Both the position numbers and the translations under genes were made by a program. A DNA stretch of 64,000 bases. Source: Aquiflexum balticum DSM 16537 (lineage in GTDB: Bacteria > Bacteroidota > Bacteroidia > Cytophagales > Cyclobacteriaceae). The notes beneath the pieces were generated by a model. That model did no database searches. It saw only the letters and a list, made by a program, of their open reading frames with translations, and was not told the origin of the DNA. The first letter of the stretch is position 1. Each line of letters opens with the position of its first letter. Of the stretch, positions 1 to 64,000 are shown one piece after another. Location: the NCBI RefSeq assembly GCF_900176595.1, contig NZ_LT838813.1:5722001-5786000 (forward strand). The letters are read 5' to 3'.

Positions 1-968
1 TAGGCATTTACCAAACTTTGGGCAGGCTGATAGAATCCGCAGCATCCAACAGGACCATCATTATGAGGATTTGTCAATTCCAATTCCACATTGGAATTGG
101 CACCACCTGTTCCGTCACCGACAGTATATTGGATGGAGAAAATAATTTCCTTACCATTCTCAAATTGTCCTCTAAATACATTTTTAAAATCCGCTTCCAA
201 ACCATATTTTGTTCCGTTGCTGGTTGTTCCGTTGGCAATAATCTGGTCAAACAGTGCTTTGGCTTCTGTGTATTTGTTCTGGTACAAATAAGCTTTTGCA
301 AGAAAAGCCATGGCAGTCCACTTATTTACCCTGCCGATTTGAGCCTGAGTATTTGGGAGGTTATCCATAGCATATTTCAAATCCTCTTCAATATTAGGAT
401 ATATATCCACGGTATTCACGATGGACCTATATTGCTCAGTAGTAATTACAGTTTCATCTACATAAGCAACGTTCTTGTAATTCCTAGCTGCTTCGAAGTG
501 AAGAAAACCCCTTATAAATCTCGCTTGAGCAAGAATGTTGGTTTTCCTGTCAGCAGGAATATCTTCGGTTGCATTTGCCAATCTAATGGTAATATTTGCC
601 ATACCGATACCATCATAGATTGCTCTCCATTTGTTGGTAGCGGATGGGCTTGAAGGTAATACCTCAAATCTTTCTACAGGGTTGATTTCAGTTGCCTGAT
701 CGAGTGCCTCTGAACCTTTATAGGCATCATCCGATCGTACACCGCCCCATAACCAGTTATTAGGACCTGTATACCATGCACCAATCTGTTTTCCCTGAAG
801 TGCCCGATAAGCGACTAATAGAGATCCATTCACACCATTTTCATTGGCAAGCGCATTTTCGGATATGGAGCCCAACGGCGGCCTATCCAAGAATTCTTCG
901 CTGCATGAGGAAATCACGCTTGATGCAGCTACGAAGAACATCAGAAAATATATTATTCTACTTTTCAT
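1..968 (-). CDS. SusD/RagB-family outer-membrane lipoprotein, 3' end outside window
   Basis: The reading frame is open from the ATG at 966-968 down to position 1, so at least 322 residues are present and the C-terminus lies outside the window. The N-terminus is a lipoprotein signal: a hydrophobic stretch followed by VISSCSEEFLDRPP, with the lipidated Cys at residue 22. The text that follows (NGSLLVAYRALQGKQIG, then WLWGGVRSDDAY) is typical of SusD/RagB nutrient-binding proteins. These sit on the cell surface as a lid over a SusC-type TonB-dependent channel. The gene starts 28 bases after the SusC stop on the same strand, the usual susC-susD order. The substrate cannot be told: no glycoside hydrolase, protease or other degradative gene is visible next to it. 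Confidence 0.93.
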   Translation of the reverse strand, partial: MKSRIIYFLMFFVAASSVISSCSEEFLDRPPLGSISENALANENGVNGSLLVAYRALQGKQIGAWYTGPNNWLWGGVRSDDAYKGSEALDQATEINPVERFEVLPSSPSATNKWRAIYDGIGMANITIRLANATEDIPADRKTNILAQARFIRGFLHFEAARNYKNVAYVDETVITTEQYRSIVNTVDIYPNIEEDLKYAMDNLPNTQAQIGRVNKWTAMAFLAKAYLYQNKYTEAKALFDQIIANGTTSNGTKYGLEADFKNVFRGQFENGKEIIFSIQYTVGDGTGGANSNVELELTNPHNDGPVGCCGFYQPAQSLVNA

Positions 969-996
969 AATTATCTTTTCTTTATTAATGATTTAA

Positions 997-3900
997 TTAA
1001 AACCCTACGTTGATACCAACAATGAACGTTCTTGGGGCAGGTGTCCTAAATTGATCAACTCCCATTTGCAATTCACTGTTACCCAAGATTCCGATATCCG
1101 GATCCGGACCTGAGTAATTTGTAAATGTAAACACGTTCTGACCTTGAACATATATCCTTGCTCTGTACATTCCCAATCTTTCGATTTGTGCCATTGGGAA
1201 AGTATAACCTATCTGCATCTGTCTTACTCTTAAGAAAGATCCATCTTCTACGTACCATGAATTGGAAATAGCACCTGAGAAAGTATCATTTGCATTCAAT
1301 ATTGGCATACTTGCTCCTCTATTTTCCGGAGTCCAAGTATCATACAATACATCAGTATGGTAACCACCTTCAAATCCTCTTAGGTGCGTACTCCACTTGG
1401 TGTAATTATAGATTTGGTTGCCCTGATTCCAGAATAGGAATGTTTGGAAATCCCAATTTTTATAATTGAATCCAATGTCCATACCCATTTGGAATTTAGG
1501 AATTGGGTTTCCGATAAAGGTTTGGTCATCACCATCAATCACACCATCATTATTGATATCACGGATTTTCCAGGATCCGACTCTTTTATATGGCATATCA
1601 GCATGGGCAGTGACTTCTTCCTCGGTTTGGAATATACCATCTACCTGCCAACCCCAGAAGGATGCCAATGGACGACCTGCTTCAATTCTCTGAACATTTC
1701 CCAGACGACCTGCTCCAAACAACAAGAAGGAACTTCCTTCTGCGTCAATTTTAACTGCTTCGTTTCTGTAATGGGTAAATGTCATTCCAACATTGTAGCT
1801 CCAATCTTTACCCATTTTTCCTCTTGTGGACAAGGAACCATCAACACCTTTGTTTACCATGGTTCCAACATTTATTCTAGGCTGGCCTACATTTGGCTCC
1901 AAACCGTTTCTCTGACGCTCAACAAGCAAGTCATTGGTTGTATTGTTGAAATATTCAACTGTGAAATCCAATCTTCCTCCAAACATGGATCCATCAAGAC
2001 CTACGTTGACCATTTCAGCTGCTTCCCATTTAGTACTTGGATTACCCACCACGCTAGGTCTGTACCCAATCTGGGGTAAGCCATTTGTACCTGCTATATC
2101 ATAGGCTGTGCCATTCAAACTAGCACCAAAGAAAGAATAGGCGTTAGCTGCACTCACGTTTCTTTGGCTACCCATTTGGCCCCAACCCCCTCTTAGTTTC
2201 AATTCATCAAACATGGTAGCCGATTGCATAAATGATTCCTCAGAAATTCTCCATCCAAATCCAAATGCAGGGAAAACACCCACTCTGAAATCCGGTCCAA
2301 ATACAGAGGCCTCATCTCTTCTTAAAGTAGCGCTGAATAAATATTTATCCATCAATTGGTATTCTGCTTTACCAAAAATAGAAGACAGTGTTCTTGGAGT
2401 TCCCGGAGCGCCACTATTTTGGGGAAGGTTTTTACCCGTATTAATTGACCTGAAATCAGGATCGTTGAAATCATAATCTACCCTGCTTGCACTTAAGAAT
2501 CTTCCTTGTTCAAAAATTGCTTCTGTGGCACCGAACAATTTGATGACATGTTTGTCACCGATATTTAAATTGTACTGCAAACTGTTGGTCCATGTCCAAG
2601 AGGTGAATGAATTGAAATACTCGCTATAGGCATTGTTTCTAATTGGCTCTGCTTTCTCAGGAGTTATCCATGTAAAGTTGTACCCATTTCCATATCTCTG
2701 ATCTATACCAAAAGAGGTTGATGCAGTTAGATTTTTTGTCAAATGGAGTTGTGCATATGCATTTCCAAATAGGGTAATGCCTCTAAACTTATTGTCTCTA
2801 TTTCGGGGCAATACTGCATGCGCAGTCAAAGTCTGACCTGCACCTCCTATGGACGTTCCTGCAGGATTTCCATTAATATCTTGCAAAGGAATAAAAGGAG
2901 CAGCTCTTGTAGCCAAGTACCAAGGGTTCTGTCCTTCATTGTTAAAATCAAGTCCGCCTGAAAGGTTGTTTGGATCTGATGAAGAACCAAATTGATCAAC
3001 AAATGCCAATTGGAAGTTTTCACCTATTGTAATCCATTTTTTAGGACTGAATCTGGTATTTGCTCTTAGGGTTGTCCTTTGAAGACCTGTCTCTCTGAAA
3101 ACCCCATCAGAACTAAAATAATTTAGACCCATCGAATAGCTTCCCTTATCCGTACCACCAGTTGCGCCAATCTGATGCATGTGAATGATACCATTTTGAG
3201 CAGCATCCCTGTGCCAATCTGTTCCTGGGCTTGTTTCTGCAATTTGATAAGTGTTTTCAAAACTAAATGGATCCCAATTGTACCTATCAAAGTCAGGATT
3301 AGTTGCTTCTCCTGGTCTGGCATTGACATCCATATTGGATACTAAATATTGTGGTATACCATTTTGGAAGATTCTACTGTTGAATGGAATTCCTGCTCCT
3401 TCAGCTGCCCTAATAAGATGTTCTCTATATTCTTCAGTATTCAACATGGTTGGATAAACCCTGTTTGGTAGAGACTGGAAACCAACATAAGAATCATAAG
3501 TCAGGTTGGTTTTTCCTGAAGTACCTTGTCTTGTAGTCACCACAATAACTCCGTTTGCAGCCCTTGATCCATATATGGAGGCAGAAACCGGATCTTTAAG
3601 TACCTGAACTGATTCGATATCCTGAGGGTTGAGTGCATTGGCATTATCTGTTGGCACGCCGTCAATGACATAAAGCGGATCATTATTACCAAAAGAAGTA
3701 AAACCTCTGATCCTCACTTTTGCAGCTGCACCCGGTGCACCTGTACCTGAAACAGTTACACCTGCGGCCCTACCCTGAAGCATGTTACCAAGTGTAAAAC
3801 TTGGTTGCTGTAAAGTTGTTTTGGTGTTTACCACTGAAACTGAACCGACAATATCTCTTTTTCTTTCAGAGGTATAACCGGTAACAATAACCTCATCCAA

Positions 3901-4215
3901 TCCCAGTAGGGATTCCTCAAGGGTAACATTGATTTCACTCCTGTTTCCTACAACTTCTTCCCTGGATACATATCCAATAAAGGAGAAAACAAGGATGCTT
4001 TCATTTGAAGGTACATAGATGGAGTAATTTCCATCTATATCAGTTACGACCCCCGTGCCAGTTCCTTTTACAAGGACACTTACGCCAGGAATACCGTCGC
4101 TAAATTCATCAATAACCCTTCCGGTTACTGTCGTTTGAGCCAACACTGTCGCGCTGGAAAGAACTAAGAGTAATATGAATACACTTAGGCTTTTGTAAAA
4201 TTTTTCCATAAACAT
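997..4215 (-). CDS. SusC/RagA-family TonB-linked outer-membrane receptor
   Basis: Protein of 1072 residues. An in-frame ATG two codons in (4209) gives a cleaner signal peptide (MEKFYKSLSVFILLLVLSSA, cleaved after LAQ) and may be the real start. A carboxypeptidase-like domain follows (TGRVIDEFSDGIPGVSVLVK, about residues 30-110). Next comes a plug domain with the SusC signatures GRAAGVTV, KVRIRGFTSFG and PLYVIDGVP, then a long beta-barrel ending in an aromatic residue (GINVGF). It imports a ligand delivered by the SusD partner, using TonB energy. There is no STN or anti-sigma-sensing domain at the N-terminus, so control by a cognate FecI/FecR pair is not suggested. The 444-base upstream spacer contains two inverted repeats. 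Confidence 0.95.
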   Translation of the reverse strand: MFMEKFYKSLSVFILLLVLSSATVLAQTTVTGRVIDEFSDGIPGVSVLVKGTGTGVVTDIDGNYSIYVPSNESILVFSFIGYVSREEVVGNRSEINVTLEESLLGLDEVIVTGYTSERKRDIVGSVSVVNTKTTLQQPSFTLGNMLQGRAAGVTVSGTGAPGAAAKVRIRGFTSFGNNDPLYVIDGVPTDNANALNPQDIESVQVLKDPVSASIYGSRAANGVIVVTTRQGTSGKTNLTYDSYVGFQSLPNRVYPTMLNTEEYREHLIRAAEGAGIPFNSRIFQNGIPQYLVSNMDVNARPGEATNPDFDRYNWDPFSFENTYQIAETSPGTDWHRDAAQNGIIHMHQIGATGGTDKGSYSMGLNYFSSDGVFRETGLQRTTLRANTRFSPKKWITIGENFQLAFVDQFGSSSDPNNLSGGLDFNNEGQNPWYLATRAAPFIPLQDINGNPAGTSIGGAGQTLTAHAVLPRNRDNKFRGITLFGNAYAQLHLTKNLTASTSFGIDQRYGNGYNFTWITPEKAEPIRNNAYSEYFNSFTSWTWTNSLQYNLNIGDKHVIKLFGATEAIFEQGRFLSASRVDYDFNDPDFRSINTGKNLPQNSGAPGTPRTLSSIFGKAEYQLMDKYLFSATLRRDEASVFGPDFRVGVFPAFGFGWRISEESFMQSATMFDELKLRGGWGQMGSQRNVSAANAYSFFGASLNGTAYDIAGTNGLPQIGYRPSVVGNPSTKWEAAEMVNVGLDGSMFGGRLDFTVEYFNNTTNDLLVERQRNGLEPNVGQPRINVGTMVNKGVDGSLSTRGKMGKDWSYNVGMTFTHYRNEAVKIDAEGSSFLLFGAGRLGNVQRIEAGRPLASFWGWQVDGIFQTEEEVTAHADMPYKRVGSWKIRDINNDGVIDGDDQTFIGNPIPKFQMGMDIGFNYKNWDFQTFLFWNQGNQIYNYTKWSTHLRGFEGGYHTDVLYDTWTPENRGASMPILNANDTFSGAISNSWYVEDGSFLRVRQMQIGYTFPMAQIERLGMYRARIYVQGQNVFTFTNYSGPDPDIGILGNSELQMGVDQFRTPAPRTFIVGINVGF

Positions 4216-4285
4216 AGATTGATTGGGTAATAATTATTAATCGATTTTTTGTTGCAATAATTTAATAAACTTTTGGTGCAAACGA

Positions 4286-4301
4286 TTGCAGGTTCCTGCA
4301 A
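4286..4301. promoter_or_regulatory. Inverted repeat upstream of susC (possible operator)
   Basis: TTGCAGG, two bases, CCTGCAA is a perfect 7-base inverted repeat about 70-85 bases upstream of the susC start. No U-tract follows, so it looks more like a protein-binding site than a terminator. The regulator is unknown. The rest of 4216-4659 is AT-rich and holds no credible gene. Confidence 0.35.
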
Positions 4302-4391
4302 AATAATTGCAATAGTTTTTCTGAATCTGGGAACAAAATCCGGGAACTATTGCTGATTATACCTTGACATTTTTCATGTCTACCATTTGTG

Positions 4392-4432
4392 ACTTTGATT
4401 TAAAAATCAAAGTGCTAAGTTTTTAGTGCTAA
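4392..4432. promoter_or_regulatory. Inverted repeat plus direct repeat in the susC upstream region
   Basis: ACTTTGATTT, AA, AAATCAAAGT is a perfect 10-base inverted repeat (4392-4413). It is overlapped by the direct repeat AGTGCTAA at 4411-4418 and 4425-4432, 14 bases apart. Two stacked symmetrical motifs in a non-coding spacer suggest a binding region for a regulator of susCD. This is inference from symmetry only. Confidence 0.3.
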
Positions 4433-4659
4433 AACGATTTCATAGCAATTAAAAAAAATAGATTACTATACCATAGGCGATGAATTTTGGGTTATTATTT
4501 TAAATCTTCTTATACATATAAATTCGACCAAGCGAATATTATTTGGCAGAATAAGTGATTAATAAATTTATCAATTATAAATAAATTTAATTTGCTTTAC
4601 AAGGTTGAAATATAAGTATAAATCAAAAAATCAAAAACTTTTTGTTAAAAATCATTAAT

Positions 4660-6465
4660 CTATTCAAGTTTTTTTTCTGACCTGAAAAGTCCAATAAAAT
4701 CTTGTTCCTCAAAATATGCTTTGAAATTGATATCCCTCAAGGCCCTTTCTCTAAGGTATTCACTTCGCTCAATTGATTTTGAAAGATTCTCAATCATCCC
4801 AATCTTATCCCCTGATAATGAAGCCACTAATGCCAATCCATAAAAACCGTATCCCGAACTTCTATCCACCTGTACACATTCTTCAAAAGATTCCAAAGCC
4901 ATTCGATAGTCCTCTGTAAGAAAATAAGCCAATCCCTTATTAAAAAGATTTTCTTCATTTTCCTTTGCCCTGTTCAATCTGATAGTGGCCAACTTATAAT
5001 CACCATTGATAATATCAAGTGCCCCTCTTACTCCTTCATTATAGGACAAAAACGAATCAGATTCATCCCGCTCCAATGCCGAAGCCTCTGAAACAGCAAT
5101 ATAGGCATCAAAATAATCTCCTCTCAGAATATAGGCCCTACCTATATTATGTAACGAAACCGAAGTGGTCTTGATCCTGTTGGCCTGCTTAAACATATTA
5201 ATAGCGTTAGTGATCAATACATTCTTTTCCCTAACGTCTAGTTCCCTTTGAGCCCTGTTTAAATATACCACTCCTAGATTATTGAAAGCCAATTCCGAAG
5301 GATAAAGCTCTGTCAATTTTAAAAATATGGCTTCCTTTTCCTCCAATCTCTTTGCAGTCTGACCTGCAAAGATCAGGTGGTCCTGGGTCAATCCATCCAA
5401 AGGTTCCCCGTTATTGAGTAAGGCAAATACACTGGCTGAAATTTCCAGGTTATTGAATCGCGTGTCTTCCAATAATACTGAGACTTTGGCTGCATTGAGT
5501 TTTGGAAATAAATCCCTGGATATATTTCTGTAGGAATCCAACCTTTGCAATTCCTGAAGTTGAGATGAAAAATCCCGTTGATTCAATAAAACATTATAGA
5601 CTGCTTCTTTTTGTACCGGGCTTATACCCTGATAATCACTCAAGAGCAAACGCAGGTCAAACCAATCCTCGGATCTAAAATCAGTTTCAATTTTTGCGCC
5701 TTTCAATAAGCCGCTTTCCTGCAACTGATCAGTTATAAACTCTGCTCTTTTTAAAGCTAAGCCTTTGATATTATCCTGGGCGGATGGAGAATTTAGTCCT
5801 GTTATGGTTACCCTGCTGATTTTTTTGCCTTTTTCTCCCAAAATAAAAAAATCCTTAACGGCGGTGGGCAACACCGGAGCTGACCGGACTGAACTTCCCG
5901 GTGAAAAAGGTATTGTAAATTCCCGACTGTCTAAGGATTTTTGATCTGAAAATTCTTTTTCCATATAAACCCCGATTTCTGGAATTGGCTGATCAGGAAT
6001 TACTTGGCCTATTCTGGTAAGCAGCGGTGAAGTTTCCAATCCTGCAGCGAGGGTTTTGGAAGGAGACTGATAGACATTGTTTTTCTTTTCGACCAAACCT
6101 TTAATCACTAAATCCCCTCTTTCCATTCCAGGCAAATAGGGGAAAACAAAACTGTTATCTATTCTCGCAGAAATAAGATTCTGGGTATAAACTCCATCAA
6201 AAGGCACTATTTCTCCAAATCTAAGGGAACCCTCGCCATATAAATATTCAGGATACAATACAATCCGGACGTCTTTTTTCAAAAATTCCAATGGTATAGC
6301 CCCTTCAATCCTAAATCTTACCGAATCTCTGTGCAACTCTAAAATCTCAGGCTTGGCATAAACCCCTTCAAGCAAACTATCATAAATATTGATTTTGGGG
6401 CTACAAGAGCCGAAGACAAAAATCAGAATCAATAGAAGAAAATATTTTTCAGTAATTTTAAACAT
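4660..6465 (-). CDS. TPR lipoprotein with OmpA-like middle region
   Basis: Protein of 601 residues starting with a lipoprotein signal (LLLILIFVFGSCSPKI, lipobox FGSC, Cys at about 21). The middle part around residues 205-260 (ISRVTITGLNSPSAQDNIKG, then LALKRAEFITDQLQESGLL) resembles the OmpA C-terminal peptidoglycan-binding fold, including the helix of repeated Ala/Arg positions. The last 230 residues form tetratricopeptide-like helical pairs (for example LAFNNLGVVYLNRAQRE and LFNKGLAYFLTEDYRMALES). Proteins of this plan are common in Bacteroidota envelopes and probably act as scaffolds linking outer membrane and peptidoglycan. The exact role is unknown. It is transcribed divergently from the PspC gene across 66 bases. 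Confidence 0.8.
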   Translation of the reverse strand: MFKITEKYFLLLILIFVFGSCSPKINIYDSLLEGVYAKPEILELHRDSVRFRIEGAIPLEFLKKDVRIVLYPEYLYGEGSLRFGEIVPFDGVYTQNLISARIDNSFVFPYLPGMERGDLVIKGLVEKKNNVYQSPSKTLAAGLETSPLLTRIGQVIPDQPIPEIGVYMEKEFSDQKSLDSREFTIPFSPGSSVRSAPVLPTAVKDFFILGEKGKKISRVTITGLNSPSAQDNIKGLALKRAEFITDQLQESGLLKGAKIETDFRSEDWFDLRLLLSDYQGISPVQKEAVYNVLLNQRDFSSQLQELQRLDSYRNISRDLFPKLNAAKVSVLLEDTRFNNLEISASVFALLNNGEPLDGLTQDHLIFAGQTAKRLEEKEAIFLKLTELYPSELAFNNLGVVYLNRAQRELDVREKNVLITNAINMFKQANRIKTTSVSLHNIGRAYILRGDYFDAYIAVSEASALERDESDSFLSYNEGVRGALDIINGDYKLATIRLNRAKENEENLFNKGLAYFLTEDYRMALESFEECVQVDRSSGYGFYGLALVASLSGDKIGMIENLSKSIERSEYLRERALRDINFKAYFEEQDFIGLFRSEKKLE

Positions 6466-6531
6466 TTGGCATTCAATTAGATTATTGAAAATAAATTATT
6501 ACTTTTAATTGTAAATTACAAACCAGCTATT

Positions 6532-6750
6532 ATGAATGAGATTAAATTGTTTTTCGAGGAACGAGCTTTTGGGGTTTGTTCCAAATTGGGTGAGAAACTG
6601 CATTTTCCTATAGACAGTATCCGACTGTTTTTTATTTATAGTTCTTTTATTACACTTGGATCACCGATCATTGTTTATGTCAGCATGGCTATGTTGATGA
6701 AAGTTAGGAAATACTTGAGGAAAATGAACAATCCAATATTATTTGATTAA
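6532..6750 (+). CDS. Small PspC-domain membrane protein
   Basis: Protein of 72 residues. It matches the PspC fold: a short cytoplasmic start, the motif FGVCSKLGEKLHFPIDSIRL (residues 13-32), then one hydrophobic segment (LFFIYSSFITLGSPIIVYVSM). In Bacteroidota such short stand-alone PspC proteins are frequent. In other bacteria PspC belongs to the phage-shock membrane-stress response, but no pspA is visible here. Its TAA overlaps the stop codon of the convergent glycosyltransferase gene by four bases (TTAA shared by both stops), so there is no room for a terminator between them. Confidence 0.8.
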   Translation: MNEIKLFFEERAFGVCSKLGEKLHFPIDSIRLFFIYSSFITLGSPIIVYVSMAMLMKVRKYLRKMNNPILFD

Positions 6751-7754
6751 ATTTTGCCGAAGGTTTTCTGTCCTCTGATAAAATAATCCCACAAAATGGA
6801 TCTCTTCCTACGAATAGATATTTGTTCAGGCAATTTTGAAGCCAATACATGTTTATTCCCTGAATTTTTCATTTTGTGAAAAGCCAAATGAGCCTTGAGG
6901 ACTTCTTTTGAATCTTGAATATTCCCATTTAGAAGAAAAGAAAGTGCAGCAATGGCATCCAATATCACACGGAAAAGATAGATTTTTATAAATCTCTTTT
7001 TCGAGGTATTTTTATGCAGCATCAAAAGATTATTCCTAAAGTTAAGATGTGTTTTGAAAGGATTGCTTCTTGATAAAGTTGCTCCTCCAACATGCCATAC
7101 CTTTACACCTCCTAAATAGCCTATTTTATATCCCTTTGATCTGATGCGCCAGCAAATGTCGATTTCTTCCATATGGGCAAAAAATCTTGAATCAAAGCCT
7201 CCCACCTCATGAAAAACAGAGGCCCTGATGGCCATACAGGCACCTGATGCCCAATCCACCTGAATTTCGTTATTATATTGGCCTTCGTCTTTTTCTATAG
7301 TACTGAAAATTCTTCCCCTACAATACGGATATCCTAAACTATCTATAAAACCACCTCCTGCCCCTGCATAATCAAAAAAATCAGGGTTTTGAAAAGAAAG
7401 TATTTTAGGCTGTAACGCAGCATATTCACTCTTTCTATCCAGCCAATCAATCAGATCTTTATCCCAGCCAGGACTTACATCTACGTCGGAGTTTAGCAAA
7501 ATGTAATATTCAAAACCTCCTTCAAGTTGGGACAAGGCCTTGTTGTACCCTCCGGTAAAACCGGAATTTTCAGAAAAACTCAACAACGTCAATCCGGGAA
7601 ACTCCGATTTCACAAACTCCACAGAGCCATCATTACTGGCATTATCTGCGATAATGATTTCGAACTGAGAATGGCTTATAACAGAAGGGAGAAATTTGCG
7701 GAGCATTTCTTTTCCGTTGTAATTTAATATGACAACAGCTGCCTTCTGCATCAA
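6747..7754 (-). CDS. Family 2 glycosyltransferase (GT-A fold)
   Basis: Protein of 335 residues. The start AAVVILNYNGKEMLRKFLPS is the nucleotide-sugar binding strand of GT2 enzymes. LLNSDVDV (about residue 90) is the metal-binding DxD-like motif, and GGFDSRFFAHMEEIDICWRI (about residues 190-210) carries the acceptor-side ED motif. The C-terminal part (about residues 240-270) is more hydrophobic and may bind the membrane. It probably transfers a sugar such as rhamnose in cell-surface polysaccharide synthesis; donor and acceptor are not predictable. Its ATG overlaps the TGA of the ybaB-type gene (ATGA), so the two are translationally coupled although their functions seem unrelated. Confidence 0.9.
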   Translation of the reverse strand: MMQKAAVVILNYNGKEMLRKFLPSVISHSQFEIIIADNASNDGSVEFVKSEFPGLTLLSFSENSGFTGGYNKALSQLEGGFEYYILLNSDVDVSPGWDKDLIDWLDRKSEYAALQPKILSFQNPDFFDYAGAGGGFIDSLGYPYCRGRIFSTIEKDEGQYNNEIQVDWASGACMAIRASVFHEVGGFDSRFFAHMEEIDICWRIRSKGYKIGYLGGVKVWHVGGATLSRSNPFKTHLNFRNNLLMLHKNTSKKRFIKIYLFRVILDAIAALSFLLNGNIQDSKEVLKAHLAFHKMKNSGNKHVLASKLPEQISIRRKRSILWDYFIRGQKTFGKI

Positions 7755-8083
7755 AACATATTTCCGAAGTCCATTCCCGGAATATTTGGCATCATACCAT
7801 CAGTGGCAGACTTCAGTTCCTCTTTGATCTTTACCTCAATTTGCTCCAGTGCTTTATTGGTGGCAGCCACAATAAGATCACTCAACATTTCTTTATCCGA
7901 CAGATTGACAATAGAATCATCCATTTCAATGGAAATCACATTTCTGTTTCCATTCACGGTTACCTTCACCATACCTGCACCGGATTCACCCTCAGCTTTG
8001 AGATAAACGAGTTTTGACTGGGCATCCTTGATTTTGGCCTGTGCCTCTTTTACTTTATTCATGATACTCATTATATCAAACAT
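7751..8083 (-). CDS. YbaB/EbfC-family nucleoid-associated protein
   Basis: With the ATG at 8081-8083 (MFDIMSIMNKVKEAQAKIKD) the protein has 110 residues, the normal size for YbaB/EbfC. An ATG at 8107 would add eight residues that do not fit the family. It shows the N-terminal amphipathic helix, the central strands (GAGMVKVTVNGNRNVISIEM) and the second helix ending in a Met-Pro-Gly-rich tail (MMPNIPGMDFGNMF). The family forms DNA-binding dimers. In many bacteria it is linked to dnaX-recR, but here it is followed directly by a glycosyltransferase with a four-base overlap. Confidence 0.92.
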   Translation of the reverse strand: MFDIMSIMNKVKEAQAKIKDAQSKLVYLKAEGESGAGMVKVTVNGNRNVISIEMDDSIVNLSDKEMLSDLIVAATNKALEQIEVKIKEELKSATDGMMPNIPGMDFGNMF

Positions 8084-8291
8084 ATCATCATCTTTAGTTT
8101 GGTGCAAATATAAAGGATTTCATTTCAGTATATAGTTTTGATTATACTTGGGTTTTGATCTGTCGATTGATTTATATCAAAACTATATTTTATTTATAGA
8201 AATTATTAACAAATTTTATATATATTATGAAACATTTTTCAGTCAATTCCGATTCTTTGACTAATCCTGTAAACTTCTAACTAAGATATTT

Positions 8292-8573
8292 ATGAAACTC
8301 GTCGAAAAAATAACCAAAGAACAAATCCTTGATTTAAAATTTTGTAAAAAAGAAGTTTTGGAAGATGACATGGCCAGGAGAAAAAGAAATTTTGATTTGA
8401 TGCGGGCACAGGCTTTGGGTAATCTTCTTAGGAGTAAAGTAAATATCACTTTCGAAACTGCCGATGAAAAAGTCTATCAGGTCAATACCACCGTTTGGGC
8501 AGTAGGCAATCAGTTTGTTTCTTTAAAATGCAATACCTATATCCCCATCAATGCTATCCTTGAGGTCGATTGA
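8292..8573 (+). CDS. Conserved hypothetical small protein
   Basis: Protein of 93 residues without signal peptide or membrane segment. A charged helical first half (MARRKRNFDLMRAQALGNLL) is followed by a strand-rich second half (KVNITFETADEKVYQVNTTV, then VSLKCNTYIPINAILEV). The composition and even spacing of hydrophobic residues indicate a real, folded cytosolic protein. I cannot assign it to a named family. It stands alone between divergent ybaB and convergent hisS, with an AT-rich upstream region of about 180 bases. Confidence 0.75.
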   Translation: MKLVEKITKEQILDLKFCKKEVLEDDMARRKRNFDLMRAQALGNLLRSKVNITFETADEKVYQVNTTVWAVGNQFVSLKCNTYIPINAILEVD

Positions 8574-8600
8574 CACTATTAATACGGGACAAGATCCAAT

Positions 8601-9968
8601 TTATACAAACCTTTTTATCAACTCATCAAGCAACATGGATTCCTGAACTCCTGTTTTTAGGTTTTTTAGGCTAATTGATCCTTCGTTGATTTCATTATCC
8701 CCCAAAATGATTACAAAAGGAATTTCCTTTTTATCGGCATAGGTGAACTGCTTTTTGATTTTTGCCATTTCCGGATAAAGTTCCGAAGAAACACCATTGT
8801 TTCTCAAGGCATTCAAAACTTTAAGTCCGTATTCAAATCCATTCTTGTCGAAATGGGTAATCAGAACCTTGGTTTGATCCAGGCTTTCTACAGGAAAGAT
8901 TCCCAATTCTTCCATCACATCATATAACCTGTCCACTCCAAATGAAAATCCTACTCCGGAAACACCCTCAAGTCCAAATACCCCTGTAAGATTATCATAT
9001 CTTCCTCCACCACTTACTGAACCAATAGAAACATTATTGACTTTAACCTCGAAAATAGCCCCTGTATAATAGGATAGCCCTCTTGCCAAAACCACATCAA
9101 AATCAATGTTGCTTTCGTTTTCCCCATAAGCCTGCAAGAGATTAAATACTTCTCCTAACTCCTCCAAACCTTTAATTCCGATTTCTGATGCCGCTAGAAA
9201 TGTTTTCAAAAACTCAAGTTTCTCTCCGTTTGATTTCTTAAGGTCAATGACAGGTTCCAATTGTTTTATGGCATTTTGCCCAAAATTCCTTTGTACCAAT
9301 TCTTCCTGTACCTTTTCCCAACCTATTTTATCCAATTTATCTATTGCTACACACAAATCCCCTTCCCTTCCTTTTTCCCCAATGACTTCAGATATTCCTG
9401 TGAGAATTTTTCTGTTGTTTATTTTGATGCTGTAATCCGTAATACCCAAATTCACAAAAACTCTTTTGATCATGAGAAGAATTTCAAGTTCACAGACAAG
9501 GCTGTCAGTCCCGACTACATCTGCATCACATTGATAAAATTCCCTGTACCTTCCTCTCTGAGGTCTGTCCGCTCTCCATACCGGCTGGATCTGAAACCTT
9601 TTGAAAGGAAAAGTGATGTCATTGCGGTTCATCACCACATACCTTGCAAAAGGAACGGTAAGGTCATAACGTAGACCTTTTTCTGATACCTTTGGCAATA
9701 CTGTCCCTGTACCTAGCTGCAGATCTTCTGCATTGACATTTTTAAGAAAATCCCCACTGTTTAATATTTTAAAAAGCAATTGATCTCCCTCATCCCCATA
9801 CTTGCCCGTCAAGGTGCTGAGATTCTCCATAGCCGGAGTTTCTAATTGCTGAAACCCAAAAATTTTAAAGGTATCCTTGATGGTATCCAAAATAAAATTT
9901 CTTCTGGCCATTTGAATGGGGCCAAAATCCCGAGTTCCTTTTGGTAAGCTTGGTTTCTGAACAGACAT
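8601..9968 (-). CDS. hisS: Histidine-tRNA ligase
   Basis: Protein of 455 residues, class II aminoacyl-tRNA synthetase that charges tRNA-His. Visible motifs: KGTRDFGP near the N-terminus, motif 2 (QPVWRADRPQRGRYREFYQC, about 120-140), the histidine-specific ARGLSYYTGAIFEV and GRYDNLTGVFG, and motif 3 (GVGFSFGVDRLYDV). The C-terminal anticodon-binding domain begins near KVLITHFDK. It is longer than E. coli HisS (about 424). The divergent small basic-protein gene starts 91 bases away; TAACTTTG (minus, 9996-9989) in that gap fits the Bacteroidota -7 element. Confidence 0.97.
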   Translation of the reverse strand: MSVQKPSLPKGTRDFGPIQMARRNFILDTIKDTFKIFGFQQLETPAMENLSTLTGKYGDEGDQLLFKILNSGDFLKNVNAEDLQLGTGTVLPKVSEKGLRYDLTVPFARYVVMNRNDITFPFKRFQIQPVWRADRPQRGRYREFYQCDADVVGTDSLVCELEILLMIKRVFVNLGITDYSIKINNRKILTGISEVIGEKGREGDLCVAIDKLDKIGWEKVQEELVQRNFGQNAIKQLEPVIDLKKSNGEKLEFLKTFLAASEIGIKGLEELGEVFNLLQAYGENESNIDFDVVLARGLSYYTGAIFEVKVNNVSIGSVSGGGRYDNLTGVFGLEGVSGVGFSFGVDRLYDVMEELGIFPVESLDQTKVLITHFDKNGFEYGLKVLNALRNNGVSSELYPEMAKIKKQFTYADKKEIPFVIILGDNEINEGSISLKNLKTGVQESMLLDELIKRFV

Positions 9969-10059
9969 GTTTTATTTTTAATTTTGGCCAAAGTTAAGTA
10001 AAATCAAAATTTTATTTTAATTTTGCACCTCATTTGAGACAACATAAACAGATAAGACG

Positions 10060-10203
10060 ATGGCTGTTACTACTTTAAAAAGAAAATTAAGAAGAAAGAG
10101 ACAAGGTCAAACTACCAGAGTTATTAAAATCAAACAGTTGAGTGCCAAGCCGGTAATCAAAAATGTGGATATTGAAGAATTGAAAAAAAGCTTCGATAAA
10201 TAA
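10060..10203 (+). CDS. Very small basic protein (47 residues)
   Basis: ATG at 10060, TAA at 10201-10203. The protein begins MAVTTLKRKLRRKRQGQTTR and is strongly basic in its first half, then ends in an amphipathic acidic/basic helix (VDIEELKKSFDK). A TAATTTTG -7 element lies upstream (10018-10025) and a good intrinsic terminator sits 31 bases after the stop, so this is an independent transcription unit, which argues that it is a real gene. Size and charge resemble ribosome-associated or nucleic-acid-binding small proteins. I do not recognise a named family and do not assign a function. Confidence 0.75.
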   Translation: MAVTTLKRKLRRKRQGQTTRVIKIKQLSAKPVIKNVDIEELKKSFDK

Positions 10204-10234
10204 TTCAGACCGCTCTTTAACAAGCAATAAAGAG

Positions 10235-10261
10235 GGCAATGTTTTACACATTGCCTTTTTT
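10235..10261 (+). terminator. Intrinsic terminator after the 47-residue gene
   Basis: GGCAATG, seven-base loop, CATTGCC, then TTTTTTAT. Confidence 0.85.
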
Positions 10262-10355
10262 ATTTGTTCTATCTCCAGATAATCTCCTGAGACTGAAATA
10301 TTTTTTCTAAAATAGAGAAAGGGCTTAAAAAAACTGCCCTGAATAAAAAACCTGT

Positions 10356-10856
10356 TCATTTCCCTCTTTTTCCCAATTCCACAACCCTGAGGTTTTGAAT
10401 TTTACCTTTTTCCAAATCAAATAACAACATTGTCCTGACAACATGAAAACCCTGTTGTCCAATGGCACCTGGATTCATATACAGACAGTTGATGCTTCTA
10501 TCAAACTCCACTTTACAAATATGAGAGTGGCCGCATACAAACAACCCGGCTTGATTTAGCTTGATTTTCTCTTTTATTCCCTTGGCATATCGGGGAGGTT
10601 TACCGGCAATGTGTATCATCCCTACACGGACTCCTTCCAACTCAAACCAAATTTCCTCAGGAAACAATTGCCTCGCAGATTGACCATCAATATTCCCTGT
10701 TATGATTCTTCTGGTTTTATCCTGAGGAAGATATTCCAAAATATTTAAATCCCCGATATCCCCTGCATGCCATATTTCATCTACTTCGATCAAATGATCA
10801 AGGACTTTTTGGTCAATATATCCATGAGAATCCGAAATAAGGGCGATTTTTTTCAT
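10356..10856 (-). CDS. YfcE/MJ0936-type metallophosphoesterase
   Basis: Protein of 166 residues with all metal-binding motifs of small calcineurin-like phosphodiesterases: SDSHG (8-12), HAGDIGD (31-37), GNIDG (about 59-63), a later MIHIAGKPP and the GHSH pair (about 109-112). Enzymes of this type hydrolyse phosphodiesters in vitro; the physiological substrate is unknown. The end (LRVVELGKRGK) is basic. The gene is convergent with the 47-residue gene and divergent from the rhodanese gene. Confidence 0.9.
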   Translation of the reverse strand: MKKIALISDSHGYIDQKVLDHLIEVDEIWHAGDIGDLNILEYLPQDKTRRIITGNIDGQSARQLFPEEIWFELEGVRVGMIHIAGKPPRYAKGIKEKIKLNQAGLFVCGHSHICKVEFDRSINCLYMNPGAIGQQGFHVVRTMLLFDLEKGKIQNLRVVELGKRGK

Positions 10857-10935
10857 TTTGAAACTTAGTAGTAGAATATTGAGTAAATTTGAAGTGGAAA
10901 TAAATAATTTCGAAGAATTTTAAAACTACAAAAAA

Positions 10936-11346
10936 ATGAACAGTTTGAAGAAAAGGATTTTGATGATCGCATTGATAGTTTTCAGTGGATCTTTTCAGGT
11001 AATTCAAGCCCAAGAAGGAGCTCCTAAACTAAGTCCAAAAGAATTTCAGGATCAGGCCAATAAAAAGAAGAAAAACGTAATCCTCGATATCAGAACTCCT
11101 GAAGAAACTGCGGAAGGTTATATTGAAGGTGCAGTTTTCGTTGATTTTTTGGCTGGGGATTTTGAAGAGAAAATCAGCAAGCTAAATAAAAAGAAAACCT
11201 ATTTTGTGTATTGCCGGTCCGCAAAAAGAACTATACCCGCCACTGAAAAGATGATGGCGATGGGATTTAAAAAGGTCTACATGCTCGAAGGCGGACTCAA
11301 CAACTGGATGGAAAATGATATGCCTATCACCAAACCCAAGAATTAA
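10936..11346 (+). CDS. Exported single-domain rhodanese-like protein
   Basis: Protein of 136 residues. A signal peptide (MNSLKKRILMIALIVFSGSF, cleaved after IQA) points to the periplasm. The rhodanese fold follows: VILDIRTPEETAEGYIEGAV (about 48-67) and the active-site loop YCRSAKRT with the catalytic Cys at 93. The loop has Ala where many sulfurtransferases carry Gly (CRSGKR), which may alter substrate preference. It probably carries sulfane sulfur on a cysteine persulfide. It stands alone; a sulfide-oxidation locus is 7 kb away. Confidence 0.88.
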   Translation: MNSLKKRILMIALIVFSGSFQVIQAQEGAPKLSPKEFQDQANKKKKNVILDIRTPEETAEGYIEGAVFVDFLAGDFEEKISKLNKKKTYFVYCRSAKRTIPATEKMMAMGFKKVYMLEGGLNNWMENDMPITKPKN

Positions 11347-11414
11347 TCTTTAATCTCATCCTGTTTTTACCAAAAAAACAAAAACAAAATATCTGGTCTG
11401 CAATCAAAACTAGT

Positions 11415-11445
11415 TTTGGATTTGAGGGATTACTTCCTATTTTTA
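11415..11445 (+). promoter_or_regulatory. Bacteroidota-type promoter of pdhB
   Basis: TTTG (11415-11418), exactly 19 bases, then TATTTTTA (11438-11445), seven of eight matching TAnnTTTG if the last base is ignored. Transcription would start near 11450, leaving a short leader before the ATG at 11467. This excludes the more upstream ATG at 11416. Confidence 0.6.
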
Positions 11446-11466
11446 CGAACGAAAATATTGTTTATA

Positions 11467-12444
11467 ATGAGAATAATTCAATTTAGAGAAGCATTGAGAG
11501 AGGCCATGTCCGAAGAAATGAGACGCGATAAAAATGTGTTTCTCATGGGCGAGGAAGTGGCCGAATATAATGGAGCTTATAAGGTTTCACAGGGTATGCT
11601 GGATGAATTCGGTCCGGATAGGGTTATTGATACGCCAATTGCCGAACTTGGATTTTCCGGTTTGGGAGTAGGTGCTGCAATGAATGGTTTAAGGCCCATA
11701 ATTGAATTTATGACCTTCAATTTTTCTTTGGTGGCCATTGATCAGATCGTCAATTCTGCTGCTAAAATGCTGGCCATGTCTGGTGGGGCATATAATGTAC
11801 CTATTGTATTCCGAGGAGCTACAGGAAATGCCGGACAATTGGGAGCTACCCACTCTTCCAATTTTGAGAATTGGTTTGCCAATACACCTGGCTTAAAAGT
11901 AGTGGTACCCTCCACCCCCTATGATGCCAAAGGTTTGCTAAAAGCGTCTATTAGAGACAACGACCCTGTGATCTTCATGGAATCCGAACTCATGTACAGT
12001 GATAAAGGCGAAGTTCCTGAAGGCGAATACCTGCTTCCAATTGGAGTAGCAGACATTAAAAGAAAAGGGAAGGATGTCACCATTGTCTCTTTTGGGAAAA
12101 TCATGAAAGTGGCTTTGGAAGCAGCTGAAGAACTTGCCAAAGACGGCATTGAAGCCGAAGTCATTGATTTGAGGTCTGTAAGGCCTATAGACTATGCAAC
12201 AGTTGTGGAATCTGTTAAAAAAACAAACAGATGTGTGGTGGTAGAAGAAGCAAATCCATTGGCAGCAATTTCTTCTGAAATCGCTTATCATCTTCAGAGA
12301 AATGCCTTCGATTACTTAGATGCTCCTGTTATCAGGGTAAACTCCATGGACATACCATTGAGTTATGCACCTACTTATATTGAGGCCACTTTACCTAATG
12401 TAAAAAGAACCCTTGAAGCAGTAAGACAGGTAATGTATAAGTAA
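11467..12444 (+). CDS. pdhB: Pyruvate dehydrogenase E1 component, beta subunit
   Basis: With the ATG at 11467 (MRIIQFREALREAMSEEMRR) the protein is 325 residues, the normal E1-beta length; an upstream in-frame ATG at 11416 lies inside the promoter. Diagnostic text: GEEVAEYNGAYKVSQGM, DTPIAELGFSGLGVGAAMNG (thiamine diphosphate-binding subunit interface) and the transketolase C-terminal domain with EEANPLAAISSEIAYHL. With the E1-alpha subunit it decarboxylates pyruvate and acetylates the E2 lipoyl domain. The alpha and E2 genes are not adjacent. A strong terminator follows. Confidence 0.95.
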   Translation: MRIIQFREALREAMSEEMRRDKNVFLMGEEVAEYNGAYKVSQGMLDEFGPDRVIDTPIAELGFSGLGVGAAMNGLRPIIEFMTFNFSLVAIDQIVNSAAKMLAMSGGAYNVPIVFRGATGNAGQLGATHSSNFENWFANTPGLKVVVPSTPYDAKGLLKASIRDNDPVIFMESELMYSDKGEVPEGEYLLPIGVADIKRKGKDVTIVSFGKIMKVALEAAEELAKDGIEAEVIDLRSVRPIDYATVVESVKKTNRCVVVEEANPLAAISSEIAYHLQRNAFDYLDAPVIRVNSMDIPLSYAPTYIEATLPNVKRTLEAVRQVMYK

Positions 12445-12514
12445 TATCCTTTTTTGAGTTGATGGCTTTTCCTTATAAAAAAGTAGGATGTAAGGAAGTT
12501 ATCAAAAAAATAAG

Positions 12515-12547
12515 AAAAAACCGCACGGTAGGCCGTGCGGTTTTTTT
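12515..12547. terminator. Bidirectional terminator between pdhB and the convergent receptor gene
   Basis: CCGCACGG (12521-12528), loop TAGG, CCGTGCGG (12533-12540), flanked by an A-run on the left and TTTTTTT on the right, so it can work on both strands. Confidence 0.92.
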
Positions 12548-12577
12548 AATAACTATTACCCAATCAACTAATCTGTT

Positions 12578-15091
12578 TTAGTTGTTATTTATTATAGCTC
12601 CGGAATTCCCATCGCCACCTTCTTTTAAGTCATCATTACTGACTCCTCTTTTCTTTCTCCTTGGGCCGTCAACACTCAACTTTCCAATTCTGTAATTGAA
12701 ATTGATTTTGAAGTTCATGTTTTTCAAACCAACTGTACTTTTTTGCATAATAGTCGGCGTGTACAATTCATTCTCGATAATGAATACTTTGGTGAAAAAG
12801 TTTTCAGCTCCGAAACCGATTGATCCTCGCTTTTCATTGAACTGCTTGTTGAAATTCAATCCATAAACCCCAAATCCTCCTGAAGTCCCCTGAAGCTCTA
12901 CCCTTCTGCCTCTTGCAAAAGTAAAGCCTTGAATTTGCCAATCTTTTGGAAGTGTATAATTCGCAAATAACCTTCCACTTAATACAAAGCCATCATTGGA
13001 AGCTGCATATAAGGGATCTTCAATTCCATTGTCCAACCTGGCATAATATCCATCAACACTTCCGTTCAATGAGAATTTTCCTGAAAGATTGATGTTGGAA
13101 AATATCGATAAACCATAAGCTTTTTCCTGACCAATATTTTCGAAGGTAGTGAAGATGATATCATCCTCAAGAACTGACCTGATAGGTTGTATAGACCCAC
13201 TAGTATTTCTGAAAAAACTGGTAAAGTTGATCATCGAACCCTTCACAAAAGTGCTATAGGAAACTTCATAATTGTCTGTCATTTCAGGTTCCAACAAAGG
13301 ATTACCTTGTGTAATTTGTCTTGGATTGGCTGCGTTGATGTTTGGGTTCAAGAAGTTCAATGACGGTCTTTGCACCCTCCTGTTGTAGGCAGCTTTGATC
13401 ATGTTGCCTTTTTCCAGTTTCCTGCTCAAATTCACACTTGGCACCCATACGCCAAAGGATGGAATGTCAGCAGGTAAATCCGAGTTTTTGAAATCAGCAC
13501 TGATACTGGTGTACTCATATCTCATACCACCTTTGAAGGTGTAATTCTTTAAGAAATTGGTCATATATGAGACATAACCTGCAGTTACATTCTGATCGTA
13601 GGTGAATTCATTGGAGAAAATAACATCGTCCACTTCGACGAATTCACCATCAGGACCTTCGGCAGTAAAGTAAGCAAAGTCACTCTCTGCTTTTCTTAGG
13701 ATATTTTTAGCGCCGTATTCCAAAATCTGCCCATTGGCCAAAGGTGTAACATAATCCAATTGAACTGTAAATTCACGGTTGATCCCTTGGTTCAAATTTT
13801 TAACCCTGCTTGCAATGGTCTCAAATGAATTGTCATAAAGGCTGTTGATAAAGTCATTGGTGAGATTTCCCTGACTGTAAAGACCTGAGACACTGAATTC
13901 CTTGCCTTTTTTCTCATAAGTCTTGGTGTAGTTGTAGTTGACATCAATGTTGTTTGAAAGATTTGCAACATTTACATCCATAAGGGTAGAATTGATTAAC
14001 AACTCTTCAGCAAATGTTTCTGTAGACAAACCGTCCTGTAGGTTTTTCATATTCCTCAAGCCAAAACTTACTGAAGCTGTCATGAAATTGTATTTGTTGA
14101 TTTCATAATCCCAACCAAAATTATACCTACCAAACATCATTTGATTCCTGGTATCAGCATTCTGATTTACCCTTACCTGAGATCCATTTGAGTTGGTTAT
14201 ATACTGTTCGTTTTCAAAAAACCCAAGAATATTATATCCCGCTCTTCCAAAACCTCCCAAAGTCCAGGACATTTTGTTTTGTTTGAGACTTGCGTTGATG
14301 CCAAGATTTGATCCTCTGTATCCTACGCTGCTATTGATGTTCAATGAAGCACCTACAAGGTTGTTTTTCTTGGTGATGATATTGATCACACCACCTGTTC
14401 CTTCTGCGTCATACTTTGCTGACGGGGAAGTAATCACTTCTATGGATTTGATCTCTTCTGCAGGTATTTGTTTCAATGCTTCTGCCACATTAGTCGCGAC
14501 TATAGCTGACTGCTTACCATTCAACAAAACCAGAATACTGCTACTTCCTCTCATGGAAACATTTCCATCCAAATCAACCGATAGCATAGGAACCCTTCTC
14601 AAAACATCGGTTGCATCACCTCCCACCAAGGTCTTATCATTTTCGGCATTGTAAATAGTCCTATCCACTTTCTCCTCAATCAAATCACGCTGCCCCATTA
14701 CGGTGACTTCCTGAAGGGCCACAGCGTCCTGCACCAAAGCCAAAGTTCCCAAGTTGATCGTTGAATTGGTTTCAGTTACTGTCAAAATCTCTGATTTTAG
14801 ATTTTCAAAACCCAGAAAACTTATCACCACCTGATATTTCCCATTTCCAAAATTGGAAATAACAAATTCTCCATCAAATCCAGCTACTGCACCTGCCAGA
14901 TTGGTGCCACTCTCTATCTCAACTAGGGAAACGGCTGCATAAGGGACAGGATCCCCGGTACCTTTTTCTGTGATTTTGCCTGAAATTTTATAAATGGGTT
15001 TTTCAGGCTCACTATTTTGGGCAGAAACTCTTTGAGTTGTAACACTCAGGGCAAGAGTCACTAGAAATAATAGTTGGAATAAATTTTTCAT
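12578..15091 (-). CDS. TonB-dependent receptor, outer-membrane beta-barrel family
   Basis: Protein of 837 residues. Signal peptide to about residue 25 (VTTQRVSAQ), then a carboxypeptidase-like repeat (YKISGKITEKGTGDPVPYAA), a plug region (VLRRVPMLSVDLDGNVSMRG, then SSILVLLNGKQSAIV) and a barrel. It has the SIEVITSPSAKYDAEGTGGV motif typical of this receptor family. After the barrel comes the hydrophilic tail seen in this family (GPRRKKRGVSNDDLK, then Gly/Asn-rich). It probably imports or senses a small ligand; the substrate is unknown. It is divergent from the LytS/LytTR pair, an arrangement that suggests regulation by that system. Confidence 0.9.
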   Translation of the reverse strand: MKNLFQLLFLVTLALSVTTQRVSAQNSEPEKPIYKISGKITEKGTGDPVPYAAVSLVEIESGTNLAGAVAGFDGEFVISNFGNGKYQVVISFLGFENLKSEILTVTETNSTINLGTLALVQDAVALQEVTVMGQRDLIEEKVDRTIYNAENDKTLVGGDATDVLRRVPMLSVDLDGNVSMRGSSSILVLLNGKQSAIVATNVAEALKQIPAEEIKSIEVITSPSAKYDAEGTGGVINIITKKNNLVGASLNINSSVGYRGSNLGINASLKQNKMSWTLGGFGRAGYNILGFFENEQYITNSNGSQVRVNQNADTRNQMMFGRYNFGWDYEINKYNFMTASVSFGLRNMKNLQDGLSTETFAEELLINSTLMDVNVANLSNNIDVNYNYTKTYEKKGKEFSVSGLYSQGNLTNDFINSLYDNSFETIASRVKNLNQGINREFTVQLDYVTPLANGQILEYGAKNILRKAESDFAYFTAEGPDGEFVEVDDVIFSNEFTYDQNVTAGYVSYMTNFLKNYTFKGGMRYEYTSISADFKNSDLPADIPSFGVWVPSVNLSRKLEKGNMIKAAYNRRVQRPSLNFLNPNINAANPRQITQGNPLLEPEMTDNYEVSYSTFVKGSMINFTSFFRNTSGSIQPIRSVLEDDIIFTTFENIGQEKAYGLSIFSNINLSGKFSLNGSVDGYYARLDNGIEDPLYAASNDGFVLSGRLFANYTLPKDWQIQGFTFARGRRVELQGTSGGFGVYGLNFNKQFNEKRGSIGFGAENFFTKVFIIENELYTPTIMQKSTVGLKNMNFKINFNYRIGKLSVDGPRRKKRGVSNDDLKEGGDGNSGAIINNN

Positions 15092-15180
15092 TATGATAAG
15101 TTTTTATAATTCTGTGGATAGTTTACAGCAACAAAGGAATACTAATGTGAAATCAAAAAAAAACTAACTAGACCGTGGCA

Positions 15181-15283
15181 GGGATTGTCTCGACCAATTG
15201 CCGACTTTGAAGGATGAAAAGATCCTATCACCACCCCTCCCGAATTTAATCTTTCCAAACCCTAGTTTGGTCGAGTGAATCCC
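15181..15283. other. Structured spacer with nested inverted repeats
   Basis: GGGATTGTCTCGACC (15181-15195) and GGTCGAGTGAATCCC (15269-15283) are complementary at 13 of 15 positions. Inside lie AGGAT-GAAAAG-ATCCT (15211-15226) and CCAAAC-CCTA-GTTTGG (15255-15270, sharing two bases with the outer arm). The element could fold as a branched RNA in the leader of the kinase gene, or be a DNA site for the LytTR regulator. No peptide frame explains it. Confidence 0.4.
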
Positions 15284-15357
15284 TTATTTGGTAGATCATT
15301 TTATGTAAACCGCAAAATTTTATTTTAGTTTACAAAAAAATCACTTATATTATAATA

Positions 15358-16428
15358 ATGCAGGATTCAGCTATTAAGAAAAATATTCCAATCCTAATTC
15401 ACATCCTTGGATGGTCTTTGGTGGGTACAGTGGTCTTTGTACTTTCCCCGCTATCAATAGGTGTGGAAAGACCGATGGAGTTTTGGATCAAACAGGGATT
15501 CATGTTTTCGATGCTTATAGGAATATTCTACTTTAATTATTTTTACCTCATCCCAAAATTTCTTTTTGCCAATAAAATCTCCATGTTCCTTATCATCAAC
15601 CTTGTAGGAGCCTTTACTTACGTGGGAATTCTGATTGTCTTTGATGATTATACCAATATGCAGGAATTGATGCATAAAGCTTTCAGACCGGATGCAACCT
15701 ATGTCCCAAAACCAAGAAACCTTTATTGGGACGTATCAAACATGCTGATTTTTTTTATGTCAGTTGGGTTCAGTACAAGTATTGTTACAGTCCAAAAATG
15801 GCAGGCTGATGAAAAAGTCCGGTTTCAACTGGAACAGGAAAGAACCAATTCAGAACTTTCTTATCTTAAAGCACAGATAAATCCCCATTTCTTTTTCAAC
15901 ACGCTGAACAATATCTATGCATTAACCAATATAGATGTTGAAAAAGCCAAAACCGCCCTGCTTAAATTAAGTAGGATGATGCGGTATGTGTTGTACGAAA
16001 CTGAAAAAAACCATACACTACTGACCAAAGAACTGGATTTTATCAAAGATTATATTGAATTGATGAGAATGAGGCTTTCCTCAAAAGTGAAATTAGATAT
16101 CAATATTCCCGAAAAGATTGAAGAAGCCGAAATTGCCCCTATGCTTCTTTTGCCATTTATCGAAAACTGTTTCAAACACGGTATCAGTTCTCAGCATGAA
16201 AGTAAAATCAGTATATCCCTGGAAAAAATAGGAAACGAGTTGATTCTGGGCACACAAAACAGTATCTTCAGATCAACTGAAAATACACCGGAAGGAGAAG
16301 CCAGTGGAATAGGATTAGTAAACACTACCCGAAGGTTGGACCTGCTTTATCCCGGAAATCATGAACTTAAAATTGAGGGAACTGATGATAATCATTACAC
16401 GGTTCTTCTCAAGATAAATTTAAAATGA
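15358..16428 (+). CDS. LytS/YehU-type sensor histidine kinase
   Basis: Protein of 356 residues. Four hydrophobic segments occupy residues 8-150 (ILIHILGWSLVGTVVFVLSP, GFMFSMLIGIFYFNYFYLIP and others). A short coiled linker follows, then the His_kinase box LKAQINPHFFFNTLNNIYAL with the phospho-accepting His at 177. The ATPase part contains LLPFIENCFKHGIS (N box) and GIGLVNTTRRLDLLYPG (G box). There is no periplasmic sensor domain, so the signal is probably membrane-derived. It overlaps the response-regulator gene by four bases (ATGA). Confidence 0.93.
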   Translation: MQDSAIKKNIPILIHILGWSLVGTVVFVLSPLSIGVERPMEFWIKQGFMFSMLIGIFYFNYFYLIPKFLFANKISMFLIINLVGAFTYVGILIVFDDYTNMQELMHKAFRPDATYVPKPRNLYWDVSNMLIFFMSVGFSTSIVTVQKWQADEKVRFQLEQERTNSELSYLKAQINPHFFFNTLNNIYALTNIDVEKAKTALLKLSRMMRYVLYETEKNHTLLTKELDFIKDYIELMRMRLSSKVKLDINIPEKIEEAEIAPMLLLPFIENCFKHGISSQHESKISISLEKIGNELILGTQNSIFRSTENTPEGEASGIGLVNTTRRLDLLYPGNHELKIEGTDDNHYTVLLKINLK

Positions 16429-17165
16429 AAATCAAGTGCATTGCAGTAGATGATGAACCTTTGGCATTGGAACTTGTTGCCAAATTTATTGAACAGACTT
16501 CTTTTCTTGTTTTAGAAGCGAAATTTGACAATGCTATTCAGGCATTGGGTTATCTGAACCAAAATGACATTGATCTGGTGTTTTTGGACATTCAAATGCC
16601 GGACCTTTCAGGAATGGAACTGGCCAGAATTCTGGATGGTAAAAATTCTGAAAAAAAACCCAGAATTATATTCACTACTGCCTATAATCAGTTTGCCATT
16701 GAAGGATATAAGGTAGATGCCTTGGACTATTTGTTGAAACCGTTCAGTTATGAGGAATTTTTGAAAGCTGCTACTAAGGCTTACCAATATTATGACAATT
16801 CATCAAACCTATCCAAGGATAAAAAAGAGAATCAGAAGGCTCAAGACTATATTTTTTTAAAAGTAGAATACCAATTGGTCAAAGTATTGCTCAAGGAAAT
16901 TACCCATATTGAAGCCTACAAAGATTATGTGAAAGTTCATTTAGAAGGAAAGCCAAACCCGCTTTTATCTTTAACGAGTATGAAAAACATGGAAGAAATT
17001 CTTCCTTCAGAGAATTTCATGAGAATTCACCGTTCTTTCATTATCAACTTGGACCATATAGATTCTGTGTCCCGAAATATTGTTCACATCGGAAATCATC
17101 AGATATCGGTAAGCGACAATTATAAAGATGCATTTTTGGAGTTTATCAATAAATGGCTCAATTGA
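16425..17165 (+). CDS. LytTR-family response regulator
   Basis: Protein of 246 residues. The receiver domain contains VDDEP (8-12), the phosphorylated Asp55 in LVFLDIQMPDLSG and Lys in LDYLLKPF (about 107). The C-terminal LytTR DNA-binding domain (about 145-246) includes ITHIEAYKDYVKVHLEG and FMRIHRSFIINLDHIDSV. It is the partner of the preceding kinase. Its targets probably include the divergent receptor or the pair itself (inference from position). No terminator is evident in the 180 bases after it. Confidence 0.94.
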   Translation: MKIKCIAVDDEPLALELVAKFIEQTSFLVLEAKFDNAIQALGYLNQNDIDLVFLDIQMPDLSGMELARILDGKNSEKKPRIIFTTAYNQFAIEGYKVDALDYLLKPFSYEEFLKAATKAYQYYDNSSNLSKDKKENQKAQDYIFLKVEYQLVKVLLKEITHIEAYKDYVKVHLEGKPNPLLSLTSMKNMEEILPSENFMRIHRSFIINLDHIDSVSRNIVHIGNHQISVSDNYKDAFLEFINKWLN

Positions 17166-17349
17166 CAAATTAAACTAAAAAAGTATAATGTGAATTTTCA
17201 TGAATTAAATAAGAATTAATTTAAAATTTAATTCTTAAAAATATACTTTTTCTATTAATTTCAGATTAAAATTCTGAACAAATTCATCTCTAAGCCGTAA
17301 ATCCAGTAGTTGCAAAAGCGGCAATTCTTTACTTTGTAAAGCAAATCAT

Positions 17350-17826
17350 ATGACAGAAGAGCAAAAATTCCTGATGAAGAAGGCTATAGATTTATCACGA
17401 TCAGGGATGGAAGCAGGGAAAGGAGGTCCTTTTGGTTGTGTAATTGCCAAAAATGGCAAAATTATAGGTCAGGGATCAAATTCCGTATTGGAAACCAATG
17501 ATCCAACAGCCCATGCAGAAATTGTAGCCATAAGAGATGCCTGCCGTAACCTCAATAGTTTTCAGTTGGAAGGATGCGAAATATTTGCCTCCTGTGAACC
17601 TTGTCCAATGTGTCTCGGAGCAATCTATTGGGCCAGACCTTCCAGAGTTTTTTTCGCCAATACCAAAAAGGATGCAGCCATTGCCGGTTTTGACGATGAT
17701 TTTATCTATGGAGAACTGGAATTGGAAAATGAAAAAAGAAAAATCCCTTTTTCGCAAATTATGCAGGAAGAAGCGTTTAAAGTATTTCAGGATTGGATCG
17801 CAAAAGGAAATAAAATTTTATATTAA
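17350..17826 (+). CDS. guaD: Guanine deaminase (cytidine-deaminase fold)
   Basis: Protein of 158 residues. The zinc site is complete: His55-Ala-Glu57 (PTAHAEIVA) and Cys85-x-x-Cys88 in SCEPCPMCLGAIYWARP. The C-terminal segment AGFDDDFIYGEL, followed by IPFSQ, closely resembles Bacillus-type guanine deaminase rather than tRNA adenosine deaminase TadA, which lacks this region. It converts guanine to xanthine and ammonia in purine salvage. The main alternative is a broader nucleoside deaminase. A lipoprotein gene follows 19 bases later. Confidence 0.85.
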   Translation: MTEEQKFLMKKAIDLSRSGMEAGKGGPFGCVIAKNGKIIGQGSNSVLETNDPTAHAEIVAIRDACRNLNSFQLEGCEIFASCEPCPMCLGAIYWARPSRVFFANTKKDAAIAGFDDDFIYGELELENEKRKIPFSQIMQEEAFKVFQDWIAKGNKILY

Positions 17827-17845
17827 ATAACAAAATACAAGAATT

Positions 17846-18376
17846 ATGAAAAAGTTAATCGTATTCACTATGGGTATTGCACTACTTAGCGCTTGCGGAA
17901 GTGAAAAATCTGTAGAGGAAAGGTATGTTTATGAAGAAGGCAAGGTCGTAGATGTAGAATCCGGAGACCAATACATGATGGAGGAGGAAGGTGCAATCAC
18001 AGTAATCCATACAGATGGCACGAAAGAAAAACTCGCCATAGATGAGACCCCATTTTATGAAACAGCGCTTTCCGAAGAATATATCAAATCCCTTGAATCC
18101 AACTATGCAGAAAGAAAACAAAAGCTTCTGGAAAAAAAGAAAGAAGAGTTGAAAGCAAACAGGAGATCCAGATATGCGGAAATTTCCGACGAGGAATTGC
18201 TTGAACAATTTCAGCAAGCTCATAAGGATGGTTTGGACATAGGTAGACAGATTGATATGGTAGCCGAATTAATTGACCGAGGTACCATCTCAGAAGAAGA
18301 GGCTCCTGAATATTTGGAAATGGATCCGGAGTTGATTGATTTTGATATAGATATAGAAAAACCCGGTGAAAATTAA
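17846..18376 (+). CDS. Lipoprotein of unknown function
   Basis: Protein of 176 residues with lipobox LLSACGSEK (Cys at 17). The mature part is highly charged. A segment of about 30 residues around 95-125 (SNYAERKQKLLEKKKEELKA) is likely a long helix or coiled coil, and the C-terminus is acidic (EMDPELIDFDIDIEKPGEN). I do not recognise a family. It is 19 bases after guaD, probably co-transcribed with it, and is followed by a terminator. Confidence 0.7.
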   Translation: MKKLIVFTMGIALLSACGSEKSVEERYVYEEGKVVDVESGDQYMMEEEGAITVIHTDGTKEKLAIDETPFYETALSEEYIKSLESNYAERKQKLLEKKKEELKANRRSRYAEISDEELLEQFQQAHKDGLDIGRQIDMVAELIDRGTISEEEAPEYLEMDPELIDFDIDIEKPGEN

Positions 18377-18398
18377 TCTCCAACCTACTCAAAATTAA

Positions 18399-18426
18399 AA
18401 TCCTCCAAGTTTGGGGGATTTTTTTT
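18399..18426 (+). terminator. Intrinsic terminator after the lipoprotein gene
   Basis: AATCCTCC, loop AAGTTT, GGGGGATT with one T-G pair, then a run of T. Confidence 0.8.
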
Positions 18427-18428
18427 AT

Positions 18429-18445
18429 TGTGATTTTAATCACTA
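18429..18445 (+). promoter_or_regulatory. CRP/FNR-like palindrome upstream of sqr
   Basis: TGTGATTTTAATCACTA: TGTGA, six bases, TCACT, within an exact GTGATT-TT-AATCAC dyad (18430-18443). It lies about 62 bases before the sqr ATG, a sensible place for an activator of the Crp/Fnr family. That such a regulator acts here is inference. Confidence 0.4.
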
Positions 18446-18504
18446 AAAATTCATTTTAACCGGAGTAAATTTATACAATTGATTTAACCTAAAAACTCAA
18501 ACCC

Positions 18505-19767
18505 ATGAGCCACTCCCAAATATTGATCATTGGCGGGGGCACTGCAGGAATTACCGTAGCAGCCCAACTTATCAGAAAAGATAAAAGCCTGAACATCTCA
18601 ATCCTGGAACCTTCCGAAAAACACTATTACCAGCCCGCTTGGACATTGGTAGGTGCAGGAACCTATAAATTTGAAGATACTGAAAGGTCAGAAGCTAGGT
18701 ATATCCCAAAAGGAGTTACTTGGGTCAAGGACAAAGCCACAGAATTGAATCCTGAAAAAAACATGGTGAAGACAGCCAAATCAGGGGATATTACCTATGA
18801 TTTTTTGGTCTTGGCACCAGGGCTGATCATGGCACCTGAATTACTCCCCGGACTTTCCGAAGCAATGGACAAAGGGGTCGTTTGCAGCAATTACACCAAC
18901 CCAAACCATACCTGGGAGGTATTGCAGAATTTTAAAGGTGGAAATGCAGTTTTTACGCAGCCCACTACCCCGATCAAATGCGGTGGTGCTCCCCAAAAAA
19001 TCATGTACCTCGCAGAGGAATATTTCAGAAAATCTGGTGTGAGAGACAAAACCAAGGTGATTTTTGCTACTCCCGGCACAGTGATTTTTGGTGTAGAGGT
19101 CTTTGCCAAAACCTTGAACAAAATCATTGCCGACAGAGATATCATCCTTAAGACCTTCTATGCCCCTGTCAAAATAGACAGCGCCAAACAAGAGATTACT
19201 TTCAAGTATATCAAGGGTGATTTTGATGAATATTCCAAAAAACTAGATGCCCGAATCATGGAAAAAATGAGTGGTGAAACTGAGATCACCATCCACTATG
19301 ACATGCTTCATATTGCTCCACCACAGCAGGCACCGGATTTTGTCAGGAATTCAACCGTATCGATGAAAGAGGGGCCTGGAAAAGGATGGGTGGATGTAGA
19401 TATCAATACCTTACAGCACCTTAGATTCCCAAATGTATTTTCCCTTGGTGATGTGGCTGCCTTACCGACTGCCAAAACAGGGGCTGCCGTGAGAAAACAA
19501 GCTCCCGTAGTCGTGGGTAATTTACTTCACTTGATGAAAACCAAGAAGGTTGGTGATATGAAATACGAAGGTTATTCCTCCTGCCCTTTAGTGACTGGAT
19601 ACAGCAAAATGGTGTTGGCAGAATTTAAGTATGATAATGTCAGAGACAGTGACCCACTCATCTCCACTTTTGTAGATACCAGCAAAGAGCAGTATAGCAT
19701 GTGGCTGCTCAAGAAATACGTCCTCCCAAGAATGTATTGGGATATGATGCTGAGAGGTAGAGCCTAA
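18505..19767 (+). CDS. sqr: Sulfide:quinone oxidoreductase, type II (SQOR-like)
   Basis: Protein of 420 residues. FAD-binding GGGTAG at 10-15; redox Cys159 in TPIKCGGAPQKIMYLAEEYF and Cys360 in SSCPLVTGYSKMVLAEF, both in the arrangement of mitochondrial-type SQOR. The C-terminal MYWDMMLRGRA matches the same group. It oxidises sulfide to sulfane sulfur and passes electrons to the quinone pool at the membrane. There is no classical signal peptide. A further Cys at 127 lies near the type I position, but the surrounding sequence is of type II. A receptor, a DsrE-like protein and transporters follow on the same strand. Confidence 0.93.
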   Translation: MSHSQILIIGGGTAGITVAAQLIRKDKSLNISILEPSEKHYYQPAWTLVGAGTYKFEDTERSEARYIPKGVTWVKDKATELNPEKNMVKTAKSGDITYDFLVLAPGLIMAPELLPGLSEAMDKGVVCSNYTNPNHTWEVLQNFKGGNAVFTQPTTPIKCGGAPQKIMYLAEEYFRKSGVRDKTKVIFATPGTVIFGVEVFAKTLNKIIADRDIILKTFYAPVKIDSAKQEITFKYIKGDFDEYSKKLDARIMEKMSGETEITIHYDMLHIAPPQQAPDFVRNSTVSMKEGPGKGWVDVDINTLQHLRFPNVFSLGDVAALPTAKTGAAVRKQAPVVVGNLLHLMKTKKVGDMKYEGYSSCPLVTGYSKMVLAEFKYDNVRDSDPLISTFVDTSKEQYSMWLLKKYVLPRMYWDMMLRGRA

Positions 19768-19772
19768 GATTA

Positions 19773-19802
19773 AAAAAACCCGGTAATCCCCGGGTTTTTT
19801 AT
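19773..19802 (+). terminator. Terminator between sqr and the TonB receptor gene
   Basis: A-run, CCCGG (19779-19783), loop, CCGGG (19790-19794), then TTTTTT. It separates sqr from the next genes unless there is readthrough. Confidence 0.88.
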
Positions 19803-19868
19803 TTTTCAAATAATCAAAGAAGCAGGGGCATTAATCTTTGCCCATGTTCCATATCCATAAACTCCAAT

Positions 19869-19876
19869 TATATTTG
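19869..19876 (+). promoter_or_regulatory. -7 element TATATTTG of the TonB receptor gene
   Basis: Exact match to TAnnTTTG. The start of transcription would be near 19881-19884, so translation must begin at 19892 or 19904, not at the earlier ATG at 19838. No clear -33 TTTG at normal spacing was found. Confidence 0.45.
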
Positions 19877-19903
19877 CCTCGTCTTTGGAACATGGTCAGT
19901 AAG

Positions 19904-22318
19904 ATGAGAATTTTGATTTTAGTAGTTATTGTATGTTTATATGCTCAGGTTGGTTTTGGTCAGGTTTTGACAGTTCTGGATTTTGAATCCAAAAAACCCT
20001 TGGAGATGGTTGCTGTTATCAATCAAAAATACAAACTGGCTGTTTATACTGACGGCCAAGGAAATGCCGAAATCTCTGCCTTTAAGGATTTTGAAAAAAT
20101 TGAACTCAGGCTTTTTGGTTATACACCTTTGATACAAAGTTTTTCCGAGCTATCAGACCTGAATTTCATAGTTTACCTCAATCCAAGTCTTATCAACCTA
20201 CAGCAGGCGGTTGTCTCAGCCACAAGATGGTCACAAAATCGCCAGGAAATCCCCGCCCGTATCACCACCATCACTAAAGAGGAAAGAGATTTGCTCAACC
20301 CACAAACCGCAGCTGATCTATTGGGGATTTCCGGTGAAGTGTTTATCCAAAAAAGTCAGCAAGGAGGCGGAAGCCCAATGATTAGGGGATTTTCCACCAA
20401 TAGATTGCTCTATTCAGTGGACGGAGTGCGCATGAACAGCGCCATTTACAGAAGTGGGAATCTCCAGAATGTGATTTCTCTTGATCCCTTTGCTATAGAA
20501 AGCACTGAAATATTTTTTGGCCCAGGCTCTATTATTTATGGAAGTGATGCTATCGGGGCGGTCATGAGTTTTCAAACTTTACAGCCTGAATTTTCGGAAA
20601 CAGAGAAAATGAAACTTTCAGGAAATGCCAATCTAAGAACCACTACAGCAAATAATGAAAAAACAGGTCATTTCCATTTGAAATATGGCAATAAAAAGTG
20701 GGCAGGAGTAAGCAGCATTACCCATTATGATTTTGATGACCTCCGAATGGGCAGTAATGGTCCCAAGGAATTTTTGAGACCAACCTTTGTGGAAAGAATT
20801 GACAATCAGGATGTATTGGTGGAAAACCCCAATCCGAAAATTCAGGTCCCGTCAGGCTACAGTCAACTGAACCTGATGCAAAAAATCAGATTTTCACCCA
20901 ATGAAAAATGGGATTTCACTTATGCTTTTCATTATTCGGAGACATCTGATTACCCTAGATTTGACCGTTTGATCAGATTCAGACCCAACGGTCAACCAAG
21001 AAGTGCAGAATGGTTTTATGGGCCACAAAAGTGGATGATGAACCATTTGAAAATTTCAAACAGTTCCCCTACAAAATATTTTGATAGTTTTCATATCAAC
21101 CTTGCCTATCAGATTTTTGAGGAAAGCAGAATTGACCGAAATTTCAATAACCCCATTAGAAGAAACAGAGCAGAAAAAGTGGGGGCTTTTTCAGCGAATA
21201 TGGATTTTCTGAAAAATTTAAGTTCTTCAGCTAAAATTTTTTATGGAGCGGAATGGGTCAATAATGATGTCGCCTCGATAGGATTGGATGAAGATATTGA
21301 TACCGGAGAAATCAAACAGGGGCCTGCCAGATATCCTAATGCCATTTGGAATTCTTATGCCGTTTATACTACCTATCAAAAAACAATAACTCCCCAATCC
21401 CTTATCCAAACAGGCTTAAGATACAATATTTTTTCTCTTCAATCTGATTTTGAAAATAATTCGGCGTTCTATCCCCTGCCTTTCTCAACCGCCAACAATG
21501 AAAACAGTGCATTGATAGCAAATGCTGGTTGGGTTTTTACGCCAACAGGTTCCTGGATGATGCATCTGAATGCCTCCACAGGATTCAGAGCACCCAATGT
21601 GGATGATATCGGAAAGTTTTTTGATTCTGAACCTGGTACGGTTACGGTACCTAATCCTGACCTCAAGCCTGAATATGCCTATAATGTGGAATTAAATGTC
21701 AGTAAGGTTTTTGGGGATAGGGCAATGATCGATATCACGGGATATTATACCTATTTGGACAATGCCATAGTCCGAAGAAGTTTTACTTTGAGTGGTCTGG
21801 ACAGTATCCTATATGATGGAGAATTGAGCAAAGTATTGGCACTCCAAAATGCATCATTTGTTCAAATCATAGGTTTACAGGCAGCACTTGAAATCAAATT
21901 TTCCAGGCTTCTCACCTTCAATTCCAAATTGAATTTGCAAAAAGGGACAGAGGAAATGGATGACGGAAATCAAAGCCCATCCCGACATGCGCCCCCGACT
22001 TTTGGGGTGACAAGATTGGAGTATAGTAAAAACAAATGGCAAATACAGCTATTTTCTGAATATTCAGGAGGATTTACTTTTGATCAGTTACCTTTGGAAG
22101 AAAGGGGCAAACCTGAACTTTATGCCCGAGATGACAATGGAAATCCCTATAGTCCTTCTTGGGCGACCATTAACCTGAAAGGATTATACCATCTTAATAA
22201 ATTTGTTTCATTGAGTTTGGGATTTGAAAACCTTACTGATGTCAGGTTCAGAACATACAGTTCGGGCATAGCTGCCCCGGGAAGAAATTTCATCATTTCT
22301 TTAATGGGAAATTTTTGA
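19904..22318 (+). CDS. TonB-dependent outer-membrane receptor
   Basis: Starting at 19904 (MRILILVVIVCLYAQVGFGQ) the protein is 804 residues with a clean signal peptide; ATGs at 19838 and 19892 are also in frame. A degenerate carboxypeptidase-like domain (VLTVLDFESKKPLEMVAV) precedes a plug with VVSATRWSQNRQEIPARITT, GGGSPMIRGFSTNRLLYSVD and GPGSIIYGSDAIGAV. The barrel ends in an aromatic residue (IISLMGNF). The plug and the NAPR-like GFRAPNVDDIGKFF segment place it with haem/cobalamin/siderophore-type receptors rather than SusC. The ligand is unknown. The DsrE-like gene follows 63 bases later. Confidence 0.9.
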   Translation: MRILILVVIVCLYAQVGFGQVLTVLDFESKKPLEMVAVINQKYKLAVYTDGQGNAEISAFKDFEKIELRLFGYTPLIQSFSELSDLNFIVYLNPSLINLQQAVVSATRWSQNRQEIPARITTITKEERDLLNPQTAADLLGISGEVFIQKSQQGGGSPMIRGFSTNRLLYSVDGVRMNSAIYRSGNLQNVISLDPFAIESTEIFFGPGSIIYGSDAIGAVMSFQTLQPEFSETEKMKLSGNANLRTTTANNEKTGHFHLKYGNKKWAGVSSITHYDFDDLRMGSNGPKEFLRPTFVERIDNQDVLVENPNPKIQVPSGYSQLNLMQKIRFSPNEKWDFTYAFHYSETSDYPRFDRLIRFRPNGQPRSAEWFYGPQKWMMNHLKISNSSPTKYFDSFHINLAYQIFEESRIDRNFNNPIRRNRAEKVGAFSANMDFLKNLSSSAKIFYGAEWVNNDVASIGLDEDIDTGEIKQGPARYPNAIWNSYAVYTTYQKTITPQSLIQTGLRYNIFSLQSDFENNSAFYPLPFSTANNENSALIANAGWVFTPTGSWMMHLNASTGFRAPNVDDIGKFFDSEPGTVTVPNPDLKPEYAYNVELNVSKVFGDRAMIDITGYYTYLDNAIVRRSFTLSGLDSILYDGELSKVLALQNASFVQIIGLQAALEIKFSRLLTFNSKLNLQKGTEEMDDGNQSPSRHAPPTFGVTRLEYSKNKWQIQLFSEYSGGFTFDQLPLEERGKPELYARDDNGNPYSPSWATINLKGLYHLNKFVSLSLGFENLTDVRFRTYSSGIAAPGRNFIISLMGNF

Positions 22319-22381
22319 TTAGTTTACATGTTGGGGAAGACATCTTCCAATTCTACATATCAAAATCCAAAGTATAAAAAA

Positions 22382-22801
22382 ATGCGCTCACTGATTTCTA
22401 CTTTCTTCCTATTGGTCATTGGTTTACCGGTTCATGCACAGGTGGTTTCTGAAGCTGAACATAGGATCGTATTTCAGCTAGTATCAGGCAATTCAGAAAC
22501 CCATACGAAATTTCTCAGGCAGATCGACAATATTTTGACAGCAGCTCCTAACTCCAAAATTGAAGTGGTCACACATGGCATGGGAGTCGATTTGCTCAAG
22601 GCCAAGGACAATGGTTTTGAACTGGATTTGAAATCCCTGACCGGTAAAGGAGTTAACTTTGTGATTTGCGAAAACACATTGAAACAGAGGAAATTGGAAA
22701 AGAATCAATTCCTTTCATTGGCCAATTTTGTTCCTTCTGCAATTTTAGAGTTGGTAATCAAGCAGGAGCAGGGTTGGATTTACATCAAAGCAGGTGATTA
22801 A
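22382..22801 (+). CDS. Exported DsrE/DsrF-like protein
   Basis: With the ATG at 22382 (MRSLISTFFLLVIGLPVHAQ) the protein is 139 residues including a signal peptide; an upstream ATG at 22328 would add 18 polar residues ahead of the signal. The mature part shows the DsrE-like alternation IVFQLVSGNSE, KIEVVTHGMGVDLL and GVNFVICENTL, with one Cys in the position used by sulfur-carrier members (COG1416-type; family membership from pattern). Together with sqr upstream it suggests handling of sulfane sulfur outside the cytoplasm. Catalysis is not established for this branch. Confidence 0.72.
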   Translation: MRSLISTFFLLVIGLPVHAQVVSEAEHRIVFQLVSGNSETHTKFLRQIDNILTAAPNSKIEVVTHGMGVDLLKAKDNGFELDLKSLTGKGVNFVICENTLKQRKLEKNQFLSLANFVPSAILELVIKQEQGWIYIKAGD

Positions 22802-22880
22802 ATTTACTTTATAACCCTGACTTGGTTTGAGTTTTATAGTTTATCCGAAAACTTGGATAATTTTGTAGAAAGCATTTTAT

Positions 22881-23708
22881 ATGATTGAGCAAATAGAAAC
22901 TTTGGCCACAGAACTCGGGCCTGTCAAAGCAGCACTTTTTGCGACCATATTTACCTGGCTGATGACAGCTTTGGGGGCATCCTTGGTTTTTTTCTTCAAA
23001 ACCATCAATAGGGCTGTTTTTGATACCATGCTTGGATTTACGGGTGGAGTCATGATTGCGGCGAGCTTTTGGTCATTATTAGCTCCTAGCATCGCCCATT
23101 CTGAAAAAATGTTCCCTACCATGCCTTGGTTACCTGCTGCCATAGGATTTCTTTTGGGCGGATTTTTCATCTTTGGATTGGACAAACTCATGCCCCATCT
23201 CCATATCAATTTCAAAAAAGAAGAAACTGAGGGAGTTGCCACCAAATGGCACAGATCTACTTTGTTGCTTTTGGCAATCACGCTACACAATATTCCCGAA
23301 GGTCTCGCAGTAGGCATTCTTTTTGGTGCTGCTGCCAATGGCATGGAAGGAGCGAGTATTTCCGCTGCAGTAGCTTTGGCCATTGGTATCGGGATCCAGA
23401 ATTTCCCTGAAGGATTGGCTGTCGCAGTTCCATTGAGAAGGCAAGGGGTAAGCCGTAGAAAAAGCTTTTGGTATGGTCAACTTTCCGCTGTAGTGGAACC
23501 TATTGCCGGAGTTATAGGTGCTGTTGCCGTCATTCATATGCAAAATGTTTTGCCTTATGCGCTTTCATTTGCAGCAGGAGCTATGATTTATGTGGTAGTA
23601 GAAGAAGTTATTCCCGAAACGCAGCGGGATAAGTATACTGATTTGGCTACCTTGGGATTTATGTTGGGTTTTGTAGTGATGATGATCTTAGATGTAGGAC
23701 TTGGATAG
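22881..23708 (+). CDS. ZIP-family divalent metal transporter
   Basis: Protein of 275 residues, about eight membrane segments. The two metal-site helices are clear: LLLAITLHNIPEGLAVGILF (about 133-152) and IGIGIQNFPEGLAVAVPL (about 172-189), plus SAVVEPIAGVIGA. The family moves zinc, iron or manganese into the cytoplasm. A His-containing loop (LDKLMPHLHINFKKEE) precedes the first metal helix. It follows the DsrE-like gene after 79 bases with its own TAATTTTG element (22858-22865), so it may have an independent promoter. Confidence 0.92.
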   Translation: MIEQIETLATELGPVKAALFATIFTWLMTALGASLVFFFKTINRAVFDTMLGFTGGVMIAASFWSLLAPSIAHSEKMFPTMPWLPAAIGFLLGGFFIFGLDKLMPHLHINFKKEETEGVATKWHRSTLLLLAITLHNIPEGLAVGILFGAAANGMEGASISAAVALAIGIGIQNFPEGLAVAVPLRRQGVSRRKSFWYGQLSAVVEPIAGVIGAVAVIHMQNVLPYALSFAAGAMIYVVVEEVIPETQRDKYTDLATLGFMLGFVVMMILDVGLG

Positions 23709-23799
23709 AGATTTGTTTCAAGGAATAATAATAATCCTCTGTTTTTCCAACATAGCCAGATTAATTGGTTAAAAGTGGGTGATTTTAAAAAAACTCTGG

Positions 23800-25575
23800 A
23801 TGGATTTATATATAGTATTTGGAACTCTTTTATTTGCTTTGATTCTTTTTGCATGGGGAAAATTCAGGCATGACCTTGTAGCTATTACATGTCTTCTGAT
23901 CCTTACTTTGACCAATATTGTCCCCTATGAAGAGGCATTTATGGGATTTGCCCATCCGGCGGTCATCACAGTAGCTGTTATTTTAATCATCAGCAGGGCA
24001 CTTCAGGAATCAGGGCTGATTGCTATAATTGGACAGAAAGTCCTGAAAACAGGAGACAACTTTACACTTCAGATTACCCTGCTTTGTATTATTGTCTGTA
24101 TAGCCTCTGCTTTTATGAACAATGTCGGCGCTTTGGCCATCATTATGCCCGTTGCCATTCATATTGCCAATAAAAGCGGGCACTCTCCTTCCTCCTTCCT
24201 GATGCCAATTGCCTTTTCATCTCTCTTAGGAGGTATGATTACCCTCATTGGTACGCCCCCGAATATCATAATTGCCAATTTCAGAAAAAATGAAGTTGGC
24301 TATACCTTTTCAATGTTTGATTTTGCCCCTGTGGGCATAGGATTAAGTATATCCGGATTGATTTTTATAATTTTTATAGGCTGGAAATTGCTGCCCAAAA
24401 GAATCAAATCCAACAAAGACCCTGATATTTTCAATATCAATGATTACATCACTGAAATAATCATTGATGAGGAGTCCAAATTAAATGGGAAACCTTTGCA
24501 GGACCTGATTGAAATTTCTGGAGGGGATCTGCAGGTTTTGAATATCGTCAGAAACAAATACCTGATGCATACCCCTGATATGGGTATGATTTTGAAAAAA
24601 GGGGATATAATTTCCATTGAAGCGGATTCTGAAGATTTACAGGAATTCCTCCAAAAGAGTAACACCAATCTGATAGCAGGTAAAGAAGACCTTAAAAACC
24701 TGATCGGCGGAGAAGACATCTCCAATGTGGAGGCAGTTGTCATGGCAGATTCTAGTATTATCCAACAAACGGCGGTAAGTCTGAGTATGAGAAACCGCTA
24801 CGGAATCAATCTGCTTGCCATATCAAGACAGGATAAAAAAATCAAAAAGAGATTGGACCATGTTCCATTCAAAACGGGAGATGTACTTCTTTTGCAGGGA
24901 AATACCAAAAAAATAGCTGAAACTTTGAAGGATATCGGCTGTCTTCCTCTGGCCGATAGGGGGTTTGACATTGGCAAACCAAGAAAAATCATTATTCCGA
25001 TTTTGATATTTTTGGTATCCATAGGGATGATCATTCTGGATTGGATGCCGGTTCACATAGGCTTTACCCTGGCAGCTGTAGCTTTGGTTTTAAGTAAAAC
25101 CCTCAAATTGAAAGACGTTTACAGCAGGATAGATTGGCCGGTAATTATTCTTCTTGGTGCACTGATGCCTATTGGGGATGCCATGGAAAGTAGTGGGGGG
25201 GCAGACTTAATTGCAAAGAAAATTTTGCAACTGAGCAATTTATTTCCCCCTGAAGCAGCAGTAGCATTACTGTTTATAGTCACCATGCTGCTTTCGAATG
25301 TTATCAATAATGCGGCGACGGTAGTTTTGATGGCCCCCATTGGACTTAGTATGTCCCATGTAATGGAATTATCTCCTGACCCATTTCTGATGGCAATTGC
25401 AGTTTCGGCCTCTGCAGCCTTTATGACTCCCATCGGACACCAATCCAATACTTTGGTGATGGGGCCAGGGGGCTATACTTTCAGGGATTATTTCAAAATG
25501 GGACTCCCTATGTCTATTCTAATTATCCTTATCGGAATACCGCTTATTTTATATTTCTGGCCTTTGTCGAAATGA
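23800..25575 (+). CDS. SLC13/DASS-type permease with internal RCK_C domains
   Basis: The ATG at 23800 (MDLYIVFGTLLFALILFAWG) gives 591 residues; a GTG at 23779 is possible. About eleven membrane segments are split by a cytosolic insert (about residues 205-400) containing two TrkA-C/RCK_C-like units (ELNGKPLQDLIEISGGDLQV; MRNRYGINLLAISRQDKK). Signature loops: FMNNVGALAIIMPVAIHIAN, LLGGMITLIGTPPNIIIANF and the C-terminal repeat TMLLSNVINNAATVVLMAPI. Plant, algal and cyanobacterial proteins of this design transport sulfate; other members carry dicarboxylates. The neighbourhood favours a sulfur anion, but this is inference. Confidence 0.9.
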   Translation: MDLYIVFGTLLFALILFAWGKFRHDLVAITCLLILTLTNIVPYEEAFMGFAHPAVITVAVILIISRALQESGLIAIIGQKVLKTGDNFTLQITLLCIIVCIASAFMNNVGALAIIMPVAIHIANKSGHSPSSFLMPIAFSSLLGGMITLIGTPPNIIIANFRKNEVGYTFSMFDFAPVGIGLSISGLIFIIFIGWKLLPKRIKSNKDPDIFNINDYITEIIIDEESKLNGKPLQDLIEISGGDLQVLNIVRNKYLMHTPDMGMILKKGDIISIEADSEDLQEFLQKSNTNLIAGKEDLKNLIGGEDISNVEAVVMADSSIIQQTAVSLSMRNRYGINLLAISRQDKKIKKRLDHVPFKTGDVLLLQGNTKKIAETLKDIGCLPLADRGFDIGKPRKIIIPILIFLVSIGMIILDWMPVHIGFTLAAVALVLSKTLKLKDVYSRIDWPVIILLGALMPIGDAMESSGGADLIAKKILQLSNLFPPEAAVALLFIVTMLLSNVINNAATVVLMAPIGLSMSHVMELSPDPFLMAIAVSASAAFMTPIGHQSNTLVMGPGGYTFRDYFKMGLPMSILIILIGIPLILYFWPLSK

Positions 25576-25594
25576 AAATATCAACAAAAAGAGC

Positions 25595-26587
25595 ATGATG
25601 ATTTTAAAACGCATACTGATTATTTTGATCACATTCTTAGCAATCATTTTTCTTGCTTTCAAACTATCTCCTTACCCCTCTATTTGGATAATTAGATATG
25701 CTTTTAACAAAGAGGCTGTCAGAATCAATAAAGAACTGGAAAAGTTTGTTCCTGCCAATATTGAATCGATAAGCAATCTCCATTATGATGAAAATGACAA
25801 TGATGCTTTTTTGGATGTCTATTTCCATCAGGATTCTGTCAAAAAGGGCAGGAAATTACCAATTATTGTTTGGACCCACGGCGGAGGGTTGATTTCAGGA
25901 GACAGAAGTCAAGTTGGTAATTATTGTAAAATTCTGGCCTCAAAGGGCTATGTAGTGGTGGCCATCGATTATACCATAGCCCCCGAAGCAAAATATCCTA
26001 CTCCTATCCAACAACTCAATAAGGCATTGGAATTTATTACTTTAAATGCAGCGCAATTCCATGCTGACAGCTCATTTTTTATTTTGGCAGGAGACTCGGC
26101 CGGTTCTATGATTTCGGCAGCTACTGCCAATATTATAAGCAGTCCTGAGTATGCACAAATTACCCAAGTTCAACCCTCCATAAGCCCTGATCAATTGAAG
26201 GGTTTACTCCTGTATTGTGGGATTTATGAAATAGACAACCTAAAAACCGAAGGAGTATTTGGTTCATTTCTACAATCAGCCACTTGGGCTTACTTTGGAA
26301 AAAAAGACATTTCAAATGACCCGTACGCTAAGAGCGCTTCAGTTACAAATTTTCTGACAGATTCTTTTCCTCCTACCTTTATTTCAGCTGGCAATAATGA
26401 TCCTTTATTACCCCAATCAAGACTGTTAGCTGAAAAACTTTCGGTTTTAAATGTAGCTATAGATACTTTGTTTTTTCCTGAAAATCATGAACCTCCATTG
26501 GGACATGAATATCAGTTTACGCTTAATGAGGAAGGTAAACTCGGTTTAGAGAGATCTACAAGGTTCTTGGAGTCCATAGCCAAATAA
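25595..26587 (+). CDS. Membrane-anchored alpha/beta-hydrolase (HSL-type esterase)
   Basis: Protein of 330 residues. An N-terminal hydrophobic anchor (ILIILITFLAIIFLAFKL) is followed by the catalytic domain: oxyanion motif HGGG (95-98), nucleophile Ser168 in AGDSAGS, Asp in SAGNNDPLLPQSRL and His in ENHEPPLGHEYQF. This is the hormone-sensitive-lipase-like esterase layout. The natural ester is unknown. It begins 19 bases after the permease stop and is probably co-transcribed with it. Confidence 0.88.
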   Translation: MMILKRILIILITFLAIIFLAFKLSPYPSIWIIRYAFNKEAVRINKELEKFVPANIESISNLHYDENDNDAFLDVYFHQDSVKKGRKLPIIVWTHGGGLISGDRSQVGNYCKILASKGYVVVAIDYTIAPEAKYPTPIQQLNKALEFITLNAAQFHADSSFFILAGDSAGSMISAATANIISSPEYAQITQVQPSISPDQLKGLLLYCGIYEIDNLKTEGVFGSFLQSATWAYFGKKDISNDPYAKSASVTNFLTDSFPPTFISAGNNDPLLPQSRLLAEKLSVLNVAIDTLFFPENHEPPLGHEYQFTLNEEGKLGLERSTRFLESIAK

Positions 26588-26677
26588 AACCCCCTCCCTG
26601 TTTAAATTCATTAAATGGGTTTGTAAGAAGACTTGACCTAATTAAACCCGTTGATTTAATGGGTGAGTTTCAGTTTT

Positions 26678-27430
26678 TTATTTTTCTCCCAATACAGCGG
26701 AAGGTTCGACAAGCGGTTTCCTTTTAAGTCCATAACCCTCAATGGCATATTTTATGAGATGTGCTTCCATTTCCTCCAAGGAGTCTGTCAATAAAAAAAG
26801 CTCTAAATCCTCTTTGTTGATTGTGCCATACTCAGCAAGGTGCTTTACGTATTCATAAAGGTGTTCATGAAAATCACTGCACATCAATACTACCGGAAAG
26901 CGTCTCATCACTTTGGTTTGTATCAAAGTCAAGGCTTCAAAAAACTCATCCAAAGTACCGAACCCCCCGGGCATCACCACAAATGCAAAGCTATATTTGG
27001 AAAGCAGCACCTTGCGGACAAAAAAGTATTTAAAGTCCATCCATTTATCCAAATAGGGATTCGGATGTTGTTCAAAAGGAAGTATAATATTACATCCAAC
27101 GGATTTCCCACCAACGTTTTTGGCACCTCTATTGGCAGCCTCCATGATACCCGGTCCCCCACCGGTCATCACTGTAAAACCCATTGAGCTAACCTTCTCC
27201 CCTACTTTGACAGCCAATTGGTAAAATTTATCCTTTTCTTCAAACCTTGCAGAACCGAAGACAGTGACGCAAGGCCCAACAAAATGCAGCATCCTGAATC
27301 CTTTGATAAACTCCAACAAAACTTTGATGATGAACTTGAATTCCTTCCATCTTGTCTGTGGTCCTGCATAGAATGCTTCTTCTTCAGGATTGACCAAGGG
27401 CGAGAAATCTTTTATTTGCTCTTTAATCAT
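26678..27430 (-). CDS. LOG-family protein (TIGR00730-type)
   Basis: Protein of 250 residues. The family signatures are intact: FGSARFEEKDKFYQLAVKVG, MTGGGPGIMEAANRGA (about 97-112) and MPGGFGTLDEFFEALTLIQT (about 157-176). Most such proteins, long annotated as lysine decarboxylases, are nucleotide 5'-monophosphate phosphoribohydrolases that release a base. It carries about 55 residues before the core fold, more than the short LOG type. Convergent with the esterase gene. Confidence 0.9.
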   Translation of the reverse strand: MIKEQIKDFSPLVNPEEEAFYAGPQTRWKEFKFIIKVLLEFIKGFRMLHFVGPCVTVFGSARFEEKDKFYQLAVKVGEKVSSMGFTVMTGGGPGIMEAANRGAKNVGGKSVGCNIILPFEQHPNPYLDKWMDFKYFFVRKVLLSKYSFAFVVMPGGFGTLDEFFEALTLIQTKVMRRFPVVLMCSDFHEHLYEYVKHLAEYGTINKEDLELFLLTDSLEEMEAHLIKYAIEGYGLKRKPLVEPSAVLGEK

Positions 27431-27506
27431 ATCGATCGATTTTTAATTAATTATTTACACGGGCAAGTGAATTGATAGTCTTATAAAAAGATCACATTTC
27501 ACCAAA

Positions 27507-28544
27507 TCATTTGAACTTGTATCCAATATTTAACACAATACCATAGTCAAAGTTCGTTGTACTTCCTTCCAAAGCCTGACTATCATAATTGGAATAAAAC
27601 TGAAGGCCGAGATTCAGATTGTTTATCACCTCCCAATTGATATTTGCATCGCCATCAAATCTTTTTCTGCCATTTTGATTCAAACCCAAAAATGCTTTTG
27701 GAAAAAAAGTAAAGGAAAGATTCGGAGCGGCATAATGAAAATAAGACAACTTATACTGGAGCGGGATTTCGAATAGATTGCCGGTGCTGTTTCCCTCAAG
27801 GCTTCTCTCCTGGTTCATTACTAGTCCTGAACTCAATATGCCCTGAAGATTGCTTTTGTATAAAAACCTTCGCCCGAAGCCTAGAACTTGCTGAAGACGG
27901 CTGGCCAAACCTAATTCTATATTTCTTTGGTAATTAATCCCCAATCCTACGACCAAGACTGAATTTAAATTATAGAAGGTACCCAAACCTACAGATTCCC
28001 TATCGCGAGTTTTTTCTCCCTGATTATTCGTGAAAATAAATGAACCTGTAAAATTTACCTGGTATTTATCTTCAGTAAATCTCAAATTCCAATCAAAATT
28101 CGTCCTGCCAATATCACTGGATTTGGTATAAGAATAACCGGCCGAAACAGTCCCTTTTATCTTTTTCACAAATCTTTTTTCAAGTGACACCAGGTTATAA
28201 ATGTCCACAATGGGATAGGGTTTTTCTACAAAACCATCATCCACAATAACCTCTCCATAGGTGGTTGATGGTTTCAATATTCCAAAATAAACCTTCTGAT
28301 CTATGGTCTCAATGCGATAGGTACTCTTTGCTGCTTTGATGGTTTTGATCTTGTGATATCTTACGTTTTGTACAGAAAGATCAAGGTCATCAAATTCAAT
28401 AACCCCCAAGGCTATGCTGTTCAACTTACCCACCATAATCTGTCCGTTTCTGAGATAGAGCGTATCCTGTTCCTGAGCAATCGTTTGGAAGCCTGAAAAA
28501 CAAAAAATAACAAAAATAGACAAGTAGAAAATCTTCCAATTCAT
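27507..28544 (-). CDS. DUF481-type outer-membrane protein
   Basis: Protein of 345 residues with a signal peptide (IFVIFCFSGFQTIA, cleaved about residue 23). Residues 24-125 are strand-rich (LYLRNGQIMVGKLNSIALGV), followed by a region with alternating hydrophobic residues and regular turns typical of a small beta-barrel (VSAGYSYTKSSDIG to the final VLNIGYKFK). The layout fits DUF481, outer-membrane proteins sometimes called YdiY-like. Function unknown. Divergent from the next lipoprotein gene over 114 bases. Confidence 0.78.
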   Translation of the reverse strand: MNWKIFYLSIFVIFCFSGFQTIAQEQDTLYLRNGQIMVGKLNSIALGVIEFDDLDLSVQNVRYHKIKTIKAAKSTYRIETIDQKVYFGILKPSTTYGEVIVDDGFVEKPYPIVDIYNLVSLEKRFVKKIKGTVSAGYSYTKSSDIGRTNFDWNLRFTEDKYQVNFTGSFIFTNNQGEKTRDRESVGLGTFYNLNSVLVVGLGINYQRNIELGLASRLQQVLGFGRRFLYKSNLQGILSSGLVMNQERSLEGNSTGNLFEIPLQYKLSYFHYAAPNLSFTFFPKAFLGLNQNGRKRFDGDANINWEVINNLNLGLQFYSNYDSQALEGSTTNFDYGIVLNIGYKFK

Positions 28545-28658
28545 GTGGCTATAAAATGATTTGTATAGGTATTCAAAGGCAATGATGATATATTTATTTT
28601 GGTAAATTTACTAATTTCAGGCCGGAATTAAGAATCACGAATCTAACAAAAATCAAAT

Positions 28659-29291
28659 ATGAAAAAGCATAATTTAATTTTAAGTCTATTGACGATTATC
28701 ATGGTGTCTACCATGATTGCCTGTTCACCATCCACTAAAATAGTAGGATCATGGAAAAGTCCTGAAATAGGAGATAAAAAATACAATGACTTGTTTATTT
28801 TAGCTTTGACGGACAATTTTATCAACCGCAAAACTTTTGAGGAAGATTTTTCTGAAATTCTCGCAGGAAAAGGAATCAAAAGTCTCAGCAGCGTAAATGT
28901 GCTTGATCCGGGTACCAAAATGCAAAACATCAATGAAGATCAGATTGCCGCAATCATTCAAAAAGAAGGTGCAGACGGTGTCATCACCATGGGAGTGATA
29001 GATCAGACCTCTGAGACAAGATATGTCCAAGGCTCTGCCTATCCTACAGGAGGATATCGCTTTAGGGGATACTATGGATATTATGGGGGAATGGCTTACA
29101 GTCCGGGCTATTACACTACTGACAAATCTTATTTTATTGAAATCAAACTTTTTGATGTGAAATCAGGTGATATGATTTGGTCTGCCCAATCGGAAATCAC
29201 CAATCCCGGCAACCTGGAATCCACCGCCATGACATTTTCGAGAGTAGTTGTGGAAAGAATGATGGAAGACGGTGTTTTGCCAACTAATTGA
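28659..29291 (+). CDS. Lipoprotein of unknown function, Tyr/Gly-rich insert
   Basis: Protein of 210 residues, lipobox MIACSPSTK (Cys at about 22). A GSWKSPEIGDKKYNDLFIL start and a VVVERMMEDGVL end frame a compact alpha/beta domain. In the middle is a Tyr/Gly run (YRFRGYYGYYGGMAYSPGYY, about 130-149). The pattern resembles DUF4136-like Bacteroidota lipoproteins, but I cannot assign it firmly. A terminator follows. Confidence 0.72.
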   Translation: MKKHNLILSLLTIIMVSTMIACSPSTKIVGSWKSPEIGDKKYNDLFILALTDNFINRKTFEEDFSEILAGKGIKSLSSVNVLDPGTKMQNINEDQIAAIIQKEGADGVITMGVIDQTSETRYVQGSAYPTGGYRFRGYYGYYGGMAYSPGYYTTDKSYFIEIKLFDVKSGDMIWSAQSEITNPGNLESTAMTFSRVVVERMMEDGVLPTN

Positions 29292-29325
29292 CATCCCATT
29301 TATCCTTAGAAACCAATTTCTTTAG

Positions 29326-29357
29326 AGCCACTGATCAGCAGTGGCTTTTCTTTTTTC
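29326..29357 (+). terminator. Intrinsic terminator after the lipoprotein gene
   Basis: AGCCACTG, loop ATCAG, CAGTGGCT, then TTTCTTTTTTC. It overlaps the upstream ATG at 29341 of the next frame, which supports a start at 29416 instead. Confidence 0.88.
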
Positions 29358-29415
29358 TAGGGAGAAAAGGATTTTCAGATTAGGATATTTAATTTTAAGA
29401 AAAATCCAAAAGCTA

Positions 29416-30342
29416 ATGGACAGAAGAAGATTTTCAAAAATAGCAGCTATTTCCATCCTGGGAACCAGTGCGTCTCCCCAAATTCCCGTTTGGTCAAAGT
29501 CCCCTAGTTTCGAAAGTTTCCGGCTTGGCGGACCTGTTTTTGAAAAATATGATTCTCCCGAAGCTTGGGTTTTGGCTCTCAAAAAACTTGGATACCGGGC
29601 GGCTTATTGTCCTGTAGGCCTGAATGCCAAATCCGATGACATCAAAGCTTATGAAAAAGCTGCCAAGGATGCCGATATCCTTATCGCAGAAGTCGGTGCC
29701 TGGTCCAATCCTATCAGCCCCGATCCCAAAATGGCGAAAGAAGCCTTTGAAAAATGTACTGCTTCTTTGGAACTTGCAGATAAGATCGGTGCAAAATGCT
29801 GTGTCAATATTGCAGGATCCCGGCATAGGGAAAACTGGTCAGGACCCCATCCGGATAACTTTTCAGATGAAACCTTTGAAATGATTGTGGAAACCACAAG
29901 AAAGATCATTGATGAAGTAAATCCAACCAGGACATTTTTTACCTTGGAGGCCATGCCATGGATTTTTCCCGAATCCCCTGATGCCTATCTACGTCTGATC
30001 AAAGCCATAAACAGAAAATCCTTTGCCGTACATCTTGATCCAGTGAATATGATGGTCAGTCCGGAGGTATTTTTCCGCAATGGAGAATTGATTAAGGAAA
30101 GTTTCAAAAAGTTGGGTCCTTATATCAAAAGCTGCCATGCCAAAGACCTGATCCTCAAGCAGGGAACTTATATGCCCCAATTCGACGAAGTCAGACCGGG
30201 TATGGGGGCTATGGATTATCGTGTTTTTCTGACCGAACTGAGAAATTTCCCTGAAATCCCTTTAATGATGGAGCATTTGCAGACCGCGGAGGAATATGAG
30301 GCAGGGGCGGATTATATTAGGAAAGTGGCGGGGGAGATGTGA
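29416..30342 (+). CDS. Sugar-phosphate isomerase/epimerase-like TIM-barrel protein with Tat-like signal
   Basis: The ATG at 29416 (MDRRRFSKIAAISILGTSAS) gives 308 residues with an N-terminus resembling a twin-arginine signal. The xylose-isomerase-like barrel follows, with likely metal ligands in FTLEAMPW (Glu), AVHLDPVN (His/Asp), SCHAKD (His) and MMEHLQ (Glu). Such exported members often act on sugar derivatives or cyclitols in Bacteroidota. Substrate unknown. The downstream porin-like genes are convergent. Confidence 0.82.
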   Translation: MDRRRFSKIAAISILGTSASPQIPVWSKSPSFESFRLGGPVFEKYDSPEAWVLALKKLGYRAAYCPVGLNAKSDDIKAYEKAAKDADILIAEVGAWSNPISPDPKMAKEAFEKCTASLELADKIGAKCCVNIAGSRHRENWSGPHPDNFSDETFEMIVETTRKIIDEVNPTRTFFTLEAMPWIFPESPDAYLRLIKAINRKSFAVHLDPVNMMVSPEVFFRNGELIKESFKKLGPYIKSCHAKDLILKQGTYMPQFDEVRPGMGAMDYRVFLTELRNFPEIPLMMEHLQTAEEYEAGADYIRKVAGEM

Positions 30343-30367
30343 ATTTTAATTTTATATCCCCCTTTTT

Positions 30368-31054
30368 CTAAAAAATGAAATTAATTCCAAGTTGGAAATC
30401 GGAACCAAACTTAAAACTAAAAGTTTGTGTCGATGAAATTTGTTGCCACTCATTGAGGCTATTTTGCCTACTTTTGGTTTCACTTGCGCTGAATCCCATC
30501 AGTGGCATGTTCATTTCAATGGAGAGATTTTTAAGAATGCGATAGTGAATTCCAATTGCCAGATCTGCTTCATATTCCCGATAGTTTTCATCCTCTTTTT
30601 GGATATCATTATTATTTACCCGGTTCCTTTCGGAAGTATATCCACCCATTCCGATTCCAGTCTCTACAAAAATTTGAAAATTCTTCTCCAAATTAAAAAA
30701 CCGCCTTCCAAAAACTCCAAATCCTGTTGAGGTCAGATATTGACCATCCAATCTCTCATTGAATTCATCTGGAATATATTCACTGTCAAAACGGTGTCTT
30801 TTGAATATCCCTTCCACACCTACCATCCAATGATCCCTGAGCATATAACCTAAGCCAGGAGAGAGGGTATAGGTTTTAAAACTCCTATTTGATATAGGAT
30901 AGGAAGTAAGTGAATTATCATCCATAGCATAATGGTTGGAACTATAATTTATTCCCGCATTTCCCCGAAGAAACCATGACCCCTTTTCCATTTGTGCCCA
31001 ACTAGCCTGTGCTGTTGTTGCCAGCAATACCAATATCAGTAACTTTATTTTCAT
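30368..31054 (-). CDS. Porin-like outer-membrane beta-barrel protein (second of a tandem pair)
   Basis: Protein of 228 residues: signal peptide (ILVLLATTAQASWA), then KGSWFLRGNAGINYSSNHYA and a series of short amphipathic strands ending in an aromatic residue (LGINFIF). About eight to ten strands are expected, as in OmpX/OmpW-sized barrels. It overlaps the preceding gene by four bases (ATGA), and the two proteins share the same plan (GSWFLRGNAG versus GDWMLGGTLN), so they arose by tandem duplication. Confidence 0.82.
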   Translation of the reverse strand: MKIKLLILVLLATTAQASWAQMEKGSWFLRGNAGINYSSNHYAMDDNSLTSYPISNRSFKTYTLSPGLGYMLRDHWMVGVEGIFKRHRFDSEYIPDEFNERLDGQYLTSTGFGVFGRRFFNLEKNFQIFVETGIGMGGYTSERNRVNNNDIQKEDENYREYEADLAIGIHYRILKNLSIEMNMPLMGFSASETKSRQNSLNEWQQISSTQTFSFKFGSDFQLGINFIF

Positions 31055-31716
31055 CGTTTGTTAATAAAAAAGTTGATCCCTAAAAAAATTGATGTGGTGT
31101 TGATCCCGAATTGAAAATTATGCCTGCTGTCACTTGATTCAACGTTGGGTTGATCTTCCCTGCTGACTTCGTAAGAATACGAAATGGGGCTTATCAAGGC
31201 TTCTATCGCAAACCATTTTTTTGGAAAATAAGAGATACCACCATAGCCTCTGATTCCTAAGCCATTTGTGTTATATTTTCGTTCTCCGATAATCTGATTT
31301 GAGATTTCATAAAAATTTCTATGAAAATAGTTGATATTCCCCTGGGCAAAAAAGTAAACCTTATCTGTAATTGAAAAGTATTTCCTGGTAATCGCGCCGA
31401 TACCTATTATTTGTGACTTTTGCCTGAAAATGAGTTCGTTGGTATTTTGCAAATGATTGGTCCAATTATATCCCTGATACGAAACGTTCATTCCAACCAA
31501 CAAATCCTTTTTCACAAATTTCCCAACTTGGGGAGAAATGCTATAGCTTAGGTATTTATACAAGTTTTTATTTGTGGTAGTGGGCTCTGATTGACTATCA
31601 TGATTGATACTAAAGTTCAGTGTTCCTCCCAGCATCCAATCCCCTTCATCAGTTTGGGCTGCCAAAGATTGAATTAATCCTGAAGTTAGGAGAATAAATA
31701 GTAGTTTTAGTTTCAT
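31051..31716 (-). CDS. Porin-like outer-membrane beta-barrel protein (first of a tandem pair)
   Basis: The ATG at 31716 (MKLKLLFILLTSGLIQSLAA) gives 221 residues with a proper signal peptide; an in-frame ATG at 31755 adds 13 residues that do not look like a signal. The mature protein has the same layout as its downstream neighbour, including a central glycine-rich strand (NGLGIRGYGGISYFPKKWFA) and a final strand SIFLGINFFINKR. The two genes form an operon with a four-base overlap. The spacer 31756-32141 upstream holds no convincing gene. Confidence 0.82.
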   Translation of the reverse strand: MKLKLLFILLTSGLIQSLAAQTDEGDWMLGGTLNFSINHDSQSEPTTTNKNLYKYLSYSISPQVGKFVKKDLLVGMNVSYQGYNWTNHLQNTNELIFRQKSQIIGIGAITRKYFSITDKVYFFAQGNINYFHRNFYEISNQIIGERKYNTNGLGIRGYGGISYFPKKWFAIEALISPISYSYEVSREDQPNVESSDSRHNFQFGINTTSIFLGINFFINKR

Positions 31717-32141
31717 GGCACAATAAAACATTGCTTTTGCCTTAAAACAAAACAATAGTTACAATTTATTTTGAGGCAGGCTGAAGCCAATATTCAAAAA
31801 AAATGAGTCTTAGCCACTGATGAACATTCTCTCAAATGGAATTGGGCGGCAGCGGTCCCTTATCTTAGCCAAAGAAGTGAAAGAGACGAGGTATTTTTTA
31901 AAAACTGAACTTTGGAAAAGAGCCAAAAGGTACAAAGTAAAAAAACTAATCAAACTAAATGACTTTTGAATATAAGGAGGGAAAGTGAATTTCGGGACAA
32001 AGGAGTTTGAATTCCTTAACTTACTTTTCAAAAATCAATGATTGTGGAAGCATAAGAAGAAAGGATTTTTTTGACTTGAAACGCATTGTCCTAAAATCCT
32101 TAAATCAGCCTAATATTTTATTTAAAATAAGCAAAAACCTT

Positions 32142-32435
32142 TCACCCCTCCCATTTCCTCAACCTTCTTTTTAGGGTCAGATTATCCTCTTGCAGTTTTT
32201 CAATCTTATTCAAAAGATCGATCACTATCTCCACTCCATTTGGGCTGAGTTCCAAATCCTTGTACAGCCGGACCATCCGTTCCAATTGGCCAAGTTTCTC
32301 TTCTTCCAGATACAATTCTGATTCCTCTTCTACGACTTCGACCAATCCCAATTCCTGAAAAGAAAATATCAGCTTTGACTCAATATGGTGATATTGACAA
32401 AAAGTGGAGATGGCAATATATTTAGTCTCTTCCAT
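32142..32435 (-). CDS. cbpM: Chaperone modulator CbpM
   Basis: Starting at 32435 ([20 protein letters not shown]) the protein has 97 residues, the usual CbpM/YccV length. The MerR-like first half ([20 protein letters not shown]) and helical second half ([20 protein letters not shown], then [12 protein letters not shown]) match the family. In enterobacteria CbpM binds the J-domain of CbpA and inhibits it. Its start lies 14 bases inside the end of the dnaJ-like gene, consistent with a cbpA-cbpM operon. Confidence 0.88.
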
Positions 32436-33342
32436 GATTTCTGATGTTTGACAGTTGTGTGAACAATTCCTTTTCTTTTTCTGAGAGCGATTTGGGAATC
32501 TCCACCTGATAGGTGATATACAGATCTCCAAATTTACCTTCCTGCCTATACACAGGAAAACCTTTCCCCTTTAGCCTGACCTTGGTATCGTTTTGAGTAC
32601 CGGGACTGACTTTGAGTTTTACCTTGCCATCCATGGTAGGAACTGTGATTTCTCCTCCCAAAACAGCCTTATAAAGATCCACTTCGACCTTTTTGTACAA
32701 ATCATTTCCTTCCCTGACAAACTCGGTATCATTTTGGACGACAAAGGAAATATACAGGTCACCTTTCGGCCCCCCATTTATACCCTCACCGCCGTAGCCA
32801 CGGATTTTAATGGTTTGCCCATCTTCCACTCCGGCTTGAATCGTCAGCCTTATATTTTTGCCATTCACCGTCAGCGTCTGCTTATGTGTCCTATACACAT
32901 CCGAAAGCTTCAAGTGCAGTTCTGCTTTGTAATCGGAGCCTTTATACCTCACCCCTTCCCTACCTGAACTTTGAAAACCACCGGAAGCACCTCCACCAAA
33001 CATGGAACTGAAAAAATCAGAAAAATCCTCTTCTGTAAAATGGCCTGAATATGCCCTGCTACTGCCCTGCCCACTTGGGCGGGATTGCCTGCGCCCACTT
33101 TTTTCAAACTCCTCGGCATGCTTCCAATCCTTTCCATATTGATCGTACTTTTTCCTTTTTTCCGGATCACTCAGCACCTCATTGGCTTCATTGATCTGCT
33201 TGAATTTGGTCTCTGCTTCCTTGTCATTGGGGTTCAGGTCAGGATGGTACTTTCGGGCCAACTTTCGGTAGGCTTTTTTGATCTCATCGGCTGAAGCTTT
33301 TTTATCAATTTCCAGAATCTTGTAATAATCAATGAATTCCAT
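32422..33342 (-). CDS. cbpA: CbpA-type DnaJ co-chaperone
   Basis: With the ATG at 33342 ([20 protein letters not shown]) the protein is 306 residues; an ATG at 33390 adds 16 residues ahead of the J-domain. HPD is at 33-35 in [15 protein letters not shown] Gly/Ser/Phe-rich linker (about 75-130) leads to the substrate-binding C-terminal domains. The zinc-finger CxxCxGxG repeats of true DnaJ are absent, so this is the CbpA type. It delivers clients to DnaK and stimulates its ATPase. Confidence 0.93.
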
Positions 33343-33707
33343 ATTTTCCCACAATAAAAGTTTGTTTTCACTCTTTCTTTCCGATTTCAATTTAATTCAG
33401 ATTGGCGGAAAAATCCAGTAAAAAGAGGTTATTAAAAATGGCAGAATCTTGTAGTGGAGATTTTTTGTATGCCTAGCGGTTTAGCGGAAAGTGCAGTTAA
33501 AGAATTAGGCTAATTCCTTTTGATCAACCAATACATGAAAGGTCCAAAAGATAATCAGCGAGACCATTTTTCCATACCCAGATTTAACTCTTGCTGAGTG
33601 TATATGGAAAAATTTAATGCTATTACTAAAAGATTAAAAAAACACCATTCATATTTCTAATAGTAAAATCTGAAAATAGTCTTGAATAAAATGTTATGGA
33701 AGTATCA

Positions 33708-33770
33708 AGAAAAAGTGCTGGCCAAGGGTTCAAACCTTTTTGATTTGAACTCTTGGCCAGCACTTTTTCT
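33708..33770. terminator. Very long hairpin with terminator ends
   Basis: Arms of 27 bases (33708-33734 and 33744-33770) pair fully apart from one G-T; the loop is CCTTTTTGA. The stem core is GTGCTGGCCAAG, flanked by A5 and T5 runs, so it can terminate on both strands. It lies about 100 bases after the baeRF stop on minus. The rest of 33391-33867 shows nothing convincing. Confidence 0.8.
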
Positions 33771-33867
33771 ATTGTGACTAACATTAGTTAAATTAAAGAA
33801 ACTTATTCTTAAGGACTATTCTTCCTGATTTAACTTTTTGAAGCAACTTTTTAAAGTTGAGGAATGA

Positions 33868-35034
33868 TCAATACCGATAAATCGCAGCCAATCCGGTTTC
33901 AGTAGGAATTTTCTCCGCAGGCATCATGATGACTTTACCTCCCATTTTAAGAACCAGTTCACCCATATCGTCCAAAAGATCATCCACTCTTGGATTATCA
34001 ATATCTTTTTTCTGGGTATTCCCTGTCTCCAAGTTGGTTATCCTTGCCGCAATCACTTTATCAGATTCCAACAACAAGGTATCAATTCTGCCTTCTACTG
34101 CCGCAATGGCCAATTCTTTATAATCATCACTGCCCTTTCCGTCAGCTCTAGCCTGTTCAAATTTCTCCACCCATAAATCCAATGTCTTTTGGTATTCAGG
34201 TTCCATGACCTCCCAGGCCAATTCTATCAATTTCTCTTCTGAAACTGATTTTGGATTAACTTTAATGCCATGGGACAGAAGCAAGGGATTTTCATTTAAC
34301 TTCTGAAAAAGATTATGGTGTTCTGGAAGGGCCGCCAAAATGAGGGGCAATCCCGAAGGTTTTGAGTAGTTCTCATGTATGGCCTTTCCGATTTCTCTGA
34401 AAAAGCGTTCGGCATCAATGTCTGTTTCTTCTTTTTTTCCCCCATGACCATGGCGCATCACAGAACTTTCCCCACTTGTGCCTCCATAGGAAGCAACTGT
34501 AGTATGTTTGTCAGTCAGTTCATATCCAAGCGCCTCTTCTATGGTTTTTGGAACAGCCGCCATCAGATCAACTTCAGTAAGATAATGTCGGTTACCTTCA
34601 TATAAGGATATATCATGCAGGCTTAAGCCCAAAACGTGAAAACGATCTACGGATTGCAGGTACTTCCGAAGTGGTTTGGTGTGAAAACTATCTGCTACAA
34701 TGGCGAGTGGTTCTACCGGGATCTGCAATTTCACAATTTCCATGACGCTGGCTGAACTGAATATTGCCAAACCCTCAAGTGTCATGTTCCAAATTTTGGG
34801 ATCATCGATCAGTTCCTCCAATGGCGCTATAAATTCATTGGTTTCATCATTCGAATATCTTTGAAGTAAGGAAGTCTGTATTTCTTTCAGGAGATTTTTA
34901 TATCTGATCGGATCCTGTTGGTTTTCGGGATGGCTTCTGTGCGTTGGCATGTAAATGGAAATACAGGGTTCTTCATTTTTTGACAAAAGCTGCTGAACCA
35001 ATTTTTCAGTAAGTAATTTCATGGGATTTGGCAT
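33868..35034 (-). CDS. baeRF-type protein (bacterial archaeo-eukaryotic release-factor-like)
   Basis: Protein of 388 residues; an ATG at 35022 (MKLLTEKLVQQLLS) is an alternative start. The N-terminal CISIYMPTHRSHPENQQDPI is characteristic of baeRF proteins, which resemble the middle and C-terminal parts of eRF1. A His/Gly/Ser stretch (SVMRHGHGGKKEET) lies near residue 195. The C-terminal domain includes ELVLKMGGKVIMMPAEKIP. The family is thought to act on stalled or hibernating ribosomes, but biochemical proof is limited. The gene is isolated. Confidence 0.8.
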   Translation of the reverse strand: MPNPMKLLTEKLVQQLLSKNEEPCISIYMPTHRSHPENQQDPIRYKNLLKEIQTSLLQRYSNDETNEFIAPLEELIDDPKIWNMTLEGLAIFSSASVMEIVKLQIPVEPLAIVADSFHTKPLRKYLQSVDRFHVLGLSLHDISLYEGNRHYLTEVDLMAAVPKTIEEALGYELTDKHTTVASYGGTSGESSVMRHGHGGKKEETDIDAERFFREIGKAIHENYSKPSGLPLILAALPEHHNLFQKLNENPLLLSHGIKVNPKSVSEEKLIELAWEVMEPEYQKTLDLWVEKFEQARADGKGSDDYKELAIAAVEGRIDTLLLESDKVIAARITNLETGNTQKKDIDNPRVDDLLDDMGELVLKMGGKVIMMPAEKIPTETGLAAIYRY

Positions 35035-35214
35035 TTATTTCAATAAATGGTGATAAACAAAAAATAAAGTTGAATTCCACAAACCTAATCAGACCGCTAA
35101 CAGTAACTGTTACATTAATTTTCATAATTATTACATAATTCCTAAGCGGCTCTCTAATGAACATTACTCAAGAAATACCGGAATTATTTTTGAATGTTAT
35201 CAATACAAAAAAAT

Positions 35215-35247
35215 AAAAAACCCGCCTTCTTTTCGAATGCGGGTTTT
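35215..35247 (-). terminator. Intrinsic terminator downstream of the SIMPL gene
   Basis: On minus: CCCGC(A)TTC, loop, GAA(G)GCGGG, then TTTTTTATTTTT. It lies about 140 bases after the SIMPL stop; the rest of 35035-35387 has no gene. Confidence 0.8.
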
Positions 35248-35387
35248 TATTTCAATTTCTAAACTCTAATAAAGATGACTGTAATCTATTCAAACCTTGA
35301 TCAAAATATCAGGGCCAACTTCAGACTTCCTAATTCAAGCAAAAAGTAAATCAAATTAAGTTTTTGGTAAAATCGATATCTTAATAT

Positions 35388-36098
35388 TTACTTTTTAAAT
35401 GTAAATGACACCAATACCTTATCAGTCAGCTTCTGTTCCTCAGGACTGAAGGTGGGTTCCTGACGGGATTCTGCCATATCCATTGCCATCATGGTTTTTG
35501 CCTGTCGCATTACAGGATAAAGGTTGTTACCTCCAGAAGTATAGTTCACTCTATAAACCTGAATATTCTGTATTCCCAATGATTTGGCTATAATATCGGC
35601 TTTTGATCTTGCATCTGCTATAGCCAACTCAAGTAATTTCTGCTCCGAAGATTTGCGTACATTATCAGAGATATTGAATTGGATATTAAAACCCATGTCC
35701 GCTGTTTGGTGCAGGCTTTCGGTGATTTTGACCAGGTCTTTGTCAATGTTTCTTACCCTAACTTTAATATTTTGGGAAGCCACGTAGCCACTGTCTTTGG
35801 AAGTTCCTTTAGCATATACCCTATTCACACTGACATAGTAATTGTCGACTGTAAAGTCGTAATCCTTTACCTTGGTTTTTTTCAGGGCATCTTCGATGGA
35901 TTTTGTTTTCTTGTTCAAAGCATTGGTTACATCTGCGACCTTCATGGCCTTTTCCATCAAATTAAGATGAATAATGGCTTCATCGGGCATAATGCTGATT
36001 TCACTGGTACCTTCCACATCAATCAATGGAATATTTTCCTGGGCGAAGACTGAAACAGCAGATAGTAAAAACAGGGCTGTGATTAGTAGCTTTTTCAT
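35388..36098 (-). CDS. Exported SIMPL (DUF541) domain protein
   Basis: Protein of 236 residues with signal peptide (MKKLLITALFLLSAVSVFAQ). The domain starts with IDVEGTSEISIMPDEAIIHL and includes LAIADARSKADIIAKSLGI, both typical of SIMPL/YggE-like proteins, which have been linked to oxidative-stress resistance and form ring-shaped oligomers. It probably acts in the periplasm. Monocistronic. Confidence 0.9.
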   Translation of the reverse strand: MKKLLITALFLLSAVSVFAQENIPLIDVEGTSEISIMPDEAIIHLNLMEKAMKVADVTNALNKKTKSIEDALKKTKVKDYDFTVDNYYVSVNRVYAKGTSKDSGYVASQNIKVRVRNIDKDLVKITESLHQTADMGFNIQFNISDNVRKSSEQKLLELAIADARSKADIIAKSLGIQNIQVYRVNYTSGGNNLYPVMRQAKTMMAMDMAESRQEPTFSPEEQKLTDKVLVSFTFKK

Positions 36099-36149
36099 AA
36101 TATTGGTTTTTTATTATTTAACGGTAGATTCAAAATTTGGGCCAGTTTT

Positions 36150-36449
36150 TTATGAAAATGGATTACCCTCAGGGTCTTGTCTCATATCCCAAAAATTCAA
36201 TATGACTAATTGACCTTTATAAATTCCGTAAATTATTTTAAAGTATTTCAAAAAATTCAAGCTTCTCACCCCAGGGATTTCAGACTCCTTTCCAATCAAA
36301 GGATTCTCTAGGATAAATAGAATCCTTTGATCTAATTCTTCCTTGATTTTGATAGGGTACGAGTAACTTTGGGTCCTATTTTTCCAATAATCCAGAACAT
36401 TAAAAAATTGGTCTTCAGCCTCATCTGTCCAGATTACTCTTTCATCCAT
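36150..36449 (-). CDS. RelE/ParE-family toxin
   Basis: Protein of 99 residues with the ParE/RelE fold order: VIWTDEAEDQFFNVLDYWKN, ILFILENPLIGKESEIPGVR, LNFLKYFKIIYGIYKGQLVI and a terminal FWDMRQDPEGN. In place of the more usual H-R pair the C-terminus has WDMRQDP, common in ParE-like toxins. Its start overlaps the antitoxin gene by 16 bases. The target (ribosome or gyrase) cannot be decided from sequence. Confidence 0.88.
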   Translation of the reverse strand: MDERVIWTDEAEDQFFNVLDYWKNRTQSYSYPIKIKEELDQRILFILENPLIGKESEIPGVRSLNFLKYFKIIYGIYKGQLVILNFWDMRQDPEGNPFS

Positions 36450-36661
36450 TTTTCAAACCTGTTATCAATTTCTTTCTGTGTCTTTACTTTGCCTGTTACA
36501 AACTGGTCTTTAGCCTTCAATATAGATGACATTTGCTTGTCTGAAAAAACAGCATTGTCTTCTTGAATTTCTTTTTCAAGGAATTCAAAAATTCTACCTA
36601 ATAGACTATCATCATCAGTCTGCTCGATCAGTGTAATTATTTTTTCTTTTAAAGTTTCCAC
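36434..36661 (-). CDS. Antitoxin partner of the RelE/ParE-type toxin
   Basis: Protein of 75 residues, acidic and helical (IITLIEQTDDDSLLGRIFEF), with a basic C-terminal tail (IDNRFEKWMKE) that would wrap the toxin. It precedes and overlaps the toxin gene, the normal order. It resembles no classical DNA-binding antitoxin domain, so autoregulation is uncertain. Confidence 0.82.
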   Translation of the reverse strand: METLKEKIITLIEQTDDDSLLGRIFEFLEKEIQEDNAVFSDKQMSSILKAKDQFVTGKVKTQKEIDNRFEKWMKE

Positions 36662-36882
36662 TATTAATTCTTAAGCCAATTTGTTGTTTGAATATACGGA
36701 ATTCTGGCACTAGACAAAATTATAACAATCGTTTATTTTCAATCATATAACTAGGTTGTCTAATATAAATGGCTAACCCATTTAAATAGGATTGATGTTC
36801 TATAGATTTTGGTCAAAACTTAAACCAGTTTTTTCAGGATTCAGTTTTCAGAAGGAATTAAAGGGAGTTAGGATACCCTGCT

Positions 36883-36960
36883 AACTGAGAACTACTGCAA
36901 ACTGAGACTGCCCACTGCAACTGAAAACTACCTACTGCCCACTGAGACCGCCTACTGCCC
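36883..36960. repeat. ACT-centred repeat with mostly 7-base period, entering the tyrA 3' end
   Basis: ACT starts at 36884, 36891, 36894, 36901, 36907, 36914, 36920, 36927, 36934 and 36941: steps are mostly 7 (some 6 or 3). The right end covers the tyrA stop codon and last two codons. Spacer 36662-36882 shows nothing else. Confidence 0.7.
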
Positions 36961-37800
36961 CAAATCCAAAATATCCCTGATCTTATTCACTTTTCCCATT
37001 TCATTGGCCAACCCTTCATAGTCATCGGCAATGATTTTATCTCTGAACTTGGAAAGACTTGCAATGTAAAGACTCATGGCATCCAAGATGTTCTTCTTAT
37101 TTTCCTCCATTATCGGTGCCCACATCGCAGGTGAGCTTTTGGCCAAACGTACTGTGGACGCAAAGCCTGAACCTGCCATATCGAAGATATTTTTTTCATC
37201 TTCCATTTTATCCAACACCGTTTTCCCCAACATAAATGAAGAAATATGGGACAAATGGGATACGAAAGCCAAGTGCCTGTCATGTTCCTCAGGATCCATA
37301 AAACGTAACTTCATATTGAGTGCCTCCAAAATCTCGTAGGCCATTCCTTTGAGATGAATATTGGTTTTTTCCATCTCACAGATGATAAATACTTTTTTGT
37401 CCAACAGATTTTCCTGAGCCGCTTTTGGCCCTGAATACTCCGTACCTGCAATGGGGTGACCTGCCAAATACTGCTCTCTTTTGGGATGATCCGCTACAGA
37501 TTTACAAAGGGCCTCTTTGGTTGATCCAAAATCCATTACCAAGGTATTTGGACCTATTTCATCCAAAGTTTTGACTAAAAGTTCAGATAAGGTATTTGCC
37601 GGTGTAGCCAAAACAATCACATCTGTATCCATATCGGGTTTTTCTTTGGCTTCCTCAATGATTCCCAAGGCTATGGCGTCTTCCTGGTTTTGTGAATTTG
37701 AATCGTATCCAGTGAATTTGATTTCAGGTTTTGCTTTTTTAAGAGCCAAAGCAAATGAACCTCCCAAAAGACCAAGCCCGATGATGTGTATTTTTTTCAT
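36952..37800 (-). CDS. tyrA: Prephenate dehydrogenase
   Basis: Protein of 282 residues. NAD-binding IHIIGLGLLGGSFALALKKA at the N-terminus; DFGSTKEALCKSV and AGHPIAGTEYSGPKAAQENL carry the prephenate-binding His and Gly residues. The helical dimerisation domain follows (FVSHLSHISSFMLGK). There is no ACT domain, so feedback by Tyr is not expected through that module. It makes 4-hydroxyphenylpyruvate for tyrosine. The last residues (GQ) and stop codon lie inside an intergenic repeat. Confidence 0.93.
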   Translation of the reverse strand: MKKIHIIGLGLLGGSFALALKKAKPEIKFTGYDSNSQNQEDAIALGIIEEAKEKPDMDTDVIVLATPANTLSELLVKTLDEIGPNTLVMDFGSTKEALCKSVADHPKREQYLAGHPIAGTEYSGPKAAQENLLDKKVFIICEMEKTNIHLKGMAYEILEALNMKLRFMDPEEHDRHLAFVSHLSHISSFMLGKTVLDKMEDEKNIFDMAGSGFASTVRLAKSSPAMWAPIMEENKKNILDAMSLYIASLSKFRDKIIADDYEGLANEMGKVNKIRDILDLGQ

Positions 37801-37830
37801 GTTTACAAAAGTAATAGTATGGTTAGATGA

Positions 37831-38973
37831 TTAAATTCTATTGATAGCTTCTTGGATAGCTTTTTCATGTACACAGAGAGAAAACCTTACATACCCTTCT
37901 CCTGCCTTACCAAACACATGGCCGGGAGTGACGAAAATATGATAAGTATAAAGTAGGCTGTCCACAAATTGATCTGAACTTTGTCCTTCGGGCAGTTTGG
38001 CCCAGACAAACATCCCTGCTGTGTCTTTCTCACAACTCATGCCCAACTTTTCGACCAAATCCCAAACGAGTTTTCTCCGCTCTGAATAAGTTTTGTTTAA
38101 TTGCTGATACCAATCTCCACCCAATGCCAAAGCTGCAATCGCTCCTTCCTGTATCCCCAAAAACATGCCGGAATCCATATTGCTTTTCACTTTGGTGATA
38201 GCTTGAATCCATTCAGCTTTTCCTGCAAGCATCCCTATCCGCCAACCTGCCATATTGGAAGTTTTACTCAGGGAGTTGAGCTCCAAGGCAATCTCTTTGG
38301 AACCTTCAATCTGAAAGATGCTTTTTGGATTGTCTTCCAAAATGAAACTGTAAGGATTATCATGGGCAATGATGATATTGTATTTTTTGCCAAAGGCTAT
38401 CAGTTTTTGAAACAAATGAAGATCAGCCTTGGCTCCGGTAGGCATGTGGGGATAGTTTACCCACATGATTTTGACCTTGCTTAGATCCTGTTTTTCCAAT
38501 TCTTTAAAATCAGGATACCATTTATTTTCAGCCTTCAATGAATAATAAATCGGAGAGGCACCCAATAATTTTGCTACAGAAGTATAGGTGGGGTATCCAG
38601 GATCAGGGATCAATACTTCATCCCCTTCATTCAGAAAAGTCATGGAAACATGCATGATGCCTTCTTTGGATCCTATGAGTGGAAGAATCTCCGTTTGAGG
38701 CAATAATGATGCCTGATAAAATTTGAAATAAAATTCCGCAAATGCCTTTCTCAAGGCAGGAATCCCTTGATAATTTTGATAACCGTGGGATTTGGGAAGA
38801 GAAGCTGTTTTGTATAAAGCCTCCACTACTGTCAGATGTGGTGGTAAGTCAGGACTGCCAATTCCCATGTTGATAATGGGCTTCCCTTCAGCTATCAGTT
38901 GATTGACTTCTTTGAGTTTTTTGGAAAAATAATATTCCTCAACTTGAGCAACTCTTTTTGAAAAAGACACCAT
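37831..38973 (-). CDS. Class I/II PLP-dependent aminotransferase of the aromatic locus
   Basis: Protein of 380 residues, fold type I. Motifs: MGIGSPDLPPH, ILPLIGSKEGIMHVSM, DPGYPTYTSVAKLLGASPIY, NYPHMPTGA and the PLP-binding Lys in ELNSLSKTSNMAGWRIGMLA. It lies between pheA and tyrA, so it most likely transaminates phenylpyruvate and hydroxyphenylpyruvate. It resembles LL-diaminopimelate and aspartate-type enzymes, which are the alternatives. Its ATG shares one base with the pheA stop codon (TAATG). Confidence 0.9.
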   Translation of the reverse strand: MVSFSKRVAQVEEYYFSKKLKEVNQLIAEGKPIINMGIGSPDLPPHLTVVEALYKTASLPKSHGYQNYQGIPALRKAFAEFYFKFYQASLLPQTEILPLIGSKEGIMHVSMTFLNEGDEVLIPDPGYPTYTSVAKLLGASPIYYSLKAENKWYPDFKELEKQDLSKVKIMWVNYPHMPTGAKADLHLFQKLIAFGKKYNIIIAHDNPYSFILEDNPKSIFQIEGSKEIALELNSLSKTSNMAGWRIGMLAGKAEWIQAITKVKSNMDSGMFLGIQEGAIAALALGGDWYQQLNKTYSERRKLVWDLVEKLGMSCEKDTAGMFVWAKLPEGQSSDQFVDSLLYTYHIFVTPGHVFGKAGEGYVRFSLCVHEKAIQEAINRI

Positions 38974-39788
38974 TATTTCCTGTTTAGGTATTCCCCAAAG
39001 ATTTTGACCTCCCCAAAATTATTGTTTATTTCTTGAATTGCATTTTGAAAAGCAGCATAATCATCAAATTGTGTATCTATAAAAAATGCATATTCCCAAG
39101 GTTTTTCAATAACCGGTATGGACTGGATTTTGCTGAGGTCCAAACCATAGTCGCTCATCATGGTAAGCAATTTGGCCAAAATTCCTTTGGAGTTTTTTAC
39201 TGTAACTTTGATAGATGCTTTATTGGGCACAAAATCCAAATTCACATTATCTTTTTGGAGGATGATAAACCTAGTGAAATTATTTTTGACTGTCTGTATG
39301 TCTTCGGCCAATATTTCCAAGTCATAGATTTTTGCAGCTGTTTTACTGGCAATAGCCCCGATTCCGGAAAGCTTTTCTTCTGAAATTCTTTTGGCTACCG
39401 AAGCCGTGTCCACATCATCAATCAATTGGATGGCAGGATGGTTTTCAAAAAACTTTTTGCATTGCAGCAGGGCCATAGGATGGGACCTGACTTCCAAAAG
39501 GTTATTAATCTCTCGGCCGGGCAATGCCATCAGATTGTGTGAAATGGGCAGGTAATATTCATCTTTAATCCGGAGATTGTACCGGTCTATCAATTCGTAA
39601 TTTGGAAGGATAGCTCCTGCAATTGAATTTTCTATGGCCAAAACCCCAAATTCCGCTTCCCCTTTACTGACACTTTTGGCAACTTCCTCAAATATCCGAA
39701 ATCCCAAAATCCCTGCATCCGCCCCAAAAACATTGAGTGCCACCTGATGGTGAAATGAACCGGGAATTCCTTGTATTGCGATTTGCAT
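38973..39788 (-). CDS. pheA: Prephenate dehydratase with ACT domain
   Basis: Protein of 271 residues without chorismate mutase. The PDT domain starts IAIQGIPGSFHHQVALNVFG and contains the catalytic-region TVKNNFTRFIIL (TRF motif). A C-terminal ACT domain (about 190-271: IKVTVKNSKGILAKLLTMMS) should bind Phe, but the usual ESRP motif reads IEKP here, so the binding site may differ. It makes phenylpyruvate. The mutase activity is supplied by the two DAHP synthase fusions of the locus. Confidence 0.94.
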   Translation of the reverse strand: MQIAIQGIPGSFHHQVALNVFGADAGILGFRIFEEVAKSVSKGEAEFGVLAIENSIAGAILPNYELIDRYNLRIKDEYYLPISHNLMALPGREINNLLEVRSHPMALLQCKKFFENHPAIQLIDDVDTASVAKRISEEKLSGIGAIASKTAAKIYDLEILAEDIQTVKNNFTRFIILQKDNVNLDFVPNKASIKVTVKNSKGILAKLLTMMSDYGLDLSKIQSIPVIEKPWEYAFFIDTQFDDYAAFQNAIQEINNNFGEVKIFGEYLNRK

Positions 39789-39802
39789 TTAGGCTAATTA
39801 TT

Positions 39803-39904
39803 TTATGGTAGAATTAGATTAACATCCTGAATTCTCTCAAAATGCTTTCTTCTGAAATAATCAAAAAGTACAGAAGTATCCAAGCAAATTATTCTGCTCT
39901 CCAT
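39803..39904 (-). pseudogene. Truncated VapC-type PIN toxin (33 codons left)
   Basis: ATG at 39902-39904, overlapping the end of the vapB-like gene, then MESRIICLDTSVLFDYFRRK and 13 more residues before TAA at 39803-39805. ICLDTSVLFDYF is the first strand of a PIN domain with its catalytic Asp. Complete VapC proteins have about 130 residues; the rest is absent, and pheA starts 14 bases after the stop. A deletion fused the remnant to pheA's leader. It cannot be an active nuclease. Confidence 0.82.
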
Positions 39905-40128
39905 TTGTTGATTAAATCTCTTGCTTCCGATATTTTCTCCAACTCTTCTTTAGAAAGCGTCGGGCCCTGTAAAAGCAGTTCCCTTAAAATTTCACTTTTC
40001 CTTTTTCTCTGATCCATTTCCAAAGTTTTTTGATCGAGAAGGACTTTGACCTCTACCAATTCATCAGGTTGAAGACTATTGATGATCTCCTTTAATTGAT
40101 CTATATTTTTTTCTAATGACACACCCAT
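39889..40128 (-). CDS. VapB-like antitoxin, now without an intact toxin
   Basis: Protein of 79 residues, charged and helical (IDQLKEIINSLQPDELVEVK, then SEILRELLLQGPTLSKEELE). The tail EARDLINKWRAE resembles toxin-wrapping ends of VapB-type antitoxins. The truncated vapC remnant starts inside its last codons. Sitting just upstream of pheA, it may now simply be co-transcribed with pheA, the aminotransferase gene and tyrA. Confidence 0.7.
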   Translation of the reverse strand: MGVSLEKNIDQLKEIINSLQPDELVEVKVLLDQKTLEMDQRKRKSEILRELLLQGPTLSKEELEKISEARDLINKWRAE

Positions 40129-40249
40129 ATCTAAATATACGGAAATTTACATTTTTGATTCTAATTTTGTGTTTAACAACCTTCTAGTATTTCTTGACTA
40201 TTGGTTCTAAAATCTCGCATCCCCATTACTCGGGGCAATCCTTTACCTT

Positions 40250-40510
40250 CATCCCTCATCCTTTATCCTTCATCCTTTCCCCACTTATTTCTTGGCTCTC
40301 ATCTTTCCCTCTTCATACATCCCCCTCGTCCTTCACGAGATTGCCACGTCGCATGGAGGACTATTAAAATATCCAAGTTCTCTAATGCTCCTCGCAGTGA
40401 CAGTGTCTCAACCTTCATCCCTCATCCTTTCTCCTTCATCCTTTACCCCCTTCATCCTTTCTCCTCTTGGTTCTTGATTCTTGATTCTAATCTCTCGCTT
40501 CTCGCTTCTC
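40250..40510. repeat. Cluster of heptamer tandem repeats in the spacer upstream of the vapB-like gene
   Basis: CATCCCT-CATCCTT-TATCCTT-CATCCTT (40250-40277), the same set again with TCTCCTT (40416-40466), TTCTTGA x2 plus TTCTAAT (40471-40491) and TCTCGCT x2 (40493-40506). All have a 7-base period. Between them (about 40330-40415) is a piece resembling Bacteroidota intergenic repeats (CACGAGATTGCCACGTCGC and CCTCGCAGTGACAG). Confidence 0.85.
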
Positions 40511-40523
40511 AACCCTTCCCTTC

Positions 40524-40563
40524 AGGAAAAACCTTCGAGGTCAAAAAAAGACCTCAAAGGTTT
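40524..40563 (-). terminator. Terminator of aroA
   Basis: On minus: AAACCTTTGAGGTC, loop of seven T, GACCTCGAAGGTTT, then TTCC; 14-base arms with one mismatch (40528-40541 and 40550-40563). Confidence 0.85.
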
Positions 40564-41798
40564 CAAAGTCTTGTATCTTGTGTCTTGCGTCTTGCATCTA
40601 TCAAAGCAACATGCTTCCAAAAACTCGGATAAGATTTATTGACTACTTCCGGGTCTTCAATAAAGACGTTGGTCTTGGTCATCAACGGCATAAAGGCCAT
40701 GGCCATTCTATGATCATCATAGGTATGGATCCGGACTTCATGGGGCATTTGAACCGATGGAATCAAAGTAAACGCTTCATTTTCACCCTCCACTAATTCA
40801 GCATTGAAGCTTGCCAATTCCTGCTGCAAAGCATAAATCCGGTCGGTTTCTTTGATCCTAAGGCTTTCAAGACCCGTTAATGTAGTTTTCTGACCTATAA
40901 TGGCGCAAGTCACCGCAACGGTCTGGGCCAAGTCCGGGCAATGGGTAAAATCCCAAGAAGCCAAGCCTTTCACTTTTTGTTTGGTCAATTTTACACCACC
41001 CGCTTTAAACTCACTTTTAACGCCTAACCTGTCCATAATATCCACAATGGCTGAATCTCCTTGCAGACTGTTTTCTTTCAATCCCTCCAAAAACAACTCG
41101 CCTTTATCCGCACAGGCCAAAAGACTGAACCAATAGCTCGCTCCTGACCAATCGCTCTCTACTGAAAAAGCAGTAGGTTGATAGGACTGATTCGGAATTT
41201 TAATCTTGTTATCTTCCCAAGTATAGTTGATCCCAAATTGCTTCATCAACTGCAGGGTCATCTCTATATAAGTTCTTGACCCAACTTTTCCTTCCAATGT
41301 AATCTCCAAACCTTTTGGAAGCAAAGGTGCTATCATCAGCATGGCTGAAATATACTGGCTGCTGACATCACCTCGGATGGTCACTTGATCATTCACTTGT
41401 TCCGGCATACCATGAATTGCCAAAGGCGGAAATCCTTCTTTGTTCATATAATGAATTTCTGCCCCAATATGCCTTAAAGCATCCACCAAAATCCCAATGG
41501 GCCTTTCGCACATTCTTGGGGTGCCGGTCATGACTTTATGCTGGTTGGTTACCACTGCATAGGCAGTCAAAAACCGCATGGTGGTACCCGCATCCAAGAC
41601 ATCAAAAATAGCCGGATTCTGTTTGAGCAAACGAATCATGGTCTGTGTGTCTCTGGCTTCCGCCAAGTTGGTGATGGAATTTTCACCAGCTGTCAAGGCA
41701 TCAATTATCAAAACCCTGTTGCTTTCACTTTTCGAGGAAGGTAAAGGGATTATTGTTGATTGAAATGAGCTGATCTGTTGTAAATATTGGGCAATCAT
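40563..41798 (-). CDS. aroA: 3-Phosphoshikimate 1-carboxyvinyltransferase (EPSP synthase)
   Basis: Protein of 411 residues. Shikimate-3-phosphate site: PLPSSKSESNRVLIIDAL near the N-terminus. FDVLDAGTTMRFLTAYAVV, RMCERPIGILVDALRHIGAE, RGDVSSQYISAMLMIAPLLP and YDDHRMAMAFMPL (catalytic Asp/His/Arg) follow. It joins shikimate 3-phosphate and PEP. The last ten residues (ARRKTQDTRL) are encoded by four copies of a heptamer repeat, so the natural C-terminus seems to have been extended or replaced by the repeat. Confidence 0.95.
   Translation of the reverse strand: MIAQYLQQISSFQSTIIPLPSSKSESNRVLIIDALTAGENSITNLAEARDTQTMIRLLKQNPAIFDVLDAGTTMRFLTAYAVVTNQHKVMTGTPRMCERPIGILVDALRHIGAEIHYMNKEGFPPLAIHGMPEQVNDQVTIRGDVSSQYISAMLMIAPLLPKGLEITLEGKVGSRTYIEMTLQLMKQFGINYTWEDNKIKIPNQSYQPTAFSVESDWSGASYWFSLLACADKGELFLEGLKENSLQGDSAIVDIMDRLGVKSEFKAGGVKLTKQKVKGLASWDFTHCPDLAQTVAVTCAIIGQKTTLTGLESLRIKETDRIYALQQELASFNAELVEGENEAFTLIPSVQMPHEVRIHTYDDHRMAMAFMPLMTKTNVFIEDPEVVNKSYPSFWKHVALIDARRKTQDTRL
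40568..40598. repeat. GTCTTGY heptamer repeat inside the aroA 3' end
   Basis: GTCTTGT-ATCTTGT-GTCTTGC-GTCTTGC-ATC on plus; on minus it is coding sequence for the end of AroA. Confidence 0.9.
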
Positions 41799-41861
41799 TC
41801 GGTTTGATGTTAATTTAAATTGGGTGTGGTATTTTCTTTCTGGAATTCAGGTCGCATCTGA

Positions 41862-42950
41862 TTATAGGTCTCTATAATAATGGAAAGAGTCAAAAATCTC
41901 CTCCACAGTCACATTGAAGTTGTATTCACATTTACCAATTTGGGTCAATAAGGAAAAATTGAGGGTTTTTCCTTCATTTTTTTTGTCCTGGCTACAGAGG
42001 GCGACTATGGCCGGAATATCTTCGACAGGGAAATCAAATTTCCCGAATACATCCATCAGCATTTTATTTATGATCTCCAATTCAGATTTTGAAAGACCTG
42101 ATTTTTTGACTGATAGATAGGATTCACAGATCATCCCGATAGCAATGGCTTCCCCATGCAACAAGTGTCTGTCTGAATCCAGATAATAAGATTCAAAAGC
42201 ATGCCCAATCGTATGGCCAAAATTGAGTATTTTCCTTAATCCGGATTCTTTGGGGTCCTTTTGAACCACCTCCTTTTTGATACTCACTGACTTTTCAATG
42301 ATTTCTCTCCAGTTCTGCTTTTCCCATCCTTCTGCTTTGAGACATCCAAAATAATTGGCATTTCGAATCAATCCATGTTTGATTACTTCTGCATAACCCG
42401 ACCTTAATTCCTCCTTAGGCAGGGTCTTTAGAAATACTTCAGAAATCATCACCGCTTCCGGTTCTGCAAAGACACCAATATGATTTTTGAAACCGTTGAA
42501 ATCCACTCCCAATTTACCACCAACACTGGCATCGACCTGAGAAAGCAAAGTGGTGGGAATATTGACAAATCGTACACCCCTTTTATAAGTCGCTGCGCAA
42601 AATCCGCCCATATCCCCTGTGACACCACCACCAAGGTTGATGATCAATGCTTTACGGTCAAAGGCTTCATCTGTCATCCATTGCCAGATAGCAGTACATG
42701 TCTCCAGGTTTTTGTGGGTTTCTCCTGCCGGAAAGGAATACTGAGAGAACCCTCCGGGTAAGTTATCCTTTATGAGGGGCAGGCAAAGTTTTTCAGTATT
42801 GGTATCTGTGATGACCCCTAACTTGGAAAAGCTATGATTTGCCAGATAGCTCTTGAGATCTTCGGCTATGGTATTGGAAAATATGATTGATTCCAAAATG
42901 TTTTTTTTAATGTTTATCTGCTTCTTTGCCAGTAACCCAATATTCTTCAA
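41862..42950 (-). CDS. aroB: 3-Dehydroquinate synthase
   Basis: Protein of 362 residues; the first 18 residues may not belong, since family members usually begin near LESIIFSNTIAEDLKSYL. NAD-binding GGGVTGDMGGFCAATYKRGV, zinc and substrate residues in GYAEVIKHGLI, and ILNFGHTIGHAFES followed by LLHGEAIAIGM. It converts DAHP to dehydroquinate, second step of the shikimate pathway. The aroA gene follows after 63 bases. Confidence 0.95.
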   Translation of the reverse strand: MKNIGLLAKKQINIKKNILESIIFSNTIAEDLKSYLANHSFSKLGVITDTNTEKLCLPLIKDNLPGGFSQYSFPAGETHKNLETCTAIWQWMTDEAFDRKALIINLGGGVTGDMGGFCAATYKRGVRFVNIPTTLLSQVDASVGGKLGVDFNGFKNHIGVFAEPEAVMISEVFLKTLPKEELRSGYAEVIKHGLIRNANYFGCLKAEGWEKQNWREIIEKSVSIKKEVVQKDPKESGLRKILNFGHTIGHAFESYYLDSDRHLLHGEAIAIGMICESYLSVKKSGLSKSELEIINKMLMDVFGKFDFPVEDIPAIVALCSQDKKNEGKTLNFSLLTQIGKCEYNFNVTVEEIFDSFHYYRDL

Positions 42951-42960
42951 AATACGTGAC

Positions 42961-42988
42961 GGAAGACCGAAGTCGGAAGACCGATGTA
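42961..42988. repeat. 14-base tandem repeat upstream of aroB
   Basis: GGAAGACCGAAGTC followed by GGAAGACCGATGTA. A related copy lies at about 54301-54322. The remaining spacer 42951-43252 has no credible gene. Confidence 0.8.
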
Positions 42989-43222
42989 CCGGTCATTTCA
43001 GTCTCTTGGTGAGAATTATATTGAATTACCATTTTACTGGCATCAATGCGTACATACATATTTTTATTTTTAGCAATTTTACAATTCAAAGTAAAAGTAC
43101 GGAAATACCCAGCTAGATATTCCTATCCAACCCAGCAATCCGTACTTCATTTATCATTGAAACTTCACGACTCTCAATAAGCTTCATCCCACATTGTCAC
43201 TGTTCTTGGTCCCAGATACTTT

Positions 43223-43250
43223 GTACTTGGTACATCGTACTTGGTACATT
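43223..43250. repeat. 14-base tandem repeat next to the distal DAHP synthase stop
   Basis: GTACTTGGTACATC followed by GTACTTGGTACATT, ending three bases before the stop codon (43253-43255). Confidence 0.85.
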
Positions 43251-43252
43251 CC

Positions 43253-44350
43253 TCACTTCTTCACCGCAGCCGCTTCTCTCAACTGCTTCTCCTGTCTTTT
43301 GACAGACTCTTCATGGATACAATAAAGCAATTCCTTCATGAATTTTTCGCTGAGGTTTTTCTCCACACCTTTTTGGGTCCGGGATTCCATCACATATTTC
43401 CATCTGTCCGATTGGAATACGGTCAGGTGATGTTCTCTTTTATAAGCACCTACCTGATCGATCAAGGAGAACCTTTCCTGTAGAATATCCAACAATTGAT
43501 CATCCAAGTGGTCAATGGCATTTCTCAGGTCGTTCAATCTTTCACTCGGGTTTTCTGCGCCTAGCGTATCTTTAAAGTCAATCTGGGATAATATATTTTT
43601 CAAAGCGGCGGGAGTTACTTGTTGCTTTGCATCAGACCAAGCGTTATCCGGGTCATGGTGTGTCTCGATCATCAAACCATCCAAGCCAAAATTGATGGCC
43701 CGCTGCGCTGTTTCCAAAATACCTTCCCTGTTTCCAACGATATGGCTAGGGTCATTGATCACTTCCATACCTTTCCACTCTCTTTTCAAGTGAATGGGCA
43801 TTGACCAATTGGGCTTATTACGGAATCTTTTGTCATAAGAATCTGAAAATCCTCTGTGAATAGCGGCCAACTTATTGATGCCCACGGCATGCAATCTTTC
43901 CAAGGCGCCTATCCAAAGCTGGAGATCCGGATTCATGGGGTTTTTGACCATTACGGGAATATCAACTCCTCTTAGCGCTTCAGCAATTTCCTGTACGGCA
44001 AAAGGATTGACCGTAGTTCTTGCTCCAATCCAAAGCACATCAACTTTATGTTTAAGTGCCATCTCCGCATGGGCGGCATTTCCTACTTCCGTGGTAATGG
44101 GGATATTAAGGTGATGTCTGACTATTTCCATCCATTTGAGACCATCTTCTCCAATGCCTTCAAACATCCCGGGTCTTGTACGGGGTTTCCAAATACCTGC
44201 ACGGAACATGCTGGGAATCATATTTTCCTTTTTCATGTCTATGCAGACTTTTTCGATCTGTTCAGGGCTTTCTGCACTGCAGGGACCGGCTATGATGACA
44301 TGTCCTTCAAGTCCTAATCCCCAGTCTTTGGTTTGTAAGTGATCTTTCAT
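43253..44350 (-). CDS. DAHP synthase-chorismate mutase fusion, attenuator-controlled copy
   Basis: Protein of 365 residues. The N-terminal DAHP synthase (KDO8P-like type) shows VIIAGPCSAESPEQIEKV, the PEP/E4P motif GIWKPRTRPGMFEG, AIHRGFSDSYDKRFRNKPNW and the metal-site DPSHIVGNR. From about residue 275 an AroQ chorismate mutase helix domain follows (LNDLRNAIDHLDDQLLDILQ, then VGAYKREH). The first and the branch-point step of aromatic synthesis are thus in one chain. In relatives, prephenate or chorismate bound by the mutase part regulates the synthase. A Phe/Tyr leader peptide and terminator lie directly upstream, unlike for the paralogue. Confidence 0.94.
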   Translation of the reverse strand: MKDHLQTKDWGLGLEGHVIIAGPCSAESPEQIEKVCIDMKKENMIPSMFRAGIWKPRTRPGMFEGIGEDGLKWMEIVRHHLNIPITTEVGNAAHAEMALKHKVDVLWIGARTTVNPFAVQEIAEALRGVDIPVMVKNPMNPDLQLWIGALERLHAVGINKLAAIHRGFSDSYDKRFRNKPNWSMPIHLKREWKGMEVINDPSHIVGNREGILETAQRAINFGLDGLMIETHHDPDNAWSDAKQQVTPAALKNILSQIDFKDTLGAENPSERLNDLRNAIDHLDDQLLDILQERFSLIDQVGAYKREHHLTVFQSDRWKYVMESRTQKGVEKNLSEKFMKELLYCIHEESVKRQEKQLREAAAVKK

Positions 44351-44368
44351 GATTGTTGAAATTGGTTT

Positions 44369-44457
44369 AAAATAAAAAACCCGACTCTTTCGAATCGGGC
44401 TCTTATATGGTTTGAATTTTTTAATTTTTTACCAGACAATAGGCAGCTCCGATTCGA
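44369..44457 (-). promoter_or_regulatory. Antiterminator/terminator pair of a Phe/Tyr attenuator
   Basis: Terminator on minus: CCCGATTC (44399-44392), GAAA loop, GAGTCGGG (44387-44380), then TTTTTTATTTT, 18 bases before the DAHP synthase ATG. Alternative pairing: TCGAATCGG (44457-44449) is an exact complement of CCGATTCGA (44398-44390), extended by GCT/AGC after one bulged A. This 9-12 bp antiterminator uses the 5' arm of the terminator, so the two folds exclude each other. Confidence 0.8.
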
Positions 44458-44516
44458 CCTTGAGGACGAAAGTAAAAGTAAAAGAAGGTAAAATATGCGA
44501 AGGCTGCGATTAACAT
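44421..44516 (-). CDS. Phe/Tyr-rich leader peptide (31 residues)
   Basis: ATG at 44514-44516, TAA at 44421-44423. Residues 6-16 read FAYFTFFYFYF: six Phe and three Tyr in eleven codons. The rest (RPQGRIGAAYCLVKN) encodes the antiterminator arm at codons 20-24. It resembles enterobacterial pheL and pheST leader peptides in role, not in sequence. The peptide itself probably has no function; ribosome stalling on Phe/Tyr codons would report low charged tRNA. The promoter places the RNA start at or one base before the ATG, so it may be leaderless. Confidence 0.82.
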   Translation of the reverse strand: MLIAAFAYFTFFYFYFRPQGRIGAAYCLVKN

Positions 44517-44520
44517 GTTC

Positions 44521-44551
44521 CAAATGTAAAAGCCACTATTTTAAAAACAAA
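44521..44551 (-). promoter_or_regulatory. Consensus Bacteroidota promoter of the attenuator
   Basis: On minus: TTTG (44551-44548), exactly 19 bases, TACATTTG (44528-44521). Both boxes and the spacing are perfect. The start of transcription is expected at about 44515-44518. Confidence 0.8.
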
Positions 44552-44664
44552 TTAATTTTTGAATATTTTTTTGAATTTTCTTCAATAAATTTCAAACTCC
44601 TTGTGAATCCGGGAATTGAAGTACAATAATTATCTCAATACCAAATATTATTCTGAAAATTTAA

Positions 44665-45759
44665 TCAGCGTATTTTAGGCTGTTCATTTCTTTCCTGTAC
44701 TTCAGTTTGCTTTTTAATGGATTCTGTATGGATCAGCTGGAAAAGATCTCTGGCAAAATCAGGATTGAGTCTGAGTGCCTCTGCCCATTCCGGCCTAGTC
44801 TCAAAAACTTTCTTCCACCTTTCCATTTGAAAGACCGCAACATTATTTAATTTTTTATATTCTCCAGCTTTCTCGACCAAACTCATTCTTCTGCTCAGTA
44901 TTTCCAGCAGCTCCCTATCCACATCATCAATCTGTTCCCTGATCAAATCCAACTGCGACTGCAATAGCGGATTGTCAACATCCACCTTTCTGGTTTTCAA
45001 GGTCCGTAATAACTGTCCCAAATCAAGCGGGATTAGTTGTTGGGCGGCATCGGACCAAGCATTGTCAGGATCAATATGAGATTCGATCATCAGCCCATCA
45101 AAATTCAGATCCAAAGCCGTTTGGGCTATCTGAGGAATTAAATCCCTTCTTCCACAAATATGGGAAGGGTCATTGAGCAAGGGGATTTCAGGGAAATAGG
45201 TTTTCAATCCCAGAGGAATTTGCCACATGGGGCTATTTCTGTAAGTTTTGTCGTTGAAATTTGAAAAGCCTCTGTGGATAGCTCCTAACTTTTTTATCCC
45301 CGCATGATGAAATCTTTCCAAAGCCCCGATCCATAAAGCAAGATCTGCATTGACCGGGTTTTTGATCAATACGGGTATATCAATCCCTTTGAGACTATTG
45401 GCAATTTCTTGTACTGTGAAGGGATTTACAGTCGATCTAGCTCCTATCCAAAAAATATCAATTCCAAATTTAAGCGCCTCCTCCACGTGTATTGGAGACG
45501 CAACCTCTATGGCGAATTTGACCTTATATTTATCTTTGACTTCTTTGATCCAGGGTAATGCTTTGCTGCCCACTCCCTCAAAACTATTGGGACGTGTTCT
45601 TGGCTTCCATACTCCGCCCCTGATGACTTTAACTCCTTCATTCACCAAGGCCGCAACCGTCTGATCCAATTGCCCCGGAGTTTCCACACTGCAAGGACCA
45701 GCAATATAAAGAGGCATCTCCAGACCCAAATCCCAATTTTCTACTGATAAAATATCCAA
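44665..45759 (-). CDS. DAHP synthase-chorismate mutase fusion, paralogue without attenuator
   Basis: Protein of 364 residues, same two-domain plan as the gene at 43253: IAGPCSVETPGQLDQTVAAL, GVWKPRTRPNSFEG, AIHRGFSNFNDKTYRNSPMW, DPSHICGRRDLI, then an AroQ domain (LDLIREQIDDVDRELLEILS). All main catalytic motifs are kept, so both copies should be active. They differ enough to be old duplicates, probably isoenzymes with different feedback. The 119 bases before it contain no aromatic-rich leader. Confidence 0.94.
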   Translation of the reverse strand: MDILSVENWDLGLEMPLYIAGPCSVETPGQLDQTVAALVNEGVKVIRGGVWKPRTRPNSFEGVGSKALPWIKEVKDKYKVKFAIEVASPIHVEEALKFGIDIFWIGARSTVNPFTVQEIANSLKGIDIPVLIKNPVNADLALWIGALERFHHAGIKKLGAIHRGFSNFNDKTYRNSPMWQIPLGLKTYFPEIPLLNDPSHICGRRDLIPQIAQTALDLNFDGLMIESHIDPDNAWSDAAQQLIPLDLGQLLRTLKTRKVDVDNPLLQSQLDLIREQIDDVDRELLEILSRRMSLVEKAGEYKKLNNVAVFQMERWKKVFETRPEWAEALRLNPDFARDLFQLIHTESIKKQTEVQERNEQPKIR

Positions 45760-45878
45760 GTCATTTTAAGTTTTATAACGATTATCCATTAATTTGATTG
45801 AAAAGCTGAATAGCTGATTGAAATAGGATAATCATAAAGTTACACCCTTCTAACACAAAAACTGATGCACTTGTTGGA

Positions 45879-47009
45879 CTATTTGAAAATTGAATAGCCC
45901 AAAGTCCATTCAAAGAAATCTGCTCTACCTTTATGGGCTTTGATGGTAAGTCCGGTAAAGAGATTGTTATTGAATCTATATCTCAAGCCGATTCTTTGGT
46001 AAAACCAATTCCATTCTCCATTAAAATCATTTCTATGCAAATAAACACCCACACCCATGGGTGCGTACAGGTTTTCAGTTAAAAGCCATTCCCATGATCC
46101 AAATAAAGCAAATGAATTGGCATCCCAAAAAGCCGATTCTCTAGGCTCTACAACTCTTGATTCCCAATTTCCAGAGTAAAAGTGCTCCAATCCCAAACCA
46201 AACCTATACTTGTAGGAAAACTCTCTGAGTACATGTATTCCTGTACCCAGCTTAAAATTGTTATCATCACCCACGAAATATTCCTTCACCCCGGGAGCAA
46301 CATGAAAATGAATAGCGGTTCTGCCTTGGTGTTCAGGTATTTCGATATCTGAATAGTCTTTGTCATCTTCTCTCGTCAATTTATATTGTAGCCCCAAGGA
46401 AAAAGGAAATAAATTTATTCCAGAATTCGGCAAACTGGATGCTCCATTGGAAAAGTGCTTAAAACCAAAAGTCGATGAAATCGCAGTCCTTTCACTGATA
46501 CTGTAAGCAGCCCTGAAACCGAGATGTGCATAGACATTTCTATATGATCCAATAAAGACATTGATCGGATTTTCCACAGGGTCAAAGGGATTGAAATTAT
46601 ATGACAAGCCATAGGAAGCAAAATAACTGAACTTTATCGCTTTGTTATTGGGATAGCTAAACGGCATATTCAAAAAGAAATAAATTGCATTGGGTTCTCC
46701 TACATTGGCATTATGAAATGTTGCGGAATAAAAACCAACACCAAAAGTAGGAAACCTATAAAGCTTTGAATACAGCGTCTCTGATCCCCTTCGAAAACCC
46801 AATCTGGCATCTATCCCAAAATAAGTTGAGCTGTTTCTGACTTGTTCACCAAAATCGGTTCCATTTCCCAACATGGGCCCACCTTCTGCACTGATATCCA
46901 AGTATTTTATGAATTTAGGAGAATCTTTTTTTACTAAGGTACCGTCTTGTGCTGGTAAAGTGAAAGAAATAAAAACCAATAAGGTCAATAATAAAATGGA
47001 TTTTTTCAT
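45879..47009 (-). CDS. PagL-like acyloxyacyl hydrolase (lipid A 3-O-deacylase family)
   Basis: Starting at 47009 (MKKSILLLTLLVFISFTLPA) the protein is 376 residues with signal peptide. The central part has the PagL-type active-site text FGFKHFSNGASSLPNSGINL (His and Ser). It is roughly twice the length of PagL, and the second half looks like another beta-barrel section ending in TLGYSIFK. It probably removes an acyl chain from lipid A in the outer membrane. Convergent genes are absent; 119 bases separate it from the DAHP synthase gene downstream. Confidence 0.8.
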   Translation of the reverse strand: MKKSILLLTLLVFISFTLPAQDGTLVKKDSPKFIKYLDISAEGGPMLGNGTDFGEQVRNSSTYFGIDARLGFRRGSETLYSKLYRFPTFGVGFYSATFHNANVGEPNAIYFFLNMPFSYPNNKAIKFSYFASYGLSYNFNPFDPVENPINVFIGSYRNVYAHLGFRAAYSISERTAISSTFGFKHFSNGASSLPNSGINLFPFSLGLQYKLTREDDKDYSDIEIPEHQGRTAIHFHVAPGVKEYFVGDDNNFKLGTGIHVLREFSYKYRFGLGLEHFYSGNWESRVVEPRESAFWDANSFALFGSWEWLLTENLYAPMGVGVYLHRNDFNGEWNWFYQRIGLRYRFNNNLFTGLTIKAHKGRADFFEWTLGYSIFK

Positions 47010-47192
47010 TTCAAAAGTTATTATAAACACTTCAATGAATTCAAATGGAAATTTTTCGTGAGGGTAAAGCATTAATCAGAAAGCAAATATATTGGTGATT
47101 TGCAGTGAAACAAAAACTGCCTTTTCTTTTACCAAACAAATACTACCCCCATGGAGTTTTTTTGATATATTTGCGCCACAATTAGAGCTCCT

Positions 47193-48374
47193 ATGCCAGT
47201 CAAACCCACTATTTCTTTCGAGAACCTGGAAATTGCCTTTGCTTCCAAATCAAATAAAGATTTAAAGAAAATGTACTTCATATTTGCAACCATCAACAAC
47301 AATTTGGCGGTAAGTGTGGGCACCAAAATGGCCAATTGGGCTTTTGCTTTAAAATTGCCCATCAAGGGCATTATGAAGAAAACTATGTTCGGTCATTTTT
47401 GTGGTGGAGAAGATATAGAAGATTGTCAAAAAGCAGTGGATGACCTTGCTAAATTTAAAATTCATGCCATACTCGACTATTCAGTTGAAGGCAAGGGAGA
47501 TGAGGCAAGTTATGACGCTACCAAAAATGAAATCCTAAGGACTATAGCAAGATCTGCAGGAGATGATAATATTCCTTTTGCAGTTTTCAAGGTAACCGGT
47601 TTAGGAGATTTCCGCCTCATGACCAAAATCCAAGGGGGAAAAAAACTGAATGAAAAAGAATCAGCTTCCTTTGAAAAATTAAAAAACAGGGTGGATACCT
47701 TATGCCATGCTGCTTTCCAAGCCAATACAAAAATTCTGGTCGACGCAGAAGAATCTTGGTTCCAGGATGTCATTGACCAAATGACCTATGAAGCCATGGA
47801 AAAATACAACCAAAACTCATGCATTGTATACAATACCTATCAGATGTATAGGCATGACAGTTTGGAAAGATTGAAGAAAGCCCATCAGGTGGCCACCGAA
47901 AAAGGATATATCCTTGGTGCAAAATTGGTCAGAGGGGCTTATATGGAAAAGGAAAGAGAAAGAGCAGAAGAAAAAAAGTATAATAGCCCTATCCAACCTA
48001 CCAAAGAAGCTTCCGACAGGGATTATAATGATGCCTTGAGATTTTGTGTGGAAAGGATTGAAAGTATAGGCCTGGTATCCGGTTCACACAATGAACTAAG
48101 TAATATCCTGCTGACCGAATTGATATCAAAATTTGGTATCAAGCCCAACGATGATAGGGTTTACTTTGCCCAATTATATGGGATGAGCGATAATATTTCC
48201 TATAATTTGGCCAATGCTGGATATAATGTGGTTAAATACGTTCCTTATGGTCCTGTGGAAAAGGTCATGCCTTACCTTTCAAGAAGGGCTGAAGAAAATA
48301 CATCTGTTGCAGGTCAAAGCAGCCGGGAATTTGATTTGGTGAAGCGGGAGATTGCAAGGAGGAAGAAAAAGTAA
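47193..48374 (+). CDS. Proline dehydrogenase
   Basis: Protein of 393 residues, FAD-dependent TIM barrel of the PRODH family. MKKTMFGHFCGGEDIEDCQK, ILVDAEESWFQDVIDQMTYE, the signature KLVRGAYMEKERERAEEKKY and FAQLYGMSDNISYNLANAGY, followed by YVPYGPVEKVMPYLSRRAEE, are diagnostic. It oxidises proline to pyrroline-5-carboxylate at the membrane. The separate P5C dehydrogenase gene is not in the window. It is a monofunctional type without the PutA DNA-binding domain. Confidence 0.94.
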   Translation: MPVKPTISFENLEIAFASKSNKDLKKMYFIFATINNNLAVSVGTKMANWAFALKLPIKGIMKKTMFGHFCGGEDIEDCQKAVDDLAKFKIHAILDYSVEGKGDEASYDATKNEILRTIARSAGDDNIPFAVFKVTGLGDFRLMTKIQGGKKLNEKESASFEKLKNRVDTLCHAAFQANTKILVDAEESWFQDVIDQMTYEAMEKYNQNSCIVYNTYQMYRHDSLERLKKAHQVATEKGYILGAKLVRGAYMEKERERAEEKKYNSPIQPTKEASDRDYNDALRFCVERIESIGLVSGSHNELSNILLTELISKFGIKPNDDRVYFAQLYGMSDNISYNLANAGYNVVKYVPYGPVEKVMPYLSRRAEENTSVAGQSSREFDLVKREIARRKKK

Positions 48375-48418
48375 TTTTGACAAATACCTGGTTATCAATG
48401 CTCTCTGGAACTAATGTC

Positions 48419-48432
48419 CGATGACCGATGTG
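48419..48432. repeat. Heptamer repeat CCGATGA-CCGATGT
   Basis: Two 7-base units, the same motif as at 55812-55832. Confidence 0.7.
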
Positions 48433-48693
48433 AAATCCCAGTTAAAAAACATTTACTCTGGTGTCATTTGGTCAAAACAGTTTTCATTTAGAAAATTGTT
48501 GCTTGCCTGGCGGCAAACAGGGAAGTCGGGTTACTGTTGTGAAATCCTTTATTTGAAACATTCTTTTCAGTATTGAGGTGGTCAAACTTAATACCGGAAC
48601 TATTGAAAAAATAAATTTTGACTTATCATTAAATAATCAATTGATAAAGAATTCGAGGCAATAGAAAAGATTTTGAAAAATTTGTGTTTTTTA

Positions 48694-48718
48694 ATCTTGT
48701 GTCTTGTGTCTTATGTCT
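48694..48718. repeat. Heptamer repeat (RTCTTRT) upstream of lysS
   Basis: ATCTTGT-GTCTTGT-GTCTTAT-GTCT, the same motif as in the aroA end, 16 bases before the lysS ATG, so it lies in the mRNA leader or the promoter. The rest of 48375-48734 is AT-rich and shows no gene. Confidence 0.85.
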
Positions 48719-48734
48719 AAAATCTTAACACGAA

Positions 48735-50453
48735 ATGCAATTACTAAGCGAACAGGAAATAGAAAGAAGAAAAGATAGGGAAGAGTTGATAAAAATGGGC
48801 ATTGACCCCTACCCTGCCCATTCATTTCCGATCAATGTTACAGCCGCGGACATTCATACAAATTATGAAAACCGTAAGTTAGATTATAAAGATATCTCTA
48901 TTGCAGGCAGGTTGATGACCAAAAGAATCATGGGTTCAGCTTCATTTGCTGAAATCCAGGATTCGACGGGAAGACTTCAGATTTACCTGAGAAGAGATGA
49001 CCTTTGTCCAGGAGAAGACAAGACTTTTTACAATACTGTATTTAAAAAGCTTTTGGGAATCGGGGATTTTGTAGGCTTGAAAGGATATATTTTCACCACC
49101 CAAACCGGAGAGATTTCACTTCATGTCACAGACTTGAAAATCCTCTCCAAATCCATTAAACCACTTCCAGTGGTCAAACGGGATGAAGAGGGCAATGTCT
49201 ATGACGGCTTTACCGACCCTGAATTAAGATACAGACAACGCTATGTTGATTTGACGGTAAATCCTGAGGTTAAGAAAGTATTCGTCACCCGTTCCAAAAT
49301 CATCAGCAATATGCGCCGCTATTTTGATGACCATGGCTGGTTGGAAGTGGAGACCCCTATTCTCCAGCAAGTACATGGAGGTGCTGCGGCAAGGCCTTTC
49401 ACTACGCATCATAATACCCTTGACATGGAGCTTTTCTTAAGGATAGCAAATGAGCTCTATCTAAAAAGACTGATTGTTGGTGGTTTTGAAGGAGTTTATG
49501 AGTTTGGGAAAATGTTCAGAAATGAAGGCATGGACCGTACCCACAATCCTGAATTCACTTCCTTGGAAATCTATGTGGCCTACAAAGACTACATCTGGAT
49601 GATGGAAATGGTGGAGGAATTAATTGAAAAAGTAACAGAATCCATCCATGGCACTACTATTTTAAATGTGGGTGACAATCAGATTGACTTTGCCGGTCCC
49701 TATAGGAGGCTGACCATGTTGGATTCCATCAAAGAATATGCAGGAGTGGATGTCAGTGAAATGGATGAGGAAGGATTGAAAAAAGTATGTGCTGACTTTG
49801 GAATTGCAATTGACAACACGATGGGCAAGGGAAAGCTTATAGATGAAATATTCGGAGAAAAAGTGGAGTCGAATCTGATTCAGCCGACTTATATCACCGA
49901 CTATCCAGTAGAAATGACCCCTTTGGCCAAGAAACACCGAAGCAAAGAAGGATTGGTAGAAAGATTTGAGCTTTTTGTTAATGGAAAAGAAATAGCCAAT
50001 GCCTATTCAGAACTAAATGACCCGATTGTACAAAGAGAAAGATTCGAAGAGCAGTTGAAATTGGCAGCTAGGGGTGACGATGAGGCGATGGCAATGGATG
50101 AGGATTTTCTACGTTCTTTGGAATATGGCATGCCCCCTACCTCAGGTTTGGGTATAGGGATAGACAGGTTGACCATGTTGTTGACCAATAAAACTACCAT
50201 TCAGGAAGTGCTGTTTTTCCCCCAAATGAGACCGGAGAAAAAAATGAAGATTGCTTCTGACGAGGATTTTATGGCATTGGGTATTCCAGCAGGATTAATC
50301 CCGGCCATCCGCGACCTGAATATCCATACTATCGAGCAACTGAAAGAACAGGATGTCAACAAACTCTTCAATGATGTCTGTGGGAGGAGGAAAAAGTTGA
50401 AGCTTGAAGTGGAGAATCCTTCGAAAGAAGATGTAGAAAAGTGGATTTCCTGA
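48735..50453 (+). CDS. lysS: Lysine-tRNA ligase, class II
   Basis: Protein of 572 residues. OB-fold anticodon domain ([20 protein letters not shown]), motif 1 region [20 protein letters not shown] and VETPIL, motif 2 [20 protein letters not shown], motif 3 [15 protein letters not shown]. About 65 residues beyond the bacterial core form a helical tail ([20 protein letters not shown]), an extension seen in Bacteroidota enzymes that resembles a helix-hairpin-helix unit. It charges tRNA-Lys. Confidence 0.97.
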
Positions 50454-50470
50454 GTTAGAATTTTATAATA

Positions 50471-50511
50471 AAACCAAAAAGACCAGGCCTGAGGCCTGGT
50501 CTTTTTGGTTT
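50471..50511. terminator. Long bidirectional terminator between lysS and the methyltransferase
   Basis: 20-base arms (AAACCAAAAAGACCAGGCCT and its complement) around one base; in practice the loop opens to GGCCTGAGGCC or CCTGA. Confidence 0.92.
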
Positions 50512-50514
50512 AAA

Positions 50515-51201
50515 TTACTTTTTCCCAGCTTTAGGAAAATGATACATGGTTATTGATTTTGTCATACCATAAAATTTTTCTTTATACATTGTGGCTTCTG
50601 GAAATAACTCCTTCATTTGCTTAGCCCCCAAAAGGGTAATTCCATCAACACGTTTCCTTGCTTGCTCAATGTTTTTCGTTTTTTGTCTGAACTGGTTTAC
50701 TATTCTTGCCCGAATCCCTTTTGGAAGAAAGTGAACAAAAGGCAACCTAAAATGCGGTTCAAAAAAGAAATGATAGTTAGGTGTTTGGATATAATAATTT
50801 AGTCCCACTCTTCGGAATTCCTTTGCCATTTGTTTTTGATTTTCGTACTCTCCTACATGTTCAATTACTGAATTGGAAAATACAATATCAAATTCACCAT
50901 CGGCATATTGGGACAAATCCAAAGCACTCCCAGCTACTGAATTAAATATATCCTTATTTTCAATCTTAATTTCCATAAGATTTAAAAGGGTGATTTTCAC
51001 ATTCTCTTCAGCTTTAAAATTCACCATCTTCCAATAATTTTCTGTACCACCTATATCTAAGATATTTAGGAACTTTCCATTCTTTGGTGAAATGCTTTTC
51101 AGTAATGAAATGAAATGGGAAAATCTTTTTCTTCTAAAATTTAATTGTAGGGACTGCTGGGTTGTCAGATTTTTATCTGGTGAAATATTAACGTTTGTCA
51201 T
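50515..51201 (-). CDS. Class I SAM-dependent methyltransferase
   Basis: The ATG at 51201 (MTNVNISPDKNLTTQQSLQL) gives 228 residues; an upstream ATG at 51390 would add an AT-rich, unlikely stretch. Motif I is ILDIGGTENYW, and FDIVFSNSVIEHVGEYENQK is the post-motif region typical of methyltransferase type 11 enzymes. C-terminal MYKEKFYGMTKSITMYHFPK. Such enzymes near sugar genes often modify glycans or lipids, but nothing local supports a substrate. It stops four bases from a terminator. Confidence 0.82.
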   Translation of the reverse strand: MTNVNISPDKNLTTQQSLQLNFRRKRFSHFISLLKSISPKNGKFLNILDIGGTENYWKMVNFKAEENVKITLLNLMEIKIENKDIFNSVAGSALDLSQYADGEFDIVFSNSVIEHVGEYENQKQMAKEFRRVGLNYYIQTPNYHFFFEPHFRLPFVHFLPKGIRARIVNQFRQKTKNIEQARKRVDGITLLGAKQMKELFPEATMYKEKFYGMTKSITMYHFPKAGKK

Positions 51202-51527
51202 AAAGTGAATAATTAAATAATTGAGTGATAAGGGGAAAGAATTACAAGATTTTAATTTTTGATTTTCAAAATAACAAAAGATTTTATAATTATGTGCAAA
51301 GTTTAAAATTAAGAATAATATTGAAATATTCAATTTCATGTTTTTTACTTTGAATTTTTGATATTTGTTTGTTTTAGTTTTAACACCCAATTAAATTATC
51401 AACGGTTACCTTATTCTTTTAAATCAAAATTTCAATGTTTAAATTCTCCAATTGCCAATTTTAAAAAAAGTCTTTTCTATTTGATATTGCTTTATAAATT
51501 CTTTCAATAACTAAAATATAAAATAAA

Positions 51528-52781
51528 ATGCCTTACTTATTTACTTCAGAATCAGTATCTGAGGGTCATCCTGACAAAGTTGCGGACCAGATCTCAGATG
51601 CATTGATTGACAATTTTTTGGCTTTCGATCCCCGTTCCAAAGTAGCCTGTGAAACATTGGTCACCACCGGTCAGGTAGTGCTTGCCGGTGAGGTAAAATC
51701 AGAAACCTATCTCGACGTTCAAAAAATCGCAAGGGATGTGATCAACCGGATCGGTTATACCAAAGGCGAATACATGTTTGACGGTAATTCCTGTGGGGTG
51801 CTTTCCGCCATTCATGAACAGTCTCCCGATATCAATCAGGGAGTCGACAGGTCCAATCCCGAAGAACAGGGAGCAGGAGACCAGGGTATGATGTTCGGTT
51901 ATGCTACCAAGGAAACAGATAATTATATGCCTTTGGCCCTGGAACTTTCACATAGAATCCTGAAAGAACTGGCCATGCTGAGAAGGGAAAAAAAGGATAT
52001 TCCGTACCTGAGGCCTGATGCCAAATCACAGGTCACCATAGAATATTCGGATGATAATGTCCCCCAAAGGATTGACACCATTGTCATTTCCACCCAGCAT
52101 GATGATTTTGATGATGAACCCAAGATGTTGGCCAAAATCAAAGAGGATCTGATACAAATTCTCATTCCAAGAGTGATATCCAAACTGAAACCCAATATAC
52201 AGGCCTTATTTACCGATGAGATAACTTATCATATCAATCCCACCGGGAAGTTTGTCATCGGAGGCCCTCATGGAGATACAGGTCTGACGGGAAGAAAAAT
52301 CATTGTTGATACCTATGGCGGTAAAGGGGCCCATGGCGGCGGGGCATTCTCAGGCAAAGACCCTTCCAAAGTTGACAGGTCTGCGGCTTATGCTACCAGG
52401 CATATTGCCAAGAATATGGTGGCGGCAGGAGTGGCAGATGAAGTTCTGGTACAGGTTTCCTATGCGATTGGTGTTGCCAAACCTATGGGGATTTATGTCA
52501 ATACCTATGGCACTTCGAAAGTAGGCATGGGAGATGGAGAAATTGCCAAAAAAATTGAGGCCATATTTGACATGAGACCCTATGCCATTGAGCAAAGGCT
52601 CAAACTCCGCAATCCAATCTATGAGGAGACGGCGGCCTATGGCCATATGGGCAGAGAAAATGAAGTTGTCACTAAAACCTTCAAAACACCTGATGGCAAA
52701 ACATTGACATTTGATGTGGAACTGTTCACCTGGGAAAAGCTTGACTTTATCGATAGAATCAAAGAAGTTTTCTCAATTTAA
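51528..52781 (+). CDS. metK: S-adenosylmethionine synthetase
   Basis: Protein of 417 residues. [20 protein letters not shown] at the start, the ATP hexapeptide [32 protein letters not shown] and [20 protein letters not shown] are all present. It makes SAM from methionine and ATP. ahcY follows 56 bases later, so synthesis of SAM and removal of its by-product are linked. I see no SAM riboswitch in the AT-rich leader (51391-51527). Confidence 0.98.
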
Positions 52782-52837
52782 ATTTTAGCCAAAAATCTTA
52801 TAATTGAAATATTTTAATCATTTAAAATTTTATTATC

Positions 52838-54157
52838 ATGTCTGAAATCAAATCAAAAGTATACACACCTTTCAAAGTGAAGGACATTTCATTGGCTGAG
52901 TGGGGGAGAAAAGAAATCAAGTTGGCCGAAGCGGAGATGCCCGGACTTATGGCCATAAGAGAGGAATATGGGCCTTCCCAGCCTTTGAAGGGCGCAAGAA
53001 TTGCCGGATGTCTTCATATGACCATTCAGACGGCGGTATTGATAGAGACGTTGACCGCTTTGGGAGCTGAGGTGACCTGGTCTTCTTGCAATATATTTTC
53101 GACCCAGGACCATGCCGCTGCCGCAATTGCAGCTGCAGGAATTTCGGTCTATGCCTGGAAAGGAATGACTGCCGAAGAGTTTGACTGGTGTATCGAACAG
53201 ACCCTTTTCTTTGGTGAGGAAAAGAAGCCATTGAATATGATTCTGGATGATGGCGGAGACCTGACCAATATGGTATTCGATAACTATCCTGAACTGGTTT
53301 CTGGTATCAAAGGACTCTCCGAGGAGACGACCACAGGTGTCCACAGGCTGTATGAGCGGATGAAAAAAGGCACCCTTCCCATGCCGGCCATCAATGTGAA
53401 CGATTCGGTCACAAAATCAAAATTTGACAACAAATACGGATGTAAGGAATCACTGGTAGATGCTATCAGAAGGGCAACCGATATCATGATGGCGGGGAAA
53501 GTGGCCGTTGTGGCAGGTTATGGAGATGTGGGCAAAGGCTCCGCAGCTTCTCTGAGAGGTGCCGGAGCAAGGGTGATTGTCACCGAGATCGATCCGATCT
53601 GTGCCCTGCAGGCTGCCATGGACGGATTTGCTGTGAAGAAAATGGTAGATGCGGTAAAAGAGGCTGATATTGTCGTGACGGCAACTGGTAATAAAGACAT
53701 CATCACAAAAGAGCATTTTCTTGCGATGAAAGATAAAACCATAGTGTGTAACATCGGCCATTTTGACAATGAAATAGATATGGCCTGGTTGAACAAAACC
53801 TATGGACAGACCAAAGATGTGATCAAACCACAGGTAGATCTGTATAACCTCGACGGCAAGGAGTTGATCATTTTGGCGGAAGGCAGATTGGTGAATCTGG
53901 GCTGCGCAACGGGACACCCGTCTTTTGTGATGTCAAATTCCTTTTCCAATCAGACGCTGGCACAGCTTGAACTTTGGTTGAATACAGACCAATATGAGCC
54001 CGGTGTTTATGTACTTCCTAAGCATTTGGACGAAAAAGTAGCTGCTTTGCATCTGGCCAAGTTAGGTGTTGAGTTGGATATCCTTACAACGGATCAGGCT
54101 GAATATATCGGGGTGACTCCTGAAGGTCCCTACAAGCCTGAATATTATAGATATTAA
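52838..54157 (+). CDS. ahcY: Adenosylhomocysteinase
   Basis: Protein of 439 residues. [56 protein letters not shown] (active-site Lys/Asp/Asn) and NAD-binding [20 protein letters not shown]. The C-terminal YKPEYYRY carries the conserved Lys-Tyr that completes the partner subunit's NAD site. It splits S-adenosylhomocysteine to adenosine and homocysteine. Likely co-transcribed with metK. Confidence 0.98.
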
Positions 54158-54172
54158 TCAGGCCTTGCAAAG

Positions 54173-54210
54173 AAAAAGCGCATTGGAAGGAATTTCAATG
54201 CGCTTTTTTT
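54173..54210 (+). terminator. Terminator of the metK-ahcY unit
   Basis: AAAAAGCGCATTG, 10-base loop, CAATGCGCTTTTT, then more T. The following spacer to 54511 holds a copy of the GAAGAC repeat (54301-54322) and no gene. Confidence 0.9.
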
Positions 54211-54511
54211 ATTTATTACCAAATCATTTTTCTCAATAAATTGATAGAATAATGATAGTCCAATTCTTTACCACAATCCCAAAATTTTACCCAGACCTGT
54301 TAGAAGACAGAAGTTGGAAGACCCCCGCCTGACAGATGGCAGGAATGGACCAGCCTTTTCCGTCTCTGCCCAGAAATTATTTTCAAATTCAATTTAGGCT
54401 ACATCGCGTTCAAATAAATTAAATTGATATTTTTAAATAATCCCGTCAAAATTTCAACCTTATTTTAATAGTATTGTATTTATTTGATCAATTCTAGTAA
54501 TAAAACAAACC

Positions 54512-55726
54512 ATGAACCTACGACTTAACTCTGAATTTGGAACATTGAAGGCTGTGCTGATGCATAGACCCGGGAAGGAAATAGATAGATTGACTCCTTA
54601 TAATAAAGAGTTACTCCTTTTTGAAGATGTGCCGTATTTAGAAGCCATGCAAAAAGAACATGATGTCTTTACCGATCTGATTAAGCAGACTACTGGCGCG
54701 CAGGTTTATAGATTACATGAATTATTGATACAGGTCCTTTCAAACAGTGAGGTTCTTGAGAAATTGATGCATGACGCACTTTCCAAATCCGGATTAACGC
54801 ATTTCAAGGAGTATATTTTTGACCGACTTTCCACAGCAGAATGCGCAACAGCACTTACGGCCGGAGTTAAGGTCCATGAACTGAAAAGAAAAATCCCCAA
54901 CCTGCCGGCAGGAGAATTGATGGATTATGCGTTCGTGATTCCACCAAGCCCGAATCTTTATTTCCAAAGAGACCCTATGGCCATCACACCGGGAGGAATT
55001 ATTTTCTCCAGCATGAAAATGGAAGGAAGGCAAAGGGAAGCGAATCTTTTACGGTCGATCTTTGAAAATCACCCTGATTTTAAAGACCACGTCCATCAGA
55101 TTTATCCGGTAAATGGACATGAATCACCTCCCAGTGTAGAAGGAGGAGATGTAATCGTGCTCTCCAAAAAAGCAGTGGCCATTGGAAATTCTGAACGTAC
55201 CGATGAAAAAGCCATCTACCATATAGCTAAATCCTTACTTGCTGAAGGGACAGTGGAACGTGTTTATGAGGTTCATCTTCCTAAAAAAAGACAATACATG
55301 CATTTGGATACTGTGTTTACCATATTGGATGAAAACCTGGTACTTACCTACCCTGACGCCCTTAATTCCGTACTGCAAACTTCTCTTTATACCCTAAAAG
55401 AAATCAAAGACGATAAAGTACATATAAAAAGACAAGTGCTAAATGAATCCTTGCTGACTGTCTTGGAAAAAGAAATCTTACACCTTGAAATTCTTTCGAC
55501 CGCAGATGGGAAACCTGATTATTCCATGCGGGAGCAATGGTTTGATGGTGCCAATGTCTTTGCGATAGGACCAAGAAGGGTGATTTCATACAACCGAAAT
55601 ATACATACCAATCGGGCTTTAAGGAATATGGGGGTAGAAGTATTGGAAATCCCATCCTCAGAATTGTCCAGGGGCTTGGGCGGACCTAGGTGTATGACCA
55701 TGCCGCTGAGTAGGGCAAAGATTTGA
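54512..55726 (+). CDS. arcA: Arginine deiminase
   Basis: Protein of 404 residues, guanidino-group-modifying fold. LKAVLMHRPGKEIDRLTPYN at the start, NLYFQRDPMA, SVEGGDVIVL, QYMHLDTVFTIL (His-x-Asp) and the catalytic Cys394 in GLGGPRCMTMPLSR. It hydrolyses arginine to citrulline and ammonia. Ornithine carbamoyltransferase, carbamate kinase and an arginine-ornithine antiporter are not adjacent, so this is not a classic arc operon. A CAGT-rich repeat begins immediately after the stop codon. Confidence 0.92.
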   Translation: MNLRLNSEFGTLKAVLMHRPGKEIDRLTPYNKELLLFEDVPYLEAMQKEHDVFTDLIKQTTGAQVYRLHELLIQVLSNSEVLEKLMHDALSKSGLTHFKEYIFDRLSTAECATALTAGVKVHELKRKIPNLPAGELMDYAFVIPPSPNLYFQRDPMAITPGGIIFSSMKMEGRQREANLLRSIFENHPDFKDHVHQIYPVNGHESPPSVEGGDVIVLSKKAVAIGNSERTDEKAIYHIAKSLLAEGTVERVYEVHLPKKRQYMHLDTVFTILDENLVLTYPDALNSVLQTSLYTLKEIKDDKVHIKRQVLNESLLTVLEKEILHLEILSTADGKPDYSMREQWFDGANVFAIGPRRVISYNRNIHTNRALRNMGVEVLEIPSSELSRGLGGPRCMTMPLSRAKI

Positions 55727-55832
55727 CAGTTTACAGGGAGCAGTTGCAGTGTGAGGAGTTAGCAGTCTCAGTTTACGGGGGCAGTTGCAATAGACAGTTT
55801 CAGTGTGGTGTCCGATGACCGATGACGGATGT
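55727..55832. repeat. CAGT-rich repeat and CCGATGA heptamers after arcA
   Basis: CAGT occurs at 55727, 55741, 55747, 55763, 55769, 55782, 55795 and 55801 (steps 6, 13, 14, 16); it is the complement-strand relative of the ACT repeat at 36883. It ends in CCGATGA-CCGATGA-CGGATGT (55812-55832). Confidence 0.75.
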
Positions 55833-55929
55833 TGGCTTCCTCAAAAACCTGAAGGACTGACATTCTGAGTTTTCAACATTTTTAAAATGTTCAGAATAGG
55901 AAATGACATCTTGGTAAATTCAGCATCAA

Positions 55930-56088
55930 TAGGAATGTGGCTTTAGCCCATTCATAAATATATGCACGATACCAATGGGCTTTAGCCAAAATAGAAAGAA
56001 GGTTTTAAGGTTTGCAATTTGGTTTGGCTAAAGCCAAAGAGAATAAATCTCTTTTTTTACCTCCTGCTAAAGCAGAAGGTGTTTTTTT
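55930..56088. repeat. Palindromic GGCTTTAGCC repeats with a terminator-like hairpin
   Basis: GGCTTTAGCC at 55939 and 55978, GGCTAAAGCC at 56026, and ACCTCCTGCT-AA-AGCAGAAGGT (56059-56080) followed by GTTTTTTT. Similar short palindromes are spread through Bacteroidota intergenic regions. Confidence 0.7.
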
Positions 56089-56122
56089 GGAACCCATTAA
56101 TTTCCCAGCCTTCAAATCCATT

Positions 56123-56362
56123 ATGACGCTCCAAAATTTTGTCATTGGTAGTCCTCAACATATTGTAAATGTTCAGAAAGGGTAATGACATCGGATTTCT
56201 CGTCATTCAGAGCCGCAGCTTGCTAAGGCGAATGCCTGCCCCGCAGAATTGCGGGGAATCCCCTAAACCTCAGGAGATGCTTCTCTTCGTTCTGCATGAC
56301 GCTCCGAAATTTCGTCATTGGTAGTAATGAAAATTGGCATTTACAGAAAGTGTAATGACATC
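56123..56362. repeat. Direct repeat of about 70 bases flanking a GC-rich palindrome
   Basis: Two copies (56123-56192 and 56296-56362) start ATGACGCTCC and end GTAATGACATC. Between them is CCCCGCA-GAAT-TGCGGGG (56239-56256). A third partial copy is near 55888-55910 and an inverted one near 57927-57952, on the far side of the IS element. Confidence 0.72.
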
Positions 56363-56405
56363 TAAACGGGGATCAGACCTCTCCTGACGTACCAATGACA
56401 TAAAA

Positions 56406-57734
56406 TCATTCTTCATGTAAATTAAGGATTTTCTCTTCAATTTCTTGTGGGACAATATCCATGTTCAGTTCCACTGCTAGCCTTTGTATCAATTTCATTT
56501 TCTGTTTTCGCATGATTTCCTCGTAATATTTTATACCGAACTCTACAAAATCAGATCCTTTTACCATTAACCTCCAATATTGCTCTGCAAGTTTTCTTGC
56601 CATGGCCTTGATGGCTACCCTCGGACCTTTTCTTCCACATAGTCTTCTGCCGAATGCCCCGAGTGCAATTTTCTTGCTGTTCAATAGCCCTTGGGCAATT
56701 ACCCTGAATATCTGGCCGGCTTTCGGTCTGCCTTTGGACTTGTTCTTTTTCTTTCTACCCGATTGGTGCTGGCCAGGGGATAGCCCCAACCAGCTGGTAA
56801 AGTGTTTTTCGGTCTTCCATCTGGAAAGATCCGGACCCGTTTCGGTCAACACTTGAAACCATGTATAATCGGTGAACCCGGACAGCTTGGTGGCATCCTT
56901 GCCACCGAATATTTTCAGAAGGTATTTTCCCAAATCCGAAACATCGGGTTTATTATGCCTGATCTGTTTTCGCTTCATACCTTTTGGGAACTCGTACAGG
57001 TCCATGTTTTGCTTATTGAATGTATCCTGGATCTTCTTATCACAGTCTGATATCTGGGCTTTGTAAAACCTGTATGCCTCATAGGCCTGTTTAAGTGCAA
57101 ACAGTCCTGCTTCGGTATAAAACCCTTCAAGAGCTTTTACTATTTTCTCACCCTTTTTCTTTATCAGACTGTGATGGCACAGGGAAAGTAGTTTCTGGGG
57201 GTCCCTTTCTCCTTGGAGGATGGCTTCTATCATCACCGTTCCGCTGGCACCGTGCACCTGGCTGAGAACCTCGGGAAGCCTGATATTCATTTCAATAAGT
57301 GCTTTCTGCATATGGTTTATATGCATGGACATACTCCGGATATGGTCCTCTCTGAGCCTTTGGTAAGAGCGGAGCTCTTTCATCAGACCTTCAGCTACAA
57401 AGCACCTGTTCAACAGTCCATGGGCGTGGAGTTGGTTGATCCACTGACAGTCTTTCACATCGGTTTTCCTGCCTGGGACCTGTTTGGTCTGGCGTCCGTC
57501 AACAAGCCAGACATCAAGTCCTGCCTCTGTAAGGATATCATAGAGAATAACCCAATAGCTGCCGGTCGCTTCCATGGCAACAGAAGTGACACCTGCTTCT
57601 ATTAGATAAACTGCGGCTTTCCTGAAGTCTGAAGTAAAGGTTTCAAAACTCGCGACTTCTTTTCCTTCGATGTCGACATAGATGCTCCTGGAGCCTATAT
57701 CGATACCAGCTGTGTTTTGATGGATCTTTTTCAT
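56406..57734 (-). CDS. IS110-family transposase (DEDD recombinase)
   Basis: Protein of 442 residues. The RuvC-like DEDD catalytic residues are Asp12 (GIDIGSRS), Glu55 (AMEATGSY), Asp92 and Asp95 (GRKTDVKD). The C-terminal Transposase_20 domain includes WLGLSPGQHQSGRKKKNKSK, with the candidate nucleophilic Ser, and VAIKAMARKLAEQYW. No frameshift or premature stop is visible, so the enzyme may be active. Confidence 0.95.
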   Translation of the reverse strand: MKKIHQNTAGIDIGSRSIYVDIEGKEVASFETFTSDFRKAAVYLIEAGVTSVAMEATGSYWVILYDILTEAGLDVWLVDGRQTKQVPGRKTDVKDCQWINQLHAHGLLNRCFVAEGLMKELRSYQRLREDHIRSMSMHINHMQKALIEMNIRLPEVLSQVHGASGTVMIEAILQGERDPQKLLSLCHHSLIKKKGEKIVKALEGFYTEAGLFALKQAYEAYRFYKAQISDCDKKIQDTFNKQNMDLYEFPKGMKRKQIRHNKPDVSDLGKYLLKIFGGKDATKLSGFTDYTWFQVLTETGPDLSRWKTEKHFTSWLGLSPGQHQSGRKKKNKSKGRPKAGQIFRVIAQGLLNSKKIALGAFGRRLCGRKGPRVAIKAMARKLAEQYWRLMVKGSDFVEFGIKYYEEIMRKQKMKLIQRLAVELNMDIVPQEIEEKILNLHEE

Positions 57735-57926
57735 AAAACTACCTGATAAAGAAATATTGGCCTTAAGCCTGTTTGAAGAACTGTAAAAGGCAGGCTACCA
57801 TTCGGACAAGCATATTGCTGTACCACTATTTCGTTCTCAATCAAACAGGACCACACTCGAGGACAGGCACGGGGCACTATACAATGGGACGGCCATACTG
57901 CTCAAGGTTACTCTAATTTACTACCA
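57735..57926 (-). ncRNA. Candidate IS110 bridge-RNA region
   Basis: Non-coding stretch directly upstream of the transposase ATG. In studied IS110 elements this place encodes a structured RNA that guides target and donor choice. Inverted repeats are present, for example AGCCTG (57766-57771) with CAGGCT (57791-57796). The assignment rests on position and family knowledge; the loops were not modelled. No other gene lies in 57735-58042. Confidence 0.4.
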
Positions 57927-58042
57927 TGTCATTCCTTTTTCGTATGTTTCTGAAAAAATGTTGTAAACTCGAGGTGACAAGGCAAAGTTTTATTATAGAT
58001 TTAATGCTATTTGTATTACTAAACACTCGATTTCAAAATCTG

Positions 58043-59425
58043 TCACTGGTAGGCACGAGAAATCTTATAACCCAAATACCCAAATAACACTCCATATTCA
58101 ACACCTAGCAATAGCCAAGACTCTTTAACTTCAGGATACCTGTAAGCGGCATACGAAAGAAATACCAAAAACGACCAAATTAAAAATACCCTGTTTTTTG
58201 TAAGAACACTTATTCCAAAAGCCGGAATCAGGTACCATGGATGGACTACAGGCTGCAGCAATAAAAAAATCAGGTATAACAAAACAATTCCTTCGGCCAA
58301 ATCTTCGGCTTTGTCAACTTTCCAAAAGTAAACAAAACCCAAAATCCCAAAAAAAGCAACCAAATTTAAAGCAGGCCCCAAATATGCAATAGGATTATAG
58401 CCCAGAAAGAAAGATATTATTTCTCTCAAAAAATAATAAATGGAAGCATTGAATTCAAAATTTCTCTGGTACAAGCGTAAACTTTCCAAAAAACCAACAG
58501 CTCCATTTCCAATAGTCAATGGTATCAGTAAAATCAAGATAACAAGTCCGGATACTACCAAAAAAGAAATCAGTTTTTTCCCCTTCCATGCTTTCAACCA
58601 CAAAGGACCAATGATCAAAGGGGTAAGTTTTAAACCTACTGCCAAAGACCATCCCAAGGAAGATGAGAATTGCTTTTTTTTGCTAAATGCATAAATTGAT
58701 AATAGCAAGCCTGTCAGTACTATTCCCTCCAAATGTAGGTTTCCTGAAATCTCTATGATCACCAAAGGATTAAAGGCATACAGCCATAATACCTGATTGG
58801 ATACTTTCCATTCCTGTGTGATTTTCCAAATCAGAAAAATATTCAAAATATCAAATGCAATTATGATAAATCTGATGGTGACTATATTATAAAGCAAATT
58901 TTCCCCGGACATCGCCGAAATCCAAAAGATTACCTGGTGCAAAGGAGGGTAAACCGAAAAGTAAGCCGGTGAATTCATTTGTGTCAGCAGCATTTCCCAA
59001 TAAGCATTGGAAACTATACCTGTCTCCACAAATGCAACATGTGGTAAATACAAATAAGGATTTATGCCATTTCTTAACAACTGCCCATCATAAAAATATC
59101 TGTAGAAGTCATCGGAGAGTTCAGGCAAAGCTACTATAAACACCATACGCAATATAACAGCACCTACAATCCCTGACCAAAGTCCAATGACTCTATATTC
59201 AAACTCAAATACCAACAAGAGATATGAACCAAAGGCAATGACATAACCGATCAATTGCATTACAAAATCCTCTCGGGGTACCATATACCCCAAAACCAAT
59301 AAAGTCAGGACAAATAAAATTCCAAAAACAGTTGCTTTCAAGATTAGTACGATGATTGATATTTCTGCAATAGAAAAAAACTTATCAATAAAAACAATGA
59401 GGCTAACCCTTTTGATTGAGATCAC
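58043..59425 (-). CDS. Polytopic membrane glycosyltransferase (GT87/mannosyltransferase-like)
   Basis: Protein of 460 residues with about eleven membrane segments. The first external loop contains LSDDFYRYFYDGQLLRNGIN, with an acidic pair typical of GT-C enzymes that use polyprenyl-phosphate sugars. FSVYPPLHQVIFW, NLHLEGIVLTGLLLSIYAFS and LLLQPVVHPWYLIPAFGISV are further conserved-looking loops. It probably adds a hexose to a lipid-linked glycan on the outer face of the inner membrane. Its gene is divergent from the wcaJ-like gene across 405 bases. Confidence 0.78.
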   Translation of the reverse strand: MISIKRVSLIVFIDKFFSIAEISIIVLILKATVFGILFVLTLLVLGYMVPREDFVMQLIGYVIAFGSYLLLVFEFEYRVIGLWSGIVGAVILRMVFIVALPELSDDFYRYFYDGQLLRNGINPYLYLPHVAFVETGIVSNAYWEMLLTQMNSPAYFSVYPPLHQVIFWISAMSGENLLYNIVTIRFIIIAFDILNIFLIWKITQEWKVSNQVLWLYAFNPLVIIEISGNLHLEGIVLTGLLLSIYAFSKKKQFSSSLGWSLAVGLKLTPLIIGPLWLKAWKGKKLISFLVVSGLVILILLIPLTIGNGAVGFLESLRLYQRNFEFNASIYYFLREIISFFLGYNPIAYLGPALNLVAFFGILGFVYFWKVDKAEDLAEGIVLLYLIFLLLQPVVHPWYLIPAFGISVLTKNRVFLIWSFLVFLSYAAYRYPEVKESWLLLGVEYGVLFGYLGYKISRAYQ

Positions 59426-59830
59426 AGACAGTTAAATCATACCAGTAAAAATAAAATCAACATAAGTATCTGTTTTTCAATGATTTATTTAATCATAAAC
59501 TAAGAATAATTTTTAATATGAAAATATTTATAAAAATTTATCTTAAAATAATTAGATAATTTTCAATGCAATTTTATGCTTTTCAAATAATTTTTTATGC
59601 ATTTTGTTTTTGTTTTAAGATTTTTACTTTATATTTGAATCTCTGAAAGGTTAAAATTAATAATCAGGCAAAGAAATAGTAATGGCAAATTAACAGAAAT
59701 GAAAAACAAATTTTTGTATATTTGTCATCCTTATATAAGCCAAAAAATAACCTTCAGTATTAAGTTTACCAGTTTCACTATTAATTGAACCTAATACAGG
59801 AAAATTTTACCAAATTAATTTTTAAAGGCT
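59426..59830. other. AT-rich divergent promoter region
   Basis: 405 bases, no gene. TATATTTG at 59717-59724 matches the -7 consensus for the plus-strand gene, about 107 bases before its start, leaving a leader of about 100 nt. No -33 box at normal spacing was seen. Confidence 0.35.
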
Positions 59831-61222
59831 ATGACAAATCTTCACAAAACAAATGTCCCAATTTTAATTTTCTGGGATGTGTTGAATTTATCGCTTGCGT
59901 TTTTTATATCCTTATATTTCTACAGGATAAATGACCTCTTATTCCAACAGATGGAAGTGGTGTTTCTTTTAAGTCTTATTTCCCTTTGGTTGGTGATAGG
60001 ATATTCAAACAAACTTTATGGAGAATGGGCTGGCAGTAGTTTCTATAAGTCCAGGATGACCAAATACTTCAAGACTTATTTTATTCTTGCTGGAATAATA
60101 GGAATTCTTTATCTGATTTTTTCTTTTCCCAAGGATGTCAGAAATCTTTTAATGGCCATTTTGGTGGGTATCCCCTCACTTGGAGTTATTACCAATTCAC
60201 TTGTGATCAGGTTTTACACCCCAATAAGAGACCGTAGAGTGAAAATGAGTACAACCTTAATAGCAGGTTCAGGTGAATTGGCCAAAAAAGTAGCAGCATC
60301 TTTGGAGTCAAATTCTTATGCCAAATTAGCGGTACAAGGTTTCATTGATTGCAGCAACGATTCATCTAAAATTAAAAAAGAAAGGGTGGTGACTAACCTT
60401 GATTCTTTGAAAGAATATTTGAAAGATAACTTTGCCGATGAAATCATCATTGCCCTCCCATACAGTGAATTGGACAAAATAAAATCCATTGTCGCCGTAG
60501 CAGATTTTCACGGGACAAGGATTCGTTTTGTACCGGATTACAATGGCATATTCGGGGAAAATGTGAAAAGCTATCAATTTGGCGACCTTCAAGTGGTCAA
60601 TGTACGCCAATTGCCTTTGGATAACTGGTTCCCGAATTTTATCAAAAACATTTTTGATGTAGTCTTCGCATCTTTGGCTTTAATCGTATTGTCACCTTTT
60701 TTCTTCGTAATTGGAGCCTTGATCAAATTGGATTCACCAGGACCTGTTTTCTATACCCCTGTACGGATTGGAAAAGGCGGAAAACCGTTTAAAGTTTATA
60801 AATTCCGGACGATGAGCGATTGTGACAATATCTCAGGAGGAAGACAATCTACCGTTAAAAATGACCCCCGAATTACTAAAATAGGGAAATTCTTAAGGAA
60901 ATACAGTATTGATGAAATGCCACAGTTTATAAATGTACTGACAGGAGAAATGAGTGTGGTAGGCCCTAGACCACACCGATTATTCCTAAATCAGGTTATG
61001 CAGGAAAGTGAAGATAAATACATGGTCAGACATTACTACAAGCCGGGAATCACCGGATGGGCTCAGGTGAATGGCTGGAGAGGTCCACTTGAAACCGAAA
61101 ACCAGAAAAAGCAAAGGACTTCGCATGACCTTTGGTACCTCAAGCATTGGACTTTTTGGTTGGACATCAAGATTGTTTGGTTGACAGTTTTTGGCAAAAA
61201 AACCCATAAGGAAGCTTTTTAA
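59831..61222 (+). CDS. Undecaprenyl-phosphate sugar-1-phosphate transferase, WcaJ-like
   Basis: Protein of 463 residues. Four to five N-terminal membrane segments, a Rossmann-like CoA-binding middle domain (TTLIAGSGELAKKVAASLES) and the C-terminal bacterial sugar transferase domain: FDVVFASLALIVLSPFFFVI, SPGPVFYTPVRIGKGGKPFK, VYKFRTM and SIDEMPQFINVLTGEMSVVG, then PRPHR. It starts exopolysaccharide or capsule repeat units by moving glucose- or galactose-1-phosphate to undecaprenyl phosphate. A terminator follows, so it is a single-gene unit. Confidence 0.93.
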   Translation: MTNLHKTNVPILIFWDVLNLSLAFFISLYFYRINDLLFQQMEVVFLLSLISLWLVIGYSNKLYGEWAGSSFYKSRMTKYFKTYFILAGIIGILYLIFSFPKDVRNLLMAILVGIPSLGVITNSLVIRFYTPIRDRRVKMSTTLIAGSGELAKKVAASLESNSYAKLAVQGFIDCSNDSSKIKKERVVTNLDSLKEYLKDNFADEIIIALPYSELDKIKSIVAVADFHGTRIRFVPDYNGIFGENVKSYQFGDLQVVNVRQLPLDNWFPNFIKNIFDVVFASLALIVLSPFFFVIGALIKLDSPGPVFYTPVRIGKGGKPFKVYKFRTMSDCDNISGGRQSTVKNDPRITKIGKFLRKYSIDEMPQFINVLTGEMSVVGPRPHRLFLNQVMQESEDKYMVRHYYKPGITGWAQVNGWRGPLETENQKKQRTSHDLWYLKHWTFWLDIKIVWLTVFGKKTHKEAF

Positions 61223-61252
61223 ACTACAGATTGAAATTGAAAAATATCCAAG

Positions 61253-61286
61253 TGCCTATTGAAAAATTCGATAGGCATTTTTTTTT
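61253..61286 (+). terminator. Terminator of the wcaJ-like gene
   Basis: TGCCTAT (61253-61259), loop, ATAGGCA (61271-61277), then a run of T. Confidence 0.85.
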
Positions 61287-61383
61287 AATTCGGTAATTAA
61301 AAGAATAACAAAGACGTTTCTTAAAACATCAATGTGCCGCAATCTGGAATAATGTTTGCGACAATATAATTAATTTTGGCAGT

Positions 61384-61479
61384 AGCCCCGTAGGGGCTTA
61401 GGATATAATAGCCCCGGGCAAAGTGCCACGAAATGTCTCTGTTCCCACAAACCTGTATGCACTGCTGCCTGGGGTTATT
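61384..61479. repeat. Palindromic intergenic repeat
   Basis: AGCCCC-GTA-GGGGCT (61384-61398), then AATAGCCCCGGGCA (61407-61420) pairing with TGCCTGGGGTTATT (61466-61479). This style of palindrome is a frequent intergenic element in Bacteroidota. The rest of 61287-61945 shows no gene; two TAAACACTG-like pieces (about 61613 and 61648) are in opposite contexts. Confidence 0.65.
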
Positions 61480-61945
61480 AAGGCAACGCTTCATGCAATT
61501 TCGGTCTTAGACCCTCTTTTGGAACACTGATCTTCTTTACCGAAATGTGGAACGCAAACCCTTAGATACCCGATCATATGCTTTTATACAATAAAAAAAA
61601 TCAACGAAAATCAGTGTTTATCCGTGGTTTTTAATCTTAACCAAAGATAAACACTGGTTTCACAGATTGGAAATTTAAAATTAGATTAAGCTTTACCGTG
61701 GCATCAATAAGTGACCTCCAATTCATTTTTTTTTCTTATCCGCAATTTGAACAAGGATTTTTTTTCAAAAAGTTTGGTGATTAAACTGGGGGATCTTTTG
61801 GATGGTTTGTTTCTATTCGGTATGTAAGTATGCATTAAAAAAACAGCCTAATCCTATTTTGAGAATTTTGATATAAAAAACCGGTAAACCCATTCATTGA
61901 AACATCATACTCTCAAAGAAATAATAATTATTCTACTTCTCTTTC

Positions 61946-63223
61946 TTAAAAAAAGCACTTCACCTTTTTTGAAATTGTATTCTTCGTATTCCTAATAAAC
62001 CTATATGCAATTGGCACAGGATCACCTAATCTATATTTTAATGGTGTACTTTGCCAAATAAAACTGGTTTTAAATATATAAGCTTTGTTTTTTACAAATA
62101 ATTGTTTTAGACCTTTTAAACTGACATAAGGGATTTGCTTATAAGTCTGAGGTTCAATATTTTTCTTAATTGTCATGAGAATCAGCAGATAAGGATAATT
62201 AATTCCTGCCATAAGTGCTGCAGTCAAAGTAGCCCAAAATCGAGGATTAATCTCTACAATATTAAAAACATCATTTTCCTCATCATGTAGTAAATCCAAA
62301 TCCGCAATACCACTCCAATTGAGTGATTTCATGAGTTTTTTTACAGTCTGATACAATTTATCATTGTAAATAAAATCCAAACCAATTTGGGCAGAATAGG
62401 GTTTCTCAGGATCCCACAAATTTCCTTTTTGAATAGTATAAGCTAAAATTTCACCTTCATGACAAAGCAAGTTGCATCCATAATCCGCTCCCTTTAGGAA
62501 CTCTTGTAAAATATAGGCCTCATTCAGTCCATGAAGCTCAAAATACGAGGCTAATGTTTCAAAATCTTTAAATTTGACAATTCCTCTACCACTTCCAGAT
62601 TTAAGCGGTTTGGCCAGTACTGGGAAATTAAGTTCAAACCTGTTCTTATCTTCCAAAAGATTTAAAGTCAAAGGAGTAGTCTTTGGACCGGGAATACCAA
62701 AACGGTCTAAATGATCCGCCAACAAATCCTTACTACTTGCAATCATAAAATTCTGATATGAAGGTAAGGGAACCAACTTTTCAGGGTTTCGTAACAGGTC
62801 CTTATTTTTGAGTATTACTTTGATAGCCGTTTCCCAAAGGGGCATTATTACATCTATTGCATGTTCCATTGTAACCTTGTTAATATTCGCTATCCACTCT
62901 GAATCACTTTTAGTTTCTGGGAAATAGATAAAACGATATATGTATCTAGAATAGCGAAAAGGAAGGTCATTCATCGTTGACATCACATAAAGCCTGATAT
63001 TTTTAAAATGGGAAGCACAATTTAGGATGCTTATTATGATTGATCTTTCCCCATCAGGAATCAAAACAGAATGGGTTTGATCTGATTCTTTCATTTTGGC
63101 ATTTTTAATAACAGGCAATCCACTTTGTTTAAAAGTAAGTGCAAACACACTTAAAATAATCTTTCTCAATATGTCAAAATCTCGAGAATCCTTTCGGATT
63201 AGTTTAACTAATTGACCAGACAT
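61946..63223 (-). CDS. ATP-grasp domain enzyme
   Basis: Protein of 425 residues; an in-frame ATG at codon 43 (MKESDQTHSVLIPDGERSII) is an alternative start. A pre-ATP-grasp region is followed by the lid and nucleotide site (FPVLAKPLKSGSGRGIVKFK, AYILQEFLKGADYGCNLLCH) and the Mg-binding FNIVEINPRFWATLTAAL (about 315-335). Similar to carbamoyl-phosphate-synthase-like ATP-grasp proteins found in cell-surface gene clusters. It would join an acid to an amine or other nucleophile; the substrates are unknown. It has a basic C-terminus (KNTISKKVKCFF). Confidence 0.85.
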   Translation of the reverse strand: MSGQLVKLIRKDSRDFDILRKIILSVFALTFKQSGLPVIKNAKMKESDQTHSVLIPDGERSIIISILNCASHFKNIRLYVMSTMNDLPFRYSRYIYRFIYFPETKSDSEWIANINKVTMEHAIDVIMPLWETAIKVILKNKDLLRNPEKLVPLPSYQNFMIASSKDLLADHLDRFGIPGPKTTPLTLNLLEDKNRFELNFPVLAKPLKSGSGRGIVKFKDFETLASYFELHGLNEAYILQEFLKGADYGCNLLCHEGEILAYTIQKGNLWDPEKPYSAQIGLDFIYNDKLYQTVKKLMKSLNWSGIADLDLLHDEENDVFNIVEINPRFWATLTAALMAGINYPYLLILMTIKKNIEPQTYKQIPYVSLKGLKQLFVKNKAYIFKTSFIWQSTPLKYRLGDPVPIAYRFIRNTKNTISKKVKCFF

Positions 63224-63450
63224 ACTAATTCAAACAGGATTGCATCCATGTTAACGAAAGGATAAATCTATCCATCTATTAAATTTTAATGTATTAAAAT
63301 ACCTAGAAAAAGTTACATAAATATGTGGTAACCATTATCCTCCATAAATGCAAAATTCATCCCTTAATTTTTTCTTAAATACATATCCATCTGTAAGTAC
63401 CTCAGGTTCAATCATTTTTTTAGCTCGAATTCCAACACTGTCGCAAATTA

Positions 63451-63727
63451 CTGGACTAAGGGTCACGAAGCGAAAAGTATCGGACAATGAGAATGATGGA
63501 AGGTTTTGCAAACTTAGGGTGGTGTGGAGATTGCAAATCCTGAGTATCTGGGCCTACCAGATGTGGGTAAATTCGGGATTACAAATCCCAAAAAGCAGCG
63601 GAAGTTTGGAAACTCCTGGACTCAGCGTCGCGAAGCTACAAGCTTCGGACAACAGTTAACCTTGGGGGTTGTGGGGATTGCAAATCCTGATTATCTGGGT
63701 TCGGGATTGCAAATCCCGAACAGCAAG
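63451..63727. repeat. Tandem pair of composite repeat modules with a TTCGGGATT hairpin
   Basis: Each module has three parts in the same order: a 37-base block CTGGACT...CGGACAA (63451-63487; 63616-63652), a 38-39-base block ending ATTGCAAATCCTGA, then TATCTGGG (63514-63552; 63662-63699), and a hairpin (63572-63592; perfect TTCGGGATT-GCA-AATCCCGAA at 63700-63720). The rest of 63224-63755 has no gene. Confidence 0.75.
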
Positions 63728-63755
63728 GTAAGTAACGGGAGAGAAGGGTACAAGT

Positions 63756-64000
63756 CTAAGACTTGAACCAATCTAGTAAGGTCTTTTGATTTTTCCCTAT
63801 CTCCAAATTCAGGTTCTCCACTGAATCATCCAAAAAATCATTTTCCAACTTCATGAATAGCCAAAGCAATTCGTCTGAACTTAAATCCTTGTAATAGGAA
63901 GCAACAAAAATTGGTGGACGGGTAATTTCTTTGGTTTCAGTCTTGGAAGCTTTGGCAGTCAAAGGGATAAACCAACAAATAGCCCTTAAATCCTTACCCT
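63756..64000 (-). CDS. 3' end of an unidentified gene entering from the right
   Basis: The minus-strand frame is open from the window edge to TAG/TAA at 63756-63758. About 81 residues are visible, including DLRAICWFIPLTAKASKTET and the acidic end DELLWLFMKLENDFLDDSVE, finishing LLDWFKS. No ATG occurs, so the start is outside the window (a TTG at 63962 is less likely). I do not recognise the family. Confidence 0.55.
   Translation of the reverse strand, partial: GKDLRAICWFIPLTAKASKTETKEITRPPIFVASYYKDLSSDELLWLFMKLENDFLDDSVENLNLEIGKNQKTLLDWFKS

Follow-up and report, generated by a model that had tools for sequence, protein, structure and literature searches.

Transcription attenuation by a leader peptide is classically known from the pheA, pheST and trp genes of enterobacteria. 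The phylum Bacteroidota makes little use of Shine-Dalgarno sequences; one of its leader RNAs, Bacteroid-trp, belongs to trp genes. Bacteroid-trp (RF01692) is a predicted cis-regulatory leader RNA found in Bacteroidetes (PMC2864571). A study of F. psychrophilum transcript maps reports "strong clues" that amino-acid operons are attenuated through leader peptides, as well as a conserved structured 5' element upstream of pheA and hisG (PMC9723704). Outside the phylum, the trpL/rnTrpL attenuator transcript of S. meliloti starts at the leader ATG, i.e., it is leaderless (PMC7298713).

The window, a stretch of 64,000 nucleotides from Aquiflexum balticum DSM 16537, carries on its minus strand a leader that, as judged from its sequence, is very probably a classical ribosome-mediated transcription attenuator sensing charged tRNA-Phe and tRNA-Tyr (Table 1). 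Because a Phe/Tyr-rich mini-gene is here combined with a conditional stop signal, the cell probably turns the aromatic genes on only when Phe or Tyr is short. As in the enterobacterial pheA, pheST and trp systems, there is a leader ORF with control codons, a mutually exclusive antiterminator and terminator, and a protector hairpin, and the position of the ribosome would decide the outcome; the leader differs from those systems in lineage and sequence, in being putatively leaderless, in mixing Phe and Tyr codons within one run, in having a DAHP synthase-chorismate mutase (DAHPS-CM)–aroB–aroA cluster as its target, and in that separate Tyr-only versions occur on the phenylalanine 4-hydroxylase gene (phhA). 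Bacteroid-trp is likewise a Bacteroidetes leader RNA but differs in its target, and its covariance model has no match in the window or the genome. The pheA/hisG element of F. psychrophilum shares the phylum, the proposed mechanism, a pheA target and absence from Rfam; compared by description only, the accessible part of that study describes neither a Phe/Tyr run nor a DAHPS-CM or phhA target (PMC9723704). The S. meliloti attenuator resembles ours in its transcript start at the leader ATG, which is predicted here from promoter spacing, and differs in belonging to the Alphaproteobacteria, in sensing Trp and in its trpE(G) target.

The open-access literature, with few subscription papers, yielded no DAHPS-CM or phhA attenuator in Bacteroidota and no tyrosine leader. 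The preliminary description knew of no attenuator for this fusion gene in the phylum; leader-peptide attenuation as such is not unprecedented in Bacteroidota, in view of RF01692 (PMC2864571) and of the suggestion made for F. psychrophilum (PMC9723704). The mechanism is known; what is new, as far as could be checked, is the RNA family with its target operon, its Tyr-only version and its leaderless design.

All parts of the leader named in the preliminary description can be read directly in the minus-strand sequence, at the coordinates it gave: the promoter TTTG-N19-TACATTTG, the 31-codon ORF with a Phe/Tyr run at codons 6–16, the antiterminator of 9 contiguous pairs (12 with one bulged A) whose 5' arm lies in leader codons 20–24, and the terminator with its GAAA loop and U-tract, which overlaps the antiterminator in sequence.

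Table 1. Parts of the leader and genes of the aromatic cluster; coordinates are those of the window.
Feature	Coordinates	Strand	Basis or remark
−33 promoter element TTTG	44548–44551	−	Sequence
−7 promoter element TACATTTG	44521–44528	−	4 nt from end of box to leader ATG
Leader peptide ORF, 31 codons, MLIAAFAYFTFFYFYFRPQGRIGAAYCLVKN	44421–44516	−	Kept in 79/80 orthologs
Outer protector hairpin (S1), 5' arm GCAGC	44503–44507	−	Partner is 44447–44443
Phe/Tyr-rich control codons 6–16 (core run, codons 8–16)	44469–44501	−	Sequence, per-position codon counts
Inner hairpin (S2), 5' arm UUCG, in last Phe codon and Arg17	44467–44470	−	RNAalifold
Inner hairpin (S2), 3' arm CGAA, first part of antiterminator 5' arm	44453–44456	−	RNAalifold
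Antiterminator 5' arm UCGAAUCGG(A)GCU, within leader codons 20–24	44445–44457	−	Pairing and shuffles
Outer protector hairpin (S1), 3' arm GCUGC	44443–44447	−	Pair counts
Antiterminator 3' arm AGCCCGAUUCGA, overlaps terminator 5' arm	44390–44401	−	Sequence, pairing, shuffles
Intrinsic terminator (stem, GAAA loop, U6 tract); CCCGATTC-GAAA-GAGTCGGG-T6 at 44399–44374	44374–44402	−	Sequence, covariation
DAHPS-CM fusion (copy 2), first putatively controlled gene, ATG at 44350	43253–44350	−	Pfam DAHP_synth_1 and CM_2
aroB, 3-dehydroquinate synthase	41862–42950	−	Pfam; directly downstream in 77/80 loci
aroA, EPSP synthase	40563–41798	−	Pfam; downstream in 79/80 loci
pheA, prephenate dehydratase with ACT domain	38973–39788	−	Pfam; at most 3 kb downstream in 57/80 loci
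Class I/II aminotransferase, same cluster	37831–38973	−	Pfam
tyrA, prephenate dehydrogenase	36952–37800	−	Pfam

Species genomes were scanned with the DAHPS-CM protein, which gave 80 named loci in the Cyclobacteriaceae (Aquiflexum, Algoriphagus, Belliella, Cecembia, Echinicola, Cyclobacterium, Litoribacter and other genera), with the window as the 81st sequence; the alignment of these close leaders holds 77 distinct sequences. The genes in the window are ordered as DAHPS-CM copy 1 (44665–45759), leader, copy 2, aroB, aroA, a 0.8-kb gap, pheA, aminotransferase and tyrA. Copy 1 lies directly upstream of the leader in only 24/80 related loci, whereas 77 of them have aroB and 79 have aroA downstream, so the leader belongs to copy 2. 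The preliminary description placed the attenuator in front of one DAHPS-CM gene; it heads a whole aromatic cluster. The two tandem paralogs (44665–45759 and 43253–44350) are about 47% identical, and only the second carries the attenuator. The gap between aroA and pheA (39789–40562) contains repetitive sequence and small-ORF remnants, with one ORF that looks antitoxin-like and another that looks like a truncated PIN-domain ORF.

The promoter is kept throughout the close family. TTTG stands 19–21 nt from the −7 box in 76/81 leaders (TTG in four more), and the box itself matches TAnnTTTG at 5/6 positions or better in all 81, followed by a gap to the ATG of 4 nt (77 leaders) or 5 nt (4 leaders). 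In F. psychrophilum, the sigmaA box was mapped at −12 to −5 (PMC9723704); together with the 4-nt gap seen here, this would make the first base of the leader ATG the transcription start (+1), and from this spacing we infer that the leader mRNA is leaderless. Such mRNAs are rare in the phylum, amounting to 5.5% in F. psychrophilum (PMC9723704), and about 3.7% of 5' UTRs in B. thetaiotaomicron are shorter than 10 nt (PMC7366714). Most leaders of pheA (see below) have the box 17–20 nt upstream or none that could be recognised; with promoters farther upstream, they are not leaderless.

In the proposed mechanism, RNA polymerase would begin transcription on the first base of the leader ATG or immediately beside it, with a ribosome translating the leader behind it. 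When Phe- or Tyr-tRNA is scarce, the ribosome is expected to stall in codons 8–16, its leading edge stopping short of the antiterminator 5' arm by a narrow margin; the arm, left free, would pair with the terminator 5' arm once this has been made, no terminator would form, and the aromatic genes would be transcribed. With ample Phe and Tyr, it would instead continue, first cover the 5' arm and then sit within the antiterminator loop near the stop codon, which should allow the terminator to form and transcription to end. Without a stalled ribosome, the outer hairpin, which joins a segment before the run to one past the antiterminator arm, would hold the arm, and the small inner hairpin possibly does so as well.

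Comparison of upstream regions among orthologs, a check proposed with the preliminary description, found the Phe/Tyr-rich leader in 79/80 orthologs besides the window. In the exception, L058 (Nitritalea), an extra T in the Phe/Tyr run causes an apparent frameshift, explained either by a misassembly or by a broken attenuator. All 81 sequences have the terminator, 21–38 nt past the leader stop codon, and the same motif test gave 0 matches when the sequence upstream of comparable genes was dinucleotide-shuffled. The proposed check asked for compensating changes in both stems. The terminator shows them, with four pairs changed on both sides (11 cells), a result reached by 0/500 shuffles; the antiterminator does not show them among the 77 close leaders, where 97.4% of its cells are paired. 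Its covariation is impossible to observe there because the pairing is nearly invariant, and this invariance is expected, since three segments, one of them coding, must remain mutually compatible. In the window, antiterminator complementarity exceeds that of dinucleotide shuffles (p = 0.001).

Support for the antiterminator comes from diverged leaders, which were found by covariance model, order-wide search and direct inspection, and aligned by role. Leaders precede 10/10 of the closest further DAHPS-CM orthologs examined (54–64% identity, L150–L159) and 0/10 of the next ten; further distant leaders come from the genus of L133–L137 and L140. Model matches in other families at L139, L145, L147, L148 and L149 proved to be terminators without a leader and were set aside. 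The sequences of the diverged leaders differ, yet the antiterminator, the terminator and the outer protector hairpin are kept. Against dinucleotide shuffles, p ≤ 0.05 was obtained in 34/42 non-redundant leaders for the antiterminator (combined p = 4.6e-39) and in 21/42 for the outer hairpin (combined p = 1.6e-20), where the combined values treat the 42 leaders as independent although related sequences are not fully so. In leaders upstream of phhA, the antiterminator is no better than shuffles in half of the cases. Ortholog conservation, terminator covariation and the pairing that persists in diverged leaders together support the Phe/Tyr attenuator reading.

The outer protector hairpin is a feature absent from the preliminary description. 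It is built from different sequences in different clades: ACAAGGAC/GUCCUUGU in L150 and L151, AACAAACC/GGUUUGUU in L153, UCAAUACA/UGUAUUGA in L223 and AACACUUA/UAAGUGUU in L143. The window's own version is weak (p = 0.11). Since the swap test in the close family is weak too (−10.6 own vs. −10.2 swapped), the claim rests on the diverged clades. The inner hairpin S2 was detected unsupervised by RNAalifold; its arms are UUCG/CGAA in 73/76 leaders, compensated as UUCU/AGAA in one (L106) and broken in two, and in nearly all single leaders it does not differ significantly from local shuffles. It was considered as the chief solution to the question of timing discussed below and rejected, being only suggestive.

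The covariance model also matched leaders before pheA and phhA. In Cyclobacteriaceae loci found with PF00800 (pheA) and PF00351 (phhA), a strict test demanding leader ORF and terminator gave Phe+Tyr leaders at 7/30 pheA loci and Tyr-only leaders at 14/30 phhA loci, with one Phe/Tyr leader in addition at phhA; Tyr-only leaders were found at 0/30 pheA loci by the same test, and shuffles likewise gave 0. Aromatic residues in the runs number 90 Phe and 64 Tyr for DAHPS, 35 Phe and 26 Tyr for pheA, and 3 Phe and 58 Tyr for phhA. On these sequences, control-codon content follows the predicted target gene, with Phe+Tyr before pheA and Tyr alone before phhA. Since PhhA converts Phe to Tyr, its regulation calls for a sensor of Tyr, and the Tyr-rich phhA leader is probably a tyrosine-sensing attenuator. 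We know of no other ribosome-mediated tyrosine sensor like these Tyr-only leaders.

Tyr-rich leader ORFs with terminators lie upstream of phhA in many Cyclobacteriaceae and in some other families of Bacteroidia (L141, L143, L146, L171, L173, L174, L178, L179, L181–L183, L185–L187, L189–L191 and L198; that of L185 reads MKRSFNTYYYYYYREIISWSKCYMF). In other families of the class, the strict test found such leaders at 3/27 loci, with further candidates besides. The window genome's own phhA has no clear leader. Phe/Tyr leaders with terminators precede pheA in other genera (L138, L142, L208, L209, L215, L220, L222, L223, L228 and L229). In a class-wide sample of 27 DAHPS-CM genes from other families, no Phe/Tyr leader was found. 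In L144, from another family of Cytophagales (f19), DAHPS-CM and aroB are preceded by a leader reading MKFFNATYYFYWFYFRTRS..., which combines Tyr, Phe and Trp codons and possibly senses all three aromatic amino acids. A Bacteroidia aromatic attenuation regulon with codons tuned per enzyme seems likely, comprising Phe+Tyr leaders for DAHPS-CM and pheA, a Tyr-only tyrosine sensor for phhA and a Tyr+Phe+Trp leader for DAHPS-CM in one distant genome, many of them leaderless.

The C-terminal RIGAAYC-like sequence of the leader peptide is strongly conserved within the close family, as would be expected if the short ORF encoded a functional peptide, acting by nascent-chain arrest or in trans, with RNA pairing of secondary importance; the leader peptide of the S. 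meliloti trp attenuator also acts in trans (PMC7298713). We nevertheless hold this to be very improbable. The C-terminal part differs between clades and is unrelated in the diverged ones while the pairing persists, as one would expect if selection acts on the RNA pairing and not on the peptide; R21, I22 and G23 are fixed as CGA, ATC and GGA (CGA making up 8% of Arg in the overall codon shares of the gene itself), a fixation at codon level that points to an RNA constraint; and a functional peptide does not predict Tyr-only runs before phhA. The leader ORF matches no Pfam or NCBIfam family.

Synonymous codons are also conserved within the Phe/Tyr run (44469–44495). TTT occupies three Phe positions in 75–76 of 76 sequences, its overall share in the gene being 40% of Phe, and the last two Tyr codons are almost fixed as TAC. 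The basic attenuation model does not predict this conservation; perhaps the near-fixed codons keep the run unpaired or affect decoding speed. Unusual conservation at synonymous sites could also be taken to indicate a ligand- or tRNA-sensing RNA of riboswitch or T-box type, classes in which terminator/antiterminator switches are common, with leader translation not involved and the ORF incidental. That we regard as extremely improbable, given that none of the 4227 families of Rfam 15, T-box included, matched at gathering thresholds (weak sub-threshold matches only), that no aptamer-like conserved fold was seen beyond the hairpins described, and that the ORF and its control codons are kept in diverged clades, with codons that follow the target gene. 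The Bacteroides sRNA BTnc231 was considered as a possible relation, but its match (E 0.07, score 19, threshold 80) was put down to chance.

Ribosome-mediated attenuation makes demands on timing, which were considered with a footprint model in which the ribosome reaches 15 nt past the first nucleotide of the P-site codon and no helix may close around it. In the window, counting from the first base of the last Phe codon, the antiterminator 5' arm begins 14 nt on, barely clear of the modelled footprint of a ribosome stalled at that codon; the distance from the last control codon to the arm is 14–21 nt (median 15.5) in 24 DAHPS leaders. Before the terminator 3' arm is made, the mean modelled probability of the antiterminator (76 species) is 0.99 while codons 8–16 occupy the A site and falls to 0.87 at codon 17, then to 0.45 at codon 18 and 0.00 from codon 20 on; in all three leader classes (DAHPS, pheA and phhA) the modelled switch comes 1–4 codons past the last control codon. 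The model thus bears out the earlier view that a stalled ribosome leaves the antiterminator free. That a ribosome at the stop codon does not clearly cover the antiterminator arm had been left as an open point, which the footprint model and the outer hairpin largely resolve: a ribosome near the stop codon would lie inside the antiterminator loop, the simplest answer in the model, where the zero probability with the ribosome at the stop codon is in part a consequence of forbidding pairs across a ribosome. Stalled versus no ribosome, the modelled antiterminator probability is 0.89 vs. 0.66 for DAHPS, 0.90 vs. 0.51 for pheA and 0.78 vs. 0.24 for phhA, where the effect of the outer hairpin is clearest; the window leader without a ribosome still favours the antiterminator in the model (0.99), hardly lowered by its outer hairpin. 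A constitutive terminator yielding a stable small RNA, with long-range pairing devoid of a regulatory role, is scarcely credible: its short terminated transcript would look identical in RNA-seq, and there are weak matches to sRNA models (BTnc231, E 0.07, far below threshold), but antiterminator complementarity beyond chance in 34/42 leaders and an antiterminator placed at a fixed position relative to the last control codon speak against it.

Attenuation by a translated Phe/Tyr leader would provide this Bacteroidota lineage with a well supported, amino-acid-specific circuit acting on both the entry into aromatic biosynthesis and its Phe/Tyr branches; for phenylalanine hydroxylase, a tyrosine-specific switch is predicted. 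Because target enzyme and control codons change together, the family offers a natural experiment on how attenuators acquire their specificity. It also raises the question of how leaderless leader mRNAs initiate translation fast enough for coupling to RNA polymerase. With the RNA model and a set of about 50 diverse leaders, the leader family becomes searchable.
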